Assembly (NCBI RefSeq): GCF_001922305.1 | Contig: NZ_CP018839.1 | Coordinates: forward strand, 186,001 to 250,000 | DNA: 64,000 bases | Direction: 5' to 3' | Origin: Thauera chlorobenzoica | GTDB lineage: Bacteria; Pseudomonadota; Gammaproteobacteria; Burkholderiales; Rhodocyclaceae | In this document: positions 1 through 64,000 of the stretch, one piece after another | Layout of the letters: each line of letters starts with the position of its first letter | Position numbering within the stretch: the first letter of the stretch is position 1 | Program-made: the position numbers and the translations under genes | Notes under the pieces: model-generated | The model's database searches: none | Told to the model about the DNA's origin: nothing | Seen by the model: only the letters and a program-made list of their open reading frames with translations

Positions 1-104
1 TCGTCTTCGAGGCGGGTGAGCCAGGCGAGTACATCATCACCGGGATCGAGCCGGTTGCAGGCACTGCGCCTGCACCGAGCGCCGGCGGTCACGGGGGGCA
101 CTGA
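1..104 (+). CDS. RND efflux periplasmic adaptor (CusB-like), C-terminal end only
   Basis: Only the last 34 codons are in the window, in the frame starting at base 3 and ending with TGA at 102-104. The tail reads VFEAGEPGEYIITGIEPV, then an Ala/Pro stretch and a Gly/His-rich end (AGGHGGH). The stop is followed one base later by the ATG of the CusA-like pump, the usual tight adaptor-pump arrangement. The adaptor would link the inner-membrane pump to an outer-membrane channel. Identity is inferred mainly from position and the His-rich tail, because the diagnostic domains lie outside the window. Confidence 0.6.
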   Translation, partial: VFEAGEPGEYIITGIEPVAGTAPAPSAGGHGGH

Positions 105-105
105 G

Positions 106-3100
106 ATGCATGCCCCTGTGACAGACTCTTCGAACGTCGTGCCAACCGACGCGGCAGCCAGACCGGCAGCACCCGGCCTGCTCGACCGCGTCATCGACTG
201 GTCGGCGCGCAACGTCTTCCTGGTACTGCTGGCCACGCTGTTCCTGATCGGGGGTGGCGTGTATGCGGTCAAGCACACGCCGCTCGACGCGCTGCCCGAC
301 CTGTCCGACGTGCAGGTGATCGTCTACACCGACTACCCCGGCCAGGCGCCGCAGGTGGTCGAGGACCAGGTCACCTATCCGCTCACCACCTCGATGCTGG
401 CGGTGCCGCGGGCGAAGGTGGTGCGCGGCTTCTCGATGTTCGGTGCCTCCTATGTGTATGTGATCTTCGAGGACGGCACCGACATCTACTGGGCGCGCTC
501 GCGCGTGCTCGAGTACCTGAGCTCGGCCGCCGGCCGCCTGCCGCAGGGGGTGTCGCCGCAGATCGGGCCGGACGCCACCGGCGTGGGCTGGGTCTACCAA
601 TATGCGGTGCTCGGCCGCGACATGAGCCTGGCCGACACCCGCAGCGTGCAGGACTGGTACGTGCGCTACCAGCTCACCAAGGCGCAAGGCGTGTCCGAGG
701 TGGCGAGCCTGGGCGGCTTCGTGCGCGAGTACCAGGTCACCGTCGATCCGCTGCGCCTGGCCGGCTACGGCATCACCCTCGATGCGGTGACGCAGGCGAT
801 CCGCGCCTCCAACCGCGACGTCGGCGGCCGGGTCGTCGAACTCGCCGAAAAGGAATACATGGTGCGCGGGCGCGGTTACCTGCGCAGCGTGGAAGACATC
901 GCCGACATCGTGTTGAAGGCCGAGCGCGGCACCCCGGTGCGGGTGGGCGACGTCGCCCGCGTCGAGCTGGTGCCGGCCGAGCGGCGCGGCATCGCCGAGC
1001 TCAACGGCGAAGGCGAGGTCGCCTCCGGCATCGTCATGGCGCGCTTCGGCCAGAACGCGCTCGACGTGATCGCCAACGTCAAGGCCAAGATCGCCGAGAT
1101 CGCTCCCGGCCTGCCCGCGGGCACCGAGATCGTGCCGGTGTACGACCGCTCCGAGCTGATCGAGCGTGCAATCGCCAACCTGAAATGGACCCTGCTCGAG
1201 GAGAGCCTGATCGTCGCCGCGGTGTGCGTGATCTTCCTGCTCCATGTGCGCAGCGCGCTGGTGGCGATCATCACCCTGCCGCTCGGGATCCTGTTCGCCT
1301 TCATCGCCATGCGTTCGCTCGGCCTGGGCTCGAACATCATGAGTCTGGGCGGCATCGCGATCGCGATCGGGGCGATGGTCGATGCGGCGATCGTGATGAT
1401 CGAGAACGCGCACAAGCACATCGAGCGGCTGCCCGCAGGCGCGACCCAGAAGCAGCGCGGCGCCGCGATCGTGCTCGCGTGCAAGGAGGTCGGGCCGGCG
1501 CTGTTCTTCTCGCTGCTGATCATTACCGTCTCCTTCCTGCCGGTGTTCGCGCTCGAAGGCCAGGAGGGGCGGCTGTTCTCGCCGCTCGCCTTCACCAAGA
1601 CCTTCGCCATGGCCGGCGCCGCGCTGCTGTCGGTGACCCTGGTGCCGGTGCTGATGCTGTTCTTCGTGCGCGGGCGGATCCTGCCCGAGGCGAAGAACCC
1701 GGTGAACCGCTTCCTGATCTGGGTGTACCGGCCGATCATCCAGGGCGTGCTGAGGTTCAAGCTCGTCACGCTGGTGCTGGCCGTGCTGGCGATGGCCGCG
1801 ACCCTGGTGCCCGCACGCCAGATCGGCTCGGAGTTCATGCCGACCTTGAACGAAGGCACGCTGTTCTACATGCCGGCGGCGCTGCCGGGGATGTCGGTGA
1901 CCGAAGCCGGGCGCCTGCTCGCTACCACCAACCGCATCATCAAGACTTTCCCCGAAGTGGAATCGGTCTACGGCAAGGCCGGCCGCGCCAACACTGCGAC
2001 CGATCCGGCGCCACTCGAGATGTTCGAGACCGTGATCAACTTGAAGCCGCAGGACCAGTGGCGCCCAGGAGTGACGACCGACACCCTGATCGCCGAGATG
2101 GACGCCGCGCTCAAGTTCCCCGGCCTCGCCAACTCGTGGACGATGCCGATCAAGGCCCGCATCGACATGCTCAGCACCGGCATCCGCACCCCGGTGGGGG
2201 TGAAGGTGTTCGGCAAGGACCTGGAGACGCTGGAGAAAGTCGCCCAGGCGGTGGAAGCGGCGGTGCGCAAGGTCCCCGGCGCGAGCAGCGCCTACGCCGA
2301 GCGCGTGGCCGGCGGCTACTACGTGGACATCGTGCCGCGCCGCGACCAGCTCGCGCGCTACGGGCTCACCATCGACAGGGTGCAGGACGTGATCGCCACC
2401 GCGCTCGGCGGCGAGATGGTGACGACCACGGTCGAGGGCCTGGAGCGCTACGGCGTGTCGGTGCGCTACGCGCGCGGCCTGCGCGACGATCCGGCACGCC
2501 TTGCGTCCGACGTCTATGTGCCGACGATGAACGGCCCGATCCCGCTCGGCCAGGTCGCCGAAGTGAAGCTGACCCGCGGCGCGCCCGGCATCCGCACCGA
2601 AAACGCGCTGCTCGCGGCCTATGTGTATGTCGACACCCGCGAGGCCGACCTCGGCGCCTTCGTCAAGCGCGCGCAGCAGGCGGTGGCCGAAGCAGTCGCC
2701 TTCCCGCAGGGCTACTACGCCACCTGGAGCGGTCAGTTCGAGAACATGGAGCGGGCCAAGGAGAAGATGAAGGTCGTCGTGCCGGTGACCTTGATGCTGA
2801 TCTTCGTGCTGCTGTACCTCAACTTCCGGCGGCTCACCGAAACGCTGATCGTGATGCTGTCGGTGCCCTTCGCGCTGGTGGGCGGGGTGTGGCTGATGTG
2901 GTGGCTGGACTACCAGATGAGCGTGGCGGTGGCGGTCGGCTTCATCGCGCTCGCCGGGGTGGCCGCCGAGACCGGCGTGATCATGCTGATCTACCTCGAT
3001 CACGCGTGGCAAGAGGTCCGTGCGCGCTGCCAGGCTGAAGGCCGCGCGGCCGGGGTCGCCGATCTGTACGAAGCGATCATGGAAGGCGCGGTCGAGCGCG

Positions 3101-3345
3101 TGCGGCCGAAGATGATGACCGTGGTCGCGATCATGGCCGGCCTGTTGCCGATCATGTGGAGCAGCGGCACCGGCAGCGAGGTGATGAGCCGTATCGCCGC
3201 ACCGATGGTCGGCGGCATGGTGTCCTCGACCGTGCTGACGCTGGCGGTGATTCCGGCGCTGTATGCGCTGGTCAAGCAGTGGGAGTTGCGCCGCAGCGCC
3301 AAGACAGCACCCGCGCAGGCGCTGGTCACGGTGTCGAATTTGTAA
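106..3345 (+). CDS. cusA: CusA-type Cu(I)/Ag(I) efflux RND transporter
   Basis: A 1079-residue inner-membrane proton-driven RND pump of the heavy-metal efflux family, full length for the family. The fourth-helix motif AIGAMVDAAIVMIENAH is the CusA form. The contexts of the three methionines that relay Cu(I) in Escherichia coli CusA are kept: LFYMPAALPG, PLEMFET and RIDMLSTGIR. I start at ATG 106 because it follows the adaptor stop by one base; a GTG at 16 is in frame but lies inside the adaptor gene. It heads a copper cluster with small membrane proteins, a cytochrome and a copper ATPase. Monovalent-metal specificity is inferred from these motifs. Confidence 0.93.
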   Translation: MHAPVTDSSNVVPTDAAARPAAPGLLDRVIDWSARNVFLVLLATLFLIGGGVYAVKHTPLDALPDLSDVQVIVYTDYPGQAPQVVEDQVTYPLTTSMLAVPRAKVVRGFSMFGASYVYVIFEDGTDIYWARSRVLEYLSSAAGRLPQGVSPQIGPDATGVGWVYQYAVLGRDMSLADTRSVQDWYVRYQLTKAQGVSEVASLGGFVREYQVTVDPLRLAGYGITLDAVTQAIRASNRDVGGRVVELAEKEYMVRGRGYLRSVEDIADIVLKAERGTPVRVGDVARVELVPAERRGIAELNGEGEVASGIVMARFGQNALDVIANVKAKIAEIAPGLPAGTEIVPVYDRSELIERAIANLKWTLLEESLIVAAVCVIFLLHVRSALVAIITLPLGILFAFIAMRSLGLGSNIMSLGGIAIAIGAMVDAAIVMIENAHKHIERLPAGATQKQRGAAIVLACKEVGPALFFSLLIITVSFLPVFALEGQEGRLFSPLAFTKTFAMAGAALLSVTLVPVLMLFFVRGRILPEAKNPVNRFLIWVYRPIIQGVLRFKLVTLVLAVLAMAATLVPARQIGSEFMPTLNEGTLFYMPAALPGMSVTEAGRLLATTNRIIKTFPEVESVYGKAGRANTATDPAPLEMFETVINLKPQDQWRPGVTTDTLIAEMDAALKFPGLANSWTMPIKARIDMLSTGIRTPVGVKVFGKDLETLEKVAQAVEAAVRKVPGASSAYAERVAGGYYVDIVPRRDQLARYGLTIDRVQDVIATALGGEMVTTTVEGLERYGVSVRYARGLRDDPARLASDVYVPTMNGPIPLGQVAEVKLTRGAPGIRTENALLAAYVYVDTREADLGAFVKRAQQAVAEAVAFPQGYYATWSGQFENMERAKEKMKVVVPVTLMLIFVLLYLNFRRLTETLIVMLSVPFALVGGVWLMWWLDYQMSVAVAVGFIALAGVAAETGVIMLIYLDHAWQEVRARCQAEGRAAGVADLYEAIMEGAVERVRPKMMTVVAIMAGLLPIMWSSGTGSEVMSRIAAPMVGGMVSSTVLTLAVIPALYALVKQWELRRSAKTAPAQALVTVSNL

Positions 3346-3439
3346 TGCACCGGTCAGCGGCGCGACAGCATCGGGGGCGTAGCCTGTTTCCAAGGCCCCG
3401 TTCCCGAGGCTGCCGCTGAACGTGACGAGGAGCAGTGCG

Positions 3440-3583
3440 ATGCTTGCGTGGCTGAAATCCCTCTGGCAATCCTTCAGGAATTGGTGTCGCGAGAACGAGC
3501 GAGCCCACCGGGATGCCCCGCTCTCGCCGTGCTGCTCGAAGCCGCCCGCAGCCGTTCGCCATTCGCCGACCCGCAAGGTATGA
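3440..3583 (+). CDS. Small basic protein of unknown function (47 aa)
   Basis: ATG at 3440 follows a good ribosome-binding sequence (GAGGAG). The ORF stops at 3581-3583, five bases before the next start, so it fits the operon spacing well. The protein begins MLAWLKSLWQSFRNWC, a plausible amphipathic or membrane-surface helix, and continues into an Arg/Pro-rich tail with a CC pair. I recognise no family. It could be a small membrane-associated component of the copper cluster or a chance ORF; operon spacing and the ribosome-binding site favour a real gene. Confidence 0.5.
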   Translation: MLAWLKSLWQSFRNWCRENERAHRDAPLSPCCSKPPAAVRHSPTRKV

Positions 3584-3587
3584 AGCC

Positions 3588-3836
3588 ATGAACACAAAGC
3601 CTGCTCATGATCCTGGACTCCCTCGATCTGTCGCCTGGTATCGCTCCCCCGGCGTCATCGCCGGCCTGATGCTGGCGGCGATCGCACTGTTCTTCCTGTT
3701 GCGCGAACACTGGGCGCATGTGTCGGGCAACTGGGTGTATCTGATCCTGTTGCTGTGTCCCCTGATGCACCTGTTTGGCCATGGAGGACATCACGGCGGG
3801 CACCGCAGCAACGACACCGATTCGGAGAAGCGCTGA
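3588..3836 (+). CDS. DUF2933 small membrane protein
   Basis: An 82-residue protein with a hydrophobic helix around residues 22-40, a second hydrophobic stretch and the signature CPLMHLFGHGGHHGGH near the C-terminus, typical of the DUF2933 family found in copper and silver resistance clusters. ATG 3588 is preferred over upstream in-frame starts because it follows the stop of the preceding small ORF by four bases. The Cys, Met and His residues near the membrane edge could bind Cu(I), but no function is established. A second copy of the family lies at 6727-6981 on the other side of the ATPase. Confidence 0.8.
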   Translation: MNTKPAHDPGLPRSVAWYRSPGVIAGLMLAAIALFFLLREHWAHVSGNWVYLILLLCPLMHLFGHGGHHGGHRSNDTDSEKR

Positions 3837-3837
3837 G

Positions 3838-4236
3838 ATGTCGATGACAGGGGCGTGCCTTGGCCGTGGCGTCGTCATCGCGGCGCTTTCGGGCGTCTTG
3901 ATTTCGAGCGCAGCGGCGCAAGGCTGGAAGATCCCGCAGCCCTCTCCGGGGCTGATGCCCAATCCGGCGCAAGGAAAGGGACTCTACGCACAGCACTGTG
4001 CCGCTTGCCATGGGACCGACCTCAAGGGCTCGGACAAGGGGCCGCCCATGCTCCATAAGGTCTACGAACCCAGTCATCACGCCGATATCGCCTTTCAGTT
4101 GGCGGTAGCGAACGGTGTGCGCGCCCACCACTGGCAGTTCGGCGACATGGCACCTGTTCCCGGCCTGACGTCGGACGAGGTCGCTCATGTCACGGCATTC
4201 ATCCGTGGTGAACAGCGCAAGGTCGGCATTCGATAA
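3838..4236 (+). CDS. Periplasmic c-type cytochrome, monoheme
   Basis: A 132-residue secreted protein with a signal peptide (about residues 1-28, ending SSAAAQG). The single heme attachment motif is CAACH at 54-58 and the likely axial methionine is in GDMAPVPG (Met104). ATG 3838 starts one base after the DUF2933 stop. Class I cytochrome c proteins of this size occur in copper-resistance clusters, where they may take part in periplasmic metal oxidation or electron transfer; this role is an inference. The next gene, the copper ATPase, begins 24 bases downstream. Confidence 0.85.
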   Translation: MSMTGACLGRGVVIAALSGVLISSAAAQGWKIPQPSPGLMPNPAQGKGLYAQHCAACHGTDLKGSDKGPPMLHKVYEPSHHADIAFQLAVANGVRAHHWQFGDMAPVPGLTSDEVAHVTAFIRGEQRKVGIR

Positions 4237-4260
4237 CAACAAACGCCGGGGAGAAGCATC

Positions 4261-6609
<2,349 letters not shown>

Positions 6610-6726
6610 TCGACCTCAATCCGCCCGCACGGAAAGCTGGGCAGACGAACTGCGTGACGGGTACTTCGTTCGTTGGGAGGCATGCCGGCGTCAGCGTGTC
6701 GATGTTTGCGCACAAGGAGCTGTCTC

Positions 6727-6981
6727 ATGAAAGCCGAGACGGAAGCCGAGCCCCGTCCATCCGGTCGGGCTGAATCGAACTTAAGGGTTCGCCGCGTATT
6801 TCCGGTCTTCGTCGTACTGGCGGCCGTTCTCCTTATCGCCGAGCACCGGCTCCATGTGCTCGGCTACCTACCGTGGCTCATCTTGCTTGCGTGCCCCCTG
6901 ATGCACGTCTTCATGCATCACGGTCACGGCCACAAGGGAAAACACACGCCGACTGAAGACCAAGGTAACCATGATGCGTAA
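6727..6981 (+). CDS. DUF2933 small membrane protein, second copy
   Basis: An 84-residue protein with a charged N-terminus (about 20 residues), a hydrophobic helix, and the family signature LLACPLMHVFMHHGHGH followed by a Lys/His-rich tail. ATG 6727 has AAGGAG seven bases upstream. It is a paralogue of the protein at 3588-3836, but its N-terminus is unrelated, so it does not look like a recent tandem duplication. Its stop touches the region where the next gene starts, suggesting coupled translation. Function unknown; probably an accessory membrane protein of copper export. Confidence 0.8.
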   Translation: MKAETEAEPRPSGRAESNLRVRRVFPVFVVLAAVLLIAEHRLHVLGYLPWLILLACPLMHVFMHHGHGHKGKHTPTEDQGNHDA

Positions 6982-6998
6982 TGCCACGGGAGATCGAG

Positions 6999-7628
6999 AT
7001 GAATGAGACGTCGAGTTACGGCTTGTGGTCACTGGTCATCATCAACTCGCTGTTCTTCATCGCCTTCGCCTTCAGCTTCACGCGTCCCCGCACAAGCCGG
7101 GACTGGCGATCCTTGGGCGCTTACTCGGCCTTCATCCTGGCGCTCTTCACCGAGATGTACGGCTTTCCGTTGACGATCTACCTGCTCTCGGGGTGGCTGT
7201 CTTCGAAATTTCCGGGAATCGATTTTTTTGCCCACGACTCAGGGCACCTCTTGGAGGTCATGTTCGGATGGAGCAGTAACCCGCACTTCGGCCCGTTTCA
7301 CCTCTTGAGCACCTTGTTCATCGTCGGTGGCTTCTGGCTCCTGGCAAAGGCCTGGCCCGTACTCCTCGAGGCTCAGCGCACCCGCCGCGTCGCCGACAGC
7401 GGCCCCTACGCCCGCATTCGACACCCGCAATACGTCGCGTTCGTTCTGGTCATGTTCGGCTTCTTGCTGCAGTGGCCGACCTTGATCACGCTGATCATGT
7501 TCCCGGTTCTGTTGATCGTGTACGCCAGGCTCGCCCGCCGGGAAGAACTCGATGCGATCGAGGCATTCGGTGATGCCTATCGCTCATACCGCGACCGCAC
7601 GCCGGCGTTCATTCCTCGCCTGCGGTAG
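6999..7628 (+). CDS. Isoprenylcysteine carboxyl methyltransferase (ICMT)-family integral membrane protein
   Basis: A 209-residue multi-span membrane protein. The C-terminal part has the ICMT-like SAM-binding signature RHPQYVAFVLVMFGFLLQW and ends with ARREELDAIEAFGDAYRSY, the usual Glu/Arg-rich motif. I start at ATG 6999, which has GGGAG upstream; an in-frame ATG at 6981 overlaps the previous stop. Members of this family often sit in bacterial metal-resistance clusters, but their methyl acceptor is unknown. Last gene of the plus-strand copper cluster. Confidence 0.85.
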   Translation: MNETSSYGLWSLVIINSLFFIAFAFSFTRPRTSRDWRSLGAYSAFILALFTEMYGFPLTIYLLSGWLSSKFPGIDFFAHDSGHLLEVMFGWSSNPHFGPFHLLSTLFIVGGFWLLAKAWPVLLEAQRTRRVADSGPYARIRHPQYVAFVLVMFGFLLQWPTLITLIMFPVLLIVYARLARREELDAIEAFGDAYRSYRDRTPAFIPRLR

Positions 7629-7800
7629 TTCGACGGATCGTTTGGTCCAGAGCGCCGCTTGCGAAGTAGAGGGAGATGCCGACGCGCAGATTCCTCATTG
7701 CCTGCAAGCAAGGCGCCTTTGAGTTTGGGGCACCATGCATGCGCGCGGGGCAGAGTGAGTTTGATCAATCAAACCCGCCGATCCTGAAAAAGGTCGACAG

Positions 7801-7828
7801 AAAAGCCCCCGGGATCGACACCGGGGGC
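7801..7828 (-). terminator. Rho-independent terminator after copK
   Basis: On the minus strand a perfect 8-bp stem GCCCCCGG/CCGGGGGC with an 8-base loop is followed by TTTT. It lies 28 bases past the copK stop codon. The region 7629-7800 between the convergent genes shows no other feature. Confidence 0.85.
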
Positions 7829-7855
7829 AAGTTCATCCTGAAACGTGCGAATCAG

Positions 7856-8134
7856 TTACGGACGGGTGTCGTGGCGAAGGATGCTGTCGAGACGCATGAC
7901 CTCGTCGCCGTGCATCATGATCTTCTGTCCATCCTTGGTCTCCATCACTTCGCCGTGTTTCATCCTCACCGCACGGCCCATCTTGTCCTCCATGCCCATT
8001 TTCCCATCCTTGAAGATGTAGACCGTCGAGCCATCCTTCATGGGGATGGACTTTTCGACCCGCTCGACATCGACCGCGAAGGCCGATGTGGTGGCAATCC
8101 CAAGTGCCGCGACCATTAGTGCTTTCTTCAACAT
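7856..8134 (-). CDS. copK: CopK-family periplasmic copper-binding protein
   Basis: A 92-residue protein with a signal peptide (about 1-20, TTSAFA) and a mature domain rich in Met, His and Lys. Segments FKDGKMGMEDKMGRAVRM and GQKIMMHGDEVMRLD match the known CopK of Cupriavidus, a small periplasmic protein that binds Cu(I) through methionines and Cu(II) cooperatively. Strong ribosome-binding site AAGGAG. It has its own terminator and about 110 bases separate it from the czcE-like gene upstream, so it may have its own promoter. Confidence 0.92.
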   Translation of the reverse strand: MLKKALMVAALGIATTSAFAVDVERVEKSIPMKDGSTVYIFKDGKMGMEDKMGRAVRMKHGEVMETKDGQKIMMHGDEVMRLDSILRHDTRP

Positions 8135-8246
8135 GCTCGTCTCCTTGAATCAACTACAAATAATTGCTGAACATTGCATCAGGCCTCTTCCATAGAAGAT
8201 TGCCCGATGCCTTACCCGCCTTGGTTCCTGGGGAAGCTTGGTGCTA

Positions 8247-8642
8247 TCAGGAGCCGCTGCGGTAAAGGGGGCTTTCTTCGAGATAGACAGTCACCTTGTC
8301 GCCCCCTTGGACCACCTTCGAAAGCGGAAAGCTGTTTGTGCCGAGGGTGTCGAAGGTCCAGTTGACCGTCTTGTCACCGACCTTCAGGGCAACCGTCTCG
8401 AGCCGCGTGACGTTGATGTAGCGCGTGTCCGCATTGACGATCACGGTGCGGGAGGGCGTGGCGTTGCTCGCGTAGCCATATGTGGCCAGCTCTCGCTCAG
8501 TCGGGCTCGAAGCGCGTGCCTGGACATGCTCGAGCCAGTGCAGCGCACCGCCCTCGGAATAGTCTTCGTGTGCGAACGCAGCGGAAGATCCAAGGGTGCT
8601 GATGGCCGAGACGGCGAGAACGGCGATGATCGACTTTTTCAT
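8247..8642 (-). CDS. CzcE-family periplasmic heavy-metal resistance protein
   Basis: A 131-residue exported protein with a signal peptide (about 1-24, SSAAFA). The mature part contains YGYASNATPSRTVIVNADT and a beta-rich C-terminus (TWTFDT-like segment NWTFDTLGTNSF, GDKVTVYLEE). CzcE of Cupriavidus metallidurans has the same start and fold class and binds copper and other divalent metals in the periplasm. Here it precedes copK on the same strand and is divergent from the czc-like operon. The upstream stretch holds a short dyad CAGGGcagtgaCCCTG (8716-8731), a possible regulator site. Confidence 0.82.
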   Translation of the reverse strand: MKKSIIAVLAVSAISTLGSSAAFAHEDYSEGGALHWLEHVQARASSPTERELATYGYASNATPSRTVIVNADTRYINVTRLETVALKVGDKTVNWTFDTLGTNSFPLSKVVQGGDKVTVYLEESPLYRSGS

Positions 8643-9228
8643 GATGGGCTCCTTGTCCAGATTGGCTGCTCATGCTTGAGCAACCATGGACTCGATCATA
8701 GGAGCCAGCGACTGACAGGGCAGTGACCCTGCAATTACGTTTAAGTCATAAGAATGAAAGGGTACGGTCAGGGTTGGCGGGCCGGGTTTCGTCAGTCCAA
8801 GGCCTTGACCGAACGGCAGACGCGTGAACGAAGCACCAATTTCACGTCCCCCAACATGTCATGCGAGGTGACGGCTTCACTCGGTTACTTGCCGTTCGCA
8901 CCACGAAGAGCCCGACGGCTGGATTGGGTCGGGTCGAGACGGACGGAGGCCGTCGGCCTTGCCGCATCACTGGCGGAGGTCTCAGTCCGGCCGTCAGCCG
9001 TCTGTCAATCTTTGCGTGCCTCGGTCATTCGAGCGTCGGGTTGGCCCGGCAAGCTGCCGCTACGACCAAACCCATACTGCGGGGACCCACGAACCTTGCC
9101 TACGTCGCCGTTGGTAGTGTTCCGAGGGATGTGCAGTACCCCGGACGCGCTCTGGATCGTCACACGCCCCCTGTGAGTGAAGAGAAGTGAGTACGCGTGC
9201 GAAATCGGCCGTGTTAGGATTCGCGGCC
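8643..9228. other. Intergenic region between divergent metal genes, with a relic repeat
   Basis: This 586-base stretch lies between the czcE-like gene (minus strand) and the czcI-like gene (plus strand). It should contain both promoters, though I see no clear -35/-10 pair. It holds a small dyad at 8716-8731 and the relic repeat annotated at 8797-8931. The remainder shows no convincing gene; the open frames present have atypical composition and no ribosome-binding sites. Confidence 0.6.
8797..8931 (+). repeat. Diverged repeat copy A with a chrB start relic
   Basis: Bases 8825-8931 match 29904-30010 in the same orientation over about 107 bp with roughly 15 differences and a one-base gap; the shared core includes ACTCGGTTACTTGCC. 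Bases 8797-8828 match the 5' coding part of chrB near 29258-29289, around AAGGCCTTGACCGAACG, with about 3 mismatches in 32. In copy A the chrB piece abuts the repeat, whereas at 29 kb they are about 620 bases apart. This looks like the remnant of a second chrB-adjacent region reduced by deletion. Confidence 0.7.
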
Positions 9229-9582
9229 ATGCGCCGGCTTCTTGTCCTTTTCGTCACGCTGATTTCCCTGCTTTGCCAGTCGATGGCAGTGGCGCGCGTG
9301 GACGCGGCCAACAGTTTGCCATCCGATCCGGAGCACGCAGCGCTGCACTGGCAGGCGACGGGTCACCATCACCACCACGACGGTTCGTTCCACCAGGATC
9401 AATCGGACGAATCGCTGCAACACGTCTCCGGCGACCACGTTGGCGGTCACGTCGAGTTGCTGTGCTCGATCTCTCACGTGCTCCCGCCTACAGGCTCGGT
9501 CCTGCCGTCCGAGTGGCACGATGCTGCCGTTCCCGGCCCCTTCCCGGACGGCCTGCTCAGGCCGCCTAGTCTGCGCTCCTGA
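9229..9582 (+). CDS. CzcI-like secreted His-rich protein
   Basis: A 117-residue protein with a signal peptide (MRRLLVLFVTLISLLCQSM...) and a His-rich mature part including GHHHHHDGSFHQDQ. Small secreted proteins of this type precede czcCBA operons, where CzcI is thought to modulate induction. I start at ATG 9229 because the signal peptide begins there; a GTG at 9187 would add 14 residues. It is the first gene of a plus-strand RND operon. The family assignment rests on position, size and His content rather than a diagnostic motif. Confidence 0.65.
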   Translation: MRRLLVLFVTLISLLCQSMAVARVDAANSLPSDPEHAALHWQATGHHHHHDGSFHQDQSDESLQHVSGDHVGGHVELLCSISHVLPPTGSVLPSEWHDAAVPGPFPDGLLRPPSLRS

Positions 9583-9711
9583 AACCCTGCGTGGCAGGCG
9601 TCCCCCCCACGGACCCTGCCCCTGAACCAGCCAGCTCGCACCGTCCCGCTTTCCATCGCTGCGGGCGCGTTCGCGTGCTTGGCTGACCCCCACGCAACTT
9701 TCAGGATCATC

Positions 9712-10995
9712 GTGAGACCATCTTTCTGGCTATCTGCCTGCGTCGTCGCCGGCAGCATGGTCGGTGGGCCTTGCTGGGCCCAGCCGAGTGCTTCCGTGCA
9801 CGACCGCCCCTTGGCGGCCACCTCCCCCGAGCCTTCCCTTGCGGCCGAGCGCGTGCCGCTGCGTGTCGCACTGGATGCTGCCTGGCAGCGCGCCGTCGTG
9901 GCCCGGGAAGCCGAGGGGCAGCTGCGTCGCACCGACGCCGAGCGCCTCGCCTCCCAGTCCCTGTGGGCAGCCCCGCCGTCGCTCACCCTGAGCCATCGCG
10001 ACGATCGGCTCCAAAGCAATGATGGCGCCCGCGAGACCGAGCTGGGCGTCGCCTTGCCACTGTGGCTCCCCGGCCAGCGTGATGCGCACCAGGGCGTGAG
10101 CGCTGCGGCCTCGGCGCAGGCGGCCTCTGCCGAGCAGGCGGCGCGACTGCAACTGGCGGGCGAGTTGCGCGAGCAGGCATGGGCATGGGCCAGCCTCGCG
10201 GCCGAGGTCGCGCAGGCCGAGGGCCAGGTCCAGTCCCTGCAGCGGCTTGCGGACGACGTCGGGCGCCGGGTGCGCGCCGGCGAACTGGCCCGCGCCGATG
10301 CGCTGGCCGCACAGGCCGAGCACCTGGCGGCCGGGACCGCCCTGACCGATGCGCGGCAGCGCCTGGACGCTGCTCGCGTACGCTGGGTGCAACTGACCGG
10401 CCTCACGGCGGCGCCGGACCTTGTCGCCGACGCCGTGCCCGAGCCGACGGCCGAGCCTTCGATGTCTTCGCATCCGGAACTGCAGTCGGCGACCCAGGCT
10501 ACCGAGCTGGCGCAGCGGCGGGTCGAGCTGATGCGGCACTCGCGCCGCGACGCGCCGGAGCTGACGATCGGCGTCCGCCAGGACCATGCCGGGTCCGGTG
10601 CGTCTTCCGAAGGCAGCGTCGTGGTCGGTCTGCGCCTGCCCTTTGGCGGCGACGCACGCAATCGACCGCTCGAATCGGCTGCGCTGGCCGAGCTGGATGT
10701 TGCACAAACGCGCTTGCAGCGGCTGCGCGAGCGCCTGGAAAGCGACGTCGCCCTGGCGCGCGAGGCCGTCCGCGCCGCCGAGGTGCAGCGCGAGGCCGGA
10801 ACCACGCGTGCCCGCCTGTTGCGCGAACGTGCCGAGCTGATCGGCAAATCCTTCGATGTCGGCGAAACACCGCTGCCGGACCTGCTGCGTGCGCTGGCCG
10901 CCGCTGCCGAGGCCGATGCTGCGCTCGCCCGCCATACCGCCGCGCTGGGCCTCGCCCGCGCCCGTCTCCAACAAGCGCTCGGATTGCTCCCATGA
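9712..10995 (+). CDS. Outer-membrane efflux channel, TolC/CzcC-like
   Basis: A 427-residue exported protein with a signal peptide and two long Ala/Arg/Glu-rich coiled-coil segments typical of outer-membrane efflux proteins. Each repeat has the expected GV.LPLWLPGQRDA- and VVGLRLPFGGDARN-type motif preceding the helical hairpins. GTG 9712 is preceded by AGGA and gives a clean signal peptide; a TTG at 9679 is an alternative. It would form the trimeric outer-membrane duct for the pump encoded at 12788-15931. Its stop overlaps the next start as ATGA. Confidence 0.87.
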   Translation: MRPSFWLSACVVAGSMVGGPCWAQPSASVHDRPLAATSPEPSLAAERVPLRVALDAAWQRAVVAREAEGQLRRTDAERLASQSLWAAPPSLTLSHRDDRLQSNDGARETELGVALPLWLPGQRDAHQGVSAAASAQAASAEQAARLQLAGELREQAWAWASLAAEVAQAEGQVQSLQRLADDVGRRVRAGELARADALAAQAEHLAAGTALTDARQRLDAARVRWVQLTGLTAAPDLVADAVPEPTAEPSMSSHPELQSATQATELAQRRVELMRHSRRDAPELTIGVRQDHAGSGASSEGSVVVGLRLPFGGDARNRPLESAALAELDVAQTRLQRLRERLESDVALAREAVRAAEVQREAGTTRARLLRERAELIGKSFDVGETPLPDLLRALAAAAEADAALARHTAALGLARARLQQALGLLP

Positions 10996-11621
10996 ACCCA
11001 TCCATCCTCAACCTGCGCCGCCGGCTGCTGGCCGTGCTGACCGTGGCGGCCCTGTCGCCCATGATCAGCCTGGCCGCCCCCGGGGCGCACGGTCCCAACG
11101 GCGAACATCTCGACCAACAGCCGGTGGTCGCCGGCGGCGCGAGCCTGCCCCGTGTCGAAGCCAGGTCGGAAGGCTATGAGCTGGTCGCCAGCCTAGAGGC
11201 TGGCCAGCTCGTCATCCTGGTCGATCGCTACGAAACCAACGAGCCCGTGCTCGGCGCCCGGCTGGAGGTCGAGTCGGGCGCGCACAAGGCCGTGGCCGCC
11301 TTCCGCCCGGACAGTGGCGACTACGCCGCAACCGATGCGGCACTGCTCGAGGCGCTCGCCGCGCCGGGCGAGCATGCCCTCGTCTTCACGCTGGCCAGCG
11401 ACAACGACGCCGACCTGCTGGACGGCACGCTGGTCACCGGGCCGCTTGCCGGCGCCGCCCGTGCGGGAGGCGGTCACGGCGTCGACGACCACGGCCATGC
11501 GCATGGTCATGCGCTCGAGCGTGCAGCCCTGATCGGCGGTGGCGTTCTCGTGCTCGGGGCGCTTGCGGCTGCCGCCTGGCGCCGCCGGCGCACCTCGAAC
11601 CTCGCCACGGGGGTGAAGTGA
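10992..11621 (+). CDS. Membrane-anchored periplasmic accessory protein of RND operon, unknown function
   Basis: A 209-residue protein with a signal peptide, then the motif APGAHGPNGEHLD, a beta-rich middle domain (about residues 55-155), a short His-rich segment (HGVDDHGHAHGHA) and a C-terminal membrane helix followed by RRRR. The same APGAHGPNGEHLD motif occurs at the N-terminus of the adaptor encoded next. The gene overlaps both neighbours by 1-4 bases. Genes like this are found between TolC and adaptor genes of some heavy-metal RND operons. It may act as a metal-loading or adaptor-assembly factor (inference). Confidence 0.75.
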   Translation: MNPSILNLRRRLLAVLTVAALSPMISLAAPGAHGPNGEHLDQQPVVAGGASLPRVEARSEGYELVASLEAGQLVILVDRYETNEPVLGARLEVESGAHKAVAAFRPDSGDYAATDAALLEALAAPGEHALVFTLASDNDADLLDGTLVTGPLAGAARAGGGHGVDDHGHAHGHALERAALIGGGVLVLGALAAAAWRRRRTSNLATGVK

Positions 11622-12772
11622 TGAACGCCATCCCCCCCCTTCATCGGCTGCGGTCCGCCTGGCTCGCGGTGGCGGCCTTGCCGGCCTGGATCCTGTTCAC
11701 GCCGGCCGTCCACGCGGCGCCGGGCGCGCATGGTCCCAACGGCGAACACCTGGACGCGCCCGCTGCCACGGCCAGCCCATCCGGGCTGGCGCGCTTGCCC
11801 GACGGCAGCGTCAATGTGCCGAAGGCCGCGCAACGCCGCATGGCGATCCGCACGCTGCTGGCGGCGGAGTCCGAGGCTGCGGCCACGGTCGAGCTGCCTG
11901 GACGGGTGATCGCCGACCCCAACGCCAGCGGCCGCGTGCAGACCGTGCATGGCGGCCGCATCGAGCCCGGCCCCAGGGGGCTGCCGCTCGTCGGGCAGCG
12001 GGTGGCGCAGGGCGAGTTGCTGGCCCATGTTCGCCATCACGCCGACCCCTATGCCCAGGCGGGCCAGAAGGCCCAGCTGGCCGAGTTGCGCGCGCAGCGC
12101 CAGATCGCCGAGCAGCGCGTCCGGCGCCTCCAAGGCCTCGAGGGTACGGTGCCACGCAAGGACATCGACGCCGCGCGCACCGAAGCCCGCATGCTCACCG
12201 AGCGCGAGCGCAGCATCGGCGCCAGCCTGGAGGCGCGCGAGTCACTGGTCGCGTCGGTCTCCGGCGTGATCGCTCGCGCCGACGTCACGGTCGGCCAGGT
12301 CGTCGCACCGAACGACGTGTTGTTCGACGTGGTCGACCCGTCGCGCATGCTGGTCGAGGCCGTCACCGCCGATCCGGCGCTGGCCGCCAGCGTCGGTGCG
12401 GCATCGCTTCAGGGCGTGCCCGAGGCGAGCTTGCAGTTCGTCGGCGGCGCGCAGATGCTGCGCGACGGTGTGCTGCCGCTGATCTTCACCGTGGCACCGG
12501 GTGCGCCACTCCCGCTGGCGATCGGCCAGCCGGTGACCGTGATCGCGCAGTCGAACCAGCGCGTCAAAGGCATCGTGCTGCCGGCCCAGGCCGTGGTGCG
12601 CAACGCGACCAACGAGCCGATCGTCTGGATCAAGTCGGGGGCCGAGCGCTTCATCGCGCAGCCCGTCCGGCTCCAGGCGCTGGATGCGAGCACGGTGGTG
12701 ATCACCCAGGGCCTTGGCGCGGACAACCGCGTCGTCGTCCAGGGCGCAGCGCTGATCGCTCAGATCCGCTGA
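11621..12772 (+). CDS. RND efflux periplasmic adaptor (CzcB/CusB family)
   Basis: A 383-residue membrane-fusion protein: signal/anchor helix (about 12-33), the motif APGAHGPNGEHLD, a split lipoyl/barrel-sandwich domain (HGGRIEPGPRGLPLVGQRV and later VSGVIARADVTVGQVVAP), a short helical hairpin rich in Ala/Arg/Glu, and a C-terminal beta-barrel and membrane-proximal domain. ATG 11621 shares its A with the preceding TGA. It bridges the pump and the outer-membrane channel of the same operon. Confidence 0.88.
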   Translation: MNAIPPLHRLRSAWLAVAALPAWILFTPAVHAAPGAHGPNGEHLDAPAATASPSGLARLPDGSVNVPKAAQRRMAIRTLLAAESEAAATVELPGRVIADPNASGRVQTVHGGRIEPGPRGLPLVGQRVAQGELLAHVRHHADPYAQAGQKAQLAELRAQRQIAEQRVRRLQGLEGTVPRKDIDAARTEARMLTERERSIGASLEARESLVASVSGVIARADVTVGQVVAPNDVLFDVVDPSRMLVEAVTADPALAASVGAASLQGVPEASLQFVGGAQMLRDGVLPLIFTVAPGAPLPLAIGQPVTVIAQSNQRVKGIVLPAQAVVRNATNEPIVWIKSGAERFIAQPVRLQALDASTVVITQGLGADNRVVVQGAALIAQIR

Positions 12773-12787
12773 ACGGGAGTCCCCCTC

Positions 12788-15700
12788 ATGTTCAACTGGA
12801 TCGTTCGCTACAGCCTGCACAACCGGCTGTTCGTGCTTGCCGTGGCCGCGCTGCTGATGGTCTACGGCGCGATGACCGCCTGGCGCACGCCGGTCGACGT
12901 CTTCCCCGACCTCAACAAACCCCTCGTCACGGTGCTGACCGAGGCGGGCGGGATGGCGCCCGAGGAGGTGGAGCAACTGGTCACCTTCCCGCTCGAGACC
13001 GCACTCAACGGCATGCCCGGCGTCACCCGAGTACGCAGCACCTCGGGCGTGGGTCTGTCCATCCTCTACGCCGAGTTCGATTGGGGCACCGACATCTACC
13101 GCAACCGCCAACTGGTGGCCGAACGGCTGGCACTGGTGCGCGAGCAGTTGCCCGGCGACATCACGCCCGTCATGGGCCCTGTGTCGTCGATCATGGGCGA
13201 GGTCATGCTGATCGCGCTGCCGCTGGGCGCCGGTGACGGCCAGACGCCAGCCGTCAGCCCGATGGCGGCGCGCGAGTATGCCGACTTCGTGCTGCGCCCG
13301 CGCCTGCTGTCGATTCCCGGTGTGTCGCAGGTGATCCCGATCGGGGGCGAGGTGCGCACGCTGCGCGTGGCGCCCGACACGGCCCGCATGGCGCAGTTCG
13401 ACGTGTCGCTCAACCAGCTCGAGAAGGCGCTCGAGGGCTACGCCGGGAACGCCGGGGGTGGCTTCATCGACCTCAACAGCCGCGAGTACCTGATCCGGCA
13501 CCTGGGGCGCAGCAACCGCATCGAGGACCTGGCCGGCATCGCGGTGGCCTGGAAGGACGGGCGCTCCATCCTGCTCGAACAGGTGGCAGCCGTCTCGTTC
13601 GCGCCGGGGCTCAAGCGCGGTGATGCGGGTTACGGTGGTTTGCCGGCGGTCGTGATCAGCGTGCAGAAACAGCCGCAGGCCGACACGGTGGCGCTCTCCG
13701 CGCAGATCGAGTCGGCGCTGGCCGAGCTCAGGCCCGGCCTGCCCGCAGGCCTCGCCGCGCCCAGGGTGCTCTTCCGTCAGGCCGACTTCATCCAGGCCTC
13801 GATCGGCAACGTGGCCGAGGCGCTTCGCGACGGGGCCATCATGGTGGCGATCGTGCTCTTCGCCTTCCTGCTCTCGGCGCGCACGACGGTGATCTCGCTG
13901 ACCGCGATCCCGCTGTCGCTCGCGGTCACGGCATTGGTGTTCCAGTGGCTCGGGCAGTCCATCAACGTGATGACGCTGGGCGGGCTGGCGATCGCGATCG
14001 GTGAGCTGGTCGACGATGCGGTGGTCGATGTCGAGAACATCCTGCGGCGACTGAAGCAGAACCGCGCCGCGCGCGACCGGCTGCCCGTTCTCGAGGTCGT
14101 CCGCAGCGCCAGCGTCGAGGTGCGCTCGGGCATCGTCTATGCGACGGTGATCGTCGTGCTGGTCTTCGTGCCCCTGTTCGCGCTGCCGGGCATCGAGGGG
14201 CGGCTGTTCACGCCGCTGGGCATCGCCTACATCGTGTCGATCGGCGCGTCGATGCTGGTATCGATGACCGTCACGCCGGTGATGTGCTACTACATGCTGC
14301 CGACGATGAAACGCCTCGATCACGGCGACAGCCCGCTGGTCGCCTGGCTCAAGCGCCAGGACACGAAGCTGCTGCACTGGTCCTTCGGGCGCGCGAAGCT
14401 GCTGATCGTGGTGGCTGTGCTGGCAGTGGCGGGCGCCGCCTCGACGGTGCCATTCTTTCCGCGCGCCTTCCTGCCGGCCTTCAACGAGGGTTCGCTGGTA
14501 CTGGGCCTGGTGATGCAGCCCGGCACGTCGCTGGCCGAAGCCAACCGGATCGGGCGCGAGGCCGAACTGCTGATCGGCCAGGTCCCCGAGGTGACCCAGG
14601 TCGGCCGCCGCACCGGCCGCGCCGAGCTCGACGAGCATGCCGAAGGCGTGCACTCGGCCGAGATCGACGTGGACCTCAAGCGCAGCGGGCGTGACCGCGA
14701 GGCCATCATGGCCGACATCCGGGACCGGCTATCGGTGCTGCCGGCGCAGGTGGCCATCGGCCAACCGATCAGCCACCGCCTCGATCACCTGCTGTCGGGC
14801 GTGCGCGCCCAGGTGGCCGTGAAGATATTCGGCGACGACATCGACACGCTGCGCGGCCTGGCCGAACAGATGCGATCCGGGCTGAGCGGGGTGCCGGGCC
14901 TGGTCGACCTGACGGTCGAGAAGCAGGTGCTGATTCCGCAGATCACCGTGCGGCTGGACCATCGCAAGGCCGCTCAGCTCGGGCTGTCGCCCGGCGAGGC
15001 GATCCGCGTGCTGCAGGCGCTGACCGACGGCGCCCACGGCGCGCAGATCGTGGACGGTCCGCGCCGCTACGAGCTGGTGCTGCGTCTGCCCGATGAGCGG
15101 CGCAGCCCGCAGGATCTGGCGCGGATGCTGATCGACACCCCTGCCGGCCGCGTGCCGGTGTCGGCCATCGCCAGCGTCGAGGAGACCGATGGGCCCAACC
15201 AGGTCGGACGCGAGAACGGCCGTCGCCGCATCGTCGTCTATGGCAACACCGATGGCAGCAACATGAGCGAGGTGATCGCTGCCGTGCGCGGCGTGATCGC
15301 CGGGCAGGCGCTACCCACCGGCTACTTCATCAGCCTGGAAGGCCAGTTCCAGGCCCAGGAGCAGGCTACGCGCCTGATCGCGGGCCTGTCGGTGGTGTCG
15401 CTGGTGATGATCTTCCTGGTGCTGTACTCGCGCTACCAGTCGGTGGTGCTGGCCGGCATCGTGATGGCCAACATCCCGCTGGCGCTGATCGGCTCGGTGA
15501 TGGCGATGTGGATCGCCGGGGTGCAGTTGTCGGTGGCATCGATGGTGGGCTTCATCACGCTGGCGGGTATCGCCACCCGCAACGGCATCCTGAAGATCAG
15601 CCACTACATCAACCTGTGCAAGTTCGAGGGCGAGACTTTCAGCCAGGCCATGATCGTGCGCGGCTCGCTCGAGCGGCTGACGCCGGTGCTGATGACGGCC

Positions 15701-15931
15701 CTGGTTGCAGCCTTCGCACTGACGCCGCTGCTGCTGGCCGCCGATGCCCCGGGCAAGGAGATCCTGCACCCGGTCGCGGTGGTGATCTTCGGTGGTCTGG
15801 TCAGCTCGACGCTGCTGGACACCCTGCTCACCCCGGTCATGTACTGGATGTTCGGTCGCAAGCCCACCGAGCGGCTGCTCGGCAAGGATGCGCAAACGCC
15901 GGCAGTGGCCGACGCGCGCGAGGCTTTCTGA
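12788..15931 (+). CDS. Heavy-metal efflux RND transporter (CzcA/CusA family)
   Basis: A 1047-residue, 12-helix proton-driven pump. The fourth-helix motif is [19 protein letters not shown], different from both the CusA form seen at 106-3345 and the DGAVVIVEN of CzcA, so the exported metal cannot be read from it. Other family landmarks are present: [19 protein letters not shown] near the N-terminus, [16 protein letters not shown] in the periplasmic part and [20 protein letters not shown] near the C-terminus. The operon czcI-like, channel, accessory, adaptor and pump is complete. A small secreted protein follows. Confidence 0.9.
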
Positions 15932-16009
15932 GTGCGCGCTCGTTAAAGAACCAGGCACTCGCGGTGCCGCCTGCGCCAAGCGCACCGCGTTTCCAAGGAG
16001 AGATCACCC

Positions 16010-16384
16010 ATGATCACCAAGTTCCTCGCAGCTGCCATCCTGGCCTGCTCCACCCTTGCATCCGCCCCGGCACTCGCGCATGGCGGTGCCGCCCCCAAGC
16101 ACGGCGGCGTCGTGCAGACCGCAAGCGACCTGTCGTTCGAACTCGTTGCCGGCGAGGGGGCTGCCATGCTGTATGTCGAGGATCACGGCAAGCCCATGGT
16201 CCCGACCGGCATGAGCGGCAAGCTGACTGTGCTCAACGGCACCGAGAAATCGGAAGCCCCGCTGGTCGTGAGCGGCGACAAGCTCGAAGCCAGGGGCGTC
16301 ACGATCGCCAAGGGGGCAAAGGTGGTGGCCGCAATCAACACCGCCGACCAGAAGGCCATTACCGTGCGTTTCACCGTGCGCTGA
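16010..16384 (+). CDS. Small periplasmic protein with His/Gly metal-site-like N-terminus
   Basis: A 124-residue secreted protein with a signal peptide (about 1-23, SAPALA) followed by HGGAAPKHGGVVQTASDLSF and a beta-rich domain. Strong ribosome-binding site AAGGAG. Proteins with this pattern commonly follow RND pumps in metal operons and may bind the exported metal; that is an inference. No named domain is recognised with confidence. Its stop codon lies in a perfect 18-bp palindrome. Confidence 0.75.
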   Translation: MITKFLAAAILACSTLASAPALAHGGAAPKHGGVVQTASDLSFELVAGEGAAMLYVEDHGKPMVPTGMSGKLTVLNGTEKSEAPLVVSGDKLEARGVTIAKGAKVVAAINTADQKAITVRFTVR

Positions 16385-16395
16385 GCGCTCAGCGC
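16378..16395. repeat. Perfect 18-bp palindrome over a stop codon
   Basis: GCGCTGAGCGCTCAGCGC is fully self-complementary and includes the TGA stop of the preceding gene. It could act as a transcript-end hairpin or a protein site. No T-run follows. The remaining 200 bases to the next gene show only a G-run/C-run pair. Confidence 0.6.
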
Positions 16396-16596
16396 GCCGG
16401 CAGTCGCAGCGGAGGGGGGCGGCGGCGACACCCCCACCGCTGGGGAGTCGCGCAGCGCCCAGACGCCTTGCCGGCCAACGGGCTGGCGGCGCGTCAAGCG
16501 CAGGCCAGTGCATGAGTTTGACCGGCCCGCAGAGTGACGCGGTAAAATCCCACTCATCCATCTGCCTGCGGCCGCAATTCGAATGAAGGATCACAA

Positions 16597-19305
16597 GTGA
16601 GCGACCCGAAGCAGAAGCACTGGCACCATCTGACCGGCGAACAGGTGCTGAGACTGCTTGCCACGAATGGGCAGACAGGCCTGGATCGGGTTGCGGTAGA
16701 AGAGCGACAACATCAACATGGACCAAACTCGCTGGCCAGGCGAGTTGGCGATGGACCCTTGTTGAGGTTTCTGCTGCAGTTCAATCAGGCGCTGGTCTAC
16801 ATTCTGCTTATTGCAGTGATCATCAAGCTCTCTTTGGGGGCCTTCGTCGATGCAGCGGTGATCTTCGGCGTGGTGCTGCTCAACTCGATCATCGGATTCG
16901 TGCAGGAGGGTAAGGCGCTCAATGCGCTCGAGGCGCTGTCGCGCACCTTGAAGATGGAGACCACCGTATTGCGGGCCGGAGAAAAGCAGCGCATCGACGC
17001 AGCCGGGCTCGTACCAGGTGACATCGTCCTTCTCGCCTCCGGCGATAAGGTGCCCGCAGACCTGTTTCTGTTGCGCAGCCGCAGCCTGCAAATCGATGAG
17101 TCGGCTCTGACTGGTGAATCAGTGCCGGTGGACAAGTTCCCTGGCATTCTGGAACTCGAGACGCCACTCGCCGACCGCACGAACCTGGCATATTCCTCAA
17201 CCCTGGTCACTTACGGTACAGGGGTCGGCGTCGTTGTCGCCACCGGGGACAGCACCGAGATCGGCCGCATTTCGGAGCTCATAGCCAGCGCCGAGGTAAT
17301 CGCCACACCGCTGACGCGCAAGATCGCCCACTTCAGCAGGCTGCTACTCTACGCGATCCTGGGGCTGGCTGGCCTGACCTTTGCCGTGGGCCTGTGGCAT
17401 GGGCAGTATTGGGTGGACCTCTTCATGGCCGCCGTTGCCTTGTCGGTTGCGATGATCCCGGAGGGGCTGCCCGCAGTGCTCACCATCACACTTGCCATTG
17501 GCGTAGCGCGCATGGCAAAACGCAACGCGATCATCCGTCGCCTGCCTGCGGTCGAGACGCTCGGCAGCACTACCGTGGTGTGCTCGGACAAGACAGGAAC
17601 AATTACTCGCAATGAGATGACGGTCCAGCGACTCTGGGTCGACGGACAGTCGTTCGAGCTCAGCGGCATCGGCTACGCGCCGGAGGGCGAGTTGCGACTT
17701 GATGGCGAGCGTCACTCAGCCGCCGAGCACGGGGTTGTGCGCGAGTTGCTGCGTGCCGGCCTCCTCTGTAATGACGCGGTGCTCAAGCGTGACGGTGATG
17801 CCTGGCGAATCGAGGGTGACCCCACCGAGGGGGCGCTGCTGGTCGCGGCCAGCAAGGCCGGTCTCGATGCTAGGACCGAAAACGCTCGTGCCGCCAGGCT
17901 GGAGACGATTCCGTTCGAATCGCAACATCAATACATGGTCACCCTGCACGGCGGCGACAACCCGGTCGTCTATCTCAAGGGGTCGGTTGAAAAGATCCTC
18001 GAGCGTTGCACGGTCATGCTCGGAGTAGACGGTTCGGTGGGCGCGCTCGACGCTGATGAGGTCCTTCGTCAGGTCAATGCAATGGCCGGTCACGGACTAC
18101 GGGTGCTGGCGTTTGCCCGGATGGCCGTAGCGCGCGGGACTACCGACATCGATCATCAGGATGTCTGCGACGGCCTCACCTTTCTGGGTCTGCAGGGCAT
18201 GATCGATCCGCCACGCGAGGAGGCGATCCACGCAGTGCGAGCCTGCCAGGAAGCGGGGATCAAGGTCAAGATGATCACGGGCGATCACGCCGCGACCGCC
18301 GCTGCCATTGCCGGCCAGATAGGCTTGTTGCACACCTCGGGACATGCGGGGGTACTCACTGGGCGCGCGCTCGAAGAGATCCCTGATGCCGACTTGATCG
18401 ACGTTGCCGCGCACACGGCGGTGTTTGCACGCGTGACGCCCGAACAGAAGCTGCGCTTGGTCGAGGCCTTGCAGGCACGCGGGGAGGTGGTCGCGATGAC
18501 CGGCGATGGCGTAAACGACGCGCCGGCGCTGCGAAGGGCCGACATTGGTGTCGCGATGGGCATCACCGGCACGGATGTCTCGAAGGAGGCCGCGGACATG
18601 GTGCTCACCGATGACAATTTCGCCACCATCGAAGCTGCTGTAGAAGAGGGCCGCGGCGTATTCGACAACCTGATCAAGTTCATCACCTGGATCTTGCCGA
18701 CCAACGCCGGTCAGGGACTGGTGATCATCGCTGCGGTGATGGCGGCGCAGCCGCTGCCGGTGCTGCCGGTTCAGGCGCTGTGGATCAACATGACCACGGC
18801 CGTGCTACTTGGCCTCACCCTGGCTTTCGAGCCACGGGAGCGGGACATAATGAGTCGCCCGCCAAGGTTGTCCGCGGCACCGATCCTCAACGGCGAATTG
18901 ATCAAACGCATCCTGCTGGTCGGCCTGCTGCTTCTCGTGGGTAGCTTCGGCCTGTTCGAATGGGCGTTGTATAGCGGGCGCAGCGAGCAGGAGGCGAGGA
19001 CGATCGCAGTGAACGTCTTCGCGGTCGGGCAATCATTCTATCTGCTCAACTGCCGTTCGCTGCGGTACTCCATGTTCCGTCTCGGGCTGTTCAGTAATCC
19101 TTTGATCTGGGCAGGCATCGGGGCGATGATGGCTGTGCAGTTGCTGTTCACCTATATTCCGCTGATGAACAAGCTTTTCCACACGGCGCCGATCGGCTGG
19201 ATCGACTGGGGGCTGATCGTTGCCGTCGGCCTCGCCATTTATCTGGTGATCGAAGGCGAGAAGGCTTGGAGAAGACGTGGCGCAAGCAGCACGGTAACGC
19301 ACTGA
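16597..19305 (+). CDS. Type II (P2A/P2D-like) cation-transporting P-type ATPase
   Basis: A 902-residue P-type ATPase with N-terminal cation-ATPase domain, the phosphorylation motif DKTGTIT (Asp331), and hinge motif TGDGVNDAPALRRADIG. The fourth-helix motif is MIPEGLPAV (PEGL), as in Ca2+, Na+ or Mg2+ type II pumps, and the CPC motif of metal P1B pumps is absent. GTG 16597 follows AAGGA. It starts a group of ion and stress genes. Substrate could be Ca2+ or Na+; the downstream nhaR and mscS-type genes favour monovalent or osmotic stress but do not prove it. Confidence 0.88.
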   Translation: MSDPKQKHWHHLTGEQVLRLLATNGQTGLDRVAVEERQHQHGPNSLARRVGDGPLLRFLLQFNQALVYILLIAVIIKLSLGAFVDAAVIFGVVLLNSIIGFVQEGKALNALEALSRTLKMETTVLRAGEKQRIDAAGLVPGDIVLLASGDKVPADLFLLRSRSLQIDESALTGESVPVDKFPGILELETPLADRTNLAYSSTLVTYGTGVGVVVATGDSTEIGRISELIASAEVIATPLTRKIAHFSRLLLYAILGLAGLTFAVGLWHGQYWVDLFMAAVALSVAMIPEGLPAVLTITLAIGVARMAKRNAIIRRLPAVETLGSTTVVCSDKTGTITRNEMTVQRLWVDGQSFELSGIGYAPEGELRLDGERHSAAEHGVVRELLRAGLLCNDAVLKRDGDAWRIEGDPTEGALLVAASKAGLDARTENARAARLETIPFESQHQYMVTLHGGDNPVVYLKGSVEKILERCTVMLGVDGSVGALDADEVLRQVNAMAGHGLRVLAFARMAVARGTTDIDHQDVCDGLTFLGLQGMIDPPREEAIHAVRACQEAGIKVKMITGDHAATAAAIAGQIGLLHTSGHAGVLTGRALEEIPDADLIDVAAHTAVFARVTPEQKLRLVEALQARGEVVAMTGDGVNDAPALRRADIGVAMGITGTDVSKEAADMVLTDDNFATIEAAVEEGRGVFDNLIKFITWILPTNAGQGLVIIAAVMAAQPLPVLPVQALWINMTTAVLLGLTLAFEPRERDIMSRPPRLSAAPILNGELIKRILLVGLLLLVGSFGLFEWALYSGRSEQEARTIAVNVFAVGQSFYLLNCRSLRYSMFRLGLFSNPLIWAGIGAMMAVQLLFTYIPLMNKLFHTAPIGWIDWGLIVAVGLAIYLVIEGEKAWRRRGASSTVTH

Positions 19306-19380
19306 AACCGGCGGCTCGCGCGGGCCGGCCGAGTAACGGTGCGCACCCCCTTGGAATCAAGTTATTTCACGCAGGCGTAG

Positions 19381-19866
19381 ATGAATACAAGCAACGAGAA
19401 GGGCGTTAAGCAAGAGACCATGGGGGGCACGATCCCTTTACTGAACTGGATCATCGGGCGGGTTGCCCGCGTGCTGGCGGTAATCATGGTTCTGGTGATC
19501 ATCTGGGGAGTCGCCGACGTTCTTTATGTCTTGTATCAGAGGTTGATGTCGCCGCCATTCATGCTGCTCGAGATCAAGGACATACTGGCGACCTTCGGGG
19601 CCTTCATGGCGGTTCTGATAGCGATAGAGATCTATCACAACATCATCCTTTACGCCGAGAGTGACAAAAGCCACCACCTTGCGGTGGAGATCGTGCTTGG
19701 AACTGCGCTGATGGCGATCTCACGCAAGGTGATCATTCTCGACTTCAACGACGTCGAACCCAGCTATCTCTACGGTACCGCGGCGATCACATTCGCCCTC
19801 GCAGTTGGCTACTACCTGATCGTGATCAGACCGAGAAAGCACAAAGTAGTCTGCGGAGAAGGGTGA
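19381..19866 (+). CDS. PsiE-family (phosphate-starvation-inducible) membrane protein
   Basis: A 161-residue protein with four hydrophobic helices. The segment LLEIKDILATFGAFMAVLIA and the following EIYHNIILY, then ISRKVIILDF, match the PsiE family. Function of the family is unknown; members appear in phosphate-starvation and stress-tolerance loci. It is followed three bases after its stop by the MscS-family gene, indicating co-transcription. Confidence 0.8.
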   Translation: MNTSNEKGVKQETMGGTIPLLNWIIGRVARVLAVIMVLVIIWGVADVLYVLYQRLMSPPFMLLEIKDILATFGAFMAVLIAIEIYHNIILYAESDKSHHLAVEIVLGTALMAISRKVIILDFNDVEPSYLYGTAAITFALAVGYYLIVIRPRKHKVVCGEG

Positions 19867-19869
19867 CGC

Positions 19870-20760
19870 ATGCCAATCGATAGCCTCGAGCGCCTCTTCA
19901 TTGCCATTCCTGGTCAATGGGAGAGGGCGATCGCAACCGTCCTTATGGTTTTGGTGGGCGCCACGCTGACACATCTTTGGGCTCGCTACCTGGCGCGCGG
20001 AGAGGTCATCTCCAACGAGAAGCGTCGGGTTCACCTGGTGTGGGTCCGCAACACCATCTGGTTTGTCGTATTGTTCGTGATCATTTCGGTCTGGGCGTCA
20101 ACGATCGCGGGCTTTGCCTTGTCACTCGCTGCGGTCGCGGGTGCTATGCTGATCGTCAGCAAGGAACTGCTGATGTGTGTGCTCGGCTACCTCTATCTGA
20201 CACTGGTCCGGCCTTTCAAGGTAGGAGACTTTATTGAATCCAGCCTGTTCAGCGGCCGAGTCGTCGATATCGACATGTTCGCGACCACCTTGGCCGAGTA
20301 TGGCCATGCAGGGCAAGTCACGGGGAAGGTTGTCGAGTTTCCCAACGGCCTGCTGCTGACCACACCGGTCAAGAATGTATCGCCCACCGGCGAATACGTG
20401 CTGCACCTGATGAGGGTTCCCGTTCCGGCTGCGATGGTGTGCGACCTTGTCAGCATCGAAGACACCGCTAGAACGGCTGCAGAACTTGCGACCCGTGAAT
20501 GGCAGGAGCAGGCTGAAGCGCACTTCCGTAAACTCGCGAACGAGGACTTCATCTCCTACTCGTCAGGCCGGATCAAGGTGCTCTGGGATTTTGTTGATCC
20601 TGAGCATCTCATGCTCATCATCCGTATAACCTGCCCGGTCGCAATGCGACTGAAGGTCGAACAGTCGGTGTTCAGAGCGATCTGGCTCGAAGTCAGTCGG
20701 CAACGTTCTGATTTAGGGGCAACTGGATGGGCTGCGCCGAGCTTGATGACTGATAACTAG
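19870..20760 (+). CDS. MscS-family mechanosensitive channel
   Basis: A 296-residue membrane protein with three N-terminal hydrophobic helices, the third Ala/Gly-rich as in pore helices (SLAAVAGAMLIVSKE), then a cytoplasmic beta domain containing FKVGDFIESSLFSGRVVDID and FPNGLLLTTPVKN, the standard MscS landmarks. Opens under membrane tension to release solutes. Ribosome-binding site AGAAGGG. Its TAG stop lies in the CTAG palindrome that also supplies the stop of the convergent usp gene. Confidence 0.88.
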   Translation: MPIDSLERLFIAIPGQWERAIATVLMVLVGATLTHLWARYLARGEVISNEKRRVHLVWVRNTIWFVVLFVIISVWASTIAGFALSLAAVAGAMLIVSKELLMCVLGYLYLTLVRPFKVGDFIESSLFSGRVVDIDMFATTLAEYGHAGQVTGKVVEFPNGLLLTTPVKNVSPTGEYVLHLMRVPVPAAMVCDLVSIEDTARTAAELATREWQEQAEAHFRKLANEDFISYSSGRIKVLWDFVDPEHLMLIIRITCPVAMRLKVEQSVFRAIWLEVSRQRSDLGATGWAAPSLMTDN

Positions 20761-21632
20761 ACCACCAGCACGTCGCAGGGGGCGTAATAGGCAAGAAAGC
20801 GCGGAACGCTCCCGATCAAGGACTCGCGAATACGGCCTCCCCCGTGTCTGCCAACAACGATCACGTCCGCGCCGAGTGCGCGAGCCGCATCTGGCACGAC
20901 CGTATTGGGTTTTCCGTGTGAGAGTTCGCTCTCAATGTCGATCCCGACCAGCTCCGGGTCAGCAAGGAGGGCATCGAGGTTGCGCTGGGCAACAAGGAAC
21001 TCCCTTTCCGCCAGACGCTTGATTTCGGTTTCTGGGAAGCGCTTGTTCCGCAACTTGGCCTCGAATGGCGCAGCGTAGGCATGAAGCAACTTGACCCCGG
21101 CGTGCTTCGCCACGATCAAGGCCGCGCGCAACACCGCCTCTGAGCGTGGGCCCAGGTCCACCGCAGCCAATGCACGACGATAGTCTCCTTCGACCGCCCT
21201 GCGCGTGACCAGTACCGGACACGAGGCCTTGTTCAGAATGTGCGCTGCTGTACCGCCGAGCAGGAACTGTTGTAACAGACCGCTGCCGTGCGCTCCGATC
21301 ACCCAAAGGTCTGGGCGAAAGATGTCAGAAGTCTCCGCCAGCACACGACGCGCGGAGCCGGTCAAGATCTCACCGCGAGCACGAGTCGCACCGCAACTTT
21401 GCGCCGCTTTGATCTGCGCAGCGAGATTTTCCTCGGCTAGGGCACGCATCCGATCCTGAAGGTCGTGTTCGCCGGCAAAGACGGCGTCAAACGCACTCTG
21501 CCGGGGGAACGCGTGGGTCACCAGCAATTCCGCATCCTCGCGTGCTGCGATGATCGCTGCTCGACGCACTGCTTCGTTACCCAGCTCAGAAAAATCGGTT
21601 GCTGCGTGGATCCGTTTTATCGCACTCATCAT
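20757..21632 (-). CDS. Universal stress protein with two Usp domains
   Basis: A 291-residue protein with tandem Usp domains. Each ends in an ATP-binding G-2x-G-9x-G(S/T) motif: VIGAHGSGLLQQFLLGGTA in the first and VVGRHGGGRIRESLIGS in the second, so both are likely nucleotide-binding. I start at the ATGATG after a G-rich Shine-Dalgarno; an in-frame start 11 codons upstream is less likely. Convergent with the mscS-type gene, overlapping by four bases. Confidence 0.87.
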   Translation of the reverse strand: MMSAIKRIHAATDFSELGNEAVRRAAIIAAREDAELLVTHAFPRQSAFDAVFAGEHDLQDRMRALAEENLAAQIKAAQSCGATRARGEILTGSARRVLAETSDIFRPDLWVIGAHGSGLLQQFLLGGTAAHILNKASCPVLVTRRAVEGDYRRALAAVDLGPRSEAVLRAALIVAKHAGVKLLHAYAAPFEAKLRNKRFPETEIKRLAEREFLVAQRNLDALLADPELVGIDIESELSHGKPNTVVPDAARALGADVIVVGRHGGGRIRESLIGSVPRFLAYYAPCDVLVV

Positions 21633-21701
21633 GATCCCCCCCCATGAATGCTGTTGTCTGGACAACCCCGTCTCCGAACATTCGGTGCCGATGGGGCATG
21701 G

Positions 21702-22010
21702 TCAGAACTTGTCGAGGCGAATGACCTCTACGTCCTGCACGAATGCGACCATCGCGTAGTTGGCATAATAGTGTTTGTGCAGGAACTCGAGCACGCGTTC
21801 GGCAAGTTCGCGAGTGCAAATGACTTCGATTCGGATGTTCGCGGTCTCCCCCCAAGCAGCATCACGCACGCCGCGGTTGCCTTTGCCGCGGGCGTCAGAA
21901 ATGGTGTAGCCACGAACGCCCAAGCGATCTAGCTCGCGCAGCAAGGGCTGTTCAAGCGTCGCTTCGGTGATCACGGTAAACAGAACGCGTTTTTCGGTTG
22001 CCAGAATCAC
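21702..22010 (-). CDS. PII-like signalling protein
   Basis: A 102-residue protein with the ferredoxin-like PII fold pattern: start KRVLFTVITE, then GVRGYTISDARGKGNRGVRD (nucleotide-loop-like) and the C-terminal VAFVQDVEVIRLD strand. The GKGxRGVRD segment resembles the SbtB-like branch of PII proteins rather than GlnB, and the uridylylated T-loop Tyr of GlnB is not evident. GTG 22010 has GGAG upstream. Probably senses adenine nucleotides and controls a membrane partner; the neighbouring ATPase, channel or PsiE-like protein are candidates (inference). Confidence 0.75.
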   Translation of the reverse strand: MILATEKRVLFTVITEATLEQPLLRELDRLGVRGYTISDARGKGNRGVRDAAWGETANIRIEVICTRELAERVLEFLHKHYYANYAMVAFVQDVEVIRLDKF

Positions 22011-22086
22011 AGGTTAGCTCCATCTGGTTGCGCGGCCTGCCGATCACAGGGGGAGCGGCCGGTCGCAATATGTGGTGGCACAAGCT

Positions 22087-22707
22087 TCAACTCATCCGGG
22101 TGTTTCGCTGCGCACCAGGACGTGAGAGGTCTGCGGTGGTCAGTGTTACTCCAATCCTTCCGTCTTCGAGGCGCTCTATCGCGAACTCAATTTTCTCGTC
22201 ATCCTTCGTGAATACATGCCTTTCCGCTTCCATTGACGCCGAGAGCACCTCTTGAGTGAAACCTTGCCCGACAAAGCCGGTGCGGTAATGATCAAGTACG
22301 GACGCATGGACTGCACGGCCTTCGTAGCGCACTGTAATGCGCGCACCTTCGCGTTGCCACTCTGTGCGGACGAGACCGGGAAAGCGGATCACCGGGCCGA
22401 TATCGCTCCCCGACACGTCAAGCGCTGGTGTAACGGTGGCGCCGGGGATCACCTCACGCAGGGTCTCGCCGATCCGCGGTGACACCTGCTCGACCTGAGC
22501 CGTGACCGACCGCGCAAGCTCCGGGGCGGACCCTATCAGTGGCTGTACCGTTCCCCACATCCAGCCCAAGAGCGCGATTCCCGCCCAGATCAGGAGGGCG
22601 AAGACGATCAATCCCCCGCCGGCGAAGCCCATGAACAACCCGCGTCGCCTTCGGAGCAAGCCGGATGCACCGCTTTGAAGCAGTTCAAGCCAGAGCATCT
22701 TTTGCAT
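22087..22707 (-). CDS. Single-pass membrane protein, unknown function
   Basis: A 206-residue protein starting MQKMLWLELLQSGASGLLRRRR, then a Gly-rich hydrophobic helix (about residues 23-48), a linker and a beta-rich C-terminal domain. ATG 22707 has GGGGA seven bases upstream; earlier in-frame starts run into the hpf gene. It lies between hpf and the PII-like gene on the same strand, with 16 and 76 base gaps, so an operon is likely. I recognise no family. Confidence 0.7.
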   Translation of the reverse strand: MQKMLWLELLQSGASGLLRRRRGLFMGFAGGGLIVFALLIWAGIALLGWMWGTVQPLIGSAPELARSVTAQVEQVSPRIGETLREVIPGATVTPALDVSGSDIGPVIRFPGLVRTEWQREGARITVRYEGRAVHASVLDHYRTGFVGQGFTQEVLSASMEAERHVFTKDDEKIEFAIERLEDGRIGVTLTTADLSRPGAQRNTRMS

Positions 22708-22723
22708 TATCGATCCCCAATCG

Positions 22724-23083
22724 TCAGTCAGAATCCCCAACCACGAGCGACTCGCGGTCGCGGCGTGCCACGCCCGCGTGCTCACGTAGCTGGGCGAGCC
22801 TGCGGTCCAACAGTCGGCCAATGCGCTCTGATGCGCGGTCAATGGCGACGTAGATGTCATCCTGCACGTCCTCGACGATCAGGTCTGCTGCACCTTTCAT
22901 TCGTACTTCAATCGCGCAACTCTTGTCTACGCCTCCACGCAAACCATTCACATCTGTGAGGCGTACCGATGTGCGCGATACAACATCTTGGCCGTGATTC
23001 AACGCGTACGCCAGACGCCGAGTCACATGCGCGCGCAGCGCTTCGGTCAGGGAGAAGTCTTTGGCATGGATCTGAATGTTCAT
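22724..23083 (-). CDS. HPF/RaiA-family ribosome-associated translation inhibitor
   Basis: A 119-residue protein with the short HPF/RaiA fold: MNIQIHAKDFSLTEALRAHV, EVRMKGAADLIVEDVQDDIY and a final helix AIDRASERIGRLLDRRLAQL. The long dimerising C-terminal domain is missing, so it is the short form. Binds the 30S decoding region in stressed cells. Divergent from the nhaR-like gene. Its location in an ion/stress cluster rather than beside rpoN suggests an accessory paralogue. Confidence 0.85.
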   Translation of the reverse strand: MNIQIHAKDFSLTEALRAHVTRRLAYALNHGQDVVSRTSVRLTDVNGLRGGVDKSCAIEVRMKGAADLIVEDVQDDIYVAIDRASERIGRLLDRRLAQLREHAGVARRDRESLVVGDSD

Positions 23084-23200
23084 GAAGCCTCCGTCAGGTA
23101 AATTGTCAGAGCAAGTGTGAGGCCTGCAAATAATCGCGACAAGCAGATAAAGATCTGGCTTATCATCGAAAAAATCTACGATCTAGAATATGGCATAAGA

Positions 23201-24103
23201 GTGCTTAACTACAAACATCTTCATTATTTTCAGTGCGTTGCGCGCGCTGGAAGTGTCGTTCGTGCCGCCGAGCGCTTACATTTGACTCCGCAGACACTTT
23301 CCGGGCAGCTTTCGCAGTTCGAGGCGCGTCTCGGGATTACCCTGTTTAATCGGGTTGGGCGCCGCTTAGAACTGACGAAGACGGGGCGTCTCGCCCTGTC
23401 TTATGCGGAGGAGATTTTTCAGGCTGGCAGTGAACTCGAAGATTTGCTCAAGGGTGGTGCGGAGGAGCGTTTCATCACCTTTCGGGTGGGTATTTCTGAT
23501 GTGGTGCCGAAGTTCGCGGCTTACCGCTTCCTGTCTCCGGTGTTGTCGCTGCCGGAGCCAGTCCGACTCGTGTGCGAGGAGGATCGGCTCGATCGCTTGC
23601 TGGCCGAGTTGGCGATTCATCGTCTCGATATCGTGCTGGCCGACCGTCCGATGCCTCCGGGAACGGAGATTCGGGGCTTCAGTCACCCGCTCGGTGAGTC
23701 GGGGGTCGCCTTCCTCGCCGCACCCGCCCTTGCGGCGGAACTTGCCCCAGGCTTTCCGAAAAGCCTCGATGGCGCGCCTCTGTTGCTTCCGGGGCGGGAC
23801 AGCGCGCTTCACGTGGCCTTGCCACGCTGGCTCGAGCGGCAAGGGCTTCGCGTTCATGTCGTCGGCGAGTTCGCTGACAGCGCCTTGATGAAGGCCTTTG
23901 GAGAGGCTGGTGCAGGGGTTTTCCCTGTGCCTGCTTCCGGCGTCGCCGATGTGATTGAGCACTATCGCCTTGATTACGTCGGCGAGACGGCCGAGATTCG
24001 CGAGCGCTTCTTTCTGATCTCCGCCGAACGGCGCCTGTCGCATCCCGCGGCGCGGGCGGTAAGCGAATACGCGCGCTCGGTGTTCCCCCCGGCCGCCCGA
24101 TGA
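23201..24103 (+). CDS. nhaR: LysR-family regulator, NhaR-like
   Basis: A 300-residue LysR-type regulator whose N-terminus LNYKHLHYFQCVARAGSVV and HTH with LTPQTLSGQLSQFE match NhaR closely, as do LLLPGRDSALHVALPRW and EFADSALMKAFGEAG in the effector domain. NhaR activates Na+/H+ antiporter and osmotic-stress genes in response to Na+. GTG 23201 matches the usual family start; GTG 23117 is a longer alternative. It is divergent from the hpf operon, which it may control. The 270 bases after it show no feature. Confidence 0.85.
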   Translation: MLNYKHLHYFQCVARAGSVVRAAERLHLTPQTLSGQLSQFEARLGITLFNRVGRRLELTKTGRLALSYAEEIFQAGSELEDLLKGGAEERFITFRVGISDVVPKFAAYRFLSPVLSLPEPVRLVCEEDRLDRLLAELAIHRLDIVLADRPMPPGTEIRGFSHPLGESGVAFLAAPALAAELAPGFPKSLDGAPLLLPGRDSALHVALPRWLERQGLRVHVVGEFADSALMKAFGEAGAGVFPVPASGVADVIEHYRLDYVGETAEIRERFFLISAERRLSHPAARAVSEYARSVFPPAAR

Positions 24104-24372
24104 TCCACTTTGGCCAGGGGTCGTGCCTTCGTCCCCAAGCCGCTCGGATTCGTGAAGGCATTTTTCGCGCAGCCCGAAGCTCGGAATGGTGCAGTGCATT
24201 GGGCGACGCCAGGATGACGACGGCGCTGCTGGATCGGCCGTGTGGCTCGGAAGGACCTCGACTGCGATCGGGCCCCGTCACTCGCACACAATAGGCCAAT
24301 GACCATCTGCGGGTTATCGCGCTTACCGTCGCGAAAATTCTCCTGCGGCAGCCAACGGGCAACAGCGCGGGG

Positions 24373-25377
24373 TCAGCCAGATAGCGGGTCCGCTCGCGAG
24401 GGAACGGGTTCGTCGGGATAGAGATGGATCTCGATCGTCGAATGGGCGATTTCCTCGTGCACCGACAAACGGCGCCGCACGCGCTCTGGCGTGAGCGTCG
24501 GGTCGCGAGTCACCACCGACAGCGCACACGAATACGACTGCTTGCCGACCCGCCAGACGTGCAGGTCGACGAGCCGGGTATCGCCTGAAGCGCTCGCGCC
24601 CTCGACGACGTCACGGATCTCGTCAACCACCGGGTGATCCATCTCGCGGTCGAGCAGCACCTTGCTGGTGGCGATGATCAGGCCTTTGGCCCAGATGGCG
24701 ACCAGCACCGCACCGACGATCCCCATGGCCGGATCCAGCCATCCCCAGCCGTACATCCAGCCGCCGAGCAGGGCGACGATGGCCAGTATCGAAGTCGCCG
24801 CATCGGCGATGACATGAAGATAGGCGGATTTCAGGTTGAGATCGTGATGATCGTCGTGATCATGTGCGTGGTCCTGACCCTGGTCGTGCGAATGACCGTG
24901 ATCGTGATGGTGCGCCTTGCCGAGAATCAGTGCGCACACCACATTCACCGCCAGCCCGAGGATGGCGACCAGGATCGCCTCGCGGTACTGGATGGGTTGC
25001 GGCGAGAAGATGCGCTCTACCGACCCGACCACCATCATCACCGCGACGCCGAGCAGGAAGATGGCGCTTGCGAAGCCGCCCAGGATCTCGATCTTCCAGG
25101 TGCCGAACGCGAAGCGTGGATCGGTCGCGTAACGCCGGGCGGCAGCGTAGGCCAGCGCGGAGGCGCCGATCGCGAAGGCGTGCGAACTCATGTGCCAACC
25201 ATCGGCCAGCAAGGCCATGGAGTTGAACCACCAGCCCGCACCGATCTCGATCACCATCGTCACCGCAGTGATCCACATCACGAGCCACGTACTGCGTTCG
25301 GCAGCAGCGTTGCCGTTATCGAAGACGTGCTCATGAGTCCAGTTGGACAGGTTCTCCAGATGCATGGCGGTTCTCAT
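24373..25377 (-). CDS. dmeF: CDF-family Co(II)/Ni(II) efflux transporter DmeF
   Basis: A 334-residue cation diffusion facilitator with six helices. The N-terminus HLENLSNWTHEHVFD is typical of DmeF. Helix II has LLADGWHMSSHA with the metal-site Asp and His, and helix V has HVIADAATS. Between helices IV and V is a His/Asp-rich loop (GKAHHHDHGHSHDQG and on). The start ATG 25377 overlaps the dmeR stop as ATGA, so the two are translationally coupled and under the dmeR operator. Exports Co and Ni from the cytoplasm in exchange for protons. Confidence 0.92.
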   Translation of the reverse strand: MRTAMHLENLSNWTHEHVFDNGNAAAERSTWLVMWITAVTMVIEIGAGWWFNSMALLADGWHMSSHAFAIGASALAYAAARRYATDPRFAFGTWKIEILGGFASAIFLLGVAVMMVVGSVERIFSPQPIQYREAILVAILGLAVNVVCALILGKAHHHDHGHSHDQGQDHAHDHDDHHDLNLKSAYLHVIADAATSILAIVALLGGWMYGWGWLDPAMGIVGAVLVAIWAKGLIIATSKVLLDREMDHPVVDEIRDVVEGASASGDTRLVDLHVWRVGKQSYSCALSVVTRDPTLTPERVRRRLSVHEEIAHSTIEIHLYPDEPVPSRADPLSG

Positions 25378-25652
25378 TTGATGTAGGTGCGCAGCACGGC
25401 GATCAGTTCCTCGGCCCCCAGCATCCGCGCTGCGTCGCTGGTGATCGCGGGGTCGGCGACGTGAGTGCGGACGTGCTCCTCGAGGACTTCCGCCATCAGT
25501 CCGTTGATGGCGCCGCGTACCGCAGCAATCTGGTGCAGGATCTCGGCGCACCCCTTCTCGGCCTGGAGCGCGCGCTCGAGCGCCTCCATCTGCCCGCTCA
25601 TGCGGCGGACCCGCGCGAGCAGCTTCGATTTGTCACGAACGGTATGGCTCAT
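25374..25652 (-). CDS. dmeR: RcnR/CsoR-family metal-responsive repressor DmeR
   Basis: A 92-residue all-helical repressor. It has the exact RcnR-type ligand fingerprint His3, Cys35, His60 and His64 (MSH; KGC; EEH; RTH). This set binds Ni(II) or Co(II) and distinguishes it from Cu-sensing CsoR and formaldehyde-sensing FrmR. It is the first gene of the dmeRF operon; a G-tract operator lies upstream of its start. Derepression by Ni/Co would turn on dmeF. Confidence 0.92.
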   Translation of the reverse strand: MSHTVRDKSKLLARVRRMSGQMEALERALQAEKGCAEILHQIAAVRGAINGLMAEVLEEHVRTHVADPAITSDAARMLGAEELIAVLRTYIK

Positions 25653-25663
25653 GGCTTTTCGCT

Positions 25664-25689
25664 AAATACAATAGGGGGGTAGGGTATAT
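25664..25689 (-). promoter_or_regulatory. Candidate DmeR operator (ATA-C-tract-TAT type)
   Basis: On the minus strand the sequence includes ATACCCTACCCCCCTATT followed by GTATTT, ending 12 bases before the dmeR start. A six-C tract flanked by AT-rich inverted arms is the operator form described for rhizobial dmeRF and, more broadly, RcnR/CsoR repressors. Confidence 0.75.
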
Positions 25690-25765
25690 CGCAGATGAAA
25701 GAGACGCAACCCGTCTGGGGCATGACTGAGCTCGACGCCCGTCGTTCGGTCCGTGCTGCGACAGG

Positions 25766-27019
25766 CTAGAGAGCTCCTTGGTCGTGTTTGCCCTCGCGGG
25801 ACGCTGCCTCGGATCGCCGAAACGTACGCCACAGCATCAGGTCATAGGCGATCTTGAGCAGCCCGCAGGCCACCAGCGGTGTCGCAAGCCATCCGGCGTC
25901 GAAAAGCGCGCCACCGATCGCCGGGCTCGCCGCAGCCGCGAGACTCCTGGGCACGGCAGTGAAGCTTGCGGCCGCAGCGCGCTCCTGCGGTGTGACGACA
26001 GCCATGACGAAGGCCGAGCGCGTCGGCACGTCCATCTGCGACAGGGCGCTGCGCACGAACAGCAGCGCGAGCGCCGTCGGCAGGCTCTCGGCGAAGGCCG
26101 CCAGAATCAGGCAGACGCTCGACGGGATGTGGGTGAACACCATCGTGTTGATCAGGCCGATTTGCCGTGCCACCCAGGGCGCGGCCAGTTGCGAGGCCGC
26201 CGAGAGCAGCCCCGCCCAGAAAAAGAACTGGCCGGCGGCGGCGAGCGAGAGCTCGAAGCGTTCGAACAGCCAGAGCGCGAGCAAGGTATTGACGATCAAG
26301 CCGCCGGCGAAGGCGTCAACCGAGAACAGCGCCGCCAGCTTGATCACGACGCCGCGCGACGGCCCCAGGGCTGCGGGCGGTCCGGCCTGGTCTTGTCCGG
26401 ATGAATCCGGCAATGCGCGATACAGGAAGAAGATCGCCACGCCGGCGAGCCCGTAGGCGACGAACATGAGGCGCAGCGCGTCGAGCTGGGATACGCCGGC
26501 CGTTGTCAGGACCTCGGGGAAAGCCGTCGCCAGCGAACCCAGGGCCGCACAGCACGCGCCAACGAAGGTGTAGCGTGCGAAGAGGAAGGTGCACGCCTCC
26601 CCCTGCGCCGAGGCCGCCAGCCGGGCATGCTCCAGCGGCAGGAACACGCTGACATCGCCGGAGCTGGGGTTCATCGTGCCGACGAAGGCGACGATCAGCA
26701 GCGGCCAGAATGCGCCAATGCCACCCATGCCACCGAGACCGGCCAGCACGAGGCCGGTCGCGGTCATCAGTCCGGCAGCAGCCAGCAACAAGCGGCGCTG
26801 GATGAAGCGATGGCCCCACTGTCCGATCGCCAGGGTCGCGAGCGCGGATCCGAGCAAGGTGGCCGAACTGATCAGCCCGACTTCCCACTTGCCGAGCCCG
26901 AGCGCGAGCAGATAGACCGGCAGCAGGATGGCGACGAAGCCGTCGGTGAACGCCCGCAGCGCCCGCCCGAGCAGCAACAGGCGCGCCTCGGGCGCGGCGC
27001 CGGCGGGGAGCAGCATCAC
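25766..27019 (-). CDS. Major facilitator superfamily transporter
   Basis: A 417-residue protein with 12 predicted helices; N-terminal LLLLGRALRAFTDGFVAILL and GSALATLAIGQWGHRFIQRR give the MFS helix 2-3 loop pattern. It follows chrA by 36 bases on the same strand, so it may be part of the chromate operon, but chr-linked MFS proteins have no defined role. Substrate unknown. Confidence 0.82.
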   Translation of the reverse strand: MMLLPAGAAPEARLLLLGRALRAFTDGFVAILLPVYLLALGLGKWEVGLISSATLLGSALATLAIGQWGHRFIQRRLLLAAAGLMTATGLVLAGLGGMGGIGAFWPLLIVAFVGTMNPSSGDVSVFLPLEHARLAASAQGEACTFLFARYTFVGACCAALGSLATAFPEVLTTAGVSQLDALRLMFVAYGLAGVAIFFLYRALPDSSGQDQAGPPAALGPSRGVVIKLAALFSVDAFAGGLIVNTLLALWLFERFELSLAAAGQFFFWAGLLSAASQLAAPWVARQIGLINTMVFTHIPSSVCLILAAFAESLPTALALLFVRSALSQMDVPTRSAFVMAVVTPQERAAAASFTAVPRSLAAAASPAIGGALFDAGWLATPLVACGLLKIAYDLMLWRTFRRSEAASREGKHDQGAL

Positions 27020-27055
27020 TGTCTGTCCTCCAGCCTTGGGAAGTTGCTGAAGCCG

Positions 27056-28402
27056 TCAGCGCAGATAGGTGAAGACAAGGCCGATGGCGCCGCAGGCAGC
27101 GATCACCTTCATGATGTCCTGCTTGTACTTCCACAGCGCGATGAAGGCCGCCAAGGAGATCAGCGCGTAGAACCACTCGAAGCCACCGGCGAACGGCGCG
27201 GCTTCGGTTGCCCTCGGAAAGATGACGTGCCAGCCGAAGAACAGGGCCAGGTTGAGCACCACGCCCACCACGGCGGCGGTGATGCCGGTGAGCGGCGCAG
27301 TGAACTTCAGGTCGCCGTGGGTGGATTCCACCAGCGGGGCGCCTGCCAGGATGAACACGAAACTGGGGAGGAAGGTGAAGAAGGTGGCCACCGTGGCACC
27401 GGCCATGCCGGCGAGCGCCAGCGCATCCGCCCCGAAGATCTCCTTGGTCCAGGCGCCGACGAAGCCGACGAAGGACACCACCATGATCAGCGGCCCCGGC
27501 GTGGTCTCACCGAGCGCCAGGCCGTCGATCATCTGCGTGCCGGTCAGCCAGCCGTAGGTTTCCACGCCGCCCTGATAGACGTAGGGCAGCACGGCGTAGG
27601 CACCGCCGAAGGTCAGCAGCGCTGCCTTGGTGAAGAACTCGCCCATGTCGCGCAGCACGGGATCCTCCAGCATCGCCATGGCCCCGACCCAGAGTGCCAG
27701 GGCCGCAATCAGCAGCGTGACGAGGTAGGACCAGCGGAACCGGGTGTGGGCCATCGGCGGGGTGTCGTCGTCGATGAGCGCCGGGCCGTAGTCCTTGTCG
27801 CTGGCCCCGTGCCCGCCGCCCGCCCGGAACTTGTCCGGCATCACCCGGCCGCCGATGTAGCCCAGGATGCCGGCTACGAGCACGATGTAGGGGAAGGGGA
27901 CGCCGAAGACAAAGATGGCGACGAAGGACGCTGCCGCCAGCGCCCAGAGCACATTGTTCTTCAAGGCCCGCGAGCCAATTCGCCAGGCGGCGAAGACGAC
28001 GATGGCCACCACCGCCGGCTTGATGCCGTTGAACACCCCCTGCACGAAGGTCAGGTCGCCGAAAGCCAGATAGACGTAGGTGAGCGCCGCGAGGATGAAA
28101 AGCGAGGGCAGCACGAACAGGACGCCGGCGACGATGCCGCCCCAGGTGCGATGCAGCAGCCAGCCGATGTAGATGGCGAGCTGCTGCGCCTCGGGACCGG
28201 GCAGCAGCATGCAGTAGTTGAGCGCATGCAGGAAACGGTGCTCGGAAATCCAGCGCCGTTTTTCCACCAGCTCCTGGTGCATGATCGCGATCTGCCCGGC
28301 GGGGCCGCCGAAGCTGATGAAGCCGAGCGTGAGCCAGTAGAGGAAGGCCTCGCGGAAAGAGGGGTGGGCAGGTCGCGCCTGGGTTGGGGGCGAGGTGTTC
28401 AC
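27056..28402 (-). CDS. chrA: Chromate transporter ChrA (two-domain form)
   Basis: A 448-residue membrane protein with two CHR domains. Domain 1 has LGFISFGGPAGQIAIMHQEL and MLLPGPEAQQLAIYIGW; domain 2 has LTFGGAYAVLPYVYQ and GETTPGPLIMVVSFVGF. Two domains mark the long, chromate-exporting form. GTG 28402 overlaps the chrB stop as GTGA. ChrA extrudes chromate driven by the membrane potential. Confidence 0.93.
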   Translation of the reverse strand: MNTSPPTQARPAHPSFREAFLYWLTLGFISFGGPAGQIAIMHQELVEKRRWISEHRFLHALNYCMLLPGPEAQQLAIYIGWLLHRTWGGIVAGVLFVLPSLFILAALTYVYLAFGDLTFVQGVFNGIKPAVVAIVVFAAWRIGSRALKNNVLWALAAASFVAIFVFGVPFPYIVLVAGILGYIGGRVMPDKFRAGGGHGASDKDYGPALIDDDTPPMAHTRFRWSYLVTLLIAALALWVGAMAMLEDPVLRDMGEFFTKAALLTFGGAYAVLPYVYQGGVETYGWLTGTQMIDGLALGETTPGPLIMVVSFVGFVGAWTKEIFGADALALAGMAGATVATFFTFLPSFVFILAGAPLVESTHGDLKFTAPLTGITAAVVGVVLNLALFFGWHVIFPRATEAAPFAGGFEWFYALISLAAFIALWKYKQDIMKVIAACGAIGLVFTYLR

Positions 28403-29343
28403 GTGGTCTTGTCCTTGTAGTTCTGCAGCAGCCAGTCGAAGATCTCGCACGCACGGCCGAGCAGCACGTCGTCGTCGGGCTCGGATGCCCGCAAGCCGGC
28501 GAGCAGCGCTTCGATGCCTGGCGCCTCCGGCACCGGCAGCCCGCCGGCGTCCAGGCAATGCACCAGCTCGCCCAGCCGCAGCAGCGCGGGCTCCGCCTCC
28601 AGCCCGAAGCTGGCCAGCAAGGTCTCGAATGTGACCCGGGCGCCCACGTGGCTGAACGTCGCGCCGTCGAAATCGAAGCCGAGCCAGTCGGCCTGGCAGT
28701 CGCGGGGACTCGCCAGCCAGACGATGCGGGCCTTCGGGTCGATGAAGCGGCGGATGAGCCAGGCCGTGGCCAGCCGGTCCACCCACGGACGTGCGCGCGT
28801 GGCCCAGATGCGGCCCTGATAGTCGGCGCGTGCGCGTCTTGGAATGTCGGCCTGGCGGGCAGTCGGTTCGTCGGGAGCCATGCGGCGGATGAGCGCATCG
28901 CGCAGATCGTCGAGCAGGCTCAGGGTCTGTCGCTGCGCCTCACCGGGGAAGAAGTCGATGCGTATCACCTGCTCGAAGCGGCGCACGAGCGCTTGGAGCT
29001 TGCGCGCGGCGACGGCGCCGTCGAGCGATGCCTGGATCCGCCCGAGGTCCTTGATATCCCCGGCGATGTTGGCGTACTCCTCGCCCCGGTCGAAGAGGGC
29101 GCGCAGCGCGTCTTCTCGTGCCTCGTCGCACCCCGACAGACGGTAAATCTCGCCGCTCCCCCCGGCCGCCACCGCTTGCCCGGCCACCTCGTCCAGCACC
29201 GCAGCGCTGTCGGCCGAGTCCGGTAGCAGATACACCCCGTCGCGCAGCGTCGCGCAGCCCAAGGCCTTGACCGAACGCCAGACCCGCATACGGTCGGTCG
29301 CGGCCTTGGTGGGCAGGCTGACGAAAAGGGCGAGATAGCTCAA
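28399..29343 (-). CDS. chrB: Chromate resistance protein ChrB (regulator)
   Basis: A 314-residue protein matching ChrB: N-terminal LALFVSLPTKAATDRMRVW and LRDGVYLLPD, C-terminal domain with ATRARPWVDRLATAWLIRRF. ChrB senses chromate and controls chrA. I choose TTG 29343, which has AGGAAG seven bases upstream and gives the normal N-terminus; an in-frame ATG at 29433 would add 30 atypical residues. Its 5' coding sequence has a 32-base relic copy at 8797-8828. Confidence 0.88.
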   Translation of the reverse strand: MSYLALFVSLPTKAATDRMRVWRSVKALGCATLRDGVYLLPDSADSAAVLDEVAGQAVAAGGSGEIYRLSGCDEAREDALRALFDRGEEYANIAGDIKDLGRIQASLDGAVAARKLQALVRRFEQVIRIDFFPGEAQRQTLSLLDDLRDALIRRMAPDEPTARQADIPRRARADYQGRIWATRARPWVDRLATAWLIRRFIDPKARIVWLASPRDCQADWLGFDFDGATFSHVGARVTFETLLASFGLEAEPALLRLGELVHCLDAGGLPVPEAPGIEALLAGLRASEPDDDVLLGRACEIFDWLLQNYKDKTT

Positions 29344-29420
29344 AGGCAGACTTCCTGGGCTGAGCGGGGATGCCGTAGCGTCTGAACTGTAACCTGACGT
29401 TTGAACTACTACAAAGCGCT

Positions 29421-29772
29421 GTGTGCGATCCATCCCCGGCGTCCGAACGGGGTTGCGCTCACCCGCTGCTGCACGCTTTCACTGGCGCGCTGCTCTACAT
29501 GTTCCCTACCGCGCGCGCACGCCCATGGCGTGGCCGAGGGCGACAAGGACTACATCCAGGAGATCTCGTGCACTCACCTGCAGCCCTTCACCGACCTTGG
29601 CGCCAAGCACATGGTCACCGGCTACGACCATCTGCTGTTCCTGGCAGGTGTGATCTTCATTCTCTACCAGCTCAAGGGCATCGCGCTCTACGTCAGCCTG
29701 TTCGCGGTCGGGCACTCGGTCACCATGGTTTATAGCGTCTGCGCCGGGTTGAACGTCAATGCCTACCCATGA
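29421..29772 (+). pseudogene. Broken HupE/UreJ-2 family membrane protein gene
   Basis: The signal-peptide-like segment LLHAFTGALLYMFPTA is in one frame (29421 onward), and after about 29515 the mature part continues in another frame as HGVAEGDKDYIQEIS, LGAKHMVTGYDHLLFLAGVI and IALYVSLFAVGHSVTM. These are the conserved first helices of HupE/UreJ-2 proteins, usually more than 180 residues. So there is one frameshift near the signal cleavage site and loss of the C-terminal half after GLNVNAYP. HupE proteins are thought to move nickel or cobalt. Confidence 0.8.
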
Positions 29773-29902
29773 CGAACACCACCAGCACGAACTCGACTTC
29801 GCCTGGAACAGTAAAGAGCCACATGAACATCGGCACCGCCACGAGGCACTGGCCTACAGGCACCCGCACTTTCCGGACATCCACCACCGGCATTTACATT
29901 GA
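29759..29902 (+). CDS. His-rich 47-aa peptide, probably the tail of a lost metal protein
   Basis: In the frame overlapping the hupE remnant, ATG 29759 opens a 47-codon ORF with 14 histidines: MPTHDEHHQHELDFAWNSKE at the start and AYRHPHFPDIHHRHLH at the end. The regular HxH and HH spacing is not random and resembles metal-binding tails of cobalt/nickel-linked proteins, but I cannot name the family. No ribosome-binding site is visible. Most likely the 3' end of a deleted gene fused by the deletion that truncated hupE. Confidence 0.45.
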   Translation: MPTHDEHHQHELDFAWNSKEPHEHRHRHEALAYRHPHFPDIHHRHLH

Positions 29903-29903
29903 T

Positions 29904-30010
29904 TGAACGAAGCACCAACTTCGCCTCCCGAATACCTCATGCGAGGCGGCGGCTTCACTCGGTTACTTGCCATTCGAACCACGAAGCGCCCAACGGCTGG
30001 TGTGGGTCGG
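29904..30010 (+). repeat. Diverged repeat copy B
   Basis: About 107 bp matching 8825-8931 in the same orientation, with about 86 percent identity by eye. It includes GAACGAAGCACCAA, TCATGCGAGG and TTCACTCGGTTACTTGCC. It begins directly after the stop of the His-rich peptide. It is not part of a recognised insertion sequence. Confidence 0.7.
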
Positions 30011-30446
30011 AAGCGGAAATTCTGGGTTCCAGCAACCGGGATTTCGATAGCATATATTCGAGTGGGATTGACCGAGCTCAGGGGTTACAAGCCTCTTCAA
30101 TCGTCACATCGGCATTCGGCGGCAAAGTCCATATTCATCCCGCCGCTACCCGATTCGCCCTCCATGTTGAACACCACACGCGTGCCCCGATGCCCTGCAG
30201 TTCGCCCGTGGTGTTTTGAGCGTTGACATCGTTCTCACGCGCGGTGATGGAGCACGCACTTTTCACACAAACCTTGTCCCCAGCCGATGGGGACAGGGAT
30301 GTGAGTGGAGCTGTGGATAAGTCTTTTCGGGACCTATGGCGTCTGGCGGTGTGGCATTTGCCTACAAATGAGGCAGTGCCTCGTGTCGGCACGCTGATCG
30401 ACCTCGACAGTAGAATCGGTGCCCGAACAAGCAATCGCCCCCGACG
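30011..30446. other. Gene-free stretch with a perfect hairpin and a DnaA-box sequence
   Basis: No gene is convincing here. At 30275-30295 there is a perfect 8-bp inverted repeat TGTCCCCA-gccga-TGGGGACA. At 30312-30320 is TGTGGATAA, the exact reverse complement of the DnaA box TTATCCACA. No T-run follows the hairpin, so it is not an intrinsic terminator. The rest looks like eroded sequence between the chr scar and the UPF0149 gene. Confidence 0.5.
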
Positions 30447-31169
30447 ATGACAGAAACCGAACTCGAAGAACTGGATGCCTTGCTGTCGTCTGTCGAGGGG
30501 GTGAGCGCCTCGCTCCCGGTCGACGGCCTGCATGGCTTTCTGACGGCGCTGGTCATGAGCGGGGGGAAGCCGCGGGTCGAACCGATCTTGCCGTGGATTC
30601 TCAAGCCGATGCCGGGCTTGCCACTGGATCTGGAAGCTGTCCCTCAGGCCCGGCGCGTGGGCGAGTTGGTCGGCAAGATGATGACCCGCATCGACATCGA
30701 ACTCGACGACCCCGAGTATCTCTTCGCGCCGATGGTGCGGGTGTACCCACATCGGGATGAGGAGCGCTCGGACGGCAGCGTCTGGTGTGCGGGGTTTCTG
30801 CGCGGGATCGCGCACGCGTGGGACCGCTGGGGGCCTTTGTGCGATGCGCCCGACATACAGACCCTGCTGTGGCCGGTCCATCAACTCGCCGCCGCGGCCC
30901 GGGAGCCCGCGCTCGAGGTCGATCAGAGGTTTCGCCATGCCGTGCCGAACAGGCCGCTGAGCCCGACACAGTGTGAGGCCCTCACCGATGCGCTGCCTCA
31001 AACTTTGGAGGCCATTGCCGACCGGATCACCGAGCATGAGGTCAGGAGCGCGATGGCGGCGATGGCGCGCGGGGAGGAGACTCCGGCGTGGCAGGAGGAC
31101 GCGCCCTGTCCGTGTGGGAGCGGACGAGGCTTTTCGGTGTGCTGCGGCGGGAGCCGGGTGCTGCACTGA
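30447..31169 (+). CDS. UPF0149 (YecA/YgfB) family protein with SEC-C zinc motif
   Basis: A 240-residue cytoplasmic protein. The helical UPF0149 domain covers about residues 5-180 with VDGLHGFLTALVMSGG and WCAGFLRGIAHAWDRW. The C-terminus has a SEC-C zinc-binding motif, PCPCGSGRGFSVCCGG. Family members are soluble proteins of unclear role, possibly secretion or chaperone linked. The gene is isolated, with no operon partner. Confidence 0.85.
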   Translation: MTETELEELDALLSSVEGVSASLPVDGLHGFLTALVMSGGKPRVEPILPWILKPMPGLPLDLEAVPQARRVGELVGKMMTRIDIELDDPEYLFAPMVRVYPHRDEERSDGSVWCAGFLRGIAHAWDRWGPLCDAPDIQTLLWPVHQLAAAAREPALEVDQRFRHAVPNRPLSPTQCEALTDALPQTLEAIADRITEHEVRSAMAAMARGEETPAWQEDAPCPCGSGRGFSVCCGGSRVLH

Positions 31170-31346
31170 AGCGGCCTGGATGCCCGCTGGGAGTAAGCCC
31201 GATCCCGCATCACCTGACGACATCGTGGCCACCGGGGTTCGACACTTCACTCCGATTTTCGCCCCTTTTCGGAAAGTGCCTCCAGCACCGGCGCGGGTTT
31301 GAAGGCGACGATCGCAAAAGTGTCGTGGTGGCACGTTTGTAACAGT

Positions 31347-33109
31347 CACTCTCAAACTTGACGGCGCTTTGTAGGTCGATAAAGTGGCGGCATGCACGTC
31401 AAGCTCACCACCTCCGGAGGCCGCCGCTACGTCCAACTCGTCGAGTCCTATCGCGACGAAGCGGGACGAGTGAAGAAGCGCACCGTCGCCACGCTCGGCC
31501 GCGCCGAGCAGGTCGATGGTTCGCTCGACGCAGTGATCAACGGCCTGTTGAAGATCACCGGCCGCGAGCCGATGGGCGCCAAGCCGTCGGCGCCGACGGT
31601 GTCGTTCGAGTCGGCGCGCGCGCTCGGTAACGTGTGGGCGCTGACCGAGCTGTGGAAGTCGCTCGGGTTCTCGGATCTGCGCCGGGTGTTTCGCCGCACG
31701 CGTCGCACCACCGACGTGGAAGCGCTGATCCGCCTGATGGTGCTCAACCGCCTGTGCGACCCCGAATCCAAGCTCGGCGTGCTGCGCTGGGTGCAGACCG
31801 TGGCGCTGCCCGACTTCGGGCCGAAGGCGGTCACCCACCAGCAGTTGCTGCGCAGCCTCGATGCGCTGATGGATTATCAGGACGAGGTCGATGCGGTGGT
31901 CGCCGGGCTGCTGCGCCCGCTGATCGACCAGGATCTGTCGGTGGTCTTCTACGACCTCACCACGATCCGCAGCGAAGGGCTCAGCCAGCAGGCCGGCGAC
32001 GTGCGCCAGTACGGCATGGCCAAGGAGGGGCTGATCGCCCGCCAGTTCATGCTCGGCGTGGTGCAGACCGCCGAGGGGCTGCCGATCTACCACGAAGTGT
32101 TCGACGGCAACACGGCCGAGACGCGCACCCTGCTGCCCACGCTCACCAAGGTGCTCGAGCGCTTCCCCTCGGTGCAGCGCCTGGTGCTGGTCGCTGACCG
32201 GGGGCTGCTTAGCCTGGACAACCTCGAGGCGCTGAAGGCCGTGCGCCTGGCCAGCGGCAAACCGCTCGAATTCATCGTCGCGGTGCCGGGCCGGCGCTAC
32301 ACCGAGTTCATCGAGCTGCTCGAGCCCTTCCACGAACAGCAGTGTGTCACCGCCACGCAGGAAGTGATCGCGGAGCAGGCCTGGAACGCGCTGCGGCTGG
32401 TGGTCGCGCACGACCCGGTGGCTGCGGCCACCAAGACCGAGCAGCGCAACGAGCGTATCGACGCGCTGACCCGCCAGGCGGACCAATGGACGGGCAAGCT
32501 CACGGAGCAGGATGAAGGTGTGAAGCACCGAGGGCGCAAGCTCTCGGACAGCGGCGCCAAGGCGCGCTTCTACCATGCGGTCAGCGAAGCGCACCTGTCG
32601 CGCATCCTCAAGGTGGATCTGGCCGAGGAGCTCTTCAGCTACCACATCGACGAGAAGGCGAAGCGCCTTGCCGAAATGATGGACGGCAAGCTGCTGCTGG
32701 TCACCAACGCCGAGGGCCTGTCCGCACAGAACGTGATTCAGCGCTACAAGTCGCTCGCCGACATCGAGCGCGGCTTCAAGGTGCTCAAGTCCGAGATCGA
32801 GATCGGCCCGGTGTATCACCGCCTGCCCGAGCGGATTCGCGCGCACGCGTCGATCTGCTTCATGGCGCTGATCCTGCACCGGGTGATGCGCAGCCGACTC
32901 AAGGCCGCCGACGCGGGTTACACGCCCGAGCGGGCGCTCGAGCAACTGCAGCGCATCCAGCATCACCGCGTGCGCCTGAACGGCGGCGAGCCGGTCGCGG
33001 GGGTGTCGACCATCAGCACGGAGCAGAACGAGGTGCTTCATGCCTTAGGAATCGCAAAACCAGCGACGCCGGAGCAGTTGGCGCTGTTGTAGTGGCATTT
33101 TTGAAAGTG
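31347..33109 (+). mobile_element. IS1634-family insertion sequence
   Basis: One transposase gene fills the element. The likely ends are imperfect inverted repeats: left CACTCTCAAACTTGACG (31347) and right, read inwards on the other strand, CACTTTCAAAAATGCCA (ending at 33109), about 12 of 17 matching. No target-site duplication is visible in the flanks (left GTAACAGT, right CGCTCTAG), so the exact ends are uncertain. Confidence 0.7.
31392..33092 (+). CDS. IS1634-family DDE transposase
   Basis: A 566-residue transposase, full length. Start MHVKLTTSGGRRYVQLVESY is typical of the family. The RNase-H-like DDE core includes DLSVVFYDLTTI, LVLVADRGLLSL and, near the C-terminus, IERGFKVLKSEIEIGPVYH. 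No frameshift or internal stop, so it is probably active. A single gene without accessory ORFs. Confidence 0.93.
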   Translation: MHVKLTTSGGRRYVQLVESYRDEAGRVKKRTVATLGRAEQVDGSLDAVINGLLKITGREPMGAKPSAPTVSFESARALGNVWALTELWKSLGFSDLRRVFRRTRRTTDVEALIRLMVLNRLCDPESKLGVLRWVQTVALPDFGPKAVTHQQLLRSLDALMDYQDEVDAVVAGLLRPLIDQDLSVVFYDLTTIRSEGLSQQAGDVRQYGMAKEGLIARQFMLGVVQTAEGLPIYHEVFDGNTAETRTLLPTLTKVLERFPSVQRLVLVADRGLLSLDNLEALKAVRLASGKPLEFIVAVPGRRYTEFIELLEPFHEQQCVTATQEVIAEQAWNALRLVVAHDPVAAATKTEQRNERIDALTRQADQWTGKLTEQDEGVKHRGRKLSDSGAKARFYHAVSEAHLSRILKVDLAEELFSYHIDEKAKRLAEMMDGKLLLVTNAEGLSAQNVIQRYKSLADIERGFKVLKSEIEIGPVYHRLPERIRAHASICFMALILHRVMRSRLKAADAGYTPERALEQLQRIQHHRVRLNGGEPVAGVSTISTEQNEVLHALGIAKPATPEQLALL

Positions 33110-33234
33110 CGCTCTAGCAAAAACAATCACTTGCGAGCGTAACTGTCGAACTCGAGTGGCCATGTGTTTGCAGAATCATGCTCCCGCGTCACAATACCCC
33201 CGGGTCCAGGGCCTTCATTGCTCCCCTCTTACTC

Positions 33235-33277
33235 ATGAGCGAAACCGGTTCGGCTTGAACCGGACGTGCTCGCTCAT
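33235..33277 (+). promoter_or_regulatory. Nested inverted repeat in the leader of the CxxC protein gene
   Basis: Outer arms ATGAGCGA/TCGCTCAT (33235-33242 and 33270-33277) enclose inner arms CCGGTTC/GAACCGG (33245-33251 and 33257-33263). The structure ends about 28 bases before the start at 33306 and 16 bases before its ribosome-binding site. It may be a regulatory hairpin or a dyad operator; no T-run follows. Confidence 0.6.
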
Positions 33278-33305
33278 CCCTATTTCACGTAAGAGGAGTC
33301 GGACC

Positions 33306-33641
33306 ATGTACAAGATCAAAGCCATGCCAGAGCGGGTGTGCATCTGCGACCGCTGCGGGCGCGTGATGCGCACGCAAGACCACGACGAGAACCAGGAACG
33401 GATTTCCATCGACTTCACGGCCGGCTACGGCAGTGTTTTCGGTGACGGCAATCGGGTCCAGGCCGATCTGTGCCAATACTGCGTCAGGAAAGTACTCGGG
33501 CGCTGGCTGCGCGTGACCGAACCCACTCCGCAGACACCCCATCGGGCCTTTCAGCCGCATCAGCACCCGGACTGGCACCGCCGCCGCTTGAGCAGGCCCG
33601 GCGTACGTAGCCTCTTGTCGGGGCTTGAAAACGACGGCTGA
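33306..33641 (+). CDS. Small protein with two CxxC zinc-knuckle motifs, unknown function
   Basis: A 111-residue protein with CDRCGRVM near residue 15 and CQYCVRKVLGRWLRV near residue 58, the pair expected for a zinc ribbon, separated by ISIDFTAGYGSVFGDGNRVQ. ATG 33306 follows AAGAGGAG. This pattern is widespread in proteobacterial accessory regions but has no assigned function that I know. The C-terminal 40 residues are Arg/Pro/His-rich. The 263 bases downstream are featureless. Confidence 0.7.
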   Translation: MYKIKAMPERVCICDRCGRVMRTQDHDENQERISIDFTAGYGSVFGDGNRVQADLCQYCVRKVLGRWLRVTEPTPQTPHRAFQPHQHPDWHRRRLSRPGVRSLLSGLENDG

Positions 33642-33904
33642 GAAAGCGCGTTCCAACTTCGCGACCACACCGACCTCTGCCCTGCCGACGATGTGCATGA
33701 GGGGGTGTGGTGTTCGATTGTTCGAAGCCCCCCGGCACACACATCCCCGGCCATGATCAGGGGGAGAGACCGTGTGCGCCACGCTCACGCTGGACGACGC
33801 GTTGCTGACCACGTTTCTGCTCCTCGGTCCCCGCCCGTGCCGACCCGTTGGTATGGACCGGTCAATCTGTGAGAATGCGACGTCTCTCCCACTTTGCAGT
33901 CACC

Positions 33905-34426
33905 ATGGTCACATCCGAGCGAATCCCCAAAGTGATGGCCGAGAAGTTCGCCGCCATCACCGCACAGACTGACGCGTTCTGCGCACAGCACCTCAACGAG
34001 GAATATCGTCAGATGATCCACCGCGTCGTCGGTGCGCTCGCCCGCAAGCGTCCTTCGCCGCTGTCGAGCGGCAAGGAGAGCGTCTGGGCGGCGGCAGCCG
34101 TGCATGCGGTCGGCCGGGTGAATTTTCTCGACGATGCCTCTCAGACGCCGCACTGCAAGCCGGAGGCCATCTATGCGTTCTTCGGGATCGCCGAGAGCAC
34201 CGGGCAGAACAAGTCGAAGGCGATCCGGGATGCGCTGAAGATGGGGCCGTTTTCACACGAATGGACCCTGCCCAGCCGCCTCGCAGACAACCCGATGGTG
34301 TGGATACTGCAGGTCAATGGCCTGATGATGGACATTCGCACCGCGCCGGTCGAACTGCAGCGCCTTGCCTACGAGAAAGGCCTGATTCCCTTCATTCCTG
34401 CGGAACAGGGAGAGACGCCCGATTGA
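33905..34426 (+). CDS. DUF6398-type protein
   Basis: A 173-residue soluble protein. VMAEKFAAITAQTDAFCAQH, RVVGALARKRPSPLSSGK and AAVHAVGRVNFLDDASQTPH match the DUF6398 pattern, followed by SKAIRDALKMGPFSHEWTLP. Start taken at ATG 33905. Function unknown; members occur in mobile regions and sometimes beside SEC-C proteins, one of which is at 30447-31169 in this window. Confidence 0.72.
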   Translation: MVTSERIPKVMAEKFAAITAQTDAFCAQHLNEEYRQMIHRVVGALARKRPSPLSSGKESVWAAAAVHAVGRVNFLDDASQTPHCKPEAIYAFFGIAESTGQNKSKAIRDALKMGPFSHEWTLPSRLADNPMVWILQVNGLMMDIRTAPVELQRLAYEKGLIPFIPAEQGETPD

Positions 34427-34486
34427 GTCAAGTCTCGGCCGACGCCGTGGCGAAAGCGCGCCCCCGTTTGCATCATCGCAAGGCCT

Positions 34487-34810
34487 TCAGATCAATGCTT
34501 CAAGGCCTTTGCGCTCAAGCAGGTTGAGCAGTTTTTGTGATGGACCACTGGGGTGCTTGCCGCCCAACTCCCACTGGCGCACCGCTGACGGACTCGTGTT
34601 GAGCAGCGACGCCAGGACGGTCTGGCTGATCTGATAGCGGTCGCGAAGGGACCGAATCTTCTGGGCGTCATAGTCGGGAATCGGGTCCAGACACAACGCG
34701 TCGTATTTGCGCATCTTGCGTTGGTCGATAAAGCCCAACCGGCTCAGATCCGCCGCCGTCTCGTGCACAGCCTCCAGGATTCGGCTCTTAGCCTTCGTCT
34801 TTGTCGTCAT
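34487..34810 (-). CDS. HTH antitoxin-type regulator (HigA/NadS-like)
   Basis: A 107-residue protein with a C-terminal XRE helix-turn-helix (IRSLRDRYQISQTVLASLLN, then SPSAVRQWELGGKHPSG), typical of antitoxins whose toxin gene precedes them. Its start lies inside the 3' end of the truncated toxin ORF, so translation is coupled. It is complete, while its toxin is not, so it may now act only as a repressor or as an anti-toxin against related modules. Confidence 0.8.
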   Translation of the reverse strand: MTTKTKAKSRILEAVHETAADLSRLGFIDQRKMRKYDALCLDPIPDYDAQKIRSLRDRYQISQTVLASLLNTSPSAVRQWELGGKHPSGPSQKLLNLLERKGLEALI

Positions 34811-34943
34811 CGCAACCACCGCCGAGATCCGCGTCGATCAGCCCCTGAGCCATCTCGCGTACTGCGCCACACAGGGCCTCGTCAGTCAGTTCTGTCTTTC
34901 GCATCCAGCGGCTGAAGTGGCGAGTTTTGAAGACGCGATTCAT
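34788..34943 (-). pseudogene. Truncated RelE/DUF1044-type toxin gene
   Basis: ATG 34943 encodes 51 residues. The first 43, including NRVFKTRHFSRWMRKTELTD and AVREMAQGLIDADLGGG, match the N-terminus of RelE-superfamily toxins that are normally about 110-130 residues. After GGG the family sequence stops and a short acidic tail CDDDKDEG follows. The C-terminal catalytic strands are missing, consistent with an internal deletion joining the toxin start to the antitoxin start. Confidence 0.8.
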
Positions 34944-34953
34944 CGCCGAACTA

Positions 34954-37900
34954 TCACACTTGGTGATGGGTATCAGAAGGCTCTCTGAGCGTCGTCTCAA
35001 GCGCGAGCGTGCCCAGCATGCAGGCGATCCCAGCCAGGTGACCCAGCCCGCTACCATTCGGCTCGGTGAGCTGGATACCCAGCCACTTGGCGTAGCTCGA
35101 CGCCTTGGCGAGTGAGGGTGGGCCGATGCGGCGGATGCGTACGGGAAGCTGAGCCTTGAGCGTGGAAGGAACCCAGGCCGGAGGACGGGCTTGGCCGTCC
35201 TGGGTGCGCAGCACGCACTGAAACTCCGACTCCTTGATCCCGAGTTCGCCCAGGAACTGGATATAGCTTGCGAGCGCATCGCCATGCTGGGGCCCGGTGA
35301 ACACGACATCATGCTTCTGGCGATTGAAGTGCTTCAGGTGAAGTTGCAGGCCAGCACGGCACAACGCCGGTGATTTGCGTGCGAGCACCGCCAGACGCGC
35401 TTCGAAACTGGCCAGAAACGCGAGCTCGGCTGGCAAGCGCGGCCGGGGCAGCTTGGGCACGTTCGTGTCCGTGAGCGCGAGCCCCAGCAAGGGGGCATAG
35501 ACCGGTGCTTGTGCGAGGATCGAGGCCACAGCGGCTGGCGCCATCTGCAACTGCTCGGCAATCTGGGCCTGTGAGAGGTCGGGCAACGCGGCCAGATGCA
35601 GGACGGCCCGGACCTTGTCGAGTGCAAGCCAGTGCGCGCTCAGGTGGGGTGGCGGTGCCTTGGGGCGCCCTCGGGGACGCTGGCAGGGGGCAGGCACCAT
35701 GGGCGCCGTCGGCTCGATGGGTTCCTCGACTAAGGGCGCCGGCAACTGGGGTAGTCGCGCCAGCGTGCGCGCGACCAGTGCCAGGGCAGACGACTCGAGG
35801 TAGCGCATCGCCGTGCTCAAGGGCAGACCCGATGCGGCGGCGAGCACAGTGTTGGGCAGCGCACGCAGTTCGCGATCGGTGAGGGCGGCCATCACGATCT
35901 CGGTGCCATGGATATAGTGTCCCATCGACACGGTGGGGCTCGAATGCCCGAGCAGCCGCGCGACGGCAAAGCCATACACTCGGCTCGGCGCGCTGACATG
36001 GCCGAGCAACAGCAGGCGCGCTCGACGCCCGTTCGCAAGCCAGCGCGCGGTGGCGGGGTGCGCTGCGAAGAATTCCGGGATTTCGGGCGCATCGGGTGCG
36101 CGAAGACGCAGCATCGTCCACGTCGCAAACGCGTGCCGCAAGTGGTGAATGAACAGCAGCCGGTCTCCGGTTGCGCGGCGCAGCGCCGCATAGACACGGT
36201 CCGAGATGCCCTCGTAGGACACACTGGTGCGGCCCGTCTTGACGCTCGCCAGGAGCAACGCGGAGCGTGTCACCCCCGATTCGACCGCGGCCGCATCTTC
36301 TGCTTGTCGCCTGCGAACCCAGGCTCTCAGCATCGTGCGCTCGCCCGGTGCAAGCAAGGCGTGAGCGGGGAGGATCCGTTTCGAGTTCTCGGTTTTGAGG
36401 CGATGGCCGGGATAGTCGCGGACCAGCACCGTGAGGCCGCGCCCGTGCAGGTGGACGTCCTCGATGCGTAGCCCGAAGATCTCCATCGCACGCAGGCCCA
36501 ATCGAAAGGCCATCATCAGGACGAGCTTGGCGATGCGCACGAGGTCGGGTGCAACCCCGCGGGCGAGTTCCTGATCTAGGCACGATTGCGCTGCCCAGTA
36601 CTCGTCGATGGTGACCAGGTTGGCGTCGACCGGCATCAAATGGGCATCATCACCGAGCACGAGGTCCAGCCGCTGGATGTGGGACAAGCCATGTTTGCGC
36701 ACGAGGTAAGCGTGAAACTCGCGCAGGCCCGTCTTGAGTGCGAGCCGGGCCGACTCGATGTCGCACTCGTTGCTGATCTCCGCGTAGAGGGCTTGCAGGT
36801 CCTCGAGCGGCATCCGTGTCGGATCGGCCGGCCCGAGGTGAGACAGCAAGCGGCGAAGAGATTCGGTCACCCGGTGACGAATCGTTGATAGGGCCAGCGG
36901 CTTTCCGGTCGCGCTGTTGCCGTCGACGAGGAACTGGATGAAACCGAGATAGCAACGGGCGAGTGGCTCGTGCGGGTGACGCGCCATCAGGGCAGTGATG
37001 GCCGCGAGGGCGGTCGAGTGCTGATCGGTTTCCAGAGCGGCCAGCGCAGGCTCGAGCCACGGATACATTATCGACAGATTCTCTAGCAGGTCCGCGTAGT
37101 CGGCGTCTGCGTCTTCGGGTGAGACGTAGGCGCTGGATCGCAGCCGCGCCGCGAGTGAGGACTGCGAAGCGCCAAAAATCCGCTGCCAGCTTCGGCGGTG
37201 AATCGCATGCGCTGGGAGCGCGCGTGTCATCACGCCGACGTCGAGCGAGGACGCATGAGCCCGCCACCAGGTGCTGGCGGATTCGATCAGGTCCTTGACC
37301 CCGGTCGGCTGTCGTTCGCGCGAGAGGCCTTGCGCGGTGAGGAAGCGCCGGATAGCGACCTGAGCCTTCAGAGCAGAGGGTGGCGCTGAAGCCGCCACGC
37401 CGGCCTGACGCTCGATGAGGCGGATGAGCAGAAGCGCGGTCAGTGCATCCGGAAACCAGCGCTGCAGATGCAGGTTCCCGAGTCCCTGGTGGGGGAGGTC
37501 GAACTCGAGGTAGCAGCGGGGGACGGTGCCGTGGAACCGGCCGCCTTGGCTGATGTGTTCGATCAGCCGGTTGAGCTTGACTGAATCGAGCAGCGCGCCG
37601 TGCAAGACCGCCGAAAGGAGGGTTGCGCCCCAGACTTGAAGGGGATCAATCGGGTTGCTACCGAGTGATTCGATCCCGCGATGAAGTGCTTCGCGCCATG
37701 CCGCGGTGCGCGCCGCGGCGGCCATGCTCGGTTCAGAAAACGGGCTGGGCGTGCTGGGCAGGGCCGCCGGTAGTCGTGTCTCGGCGACGATCACCCCCGC
37801 AGCTTGCAGATTCCGGATGACCAGATACAGGATGCGCAGCCAGTCGGCCGCCTCAGCGCTTTGCAGCTCTTGTGTGCGGATATGTTGAACAATTCGCGCC

Positions 37901-38094
37901 TCGAGCGTTCGCGCGCTTGCTAAGTCGGGCGCGGCGGTATCGTCTTGCGACTCGCGACCGCTCAACAGGCGTGCGTGCGGATTTTCAAGCTGCGCCAGGA
38001 ATCGCTTGAGCCCGGGCATCCGCTGGCGCGTGCGCGGTGACAGGCTCCGTTCCGTATCCGACCACGCCGTCTCCAGCGTTGCATCCCGGTTCAT
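34954..38094 (-). CDS. Very large tyrosine recombinase (trio component A)
   Basis: A 1046-residue protein. A tyrosine-recombinase catalytic domain spans about residues 490-735 with the full active set: Arg535 (RLGLRAMEIFGL), a Lys at 567, His650 and Arg653 (HHLRHAFATW), His717 (ARLLGHSSP) and nucleophile Tyr727 (MGHYIHG). About 40 extra residues separate HxxR from LLGH. The N-terminal 480 residues are helical and unassigned. After the catalytic domain come an AT-hook-like RPRGRPKAP (about 806-814) and a putative HTH LSQAQIAEQLQMAPAAVASI (about 840-859). It starts 3 bases after trio component B. Confidence 0.85.
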   Translation of the reverse strand: MNRDATLETAWSDTERSLSPRTRQRMPGLKRFLAQLENPHARLLSGRESQDDTAAPDLASARTLEARIVQHIRTQELQSAEAADWLRILYLVIRNLQAAGVIVAETRLPAALPSTPSPFSEPSMAAAARTAAWREALHRGIESLGSNPIDPLQVWGATLLSAVLHGALLDSVKLNRLIEHISQGGRFHGTVPRCYLEFDLPHQGLGNLHLQRWFPDALTALLLIRLIERQAGVAASAPPSALKAQVAIRRFLTAQGLSRERQPTGVKDLIESASTWWRAHASSLDVGVMTRALPAHAIHRRSWQRIFGASQSSLAARLRSSAYVSPEDADADYADLLENLSIMYPWLEPALAALETDQHSTALAAITALMARHPHEPLARCYLGFIQFLVDGNSATGKPLALSTIRHRVTESLRRLLSHLGPADPTRMPLEDLQALYAEISNECDIESARLALKTGLREFHAYLVRKHGLSHIQRLDLVLGDDAHLMPVDANLVTIDEYWAAQSCLDQELARGVAPDLVRIAKLVLMMAFRLGLRAMEIFGLRIEDVHLHGRGLTVLVRDYPGHRLKTENSKRILPAHALLAPGERTMLRAWVRRRQAEDAAAVESGVTRSALLLASVKTGRTSVSYEGISDRVYAALRRATGDRLLFIHHLRHAFATWTMLRLRAPDAPEIPEFFAAHPATARWLANGRRARLLLLGHVSAPSRVYGFAVARLLGHSSPTVSMGHYIHGTEIVMAALTDRELRALPNTVLAAASGLPLSTAMRYLESSALALVARTLARLPQLPAPLVEEPIEPTAPMVPAPCQRPRGRPKAPPPHLSAHWLALDKVRAVLHLAALPDLSQAQIAEQLQMAPAAVASILAQAPVYAPLLGLALTDTNVPKLPRPRLPAELAFLASFEARLAVLARKSPALCRAGLQLHLKHFNRQKHDVVFTGPQHGDALASYIQFLGELGIKESEFQCVLRTQDGQARPPAWVPSTLKAQLPVRIRRIGPPSLAKASSYAKWLGIQLTEPNGSGLGHLAGIACMLGTLALETTLREPSDTHHQV

Positions 38095-38097
38095 CGA

Positions 38098-40818
38098 CTA
38101 ACCCCGCCGGTCGAGGTGGTGAAGGAGTCGGCTCTTGATCGGAACGAGCTCGAGCGTCTCGTGCAGGGACTGCAAGGCCGGAATCAGCTGGGCGCGATGC
38201 AAGCCGTAGTCAAAACTTGAGAACCTCCCAAACGGGGACTCGCCTTCGTTGAAATGTCCCAAGAACGCGTCGATCACCTCGCCGGTGACGCCGCGGGCGA
38301 GAAGCTGCGTGCGCAGAAATGCGCGATGGAAGTTGGCCGGCAGTGGCGCGCCACGCGCGGCAAGCTGACCGGCGACCCACGTGGGCGTCAGCGGCGCGAG
38401 CCGGCGGCGTTCATCGAGCACGACGAAGGGCTGCCAGTCAGCAGCCTGTTTGCGATCGATCTGCGGCTGCAGCCGCTGGAGCAGGTTATCGACATGGTCG
38501 CGGTAGTTCTGCAACTGAAGGCACAGCGACGCATCAACGATTGCCAGCCGTGCGCGGCTGCTGCGTTCGTCATCCTTGTCTGACAGTGCCGCGTCGAATG
38601 CATGCACCGCGTCATCTTTGCCCGCGAGAAAGAGCGTATTCGCGCGCGGGCTCGTCAGCGCGCGCATGCTAGTCGAGAGGGCCGCGTAGAGCCATGTGTA
38701 GAGGGTGTAACTCGCGTGATACGCAACGAGCAGTGCGCCAAACAGCGGCGTGCGGCGGGAGGTGCGGATCTCGGCGCTGAGGGTCCTGAGCAGGTCATGG
38801 ACGACCCCGAGCGGTGCGACGAACCGGGCGCCGACCCTCATTCCCTGATCGCTCGTGATGGCCTCAGCGGGCACGCGTGGCAAGGCGGTTGCGGGTGTAA
38901 TGCCGAGCTGCCGTGCGAGTCGATGACTGGCGCGCCCGTGCAAGCGAATGAGCGTATCGACACGATATTGGGTATAGAACATGCGCGGCTCATCGCCGCG
39001 GTCGGTCTCCGCGCAGAGCAGCCACGTGGCAGGGGCATCGGCCCCGAGGTTGCGCAGAAGGGTTGGCAATGTGCGGGAGACGCGCATGGGTGTGAGTCGC
39101 TCGAGCCCAGGCGCGCTGAGCAGCTGCATCACCGCCTGCTTTGCAGTGCTCGGTTCGATGCCGAACACGCGCTTGTTCGTTCGATGCTCGCTTCCCAGAA
39201 AGCGTGTTAGCAGGACGCCGATACCCAAGCAGTCGGGTAGCAACAAACCGGGGGCCAATGGTGGCTCTTGCATCTTGCTCAGTGCCTCGGGCAAATCGGT
39301 CTTGTAGCTGGGCCCGATGGCTGGAATCCAGAACCCTCTAGTGAGCACCGCAGGTGCGCCCAGGGCGGCACCGAGCCCTGCTCCTGCGTTGAGAATGAGC
39401 GTGGTGTGTTCAGTTCTTAGCGACAGTTGCTCAGAGGGTTCCATCACCTCGAATCGCAACTCCCGCACCCGGCGCAGGGGTTGGCCGAGCGCAAGCATCG
39501 TGAGCAGGATCAGCGCGCCGATACACTCAAGCCTTGCTTGGGCCCGGTTTTTTGCGTTTCCGGCCAAGTGACGCTCGACGCGCCGCAATAGAAGCCTATG
39601 GAGCGTGCGCAGTTCAACCGGGGTGGGTGTCGCATAAAAGAAAGGCAGCGGCTGTGCTTGCGTCTCGATTGCAAGCTGCTGTCTGCGCAACTCAGCGAGC
39701 TTGGTGCCGATTTCCTGGCTGGCATAAAGCTGAAACGTCGGCTCAAGGGATTCGGCGGGCGAGAGCCCTGCGGCCTCCAGCGCGCTCGTCTCTTCGTCTT
39801 CTTCAAGTCCGATGTCGATAAAAACCGTCGTCGCCTCAAAATGGGCAAAGTCGTCGAGATCTTCATCGAAGTCGGGTGCCTGCTGATGCTGCATAAAGAC
39901 GCCGGCGACATCAGGCAGATTCACATATCCGGGCCGACGCTGTCGCCCGCCCGTGTTGTAGCGTTCGGAGCGTGCGCGACGGTACAGCCGGAACACGACA
40001 CCCTGCGTCAACAGGTTGGCGTATCGCGCGAAGTAGCGTTTGAGGGAGCCGAGGTAACGACCGATCCGGTCGGGTTTGCCGTCCGCGCCCTCCCAGGCTG
40101 AGAGGTCGATGTCAGCCATGGCTTTCGCATAGTCCTGCGCCGTTTGCGCCTCCGGCAGAAGCGACACGACTTGGTCATGCTCAGCCAGGCTCAGTTCGCG
40201 AATCGCGAGCCCGACATCCGAGGTGGGGGACGGCGCGATCGGCCATTCGCGCGGGCCGTCGTAGTGTTCGAAGTGCTCGAGTCCGGCGTATCCAGTCCCC
40301 GCCCGGGTCTGGTCATAGGTAAAGCGAGCCTGCATGTAACTCGCGAGGGTTTGCAGCTGAAGCTGAAAATACCGGAGCGCGGCGATCGGACGGCGCTCAT
40401 CCGGTGGGTAGTCGAGCGCTGCATGATGGCAATTCCATAATGCAGCGACGAGGCCGTGACGTGATACGCCGTGACGCAACAGCGGATGGTCGTGCTCGTG
40501 CTGGGGTTTGCGGTCCAGGAGCGCCAGTGCGGGGGCTTGGGAGAGCGCGGAGCGTCGCTCGCTGATCCAACGGCACAGCTCGATCCATTGAGGCAATTCG
40601 TCCAGCAGCGCTTGCTCACGAAAAATGCCGGGCATCGATTGCGCCGATGCGAGCAACGCCCCCACATGCTCGAAAACTTGCGCGTGCGCGACCAAATCAG
40701 GGTGGGCATTGATGAGCCAGAGCAGCCGGCGCAGCGCCATCGGATCGAACCCGGCATCGGTACAGGCCGCGATCAGACTCTGGTGCGCTGGGGCCTGGAC
40801 GGGGGCGCTGAACTTCAC
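38098..40818 (-). CDS. Large degenerate tyrosine-recombinase-like protein (trio component B)
   Basis: A 906-residue protein. The C-terminus has FHRAFLRTQLLARGVTGEVI and DAFLGHFNEGESPFG ending in SSFDY, which follows the box II pattern of tyrosine recombinases in reduced form. An earlier LALGQPLRRVRELRF (about 442-455) sits where the box I Arg would be. A strongly acidic stretch occupies about residues 316-345. Starts with GTG overlapping the stop of component C (GTGA). Probably a DNA-binding partner of component A; whether its Tyr871 is catalytic is unclear. Confidence 0.7.
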   Translation of the reverse strand: MKFSAPVQAPAHQSLIAACTDAGFDPMALRRLLWLINAHPDLVAHAQVFEHVGALLASAQSMPGIFREQALLDELPQWIELCRWISERRSALSQAPALALLDRKPQHEHDHPLLRHGVSRHGLVAALWNCHHAALDYPPDERRPIAALRYFQLQLQTLASYMQARFTYDQTRAGTGYAGLEHFEHYDGPREWPIAPSPTSDVGLAIRELSLAEHDQVVSLLPEAQTAQDYAKAMADIDLSAWEGADGKPDRIGRYLGSLKRYFARYANLLTQGVVFRLYRRARSERYNTGGRQRRPGYVNLPDVAGVFMQHQQAPDFDEDLDDFAHFEATTVFIDIGLEEDEETSALEAAGLSPAESLEPTFQLYASQEIGTKLAELRRQQLAIETQAQPLPFFYATPTPVELRTLHRLLLRRVERHLAGNAKNRAQARLECIGALILLTMLALGQPLRRVRELRFEVMEPSEQLSLRTEHTTLILNAGAGLGAALGAPAVLTRGFWIPAIGPSYKTDLPEALSKMQEPPLAPGLLLPDCLGIGVLLTRFLGSEHRTNKRVFGIEPSTAKQAVMQLLSAPGLERLTPMRVSRTLPTLLRNLGADAPATWLLCAETDRGDEPRMFYTQYRVDTLIRLHGRASHRLARQLGITPATALPRVPAEAITSDQGMRVGARFVAPLGVVHDLLRTLSAEIRTSRRTPLFGALLVAYHASYTLYTWLYAALSTSMRALTSPRANTLFLAGKDDAVHAFDAALSDKDDERSSRARLAIVDASLCLQLQNYRDHVDNLLQRLQPQIDRKQAADWQPFVVLDERRRLAPLTPTWVAGQLAARGAPLPANFHRAFLRTQLLARGVTGEVIDAFLGHFNEGESPFGRFSSFDYGLHRAQLIPALQSLHETLELVPIKSRLLHHLDRRG

Positions 40819-41411
40819 AGAGCGGGTTCGCTGTCGGGTTCATCGAACCCCTGTCGCTTCTGTCGCGGCAGGACTGCATCCAGGCTGTAGCCCGTGGCGA
40901 TGGCAAAGCGCTTGGCGCTGGCAGGGCCGTATGTCTTCGTCTTGGGATCGGTTTCCGCGATCGCAATGAAGCCAGCGTCGGCGATTGCCTGATGCAGGCA
41001 ATAGAGCTGGTGTGGAAGATGCGGGCGCGTGCGGGCCAGGGCGTGATGGATGATCAGGTCAGCCGCCAGGATCTGGAGCTTTTGCGCCTTACGCAGACGG
41101 CCGCTTTTGATCCGGAGCACCACCACGGCATCCTCCGGGCCGTACAGCTGCTGCGCGAGCCAGTACGCACGACCTGCGCCCAGGACATCGTAGCCCTCCT
41201 TGCGCCGGATCACGGTCATCGGGTTCATCGCGTAAGCGAGTTCCAGGAGTGCTCGATCGTGATGGCGAACCGCAAAACCGAAGTCCGGAACCACCCAGTG
41301 CTGCTCCATGAACGCTGCAAGGTCTGCGTCCAGCCCGAGTATCTCGGCGAAAGGGAGGGTGATGTGCTCCATCGCCGGCAGTGCAGGGGAGGTCGCGCTT
41401 GATTGGGTCAT
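40815..41411 (-). CDS. ParB-like small protein (trio component C)
   Basis: A 198-residue protein, first gene of the recombinase trio. The segment NPMTVIRRKEGYDVLGAGRA with following AVVVLRI resembles the GxRR-containing core of ParB/Srx-type domains, but with GAGRA in place of GERR. The C-terminus RFAIATGYSLDAVLPRQKRQ could be a helix-turn-helix remnant. Function unknown; may bind element ends. The assignment is tentative. No strong ribosome-binding site is seen. Confidence 0.6.
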   Translation of the reverse strand: MTQSSATSPALPAMEHITLPFAEILGLDADLAAFMEQHWVVPDFGFAVRHHDRALLELAYAMNPMTVIRRKEGYDVLGAGRAYWLAQQLYGPEDAVVVLRIKSGRLRKAQKLQILAADLIIHHALARTRPHLPHQLYCLHQAIADAGFIAIAETDPKTKTYGPASAKRFAIATGYSLDAVLPRQKRQGFDEPDSEPAL

Positions 41412-41473
41412 ATCCGTGAGGCGCCGAGCTGGGACGGTCAGTATGCGGTGTGAGGGGGCTGGCGCCCTCTCGA

Positions 41474-41890
41474 CTACGTTGTCGTGGCCTTGCGCGGCCG
41501 CCCTCCAAGCCGTCCGTTGGCGCGCGCCGCGGCCGCCTTGGCTTCCGAGGTCTGGCGTCCCCCGGCTCGCCCTGCTTCTGCGCTCATCCAGCGGCGGGAG
41601 CCGAGCATGCCTTCAAGCAGGGCAGGCAGGTAGAGGTCGGCATCGAGCTGCGGGAAGTGCAGGCCGAGCCCTGAGGGGCTGATCTCGATTTCGCTCAGCG
41701 CTTGCGGTGCAGCTTGGCCGAGGCCCTCGGCCAAGCGAGGCTCGAACGACACCTCCAGCCCGGAGCTCAGCACGATCACGACGCGGCCACGAAGCGCATC
41801 AAAATGCGCCTCGGTCGCCACGGGGCCTTTTGCGCGGCGGTCTTGTCCGCGGCGGTTGGCCCGCTCGAATTCGGTCTCAGAAATCGTCAT
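41474..41890 (-). CDS. DUF2442 protein
   Basis: A 138-residue protein. The middle LRGRVVIVLSSGLEVSFEP and LSEIEISPSGLGLHFPQLDA match DUF2442, including the FPxLDAD pattern; the C-terminus GRLGGRPRKATTT has an AT-hook-like GRP. ATG 41890 lies 14 bases inside the DUF4160 gene. DUF2442 and DUF4160 pairs are widespread and behave like toxin-antitoxin-style modules in layout, but no activity is established. Confidence 0.8.
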   Translation of the reverse strand: MTISETEFERANRRGQDRRAKGPVATEAHFDALRGRVVIVLSSGLEVSFEPRLAEGLGQAAPQALSEIEISPSGLGLHFPQLDADLYLPALLEGMLGSRRWMSAEAGRAGGRQTSEAKAAAARANGRLGGRPRKATTT

Positions 41891-42125
41891 GAAGGTGCTC
41901 CCATTCATCACACAGCTTGCCCAACGCCTTCGTCAGGGCGGCGCTGAATTCGCTCAGGTCCTTTCGGGTGAAGCCGAAGTTCTCACGCAGCTCGGGCGGC
42001 CCGTCGGGACAACGAAGCTTGAAAACTGCCTCGCATCCACCCCCGATCACATGGACGTGGGCGGGGCGGTGATCGTTCGGATAGATCACAACCCGGGCGC
42101 TGGCGAGTCGCAGGATAGTAGGCAT
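41877..42125 (-). CDS. DUF4160 protein
   Basis: An 82-residue protein starting MPTILRLASARVVIYPNDHR, then PAHVHVIGGGCEAVFKL, the full DUF4160 signature with its HxHV residues. It overlaps the DUF2442 gene by 14 bases. No Shine-Dalgarno sequence is seen before the start. First gene of the minus-strand run that continues through the recombinase trio. Confidence 0.82.
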   Translation of the reverse strand: MPTILRLASARVVIYPNDHRPAHVHVIGGGCEAVFKLRCPDGPPELRENFGFTRKDLSEFSAALTKALGKLCDEWEHLHDDF

Positions 42126-42337
42126 TATAGCAATTAACCCAAGCTACTTAGGTTTAATCCCTCGCGTGAGGGTAGGGGTCGTCTAGGTAGGACCATGTTA
42201 CGTTTACATTTTAACCATATTTTTTGTATTTACTAGGGTTAGATCGTGGCCGGATGGTTTGTCAAATTTCGCCGGATGCCTGACGAAAGCCTTGTAGATA
42301 ATGAATAAAGCCGATTGTGACCAAGGAAGACCTGGAG
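42126..42337. other. AT-rich non-coding patch next to the attachment site
   Basis: Bases 42120-42250 are clearly more AT-rich than the surroundings, with runs such as ATATTTTTTGTATTTAC. They contain an imperfect palindrome centred near 42150, AACCCAAGCTACTTAGGTT (15 of 18 non-central bases paired apart from two mismatched pairs). The patch lies between the DUF4160 start and the tRNA remnant and probably holds the promoter of the minus-strand run and recombinase or host-factor binding sites. Confidence 0.5.
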
Positions 42338-42396
42338 GCGCCGGTAGACTGGGCTAGACTCCGAAGGCGGACGTTCGAATCGTCTCGGGCGCGCCA
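42338..42396 (+). pseudogene. Decayed tRNA-Arg(CCG), probable island attachment site
   Basis: The 3' end is intact: T-arm GGACG-TTCGAAT-CGTCT (42369-42385), acceptor 3' strand CGGGCGC (42386-42392), discriminator G and CCA (42394-42396). A 5' acceptor-like GCGCCGG at 42338 pairs with it at six of seven positions, and CTCCGAA at 42359-42365 looks like an anticodon loop for Arg CCG. The D-arm, anticodon stem and variable loop are too short (59 nt in total against about 77), so it cannot be functional. Confidence 0.75.
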
Positions 42397-42403
42397 GATA
42401 CCG

Positions 42404-42440
42404 AAAGGCGCTGATTTCATGAAGGAATCAGCGCCTTTTT
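42404..42440 (+). terminator. Rho-independent terminator behind the tRNA remnant
   Basis: A perfect 13-bp stem AAAGGCGCTGATT/AATCAGCGCCTTT with a 9-base loop is followed by TTTTT (42436-42440). It is what one expects directly behind a tRNA gene, supporting the view that this is the original chromosomal 3' flank. Confidence 0.9.
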
Positions 42441-42751
42441 CACATCTCCCGCGCCGGTCAGAGGTCGAGCCAGCCACCTTTGGCGAAGCGGCGATAGGCT
42501 TGTCCTGCGCGATGCGTTCTTCTCCTCCAAAACGCAGTGACGGCGGTCGTGATTTTCCGCAGAGATTTTCCTAGACTGCGGTCGTGAGGCGCGCGCGTTC
42601 GCGCCCCGCAAACCCGGTCGCCCCGACGGGCACCCCCCGGATCCGGATCCCTTTCTTCCGCCCCCGCGCGGCAATCTCCGTTCGATGGCGGCCGCACGCC
42701 AGTCGTGCCGGCTTCGCACAACTGTTGCCGACGCCGGCAGAGGAGATACGG
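42441..42751. other. Intergenic region upstream of the FAD oxidoreductase
   Basis: No gene is supported here. A 10-base direct repeat GCGGTCGTGA occurs near 42543 and 42580. The ribosome-binding site AGGAG for the next gene lies at the right end. Confidence 0.5.
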
Positions 42752-44134
42752 ATGAATGCGTTATCCAAGGAACAGGCCGCGCCGCTCGCGGCCGCCGTCA
42801 CCGGCCGGGTGGTCTGCCCGGACGCCCCCGAATTCGATGAACTACGGAAAGTCTGGAACGGAATGGTCGACCGGCGCCCCGCCGCGATCGTGCAGTGCGC
42901 GAGCGCGGACGACGTCGCCCCAGCGATCGCATTTGCGCGCGGGTGCGGGCTGACGATCTCGGTCCGCGGCGGCGGGCATCACATCGCGGGCAATTCGATT
43001 GCCGATGGCGGGCTCGTCATCGACTTTTCCGCGATGCGCGCGGTCCGCGTCGATGCGGCGCGCCGGAGCGCGGCCGTCGAGCCCGGGGCGACGCTCGCCG
43101 ACTTCGACGCGGCTGTGCAGCGCCATGGTCTCGTCGTGCCGGTGGGCATCAACTCGACGACCGGGATTTCGGGGCTTACGCTCGGCGGCGGCTTCGGCTG
43201 GCTGACGCGCAAGTACGGGCTGACGATCGACGCACTGCGGTCCGCAGAAGTCATTACCGCAGACGGCGAGAAGCTGTGTGCGAGCGCGAGCGAGAATGCA
43301 GACCTGTTCTGGGCGCTGCGCGGCGGCGGCGGAAATTTTGGCGTCGTTACGCGCTACGAGTTCGAATTGAGTCCGCTCGGCCCGAACATCGTCGCCGGCC
43401 TGATCGTCTATCCGTTTGCGCAGGCCAAGCAGGTGCTGACGCGCTACCGCGATTTCGTCGCGGGTGCGCCGGAGGAACTGACGGCGTGGATCGTGCTGCG
43501 CCATGCGCCACCGTTGCCATTCCTTCCGGCCGACGTGCACGGGACGAAGGTCGTCGTCGTCGCGCTCGCGTATTGTGGCGACGTGTCGCAAGCGGAAGCG
43601 GTGGCCGCACCGCTGCACGTGCTTGGCGCGGCGCACGGCGCGCATGTCGGCGAGATGCCGTACGTCGACTGGCAGAAGGCGTTCGACCCGCTGCTCGCGC
43701 CCGGGGCGCGGAATTACTGGAAATCCCACAACTTCACTGAACTGAGCGACGCGGCCCTCGGCACGAAGATCGAGTACGCGGGCAGGCTGCCCTCGCCGCA
43801 GTGCGAGATCTTCATCGGCCACCTCGCGGGTGCGCCGAACCGGGTTGCGCGGAACGCGACGGCGTATCTCGCGCGCGACGCGAAGTTCGTAATGAACGTG
43901 CACGCGCGCTGGGACCACTCCGCGCAGGATGCGGAGTGCATCCGGTGGGCGCGCGACCTTTTCCGCGCCTCCGCACCCTATGCATCCGGTGGCGCCTACG
44001 TGAACTTCATGACGGAGGACGAAGGCGAGCGCGTCGCCGCGGCGTATGGCGAAAACTACGAGCGGCTCAGGGAGATAAAGCGCCGGTACGACCCGCAGAA
44101 CGTGTTTCACATGAACCAGAACATCAAGCCGTGA
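42752..44134 (+). CDS. FAD-linked oxidoreductase, PCMH type with BBE C-terminus
   Basis: A 460-residue flavoenzyme. The N-terminal FAD-binding PCMH domain has RGGGHHIAG (72-80), whose His is the usual covalent FAD site, and LTLGGGFGWLTRKYGLTID. The C-terminus YENYERLREIKRRYDPQNVF-type segment is the berberine-bridge-enzyme (BBE) tail. The second covalent Cys of bicovalent members is not evident. ATG 42752 follows AGGAG. Oxidises an unknown substrate, often a sugar or alcohol in this family. Single-gene unit. Confidence 0.88.
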   Translation: MNALSKEQAAPLAAAVTGRVVCPDAPEFDELRKVWNGMVDRRPAAIVQCASADDVAPAIAFARGCGLTISVRGGGHHIAGNSIADGGLVIDFSAMRAVRVDAARRSAAVEPGATLADFDAAVQRHGLVVPVGINSTTGISGLTLGGGFGWLTRKYGLTIDALRSAEVITADGEKLCASASENADLFWALRGGGGNFGVVTRYEFELSPLGPNIVAGLIVYPFAQAKQVLTRYRDFVAGAPEELTAWIVLRHAPPLPFLPADVHGTKVVVVALAYCGDVSQAEAVAAPLHVLGAAHGAHVGEMPYVDWQKAFDPLLAPGARNYWKSHNFTELSDAALGTKIEYAGRLPSPQCEIFIGHLAGAPNRVARNATAYLARDAKFVMNVHARWDHSAQDAECIRWARDLFRASAPYASGGAYVNFMTEDEGERVAAAYGENYERLREIKRRYDPQNVFHMNQNIKP

Positions 44135-44152
44135 AGTCGTCCAGCGCCCGCA

Positions 44153-44184
44153 ACCTCAGGGGCGGAGGTACGCGTCCCTGAGGT
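44153..44184. repeat. Inverted repeat after the FAD oxidoreductase gene
   Basis: Perfect 9-bp arms ACCTCAGGG and CCCTGAGGT with a 14-base loop lie 19 bases after the stop. No T-run follows, so it may be a transcript-end hairpin rather than a standard terminator. Confidence 0.5.
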
Positions 44185-44287
44185 CGGCGTTACGGCCGAT
44201 GAAGCTCCCGCGGCCACGCCCCGGGAGCGCGAGAAAACGGCGACAATGGCGGCCAACCCGGTTTGAACGCCATTTCAGGATTCTCCT

Positions 44288-46552
44288 ATGGAAATCAAGG
44301 TTAATTTTCTCGACAAGCTTCGTCTTGAAGCCAGATTCGATGACTTCACGGTGGTGGCCGACCAGCCTGTCCGCTACAAGGGCGACGGCTCGGCGCCGGG
44401 TCCGTTCGACTACTTTCTGGCTTCGTCGGCACTGTGCGCGGCTTACTTCGTGAAGCTCTACTGCGAAACGCGCAATATTCCTACCGATAACATCCGCCTG
44501 TCGCAGAACAACATCGTCGATCCGGAGAACCGCTACAAGCAGATCTTCAAGATCCAGGTCGAGCTGCCGGAGGATCTCTCCGCCGCCGACCGCCAGGGCA
44601 TCCTGCGCTCGGTCGAGCGCTGCACGGTGAAAAGGGTGGTGCAGACCGGGCCCGAGTTCGTGATCGAAGAGGTGGACAATCTGGATGCCGATGCCCAGGC
44701 CTTGCTGGCGCTGAATCCGGAACCCGAAGCAAGCACCTACATTGCGGGCAAGGACCTGCCGCTGGAGCAGACCATCGCCAACATGTCGGGGGTCCTGGCG
44801 GACCTGGGCATCAAGATCGAGATCGCCTCGTGGCGCAATCTCGTGCCCAACGTGTGGTCGCTGCATATTCGCGATGCGCATTCGCCGATGTGTTTCACCA
44901 ACGGCAAGGGCGCGAGCAAGGAAAGCGCGCTGGCGTCGGCCTTGGGCGAATATATCGAGCGGCTGAATTGCAATCACTTCTACAACGACCAGTTCTGGGG
45001 CGAGGACATCGCCGACGCGGCGTTCGTGCATTACCCGAACGAGCGCTGGTTCAAGCCCGGCCCCGGCGATGCGCTGCCGGCGGAAATTCTCGACGCGTAC
45101 TGCCTGCAGATCTACAACCCCGAGGGCGAGTTGCGCGGCTCGCATCTGTACGACACCAACTCCGGCAATATCCAGCGCGGCATCTGTGCGCTGCCCTATG
45201 TGCGTCAGTCGGACGGCGCGGTGGTGTATTTCCCCACCAACCTGATCGACAACCTGTATCTCAGCAATGGCATGAGTGCCGGCAACACGCTGGCCGAAGC
45301 GCAGGTGCAATGCCTGTCGGAAATCTTCGAGCGCGCGGTCAAGCGCGAAATTCTGGAAGGCGAGCTCGCCCTGCCCGACGTGCCGCCCGAGGTGCTGGCG
45401 AAATATCCCGGCATCGTCGCCGGCATTGAAGAACTGGAGCGCCAGGGCTTTCCGGTGCTGGTCAAGGATGCGTCGCTGGGCGGGGCGTATCCGGTGATGT
45501 GCGTCACCTTGATGAACCCGCGCACCGGCGGCGTGTTTGCCTCGTTCGGGGCGCACCCGAGCCTGGAGGTGGCGCTGGAACGCAGCCTGACCGAGTTGCT
45601 GCAGGGGCGCAGTTTCGAAGGCCTGAACGATCTGCCCCCGCCCACATTTGAGAGCAACGCGGTCACCGAGCCGAACAACTTCGTCGAGCATTTCATCGAT
45701 TCCAGCGGCGTGGTGTCGTGGCGTTTCTTCAGTGCCAAAGCCGACTTCGATTTTGTCGAGTGGGACTTTTCCGGCCACGGAGAGAATTCCAACATCGTGG
45801 AAGCCGCAACCCTGTTCGGCATCCTCGAAGATATGGGCAAGGAAGTGTACATGGCGGTGCATGACCAGCTCGGCGCAACGGCCTGCCGCATCCTGGTACC
45901 GGGGTACTCGGAGATCTATCCGGTGGACGACCTGATCTGGGACAACACCAACAAGGCCTTGTCGTTCCGTGCCGATATCCTGAACCTGCATCGACTGGAC
46001 GATGCCGGTCTGGAGGCGCTGCTTGAACGGCTGGAACACAGTGAGCTCGATGATTACACCGACATCATTACCCTGATCGGCATCGAGTTCGACGAGAACA
46101 CGGCCTGGGGCCAGCTGACGATTCTGGAATTGAAGCTGCTGATCCATCTCTCCCTGCAGCAGTTCGAAGCGGCGAAGGAGCGGGTGGAAGCCTTCCTGCA
46201 ATACAACGAGAACACGCTTGAGCGCGGACTGTTCTATCAGGCCCTGAATGCGGTGCTGGAGGTGCTGCTGGACGACGACCTGGAACTGGACGACTACGAG
46301 GCCAATTTCCGCCGGATGTTCGGCAACCCGCGGATGGAAGCGGTGATCGGCTCGGTAAACGGCAGCGTGCGCTTCTTCGGCCTGACCCCAACGAGCATGA
46401 AACTGGAAGGGCTCGACCGGCACCAGCGCCTGATCGACAGCTACCGGAAACTGCACACGGCGCGGGCCACGGTGGCGGATTTATCCAGTCGGGGTACGGG
46501 TCGGGGCAGGGTCGGCCACCAGGCTGAGCGGGTGGCTTCCACAAGAAACTGA
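44288..46552 (+). CDS. ycaO: OsmC-YcaO fusion protein
   Basis: A 754-residue protein. Residues 1-145 form an OsmC-like domain (PGPFDYFLASSALCAAYFVK). The rest is a YcaO domain: SKESALASALGEYIERLNCN and AEAQVQCLSEIFERAVKREI carry the Glu residues that bind Mg-ATP. The C-terminal part is helical and TPR-like. This two-domain form is linked with ribosomal protein S12 beta-methylthiolation together with RimO. No rimO gene lies in this window. The ribosome-binding site is AGGA. Confidence 0.9.
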   Translation: MEIKVNFLDKLRLEARFDDFTVVADQPVRYKGDGSAPGPFDYFLASSALCAAYFVKLYCETRNIPTDNIRLSQNNIVDPENRYKQIFKIQVELPEDLSAADRQGILRSVERCTVKRVVQTGPEFVIEEVDNLDADAQALLALNPEPEASTYIAGKDLPLEQTIANMSGVLADLGIKIEIASWRNLVPNVWSLHIRDAHSPMCFTNGKGASKESALASALGEYIERLNCNHFYNDQFWGEDIADAAFVHYPNERWFKPGPGDALPAEILDAYCLQIYNPEGELRGSHLYDTNSGNIQRGICALPYVRQSDGAVVYFPTNLIDNLYLSNGMSAGNTLAEAQVQCLSEIFERAVKREILEGELALPDVPPEVLAKYPGIVAGIEELERQGFPVLVKDASLGGAYPVMCVTLMNPRTGGVFASFGAHPSLEVALERSLTELLQGRSFEGLNDLPPPTFESNAVTEPNNFVEHFIDSSGVVSWRFFSAKADFDFVEWDFSGHGENSNIVEAATLFGILEDMGKEVYMAVHDQLGATACRILVPGYSEIYPVDDLIWDNTNKALSFRADILNLHRLDDAGLEALLERLEHSELDDYTDIITLIGIEFDENTAWGQLTILELKLLIHLSLQQFEAAKERVEAFLQYNENTLERGLFYQALNAVLEVLLDDDLELDDYEANFRRMFGNPRMEAVIGSVNGSVRFFGLTPTSMKLEGLDRHQRLIDSYRKLHTARATVADLSSRGTGRGRVGHQAERVASTRN

Positions 46553-46566
46553 TGCCGCCGCAGCCC

Positions 46567-46950
46567 TTACGCGAACTGAACGATCTGGTTCAGCACCGCG
46601 CACGCCTCGCGGAACTGCGCATCCGGCAGTCGCTTCATCGGGTGCGGCGCCGCATCCCGCATCCGCCAGTCGAAGGACTTCGGCTGGTGGCACAGGACGT
46701 AGCTGGTCTTGCCGGCGCGGCGCCCGCCCGCTAAGCCGGCCGCAACCGCGAACGGATTGTCGGCGTTGTACTCCGCGGTTGTCATCGGCATGCCGATGAC
46801 CAGCGATGTACGGTCATTGAAGGCGCGGGGCGACAGCACCAGAAAGGGATGCCGGTCGCGCATCTCGCGGCCGGCCTGCGGGTTGCAGTCGATCCAGATG
46901 ATCTCCCCGCGGTCCGGCACCCATGGCGCCTTGCCGCGCGCGCTCACCAC
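46567..46950 (-). CDS. MazF/PemK-family endoribonuclease toxin
   Basis: A 127-residue protein with the PemK/MazF pattern: VPDRGEIIWIDCNPQAGREM, RHPFLVLSPRAFNDRTSLVI and CHQPKSFDWRMR. The conserved Arg and Ser/Thr for RNA cleavage are present. It overlaps the antitoxin gene by seven bases and is complete. A relic of a second copy of this toxin-antitoxin junction occurs at 48405-48492. Confidence 0.9.
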   Translation of the reverse strand: MVSARGKAPWVPDRGEIIWIDCNPQAGREMRDRHPFLVLSPRAFNDRTSLVIGMPMTTAEYNADNPFAVAAGLAGGRRAGKTSYVLCHQPKSFDWRMRDAAPHPMKRLPDAQFREACAVLNQIVQFA

Positions 46951-47195
46951 CGCTCGGCCCCGACGCTCGGGCTGGCCATCGCCTCGCCGCCGTGCCGTGT
47001 CGGGTCAAAGCCTGCAAGGCGCTGTTCGAGACTCAGGCTCTCCTGCACGATGGGTGTGATCACCACGCGGCCCTCTTCGACGGTGATCCGGACCTGCTGA
47101 TCGGCATCGAGATGAGCCTCTCGCGCTACTGCGGCGGGCAGGCGTACGCCGAGGCTGTTGCCCCAGTGCTTGATGGCAAGAATGGCTTCGGTCAT
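46944..47195 (-). CDS. MazE/AbrB-family antitoxin
   Basis: An 83-residue protein; the SpoVT/AbrB-like DNA-binding fold is marked by AIKHWGNSLGVRLPAAVA, and the C-terminal part (LSLEQRLAGFDPTRHGG) is the disordered toxin-neutralising tail. ATG 47195. Autoregulates the operon together with the toxin. Confidence 0.9.
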   Translation of the reverse strand: MTEAILAIKHWGNSLGVRLPAAVAREAHLDADQQVRITVEEGRVVITPIVQESLSLEQRLAGFDPTRHGGEAMASPSVGAERW

Positions 47196-47548
47196 GGTAT
47201 CTCTGCTCCGTGTGTTTAAACGCAGTATAGACGTCGCGGTGCAGTAGACCAAGGAACCGCAGCCGCGGCGCAGGCGTGATCTTCGCGGACGCCAGGCAAC
47301 GTCGTTCGCCCTGAGCGAAGAAAGCCCGATGCCCTTACACAGCCAACCGAGAGAACCGCCACTCCCGTCCGCCCTGAGCCCGTCGAAGGGCGTTTCCTGG
47401 CAGTGCCTTCGGACAGGTTTCGACAAGCTCAGCCCCGACTCCCATGCGGAGAGGGTGACCCCATCCCCACCCAAGCTCGTGCCCGGAAACCCGCCTATGC
47501 AGACCTACCCAAACGGATTGCACAGGTACATGCCCGTCACCGCAAGGC
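47196..47548. repeat. Gene-free stretch with dispersed CTGAGC..GTCGAA repeats
   Basis: The 353-base gap between two toxin-antitoxin modules contains an inverted pair of a widespread proteobacterial repeat. One unit is CCTGAGCCCGTCGAAGGGC (47373 onward) and the other is TTCGACAAGCTCAGCC (47419 onward). A third partial unit, TTCGCCCTGAGCGAAG, lies near 47305. No coding capacity is convincing. Confidence 0.6.
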
Positions 47549-47836
47549 TCACGAATGCGCTGGTGTCGCGGAAATCTTCACGCCCAGCGCATGAAGCAGT
47601 TTGAGCACGGTGTCATAGCGTGGCTTCGCGCCGGGCGTGAGCGCTTTGTAGAGGCTCTCACGGCCAAGACCAGCATCCTTGGCGAGCTGCGCCATGCCAC
47701 GGGCGCGCGCTACGTCGCGGACGGCACTTAGGAAGACATCAGGGTTCGGGTCTTCCAGGGCGGCCGTCAGATACTCTGCGATGGTTTCCTCATCGTTCAG
47801 GTAGTCGGCAGCGTCAAAGGTGGCAGTCTTGACCAT
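47549..47836 (-). CDS. Addiction-module antidote protein (HigA/XRE type)
   Basis: A 95-residue helix-turn-helix antitoxin: FDAADYLNDEETIAEYLTAA and LAKDAGLGRESLYKALTPGA match the addiction-module antidote family that pairs with small RelE/ParE-like killer proteins. It follows the toxin gene by three bases, the usual toxin-first order of this family. Confidence 0.88.
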   Translation of the reverse strand: MVKTATFDAADYLNDEETIAEYLTAALEDPNPDVFLSAVRDVARARGMAQLAKDAGLGRESLYKALTPGAKPRYDTVLKLLHALGVKISATPAHS

Positions 47837-47839
47837 CGT

Positions 47840-48139
47840 TCACTCCTTGTCCAAAGTCCGCGCCATCTCGATGGCGCGCTTGATGTCGCGCTTTTGCGAC
47901 GACTTATCCCCGCCCAGCAGAAGCAGATAGATCACTGCTCCACGTCGCGTGTAGTAAGCGCGGTACCCAGGGCCGACGTGGATGCGCATTTCCGAAACGC
48001 CCTCACCCACCGGCTCGCAGTCACCGAAATTGCCGTGTTCAGCAGAGCGGATACGGTGGATGATGCGGGCTCGTGCCACGTTGTCTTTCAAGCCTGCAAG
48101 CCAGGCGTCGAACTCGTCCGTACGCAGGAAGGTGTTCAT
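47840..48139 (-). CDS. RelE/ParE-family toxin of an addiction module
   Basis: A 99-residue toxin with FDAWLAGLKDNVARARIIHR, VGEGVSEMRIHVGPGYRAYY and LLLLGGDKSSQKRDIKRAIE, which are the canonical landmarks of the HigB-like killer subfamily. Complete. ATG 48139. Confidence 0.9.
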   Translation of the reverse strand: MNTFLRTDEFDAWLAGLKDNVARARIIHRIRSAEHGNFGDCEPVGEGVSEMRIHVGPGYRAYYTRRGAVIYLLLLGGDKSSQKRDIKRAIEMARTLDKE

Positions 48140-48581
48140 GGCGGCAGTGTATCCGTATGGATACGCTGCCGCAAGGGCGAACCGGTAGCGAAGACCGAGA
48201 GATCCAATCCTGCACATCGGGCGGCAGAAGTTGCCCGGCAGTAAGCTCTGGGCATCTTCCCCGATAGCCGCCGGCCGCCACGAGTTCAAGAATCAGGCTC
48301 CGATCAACAGCAAGGAGCCGATCATGGGAACCCGCGAACACCGGGAAGTCTGGAACAAGGAGCATACTTCAGCGGGGCTTGCACGAGCGCCATGGTCTGG
48401 GCCGGACGGCCCGGCATCCACGGCGCCTTGCCGCGCGTGCGTACCATCGCCCGGTGCCGGCGTTCGGGCTGACCGTCGTCTCGCTGCGGTGCTTTTGCTT
48501 TCAGTCCAGGTGCCGGCGAGCCTTCGGCAATGAGGACATTTGTGATGTATCCTCGAGCGCTTCGCCCCGTAAGGAGTTGTC
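48140..48581. other. Gap between the toxin and YjfB genes with a mazEF relic
   Basis: This 442-base stretch contains the mazEF relic annotated separately. Otherwise I see only the YjfB ribosome-binding site (AAGGAG near 48570) and no supportable gene. Confidence 0.5.
48405..48492 (-). pseudogene. Relic of a second mazE-mazF junction
   Basis: On the minus strand the end of MazE (RHRSETTVSPNAGTGRW) and the start of MazF (MVRTRGKAPWMPGR) are readable in the correct overlapping frames. They correspond to RHGGEAMASPSVGAERW and MVSARGKAPWVPDR in the intact module at 46567-47195. DNA identity to 46912-47000 is about 75-80 percent by eye. Both sides are then lost. Confidence 0.75.
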
Positions 48582-48785
48582 ATGGACGTTGCAGTCAGTA
48601 GCCTGGTCAATGTCGCCGTGCAGATGCAGCAGGCGAATGTCGAGCATGAAAAACAGGCCACGATCCTGAAGAAGGCGCTGGACGCGCAGTCCTCGGCGAC
48701 GCTGCAGCTGCTGCAGGCCGTCGCTCCGCCTCCCGCACTGGCCACCGAAGGCGTGCAGGGCACGCAGATCAACACCTACGCTTGA
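48582..48785 (+). CDS. YjfB-family putative motility protein
   Basis: A 67-residue protein: MDVAVSSLVNVAVQMQQANV, then LKKALDAQSSATLQLLQAV and a short Gly/Pro tail, matching the YjfB (putative motility protein) family. Ribosome-binding site AAGGAG. Function unknown; followed by two small genes, possibly one operon. Confidence 0.75.
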   Translation: MDVAVSSLVNVAVQMQQANVEHEKQATILKKALDAQSSATLQLLQAVAPPPALATEGVQGTQINTYA

Positions 48786-48885
48786 GAACGGGGTCGGGAA
48801 AAGAGGCGCTGATTTCCGCCTTTCCCGCTGACTTGGCCGCGCCGGGAGTGCGGGCATTTCCGCCAGACCCTGCCGAAAATCGACC

Positions 48886-49230
48886 ATGTCCTTCGACAAC
48901 ACCATCCCCCTGCGAACGCTGATCGACGAGGTGATGCCCCAGCTCGCAGCGGCGGAAAAGCTGCTGCACAACACCCTGCGCTCGATCCTCGCCGTCACCC
49001 GCGATCCCGCCCAGCGCACCCGCTGCGAGCAGCAGCAAGAGGCGCTCGACCTGGAGCTGTTCCGCATCCGTCTCAACTTCGACAGCCTGCTCCGGCGCCA
49101 TGCCGGGGCCGTGGCGGCAATGGCCGGTGGCGGTGCCCGCGATGCCGGCCCGGTGCTGCAGCTGGATTCTGCCGAGGCCGAAGCGGTGCGCAGCGCCCGC
49201 CGGTTGTGCGAGCAGATCAAGGCGCTGTGA
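48886..49230 (+). CDS. Small helical protein, unknown function
   Basis: A 114-residue protein, almost entirely helical, rich in Leu, Arg and Glu. Begins MSFDNTIPLRTLIDEVMPQL; length and pattern recall FlgN-type export chaperones or coiled-coil adaptors, but no signature is decisive. The stop overlaps the start of the next gene by four bases (GTGA). Confidence 0.6.
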   Translation: MSFDNTIPLRTLIDEVMPQLAAAEKLLHNTLRSILAVTRDPAQRTRCEQQQEALDLELFRIRLNFDSLLRRHAGAVAAMAGGGARDAGPVLQLDSAEAEAVRSARRLCEQIKAL

Positions 49231-49487
49231 GCGGGCCCGCCCGACCCCCGATGACCCCCGCCGAGGCGCAGCGCGTGCGCGCCGAATTCGACATCCTGCT
49301 CGCGCACATTGCCGGGCTGATCCGGCGCTTCGAGGCGAGTGGGGGCGATGTGGCGATGCGCGACGACTACCTTGCGCTCCACCGTCTGCAGGCCCGGACC
49401 CTGATCCAGCGCCAGGAGTACGCTGTCGACGAAGCTCCGGGGGTGATGCCGCCGGGAACGAGTGCCCCGCCCGGCGAGCTGCACTGA
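49227..49487 (+). CDS. Small protein, unknown function
   Basis: An 86-residue protein if translated from GTG 49227, coupled to the preceding gene; ATG 49251 would give 78 residues. Two helices (AEAQRVRAEFDILLAHIAGL and LALHRLQARTLIQRQ) and a flexible Pro/Gly tail. The pair 48886-49230 and 49227-49487 behind a YjfB homologue may be flagellar or surface-linked; this is only positional. Confidence 0.5.
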   Translation: MSGPARPPMTPAEAQRVRAEFDILLAHIAGLIRRFEASGGDVAMRDDYLALHRLQARTLIQRQEYAVDEAPGVMPPGTSAPPGELH

Positions 49488-49643
49488 GCAACGGCCCTTC
49501 GCGCCAGGCGAAGTGGATCGATTCGCCCCAAGGCATACCGGACCGGACCTCGACCGTCGCGGCGGTATGTGCGCCTGCACCCCGCCCAGCGTGCCGACGC
49601 CGATTCTGCTACCTGAATGGCATCGGACCCAGCGGCATCGGGC

Positions 49644-50078
49644 TCAGGCCGGCGTCCACCTGAGGAGCTTTTCGAGGCGCTGCGGTTCTTGCTGCAGATC
49701 GCTGAGGGTGTATTTGCCGAGCACGGCGAGGAAGGCTTCCTGCGCCTCGAGCATGATGTGGTTCAGCCGGCATGAGGGAAGGATCCGGCAGGTCGGCTCG
49801 TGGCAGTTGATCGGGGTCAGCGTTTCCTCGACGGCTTCGACGACGCTTCGCAGGTTGATTTTGGTGGCCGGGCGGTTGAGGCGGATTCCGCCGCCCTTGC
49901 CGCGGATCGTTTCGACATAACCCAGCCGCGCCAGGTGGTTCACGATCTTGACCAGGTTGTTGCGGGGGATGTCGAAATGCTCCGACACGATGGAGATCGT
50001 GACGAGTTCGGCCGGCTTCTGCAGTCCGAGAAAAATCAGCGTGCGAAACGCGTAGTCGGTGTATCGGGTCAGCTGCAT
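49644..50078 (-). CDS. nsrR: Rrf2-family nitric-oxide-sensing repressor NsrR
   Basis: A 144-residue winged-helix regulator. The N-terminus MQLTRYTDYAFRTLIFLG matches NsrR, and the three [Fe-S] ligands are Cys92, Cys97 and Cys103 (CHEPTCRILPSC), one residue offset from Escherichia coli NsrR. It lies downstream of the NO reductase on the same strand, with a candidate NsrR site in the 222-base gap, so it is probably autoregulated. Confidence 0.92.
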   Translation of the reverse strand: MQLTRYTDYAFRTLIFLGLQKPAELVTISIVSEHFDIPRNNLVKIVNHLARLGYVETIRGKGGGIRLNRPATKINLRSVVEAVEETLTPINCHEPTCRILPSCRLNHIMLEAQEAFLAVLGKYTLSDLQQEPQRLEKLLRWTPA

Positions 50079-50192
50079 CGCGCTCTCTCGGCATGTCTCG
50101 GGGGCTGGTGTTGCCCCGGTTTCCGCTCCTGGCGGTTCGGCTCATGGGCCGGGTAGCCGGAGTCGCGCGCAAGCGTACCACGGGCGCTGAAA

Positions 50193-50215
50193 TAGGTGTA
50201 TTTCGGACGCACCTT
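50193..50215. promoter_or_regulatory. Candidate NsrR operator upstream of nsrR
   Basis: On the minus strand AAGGTGCGTCCGAAATACAC followed by CTA matches about 17 of 22 fixed positions of the AAGATGYATTTNAAATRCATCTT consensus. AGGTG/CACCT arms form the dyad. It lies 115 bases before the nsrR start. Confidence 0.55.
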
Positions 50216-50300
50216 TATGCCGCAGGCAGGGCGCGCCGGCCCCGCCTTTGGTGCATTGCCCCCCGCCGGTCGGGTGGATCGGCGGGGGGCCGGGGGCAGC

Positions 50301-52952
50301 TCAGAGCAGTGCCGGCAGCTGTTGCAGCAGGGCTGCGCCATTGCCCAGATGGACTCCGGTAACGACGTAGCCGACCAGTTCGCCGTCGCCGTTGTGTGCC
50401 TTGCCGGTGAGGCCGCTTTCATCGCCCTCGACGGTCCAGTTCAGGCCGTCCGCGACCGTGCGACCGCCGACCTGGATCGGCAGGGCGGGCGTTTTGACGA
50501 CGGTCGGCATTGCCGGCAGGCATACCGGGGTAGGCTCGCCGGCAAGCGTTTTTGCGAGCGCCTGGGCGGACAGCGCCAGCGGTTGCATGAAGGGCAGCAC
50601 GAGCCCTTCGATTTCGGCGCAGTCGCCCAGGGCGTAGATGTGCTCGGCGCTGCTTTGCAGATATGCATCGACCTGGATGCCCCGATTGATCCTGAGCCCG
50701 GCCGCGCCTGCAAGCGCCGTGCGGGGACGCAGGCCTGCGGCGGCGATGACGGTGTCGACCTCGACGGTCGTCCCGTCCGAGAGCTGCGCCGCAATGGCGC
50801 CGCCGCTCGAGTCGAGGGCGGTGACGCGGTGCCCGAGGTGGAGGCGGCAACCTTTCTGCGCCAGCGTTGCTTCGAGGTGCCGGCTGACGAATTCGGGCAA
50901 CAGCTTGGCGAGCGAGTGCGGCGAGGAGTCGGTCAGCCAGACCTGCTGCCCGCCCTCGGCGAGATCCAGCGCGATCTCGGTGCCGACCAGGCCGGCGCCG
51001 ATGACCAGCACGCGCTCTCCGGCGCTGACGTGGCGCAGGTAGTTTTCGTAATCGGCGAGGTTGTTGAGGGTGATCATCCGATCGGTGGCGTTGCCTTCGA
51101 GCGGAGGAATCCAGGGGTTGGCGCCGAGGGCCAGGACGAGATCGCGGTAGGGCAACGTTTCATCGCCGATCCGTACCGTTTTCCGCTTCCGGTCGATCGC
51201 GTCCACCCGGGTATGGGTCCGGACCGTGATGCCGAACTCATGGGCCAGTTGTGCCGCCGTGCGCTCGACGAAGTCGGCGGCACCGAGCCTGCGGCTGAAG
51301 CCATGGACCAGCTGCGGTTTGGAATAGTCGGCGCCGTCGTCGGCGGTGACGACGACGACCGGTGTGTGCGGATCGAGGGCGCGGAATGCGCGCACCAGCT
51401 GGTAGGTCGCGCTGCCGCCGCCGACGATCACGACGGGGGCGGACTGCGATGCCGCGGCGGTGGTCGCGCCGGCGCCGCTCGGCATGCGGCGCAGCGGCTC
51501 GAACACGGATTTGCCGAGGAAGCACTCCGGGCAGAGGAAGGTGTCGGGGATGTCGGACCACGGGGTGCCGGCAGCGATGCCTTGTGCCGGGGTGCCTTGC
51601 GCGGGGTCGTAGATCCAGCCGCAGACCCGGCATCGCATCGCGCTTGCGCTCTCCGGAAGGGTATTCCTGACCGCCGCGGCAGCAGGTTTCGGGGCGGGGC
51701 GTGCCGGTGCCGGCTGCGCCGCGGCTGCTGTGCTCTCGATCACATTTGCCGGCTCCGGGCTGCCGCGCCATTCCTGCGCGATGCGCTGGCCGAAGGCGAC
51801 GCAGTCGGCGAGGGCGTCCTCGGTTGGTTTCCACAGTGCCTTGATGCCGCTGGCGACATTGAAGCCGGCCTCTTCGAGGCGTTCGCCGATGCGGTCGACG
51901 GCGCCGCCGCTCCAGCCGTGGCTGCCGAACGGGGAGGCGTATTTGCCGCGGAAGCGCAGCCCGCGCATTTCCTCGAGCAGCGCCGCCACTTGCGGGAGCA
52001 TGCCGTTATTGACGGTGGGCGAGCCGATCAGCACGCCTTTCGACTTGAACACCTGGGTCAGGACGTCGTTCTTGTCGGAAAGGGCGAGGTTGAACATCTT
52101 GACTTCGACCGCCGGGTCGGCGGCGCGGATGCCGCGGGTGATCGCTTCCGCCATGTGGCGGGTGCCGTTCCACATCGTGTCGTACACCAGGGTGATCTGG
52201 TTTTCCTGGTAATCGTCGGCCCACGCCAGGTATTGCTCGACGATCTGCGCCGGATTGTCGCGCCAGATCACGCCGTGGGCCGGGCAGATCATGTCGAGCG
52301 GCAGGTTGAACGACAGCACTTCCTTGATTTTCGCCGTCACCAGCGGGCTGAACGGCGTCAGGATGTTGGCGTAATACTTCAGGCACTCGGCGCGCAGCTC
52401 GTCCTGGTCCACGAGGTCGTTGTACATCTTTTCGCTGGCGTAGTGCTGGCCGAACGCGTCGTTGCTGAACAGCACCGCGTCGCCGCTCAGATACGTCAGC
52501 ATGCTGTCCGGCCAGTGCAGCATCGGCGCTTCGACGAATACCAGCTGCTTGCCGTTGCCGAGGTCGAGCGTGTCGCCGGTCTTGACGATGCGGAAGTTCC
52601 AGTCCTTGTGGAAGTGTCCTTTGAGCGATTTGACCCCATTCTCGGTGCAATAGATCGGGGTGTCGGGAATCCTCGCCAGCAATGCCGGGAGCGCACCGCT
52701 GTGGTCGATCTCGGCGTGGTTGGCGATGATGTAGTCGATCCGCTCGAGATCGATTTCCTTTTCGAGGTTGTCGACGAACTCCTGGGCGTAGGGACTCCAG
52801 ACGGTATCGATCAGTGCGACTTTTTCCTCGCGCACGAGGTAGCTGTTATAGCTCGATCCTTTATGCGTCGAGTATTCCGCGCCGTGAAACTCACGCAGCT
52901 CCCAATCGAGCTTGCCGACCCAGGTAATGTTGTTTTTGACCACGAAAGACAT
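50301..52952 (-). CDS. Single-chain flavorubredoxin NO reductase fused to its reductase (NorV-NorW fusion)
   Basis: An 883-residue cytoplasmic enzyme that should reduce NO to N2O with NAD(P)H. Domains: diiron beta-lactamase-like (1-250) with ligands His79, Glu81, Asp83, His146, Asp165 and His226; flavodoxin (about 254-400); Ala/Pro linker; rubredoxin with Cys441, Cys444, Cys474, Cys477; FAD/NADH reductase (507-883) with [34 protein letters not shown] and YALGDCAE. In enterobacteria NorV and NorW are separate; here one polypeptide contains the whole electron path. ATG 52952 matches the NorV N-terminus ([18 protein letters not shown]). Confidence 0.93.
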
Positions 52953-53360
52953 TCCACGCTCCTTATCCGGTGAGGACTCTTGCAGGGCCTTTCGCGGCAC
53001 AAGAGTCTAGTACATGTATATAAGATGAAACTTTTACGGCTGTTCTGTGCAGCTTTCCTGCTTTGCCGCGAGATATCGCGCCAAATGGATGGGGTTGGAA
53101 CGAAGCCTGGAAACCCGCTCGAACCCTGTAAACAGTGCCTTATCGGTCGATTGTGGCGATCGAGTGCACGCCTTGCTGCAAGGGATGAGTCAGTCGGTAA
53201 CTAGCGGGTAGCCCGGAATCGATGGTTGAAGGCTAACAGAAGATGCATTTAAAAAGCAACTATAAAATGTTCGATGTTCAACTGTTTGGGTGGAAGCGGT
53301 GTCCGGTCGCGATGCCGGGATGCGCCGGGTGCGGCTCCGCCGCCGCGGCATCCATGCTTT
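52953..53360. other. Upstream region of the NorV-NorW fusion
   Basis: About 400 bases without a gene between the NO reductase and the LysR gene. Contains the candidate NsrR site at 53240-53262 and an AT-rich TTATATACATG (minus strand) near 53010-53025 that could be a -10 region. An inverted GATGCCG/CGGCATC pair near 53313-53354 may end the LysR transcript. Confidence 0.5.
53240..53262. promoter_or_regulatory. Candidate NsrR operator upstream of the NO reductase
   Basis: AAGATGCATTTAAAAAGCAA followed by CTA matches the first 11-base NsrR half-site exactly and the second at 8 of 11 positions. It lies about 290 bases before the norVW-type start on the shared minus-strand upstream side. Confidence 0.65.
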
Positions 53361-54278
53361 TTACGTATCCGCGGCGGAGAAGATGGCGTGCTCTGCGATG
53401 TATCGTGACAAATGATCGCGGAACGCCGCGGCGGCAGGCGAGAGCGAGCGGCCGTTGCGGGTGAAGATGTAGAAGCGGCGGAAGACTTCAGGGGCAACGA
53501 GCGGGCGCATCCTCAAGCCATACAGGCGGACGAGCGAAGCGGCATAGGGAATGCAGATCGTCGCCCCGAGTCCGACCGAAACCATGCTCAGTGCGGTGGA
53601 CATGAAGGTCACGGTCGCGTTGGGGTTGAGGTCGAGTTCGCGCATCGCGTTGTGAAGATCGGTCGACAGGCGCTCGGTGAACTGACCCTGCAGGGTGATC
53701 AGCGGGTAGCTGGCGAGTTCGGCCCAGCGCACCGACCCGGCGTTCGCCAGCGGGTGGTCGCGGTGAAAAACCGCATGGAAGGGCAACTCGAAGAGCAGCG
53801 CGGCGTCGATGTCGGAATTCGGGTCCCGCTCGGGGCCGACCCCGAGGTCCACCTCCCCGGAAAAGACCCGTGAGGTCACGCTCTCGACCGCGCAGTCGAT
53901 GAGCCGGATGGTGATGTCCGGATGGTCGCGCGCAAACGCAGCGATCACGTCCGGCAGTAGCGTGCAGGCCATCAACTGGGGGGCCGCGATGCGCACCACA
54001 CCCCGTTTCAGTGCCTTGATGTTTGCAACCTCGTCGAGCGCACCGTCGAGGTCGACGAGGATCTTCTCGATGTGCGGATAGATCCCGCGGCCGACCTCCG
54101 ACAACTGGATCCGCCGTGTGCTGCGGTCGAACAAGCGAACGCCCAGGACCTGCTCCAGTTCCTTGATCAGCCCGCTGAGGGCCGACTGCGTGATGTAGAG
54201 GCTCTCGGCCGCGAGGGTGAAACTCCCGGTCCGGGTGACGGCGAGGAAGGCGCGGAGCTGGCGCAGCGTTACATTCAT
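53361..54278 (-). CDS. LysR-family transcriptional regulator
   Basis: A 305-residue LysR protein starting MNVTLRQLRAFLAVTRTGSF with HTH AAESLYITQSALSGLIKELE and a full effector domain. The start at 54278 leaves a 138-base divergent gap to the VOC gene, typical of a LysR regulator of an adjacent operon. Likely activator of the aromatic-acid operon; its inducer could be a pathway intermediate. Confidence 0.88.
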   Translation of the reverse strand: MNVTLRQLRAFLAVTRTGSFTLAAESLYITQSALSGLIKELEQVLGVRLFDRSTRRIQLSEVGRGIYPHIEKILVDLDGALDEVANIKALKRGVVRIAAPQLMACTLLPDVIAAFARDHPDITIRLIDCAVESVTSRVFSGEVDLGVGPERDPNSDIDAALLFELPFHAVFHRDHPLANAGSVRWAELASYPLITLQGQFTERLSTDLHNAMRELDLNPNATVTFMSTALSMVSVGLGATICIPYAASLVRLYGLRMRPLVAPEVFRRFYIFTRNGRSLSPAAAAFRDHLSRYIAEHAIFSAADT

Positions 54279-54281
54279 TTG

Positions 54282-54338
54282 CTTATCCGATAAGTCGATA
54301 TGAAAAAGTCGTTTGAATGATAAAACGGTTTCGACTTT
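54282..54338. promoter_or_regulatory. Iterated AAGTCG boxes in the LysR/operon divergent promoter
   Basis: A perfect palindrome CTTATC-c-GATAAG (54282-54294) is followed by a direct AAGTCG, then AAAGTCG (54305-54311) and the inverted copy CGACTTT (54332-54338). The spacing of about 20 bases between the last two fits a LysR tetramer footprint. Confidence 0.55.
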
Positions 54339-54416
54339 AATGGCGTTGTGACTTATGCGGCAATAAACGCAACACCCCCTTGCCGAGGGGACGTTTACCA
54401 GAGAGAGGAGACTGCA

Positions 54417-54968
54417 ATGACCCCGATCGTGAAAAAGATCCACCACGTGGCCTACCGCTGCAAGGACGCGCTCGAGACCGCGCGCTGGTACGAAAAGCAT
54501 CTCGGCATGAAGCTGGTGCTGTCGATCGCCGAGGACGCGGTGCCTTCCACCGGCGAGCCCGATCCCTACATGCACATCTTCCTCGACGCCGGCATGGGCA
54601 ACGTGCTCGCTTTCTTCGAGCTGCCCACCTGCACGCCGATGGGGCGCGATCAGAACACCCCGGCATGGACCCAGCACCTGGCGCTGCAGGTCGAGTCGAT
54701 CGAGGTGATGATGGCGGCCAAGGCCCGCCTCGAGGCCGAAGGCATCGAAGTCGTCGGCCCCACCGACCACGCCCTGTTCCAGTCGATCTACTTCTACGAC
54801 CCCAACGGCCATCGCCTCGAGCTTGCGGCCAACACCGCCTCGCCGAAGATGTACGAGGCCCTCGACCAGGTGAAGTGGGCGATGCTCGAGGAGTGGGCGC
54901 AGACGAAGAAGGCTCCCAAGCATGCCGCCTGGATGCACGACGGCAGCTACAAGGAGATGTTCAAGTGA
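54417..54968 (+). CDS. VOC-superfamily protein, candidate ring-cleavage or isomerase-type enzyme
   Basis: A 183-residue glyoxalase/extradiol-dioxygenase fold protein with KIHHVAYRCKDALETARWY, TPAWTQHLALQV and FYDPNGHRLELAAN. The putative metal ligands are His10, His87 and Glu135, the 2-His-1-carboxylate set of VOC enzymes. First gene of the operon, overlapping fumarylacetoacetate hydrolase by four bases (GTGA). In a homogentisate- or gentisate-type pathway it is the only candidate for a ring-cleaving dioxygenase in the window, but a lyase or isomerase role is equally possible. Confidence 0.8.
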   Translation: MTPIVKKIHHVAYRCKDALETARWYEKHLGMKLVLSIAEDAVPSTGEPDPYMHIFLDAGMGNVLAFFELPTCTPMGRDQNTPAWTQHLALQVESIEVMMAAKARLEAEGIEVVGPTDHALFQSIYFYDPNGHRLELAANTASPKMYEALDQVKWAMLEEWAQTKKAPKHAAWMHDGSYKEMFK

Positions 54969-55975
54969 AACTCGCCACCCTCAAGCACGGCGGCCGCGAC
55001 GGCACCCTGGTCGTCGTCAGCCGCGACCTCACCCGCTGCCGTGCGGTGCCGGCGATCGCGCGCACGCTGCAGGCCGCGCTCGACGACTGGGCGGTGTGCG
55101 AGCCGCAGTTGCGCCAGGTGTACGAGGCGGTCAACAGCGGCGCGGTCGACGCGCAGCCCTTCGACCAGGCCGCCTGCGCCTCGCCCCTGCCGCGCGCCTA
55201 TCAGTGGGCCGACGGCTCGGCCTACCTCAACCACGTCGAACTGGTGCGCCGCGCGCGCAACGCCGAAGTGCCGGCGAGCTTCTACACCGACCCGCTGATG
55301 TACCAGGGCGGCTCGGACAGCTTCATCGGCCCGCGCGACGCGGTGGTGGCCGACGAGGCCTGGGGGATCGACTTCGAGGCCGAAGTCACCGTGGTCACCG
55401 GCGACGTGGCGCTGGGGGCGAGCCCGGAAGAGGCGGCGCAGGCGATCCGGCTGGTGATGCTGGTGAACGACGTATCGCTGCGCAACCTGATCCCGAATGA
55501 GCTCGCGAAGGGCTTCGGCTTCTTCCAGAGCAAGCCCGCTTCGGCCTTCAGTCCGGTGGCGGTGACGCCCGACGAGCTCGGCGCGGCGTGGAAGGACGCC
55601 AAGGTGCACCTGCCGCTGGTGGTGCATCTGAACGACAAGCTGTTCGGCAAGCCGAACGCCGGTGTGGACATGACGTTCGACTTCGGCCGGCTGGTCGCCC
55701 ACGTGGCGAAGACGCGCGCGCTCGAGGCCGGCTCGATCATCGGCTCGGGGACGGTGTCGAACAAGCAGGGCGACCTGTGGGGCTCGTCGATCGAGCACGG
55801 CGGTGTCGGCTACTGCTGCCTGGCGGAGCTGCGCACCTACGAGACCATCGAGCAGGGCAAGCCGGCGACTCCGTTCATGGGCGACGGCGATACCGTGCGC
55901 ATCGAGATGTTCGATCGCGAGGGCCGCAGCGTGTTCGGCACGATCGAGAACCGGGTGGCGGCGCTCGGGGGCTGA
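54965..55975 (+). CDS. Fumarylacetoacetate hydrolase family protein
   Basis: A 336-residue hydrolase with the FAH fold. The Mg-binding segment GIDFEAEVTVVTGDV, followed by LVNDVSLRNLIPNELAKGFG and SSIEHGGVGYCCLAELRTYE, corresponds to fumarylacetoacetase of bacteria. It would cleave fumarylacetoacetate to fumarate and acetoacetate; the neighbouring maleylacetoacetate isomerase and acetoacetate-CoA ligase support this substrate. Confidence 0.9.
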   Translation: MKLATLKHGGRDGTLVVVSRDLTRCRAVPAIARTLQAALDDWAVCEPQLRQVYEAVNSGAVDAQPFDQAACASPLPRAYQWADGSAYLNHVELVRRARNAEVPASFYTDPLMYQGGSDSFIGPRDAVVADEAWGIDFEAEVTVVTGDVALGASPEEAAQAIRLVMLVNDVSLRNLIPNELAKGFGFFQSKPASAFSPVAVTPDELGAAWKDAKVHLPLVVHLNDKLFGKPNAGVDMTFDFGRLVAHVAKTRALEAGSIIGSGTVSNKQGDLWGSSIEHGGVGYCCLAELRTYETIEQGKPATPFMGDGDTVRIEMFDREGRSVFGTIENRVAALGG

Positions 55976-55979
55976 GGCG

Positions 55980-56624
55980 ATGAAGCTCTACACCTACTTC
56001 CGCAGCTCGGCCGCCTACCGCGTGCGGATCGCCCTCCACCTCAAGGGGCTGGACTACGAGGCGGTCCCGGTTCACCTGACACGCGACGGCGGGGAGCAGC
56101 GTCGGCCCGAGTATCTGGTGCTGAATCCGGCCGGCCTGGTGCCGGCGCTGGAGGATGCGGGGCGGGTGCTGACGCAGTCGCTCGCGATCATCGAGTATCT
56201 GGACGAGACCCATCCGCAGGCGCCGCTGTTGCCCGCGCAGGCGCTCGATCGGGCGCGCGTGCGCGAGATCGCCCAGATGATCGCCTGCGACCTCCACCCG
56301 ATCAACAACCTGCGGGTGCTGCAGTACCTCGGGCGGGAGTTCGGCGCCACCGAAGCGCAGCGCAATGCGTGGTACCGGCACTGGGTCGAGCTCGGCCTCG
56401 CCGCGGTCGAGGCCCGCCTCGCCGGCGACGGGCGCAGCGGGGCATTCTGCCATGGCGACCGCCCCGGCCTGGCCGACTGCTGCCTGGTGCCCCAGGTGTT
56501 CAACGCCCGGCGTTTCGACTGCGATCTCTCGGCGATGCCAACGGTGCGCGCGATCGCCGCCCGGTGCGAGGAGCTGGAGGCGTTCCGGCGCGCGGCACCG
56601 GCGGCGCAGCCCGATGCCGAGTGA
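55980..56624 (+). CDS. maiA: Maleylacetoacetate isomerase (zeta-class GST)
   Basis: A 214-residue zeta-class glutathione transferase: YTYFRSSAAYRVRIALHLKG at the glutathione site, QSLAIIEYLDETHP, and IACDLHPINNLRVLQYL in the C-terminal helical domain, which is specific to maleylacetoacetate isomerases. Converts 4-maleylacetoacetate to 4-fumarylacetoacetate with glutathione. Located between the hydrolase and ligase genes. Confidence 0.92.
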   Translation: MKLYTYFRSSAAYRVRIALHLKGLDYEAVPVHLTRDGGEQRRPEYLVLNPAGLVPALEDAGRVLTQSLAIIEYLDETHPQAPLLPAQALDRARVREIAQMIACDLHPINNLRVLQYLGREFGATEAQRNAWYRHWVELGLAAVEARLAGDGRSGAFCHGDRPGLADCCLVPQVFNARRFDCDLSAMPTVRAIAARCEELEAFRRAAPAAQPDAE

Positions 56625-56714
56625 GGCCCGGCCGGGCGGTCCGGTAACGGCCGCGTCCGGCGCGCGCGGGCAGGCGCGCCCTGAATCGCATACGCATACG
56701 AATGAGTGGCATCG

Positions 56715-58706
<1,992 letters not shown>

Positions 58707-58778
58707 ATGATCGGGGTGGATTGCCAACGCTTCGGGATGGTTTGTTTCCTATAACTGAACCTGTCAGGAAGAGACGTC

Positions 58779-61109
58779 GTGACGATCGAGAACTCAACTC
58801 AACCGCAGCCGGCGCGGGGCGCATGCCCTGTCCGTCATTCCGAGGGCGCTTGTCCGGTGTCCGGGCTGGCCGCCGCCTTCGACCCCTTCGAGGGGCCGTA
58901 CCAGGTCGATCCGGCCGAGGCGCTGCGCTGGTCGCGCGATCAGCTGCCGGTTTTCTACAGCCCCAAACTCGGTTACTGGATCGTCAGCCGCTATGACGAC
59001 ATAAAGTCCGTGTTCCGTGACAACGTGCTGTATTCACCGCGCAATGCGCTGGAAAAGATCACTCCGGCGACGCCGGAGGCGATGAAGGTGCTCGCAAGCT
59101 ATGGCTATGCGATGAACCGGACGCTGGTCAACGAGGACGAGCCCGCCCACATGGAGCGCCGCCGCGTCTTGCTCGACCACTTCATGCCCGAGAACCTCGA
59201 GGCCAAGCAGGAGATGGTCCGGCGCCTGACACGGGAGAAGATCGACGGCTTCATCGACCGTGGCCGCGTCGACCTGGTCGAAGAAATGCTGTACGAGGTT
59301 CCGCTGACGATCGCGCTGCACTTTCTCGGCGTGCCCGAGGACGAGATCGAGCGCATGCGCAGCTTCGCGGTCGCGCATGCGGTCAACACCTGGGGGCGGC
59401 CGACGCCGGAGCAGCAGATCGAGGTCGCCCATGCGGTGGGCCGTTTCTGGCAATACGCCGGCGAAGTGATCGAAAAGATGCGGGCCGATCCGGACGGTGA
59501 GGGCTGGATGCACTACACCATCCGCAAGAACGCCGAGATTCCCGAGATCGTCACCGACAGCTATGTCCATTCGATGATGATGGCGATCATCGTCGCGGCG
59601 CACGAGACCACCTCGCTGGCCTCGACCAACATGTTCAAGACGCTGCTGACCCATCGCGACGCCTGGGAGGACGTGTGTGCCGACCCGTCGCTGATCCCCA
59701 ACGCGGTCGAGGAGTGCCTGCGCTATGCCGGATCGATGGTGGCCTGGCGGCGCGAGACCACCGCTCCCGCGCAGCTGGGCGGCGTGGAGCTGCCCGCAGG
59801 CGCGAAGCTGCTGATCGTTCAGGCCTCGGGCAACCAGGACGAGCGCCACTTCGAAGACGGTGACAAGTTCGACATCTACCGCGACAACGCAGTCGAGCAT
59901 CTGACGTTTGGCTATGGCAGCCACCAGTGCCTGGGCAAGAACATCGGCCGCCTGGAGATGCGCATCTTCCTCGAAGAGATGAGCCGCCGCCTGCCCCACC
60001 TTCGCCTCGCCGAGCAGGAATTCACCTACCTGCCGAATACCTCGTTCCGCGGCCCCAACAACCTGTGGGTGGAATGGAACCCCGAGCAGAATCCTGAGCG
60101 CGCCAACCCGGCGCTACGGCGCGGGGGCGTTCATTTTCCCGTCGGTGCGCCGCTGCGCAAGGAGATCGCGCGCAAGGTCCGGGTGACCGCGGTCCGGCGG
60201 GAGGCCGACGGTGTTCTCGGGCTGACGCTGGAGGATGTCAGGGGGCGGCCGCTGCCGCGCTGGAGCGCGGGGGCGCATGGCGAACTCTGCCTGGGCGAAT
60301 ATGAGCGCAAATATTCGCTGTGCGGGCGGCCCGATGCGCCCGGCTACGATGTCGCGATCCTCCTCGAAGAGCAGGGACGCGGCGGGTCCCGTTATCTCCA
60401 TGAAGTCGTGCGCCCGGGGACGGAATTGAAGTTGCGGGGGCCCAACAACTTGTTCCGCCTCGATGAAAGCGCCCGCGGCTACGTGCTGGTTGCGGGCGGA
60501 ATCGGGATCACGCCGATCCTGGCGATGGCGGACCGGCTGAAAATGCTCGGCCGTGATTACGTGATCCATTACGCGGGTCGCTCGCGCGCCTCGATGGCGT
60601 TCCTCGCCCGACTCGAATCCGATCACGGTGGCCATGTCCGGATCTATTCAAAACAAGAGGGCGAGCGCGTCGATCTGCCGGCCATCGTCGGTTCCTTGGC
60701 GGAAGGCGCGCAGATCTACGCTTGCGGACCGGCGCGGATGATTCGCGCGCTGGAAGACCTTAGCGCTGAATTGCCGGGCAATACGCTTCATTTCGAACAT
60801 TTCTCTGCACAGGGCTCCGGCCTCGATCCGGAGCAGGAGAGTGCCTTCGAGGTGGAGTTGATGGATTCCGGCCTGACCGTAGCGGTTGCCGCCGATACGA
60901 CGCTGCTCGAAGCGATCCGGGCGGTCGGCATCGACCTCGCCAGCGATTGCTGCGAGGGGCTGTGCGGGAGCTGCGAGGTGACCGTGCTGGAGGGCGAGAT
61001 CGATCACCGCGATCTGGTCCTGACCCGCTCAGAACGGGCTGAAAACCGGCGCATGATGGCGTGTTGTTCCCGCGCCAAAAGTGGAGGGCGGATCAAGCTG
61101 GCGCTGTGA
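58779..61109 (+). CDS. Self-sufficient cytochrome P450 (CYP116B-like fusion)
   Basis: A 776-residue fusion. P450 domain (about 20-440) has the I-helix AHETTS, ExxR in EECLR, and heme-Cys384 in [15 protein letters not shown]. It is followed by a phthalate-dioxygenase-reductase-like module with flavin motif [12 protein letters not shown] motif [15 protein letters not shown] and a C-terminal plant-type [2Fe-2S] ferredoxin with [22 protein letters not shown] electrons reach the heme without partner proteins. GTG 58779 follows AGGAAGAG. Probably hydroxylates or dealkylates the aromatic substrate that the operon imports. Confidence 0.93.
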
Positions 61110-61151
61110 TCCCGCGAGTCGTAGCCAAGAAGTTCACACAGGAGAGACAAA

Positions 61152-62198
61152 ATGAAATCCAAGCGTAATGCACTCATCGGTGCCGCACTGTCGGCGGTGA
61201 TGGCTCTGGGTATCGCGAACGACGCCGAAGCCCGGACCAAATTGAAGCTCAGCCACTATCTGCCTTCGGTGCACGGCATCCATACCGATTTCATCATGCC
61301 GTGGACCAAGCAGGTCGCGGAGTGCTCCGGTGGCGAAGTCGAGTTCGAGGTGTTCCCGGCCGGTACCCAACTGGGCAACGTCGCGCGCCAGCAGGAGCAG
61401 GTCGTCGCTGGCGTGGTCGATATCGCCCACGGCCTGCACGGCATCCCGCGCGGCCGCTTTCCGCGGACCTCGCTGATCGACATGCCCTTCCTGACCGATG
61501 ACGCGGGCGCGGCGACGCATGCGCTGTGGCAGCTGCTGCCCGGGGTACTGGCTGAAGAGTACAAAGGCCTGAAGGTCCTGGCGCTTCATGCGCATAACGG
61601 CGGCTTGCTGCACACCCGCGGGAAGAAGGTCGAGACCATGGAGGACATGAAAGGGCTGCGTATCCGCACGCCGAGCCCGGCGGTTTCGGACATGCTGTCC
61701 TTCCTCGGCGCGACGCCGCAGGGCCTGCCGCCCGGCGAAGTCTACGAGAACCTCCAGCGCGGCGTGCTGGACGGCACCGTATTCCCCTGGGATCCGGTCA
61801 AGTCCTTCGGCCTGAACGAGGTGTTGAGCAACCACCTCGATCTCGGCGCCTACACCGTGTCGTTCTTCTTCGTCATGAACGAGCGCTCGTATGCGCGGCT
61901 CAGCCCGAAGGCGCGCGCCTGCATCGATCAGCACTCGGGGGACGCGCTGGTCGCCAAGTTCGACGCCTGGTGGGACGCCTGGGACAAGCCGGGGCGCGAC
62001 GAAGCAGTTGCCGCCGGCCATGTGGTCACCGAGCTGTCGGATGCCGAGCGTGAACGCTGGCGCAAGGCGCTGCAGCCGATGATCGAGGCCTACGTCCAGA
62101 AAGTGAAGAACGAAGGCGTGGACAATGCCGAGGAGATCTACCGCCTGATGCAGGAAAAGGTCGCCGCATTCCAGGCGGCGAAACAGCAAGGACGTTGA
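61152..62198 (+). CDS. TRAP transporter substrate-binding protein (DctP type)
   Basis: A 348-residue periplasmic protein with a signal peptide (about 1-27) and DctP landmarks: AGTQLGNVARQQEQVVAGVV and MKGLRIRTPSPAVSDMLSFL with the Arg that binds the substrate carboxylate. Strong ribosome-binding site ACAGGAG. Captures an organic acid for the permease encoded downstream. Confidence 0.93.
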   Translation: MKSKRNALIGAALSAVMALGIANDAEARTKLKLSHYLPSVHGIHTDFIMPWTKQVAECSGGEVEFEVFPAGTQLGNVARQQEQVVAGVVDIAHGLHGIPRGRFPRTSLIDMPFLTDDAGAATHALWQLLPGVLAEEYKGLKVLALHAHNGGLLHTRGKKVETMEDMKGLRIRTPSPAVSDMLSFLGATPQGLPPGEVYENLQRGVLDGTVFPWDPVKSFGLNEVLSNHLDLGAYTVSFFFVMNERSYARLSPKARACIDQHSGDALVAKFDAWWDAWDKPGRDEAVAAGHVVTELSDAERERWRKALQPMIEAYVQKVKNEGVDNAEEIYRLMQEKVAAFQAAKQQGR

Positions 62199-62271
62199 AG
62201 TCCTGGCCCGGACCGGTCCGTGCGGCAGCCGTGCCCGGACCGGTCGCTCACCTCTGATAGGAGACAACCCG

Positions 62272-62760
62272 GTGACTCGAGTGCATAGCCTCGCACGTTC
62301 CCTCGTGACGGCCCTGGCCGCATTGGGCGTCGCCGCATACGGCGGTGCCGCGCTGGTCACGGTGGCCGATGTGATTGGACGGAACTTCGACCTGCCCGTG
62401 CAAGGGGTGGTCGATCTGGTGCAGTTGCTGGTCGTCACCGGCGCCTGGCTGGTGATGCCGTTCGCGTTCATGACCGGTGCCCATGTCGGCGTGGACTTCG
62501 TGGTCAAGTCCCTGCCGGGCGCGCTGAGGGCTCCGTTGCGGCTTTTCGTTGCGGCGGTCGCGCTGGCGCTGGTGGGCTTGATGCTCTGGTACGGCTTCGA
62601 GACCTTCGACGTCCGTTCGGCTTACGGCGATCGCTCGCAGCAGCTCGGCATTCCGGTGGCGTGGTACTGGTACCCGCTGCTCGCCGGGCTCACCCTGTCG
62701 CTGCCTGGAGTTGTGCTGGAGGTGCTTGCCACCTCGCAGAAGGGGACCCGCAATGAGTGA
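62272..62760 (+). CDS. TRAP transporter small permease (DctQ type)
   Basis: A 162-residue protein with four hydrophobic helices; VVTGAWLVMPFAFMTGAHVG and DVIGRNFDLPVQGVVDLVQL match DctQ. GTG 62272 has TAGGAG upstream. Its stop lies inside the beginning of the large permease gene. Confidence 0.9.
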   Translation: MTRVHSLARSLVTALAALGVAAYGGAALVTVADVIGRNFDLPVQGVVDLVQLLVVTGAWLVMPFAFMTGAHVGVDFVVKSLPGALRAPLRLFVAAVALALVGLMLWYGFETFDVRSAYGDRSQQLGIPVAWYWYPLLAGLTLSLPGVVLEVLATSQKGTRNE

Positions 62761-64000
62761 TGGATTTCTCGGCCTCGCAGGTTTCGTCGCCGCGCTCGGG
62801 TTGATCGCGCTCGGGATGCCGGTCGCCATCGCCATGGGGATCATCGGCGTACTCGGCTACTGGTGGCTGAACGGCTGGGCGGGCACCGCCTATATCCTTG
62901 GTTCGAGCCCCTTCGAGTCGATCTTTCCTTATTCCTTCAGCGTCATTCCGCTGTTCGTGATGATGGGCGTCTTTGCCTCCCATGCGGGCTTGTCGCGCTC
63001 GCTGTTCAACGCGATCAACAGCTTCGTCGGCCATCGGCGGGGCGGGCTCGCGGTGACCACGGTCGGTGCCTGTGCCTTTTTCGGGGCGATCTGCGGCAGT
63101 TCCCTCGCTACGGTCGCGACCATCGGCCGGGTCGCATTGCCCGAGATGAAACGCGCCGGTTACGACGACTCGCTGGCCACGGCCACGGTTGCCGCCGGCG
63201 GCACCCTCGGCGTGCTCATCCCGCCGTCGGTACTGCTGGTGATCTACGGCCTGCTGACGCAGAGTTCGATCGGGCAGCTGTTCATTGCCGCGCTGATTCC
63301 GGGAATCCTCGGTGCGGTTCTGTATGCGCTCGCGATCGTGGTCCGGGTGAGGCAGAATCCCGGCCTCGCCCCGTCCTCGCCGCGCACGGGGTGGGCCGAC
63401 CGCATCCGTTATCTCGGGCAGATCTGGCCGGTGGTGGTGCTGTTCGTGACGGTGATCGGTGGCATCTATGTGGGGTTGTTCACGCCGACCGAAGCGGCTG
63501 CCGTGGGTGCGGTCGGCGCGTTCCTGCTGGCCCTGAGCTCGGGCAAGCTGAGCGCTCGGGCGCTGCGTGAGTCGGTCGCCGAGACGGCTGCCTTGACCGG
63601 GATGATCTTCTTCATCCTGATCGGCGCGGCGCTGTTCAATTTCTTTCTCGAGAACACCGGGCTGCCCCAGTTTCTGATCAGCCAGATCGAGGCTTCCGGC
63701 CTCAGCCCGCTGGCCGTGATGGTGCTGATCCTGGTTTTTTACCTGATCCTGGGCTGCTTCATGGACTCCATGTCGATGATCCTGCTGACCGTGCCGCTGC
63801 TGGCGCCGGTCGCGCTGCAACTCGATTACAGCCTGATCTGGTTCGGCATCGTCGTCGTCACGGTGGCCGAGATCGGTCTGATCACCCCGCCGATCGGCAT
63901 GAACCTTTTCGTCGTCCAGGCGGCGACGCGCGGCGTATCGTCCGGGACGGTGGTGCGTGGGATCCTGCCCTTCATCGTCGCCGACCTGTTGCGGCTGGTG
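62753..64000 (+). CDS. TRAP transporter large permease (DctM type), cut by the window end
   Basis: 416 codons are visible, in frame to the last base, starting MSDGFLGLAGFVAALGLIAL. The DctM signatures ACAFFGAICGSSLATVATIG and AAGGTLGVLIPPSVLLVIYG are present, as is FTPTEAAAVGAVGAFLLALS and ITPPIGMNLFVVQ. It overlaps the small permease gene by eight bases. Only about the last 10-15 residues should be missing by family length. Confidence 0.93.
   Translation, partial: MSDGFLGLAGFVAALGLIALGMPVAIAMGIIGVLGYWWLNGWAGTAYILGSSPFESIFPYSFSVIPLFVMMGVFASHAGLSRSLFNAINSFVGHRRGGLAVTTVGACAFFGAICGSSLATVATIGRVALPEMKRAGYDDSLATATVAAGGTLGVLIPPSVLLVIYGLLTQSSIGQLFIAALIPGILGAVLYALAIVVRVRQNPGLAPSSPRTGWADRIRYLGQIWPVVVLFVTVIGGIYVGLFTPTEAAAVGAVGAFLLALSSGKLSARALRESVAETAALTGMIFFILIGAALFNFFLENTGLPQFLISQIEASGLSPLAVMVLILVFYLILGCFMDSMSMILLTVPLLAPVALQLDYSLIWFGIVVVTVAEIGLITPPIGMNLFVVQAATRGVSSGTVVRGILPFIVADLLRLV

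What the first reader, a model, noticed from the sequence alone, without database searches (positions are those of the whole stretch)
34954..41411. Three-gene recombinase operon with two giant tyrosine-recombinase-like proteins
Three genes overlap or nearly touch (GTGA overlap, 3-base gap) on one strand: a 198-aa ParB-like protein, a 906-aa degenerate tyrosine recombinase and a 1046-aa tyrosine recombinase with all six catalytic residues. Known trios differ in size: RIT elements have three recombinases of a few hundred residues, and Tn554-type TnpA/B/C are much smaller. GMT (Gamma-Mobile-Trio) systems also combine a tyrosine recombinase with two partners but were described in Gammaproteobacteria. 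I cannot match these sizes to any of them with confidence, so this may be a new mobile-trio type that moves the neighbouring island.
Basis: partly seen in the sequence, partly recalled or inferred. Interest (0 to 1): 0.8.

Follow-up and report, generated by a model that had tools for sequence, protein, structure and literature searches.

The report
Mobile-island recombinase trio with split partner
Three linked genes make an unusually large DNA-cutting-and-joining machine, one part of which appears to be two half-enzymes carrying complementary pieces of an active site; the same kind of gene set recurs in many bacterial islands and plasmids and probably helps them move.

Summary
In detail: three overlapping or nearly touching minus-strand genes (198, 906, 1046 aa), host probably Thauera. 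The 1046-aa protein (YR) has all six tyrosine-recombinase residues. The 906-aa protein (MD) is more than a degenerate recombinase: its predicted model has two tandem recombinase folds. In a 59-row alignment the first fold keeps only the tyrosine (Y615, 52/53); the second keeps Arg, Lys, Arg, His (55/55, 54/54, 54/54, 53/54) but has Ser for Tyr. The 198-aa protein has a ParB/sulfiredoxin-like fold. It is a real family: of 44 MD loci, 31 have YR directly downstream and 9 have MD and YR in one ORF. Trio DNA matches 231 Acinetobacter plasmids (186 over most of the query); in those examined the small-gene side ends at a sharp repeat in 4 contexts. Other relatives sit at tRNA-bounded island ends. 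It matched no model of a described trio that I could test. Best reading: a new variant of multi-recombinase mobility modules. That the trio moves this 62-kb island is not shown: a 478-aa integrase lies at the tRNA-Arg end. No activity was tested.

The parts
40815..41411 (-). SM, 198-aa small protein; ParB/Noc/sulfiredoxin-like fold by model
   Evidence: ORF; model pLDDT 65.4; Foldseek rows 1-25 are ParB, Noc, a plasmid repressor and sulfiredoxins, best E 3.6e-3, prob 0.97, none at E<=0.001; iterated profile hits 15 distinct loci, each time the ORF just upstream of MD, but not the six plasmid candidates offered
38098..40818 (-). MD, 906-aa tandem-fold tyrosine-recombinase-like protein
   Evidence: ORF; no Pfam/NCBIfam match; model and fold match; conservation
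38908..39639 (-). MD fold 1 (residues 394-637): recombinase catalytic fold keeping only the tyrosine place, Y615 (codon 38974-38976)
38149..38829 (-). MD fold 2 (residues 664-890): recombinase catalytic fold keeping R719 K748 R832 H855, Ser867 in place of Tyr, Asn829 in place of the first His
34954..38094 (-). YR, 1046-aa tyrosine recombinase with a complete residue set
   Evidence: PF00589 30.7 bits; R535 K567 H650 R653 H717 Y727
35890..36528 (-). catalytic domain of YR (residues 523-735), with a long stretch between HxxR and LGH
41474..42125 (-). DUF2442 (41474-41911) and DUF4160 (41877-42125) pair just upstream of the trio, possibly toxin-antitoxin; lies in the block shared with G012
   Evidence: PF10387 37.4 bits, PF13711 38.8 bits; DhiT toxin model only 19.1 bits against cut-off 100
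42337..42396 (+). degenerate tRNA-Arg-like end of the island; similarity with G012 fades right after it (end ...GGCGCGCCA)
   Evidence: 29-bp identity (42368-42396) to tRNA-Arg 3' end; tRNA calls; alignment
34487..34819 (-). HTH protein downstream of YR, antitoxin-like; preceded by the start of a RelE-like toxin frame at about 34800-34943 (resemblance recalled, not searched)
   Evidence: HTH_3 27.0 bits; reading

Best explanation
SM-MD-YR is the recombination module of integrative elements (islands and plasmid-borne modules). YR cuts and rejoins DNA with a complete tyrosine-recombinase site. MD is its constant partner (adjacent, sometimes fused): two tandem recombinase folds that bind the same kind of core site. 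Fold 2 holds the phosphate-gripping Arg/Lys/Arg/His, and fold 1 keeps only the tyrosine, which I propose enters the pocket of fold 2, or of YR, from outside as in the shared active site of yeast FLP (recalled). A 1:1 YR-MD assembly would make a four-site complex. SM, with a ParB-like DNA-clamp fold, would mark or load the element end, since its gene faces the end in most loci where an end is visible (not in L114). Shown here: gene linkage, single-ORF fusions, conserved residues, sharp left ends in Acinetobacter, tRNA-bounded island ends. From predicted models: the folds. Inferred only: complex, tyrosine donation, role of SM, and movement.
For: Linkage: 31 of 44 MD loci have YR directly downstream on the same strand and 9 have both in one ORF (two of these, L097 and L118, hold only the second part of MD); the rest are 2 at contig edges, L023 (YR split by an insert) and L094 (contig end). 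SM family: a profile from three SMs, iterated over all ORFs of the loci, ended with 15 distinct loci, each time the ORF just upstream of MD. Residues: YR pattern RKHRHY in 48 of the 51 rows that cover all six; MD pattern Y615-R719-K748-R832-H855-S867 in 45 of the 50 rows that cover all six. Y615, R719, K748, R832 and H855 are five of only 13 MD columns at >=85% among columns with at least 35 rows. Folds: two separate groups of matches in MD. Ends: in Acinetobacter plasmids a sharp left end 164 bp upstream of the small gene with 4 distinct flanks. tRNA: in L109 the small upstream ORF starts 175 bp from a tRNA-Val cut at its anticodon; L107 lies in a tRNA-Met island in which the trio is the only PF00589 recombinase.
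Confidence: 0.55

Rival explanations
1. MD is catalytically dead. It occupies half of the recombinase positions in a YR-MD tetramer, so only one strand pair is cut and the Holliday junction is resolved by replication, in the manner suggested for strand-biased elements (SEs), which also have a recombinase-fold protein without catalytic residues (Tfp).
For: MD fold 2 lacks the tyrosine (Ser 50/54) and the first His (Asn 45/54). SE Tfp and GInt GinC are recombinase-fold proteins that lack catalytic residues yet are needed (passages of PMC10214605; PMC5385486 parts 1-2). MD-YR single ORFs suggest 1:1 stoichiometry.
Against: Arg, Lys, Arg and His of fold 2 and the tyrosine of fold 1 are almost invariant where most relatives of MD are about 20% identical; a mere DNA clamp would not need Y615.
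Confidence: 0.3
2. The trio does not move the island. It is an accessory system of integrase-bearing islands and plasmids (exclusion, copy or multimer resolution, regulation), and the arm-type integrase does the integration.
For: 478-aa integrase beside the intact tRNA in G000 and its counterpart in G012, a 413-aa frame beside tRNA-Met in G897; arm-type integrase in 12 of 44 trio loci, in 9 of them 61-1295 bp past the YR end by coordinates; wide occurrence on Acinetobacter plasmids next to umuDC-like genes.
Against: G836: trio is the only PF00589 recombinase (E<=1e-5) between intact and partial tRNA-Met, though a lost integrase beside the tRNA is possible; the L109 trio abuts a cut tRNA-Val, though the far end was not found and a 430-aa integrase frame lies about 50 kb away on the contig; sharp trio ends in different flanks.
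Confidence: 0.25
3. The trio inserts cassettes at its own end: 31-bp direct repeats upstream of the trio separate modules (HipA-HTH, Fic-YhfG), an integron-like array.
For: 27 repeat copies in the 10 Acinetobacter loci scanned, all in the same orientation as the trio; distinct left flanks: 7 for the HipA module, 4 for the trio, 2 for the Fic module.
Against: Only three module types were seen and most of these loci carry the same HipA-Fic-trio order, so few independent insertions; one left flank is an IS3-like fragment, so deletions can also make sharp ends; of the other eight plasmid-collection loci scanned with a looser pattern, one (AB105) had a single similar site and seven had none; no such array was found for the window trio.
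Confidence: 0.15
4. A divergent branch of a described trio or quartet (GMT, GInt, SE, RIT) rather than a separate type.
For: Same idea: one or more active recombinases, a recombinase-fold partner and a small protein in one operon.
Against: GmtY model does not hit YR; one complete recombinase gene instead of two or three; sizes 906 and 1046 aa; small gene first rather than last.
Confidence: 0.2

Closest known systems
GInt (GinABCD; Bardaji 2017, PMC5385486)
   Same: Operon at one end of a genomic island with variable cargo; recombinase-fold proteins of which one (GinC) lacks catalytic residues; a small protein; several types per genome.
   Different: Four genes with three recombinase-type proteins and a last small HLH-like gene; here three genes, one complete recombinase, small gene first with a ParB-like fold, partner with two folds. 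Homology not tested (no Gin sequences at hand).
SE, strand-biased circularizing integrative elements (intA-tfp-intB-srap; PMC10214605)
   Same: Recombinase plus a recombinase-fold partner without catalytic residues (Tfp) and a small auxiliary protein; coupled genes.
   Different: Two complete recombinases, four genes, gammaproteobacteria only in that survey; here one complete recombinase, found in other Pseudomonadota classes too. Homology not tested.
Gamma-Mobile-Trio (GmtX/Y/Z; recalled, paper not held)
   Same: Trio with one tyrosine recombinase and two partners on cargo islands.
   Different: GmtY model has 441 positions and does not hit YR.
RIT elements and Tn554 (PMC3414803, passages)
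   Same: Overlapping genes; more than one recombinase domain; Tn554-like sets with an abnormally long recombinase.
   Different: RitA/B/C and TnpA/TnpB are separate recombinase proteins; here the second and third folds sit in one protein and are each incomplete.
Arm-type (P4-like) island integrases
   Same: tRNA-bounded islands; lie near the trio in 12 of 44 loci.
   Different: Single protein of about 390-480 aa with an arm domain; the trio YR has no arm-domain hit.

Membership tests
Tyrosine recombinase superfamily (YR) | Catalytic R-K-H-R-H-Y set in a PF00589 domain | tested here: met
   PF00589 30.7 bits over cut-off; RKHRHY in 48 of 51 fully covered rows
Tyrosine recombinase fold (MD) | Catalytic-domain fold | tested here: met
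Gamma-Mobile-Trio | GmtY recombinase (NF040693, cut-off 340 bits) | tested here: not met
   No hit at the trio; three other loci of the genome ring at 21.6-26.6 bits
Gamma-Mobile-Trio | GmtX and GmtZ partners | tested here: inconclusive
   MD and SM hit no NCBIfam model at E<=1, but I could not identify the GmtZ model; NF040694 proved unrelated, NF040692 'recomb_assoc' gave no hit and no control rang
GInt | ginABCD: three recombinase-type genes plus a small fourth gene | tested here: not met
   Three genes, small one first; definition from PMC5385486 parts 1-2 of 6
GInt | Sequence homology to GinABCD | not tested
   No Gin sequence was fetched
SE | intA-tfp-intB-srap with two complete recombinases | tested here: not met
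   One complete recombinase; definition from PMC10214605 part 1 of 10 and passages
RIT | Three adjacent overlapping recombinase genes ritA, ritB, ritC | tested here: not met
   Only YR is a complete recombinase; MD and SM have no recombinase profile hit
Tn554 | TnpA and TnpB recombinases plus TnpC | tested here: not met
   Only one complete recombinase gene; TnpA-C sequences were not compared
Integron integrase | TIGR02249 profile | tested here: not met
   8.9 bits against cut-off 265
ParB/Srx-like fold (SM) | Fold match | tested here: met
   By predicted model only: Foldseek prob 0.97, E 3.6e-3, low TM-scores, part of the model below pLDDT 50
ParB CTP clamp (SM) | CTP binding and parS-like site | not testable with these tools
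   Needs biochemistry

The most novel reading that the evidence does not exclude
MD is an active recombinase whose single active site is assembled from two tandem tyrosine-recombinase folds in one chain: fold 1 has lost everything except the nucleophile (Y615), fold 2 has kept Arg-Lys-Arg-His but not the nucleophile. Together with YR this gives a two-activity machine with three recombinase folds, which in some genomes is one giant protein of up to 1941 aa, marked onto its DNA end by a ParB-like clamp. To my knowledge (recall) no tyrosine recombinase with such a built-in split site is described.
Probability: 0.3. Interest if true: 0.88.

Novelty: new variant of a known kind. Interest (0 to 1): 0.7.

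Why it matters
If true, it adds a widespread and almost unannotated class of mobility module (MD in 14 of 369 class genomes and 20 of 398 phylum genomes sampled, own genome included in both; trio DNA matching 231 Acinetobacter plasmids, 186 over most of the query, some of them from patients) and a new way of building a recombinase active site from two incomplete folds. It would explain many 'hypothetical protein' genes beside 'site-specific integrase' on plasmids, and makes the question of what the residue-less partners in GInt and SE elements do more testable, by changing one tyrosine and four basic or His residues in one protein.

Tried and rejected
Considered and dropped: (1) the left limit of the G000/G012 shared block (window 34887) as an element end. 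It lies inside a toxin-gene start (recalled resemblance) that G012 has cut, so it looks like a truncation, not an end. (2) Paired repeats flanking the trio: nothing convincing. (3) E. coli genomes: no match to the G638 trio recombinase DNA. (4) Viral contigs: 48 pattern stretches, none a relative; the first genome-contig scan with MD alone also found none. (5) Empty-site search for L104: no informative neighbour. (7) No YR model was made (both jobs went to MD and SM). (8) L114 does not fit the rule that the small gene faces the element end: there an intact tRNA-Met lies 264 bp past the YR end. For L109 only one end was found.

The Acinetobacter loci were picked (for trio and repeat number), not random. 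The right end there is less clear than the left: of 60 listed rows (of 210 records), 22 stop at query 1030-1034 (58-62 bp after the YR stop), 28 stop at 978-989, 4 run on, 3 stop elsewhere in or near the gene and 3 do not cover the trio.
Full report
WHAT IS THERE. The three genes exist as described: SM 40815-41411, MD 38098-40818, YR 34954-38094, all on the minus strand, with a GTGA overlap and a 3-base gap. The window is G000:C1:186001-250000 of a 3,735,506-base single contig. The host is probably Thauera: a same-genus genome (G021) has a contig of 20,121 bases, the length of the record that the search for related loci names as Thauera aminoaromatica S2 Cont73, with the same MD match coordinates.

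FAMILY ASSIGNMENT. YR reaches Pfam Phage_integrase (30.7 bits, cut-off 27.1); MD and SM hit nothing in Pfam or NCBIfam at E<=1. In PHROGs, YR and two fused proteins hit integrase families, MD hits only a family of unknown function at E 0.11, and SM nothing. The Gamma-Mobile-Trio recombinase model GmtY does not hit YR.

A REAL, WIDESPREAD SET. YR has relatives in 8 of 101 near genomes including its own. A profile of MD finds 14 of 369 genomes of the class and 20 of 398 of the phylum, own genome included in both. I read the loci: of 44 MD loci, 31 have YR directly downstream on the same strand, 9 have both in one ORF (1151-1941 aa; L097 and L118 hold only the second part of MD), 2 stop at a contig edge, L023 has YR split by an insertion and L094 runs out of contig. 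SM is short and diverged. A profile started from three SMs and iterated over all ORFs of the loci ended with 15 distinct loci, each time the ORF just upstream of MD; it did not reach the six plasmid small genes that I added. Elsewhere an ORF of similar size often precedes MD, but its kinship is not shown. Named relatives include Azonexus fungiphilus (SM 163, MD 901, YR 1007 aa, with overlapping genes), Propionivibrio, Ghiorsea and a Nitrospirae-labelled bin. In PLSDB, 231 Acinetobacter records match a 6.9-kb query holding one trio and its flanks, 186 of them over at least 80% of it; other plasmid-collection relatives are in Aeromonas, Vibrio, Sphingobium and Ketogulonicigenium. One plasmid, pE47_002, has two trios.

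SM. The model (pLDDT 65.4, core higher) matches ParB, Noc, a plasmid repressor and sulfiredoxin structures (best E 3.6e-3, prob 0.97, none at E<=0.001). CTP binding is untested.

SURROUNDINGS. On the SM side lies a DUF2442/DUF4160 pair, then a degenerate tRNA-Arg-like sequence (42337-42396). On the YR side lies an HTH gene with a toxin-gene start (recalled resemblance). The intact tRNA-Arg(CCG) is at G000:166464-166540, and beside it is a 478-aa integrase (arm domain PF12167, 81.6 bits, in its first 285 aa; catalytic part PF00589 at 167927-168418). Between the two are metal-efflux, copper-type P-type ATPase, RND, cation ATPase and ChrB-type genes. In the same-genus genome G012 the same integrase end (89% DNA identity) and the same trio end (84-88%) are kept, with mostly different cargo between them; similarity at the trio end fades right after the tRNA-like copy. 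So the trio looks like part of the island's backbone, at the end opposite the integrase.

OTHER ISLANDS. L109: the small ORF upstream of MD begins 175 bp from a tRNA-Val cut at its anticodon, next to an intact tandem tRNA-Val; the far end was not found on the contig, and a 430-aa integrase frame lies about 50 kb away. L107 (G836): a partial tRNA-Met 4.2 kb upstream of MD, intact tRNA-Met 77 kb away in the same orientation; the trio is the only PF00589 recombinase (E<=1e-5) between them. G897 has the homologous island with an additional 413-aa integrase frame near the intact tRNA. L114: intact tRNA-Met 264 bp past the YR end, with an integrase on the SM side. L088: intact tRNA-Val upstream. ARAGORN found an intact tRNA in 3 of the 50 loci scanned. 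An arm-type integrase lies in 12 of 44 loci, in 9 of them 61-1295 bp past the YR end (three query integrases, no random control).

ACINETOBACTER ENDS. Left of the trio homology stops within a base or two: a 31-bp sequence beginning ATAACAG, 164 bp upstream of the small gene, abuts four different flanks. Similar repeats head a HipA-HTH module (7 distinct flanks) and a Fic-YhfG module (2 flanks) in the same orientation; 27 copies in the 10 loci scanned. Of the other eight plasmid-collection loci scanned with a looser pattern, one (AB105) had a single similar site and seven had none. The right end is softer: of 60 listed rows 22 share 58-62 bp after the YR stop with the query's different right context, while 28 stop at 978-989, just after the gene. 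This fits a mobile unit whose small-gene side is its end. It does not show movement, and at least one flank is an IS3-like fragment, so deletion is possible.

MECHANISM. I favour a recombination module with YR as complete recombinase, MD as partner with a split site, and SM as a DNA-end clamp. The main rivals are a dead MD that limits exchange to one strand, and an accessory role beside the arm-type integrase.

COMPARISON. GInt, SE, RIT, Tn554 and GMT share the plan (several recombinase-fold proteins, most with a small protein, in one operon) but differ in gene number, in the number of complete recombinases and in order (GMT itself recalled). Homology to GinC, Tfp or GmtZ was not tested. Eight literature searches in the open-access library showed, in their listings, no description of this trio; the GMT paper did not appear there and only listings were seen for most results, so this is weak evidence of novelty. 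Papers seen: PMC5385486 parts 1 and 2 of 6, PMC10214605 part 1 of 10 plus passages, PMC3414803 and PMC8138268 passages; others only as search listings.

Noticed in passing
L018 14568-16218 (G012): The G012 copy of MD is cut by a ~1.65-kb insertion whose two flanks overlap by 9 bp in window coordinates (40728-40736), as after a transposon with a 9-bp target duplication.
   Followed up: partly
L125 36336-42230 and 13129-19153: Acinetobacter plasmid pE47_002 carries two diverged trios.
   Followed up: no
L097 7707-13066: Here the ORF split seems to fall between the two recombinase folds of MD: a 521-aa ORF upstream and a 1278-aa ORF with MD fold 2 plus YR; L098 and L092 also have a 500-aa ORF touching MD.
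   Followed up: no
L104 13611-13856 and L154 17471-17746: A small HTH-type gene of similar sequence (by eye) lies right after YR in one locus and beside the intact tRNA-Met at the far end of the G836 island; it may be a regulator or excisionase of these elements.
   Followed up: no
L104, 100-280 bp upstream of MD: Two 24-bp palindrome-like repeats upstream of MD, a possible binding site.
   Followed up: no
L132 4556-7156: A second copy of the HipA module with its repeat heads, with mercury genes and IS elements rather than a trio beside it, on the same Acinetobacter plasmid (pSGAir0122).
   Followed up: no
G000:170358-175459 (L036 2358-7459): PDDEXK nuclease and UvrD-type helicase genes overlap near the island's integrase, AddAB-like or a defence pair.
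   Followed up: no
window 42584-46552: A berberine-bridge-type FAD oxidoreductase and then a YcaO/OsmC gene follow the island end; the chromosome shared with G012 resumes at about window 44230.
   Followed up: no
L010: A 4.9-Mb Aeromonas caviae record in the plasmid collection is labelled plasmid but has chromosome size and only 18 listed features.
   Followed up: no
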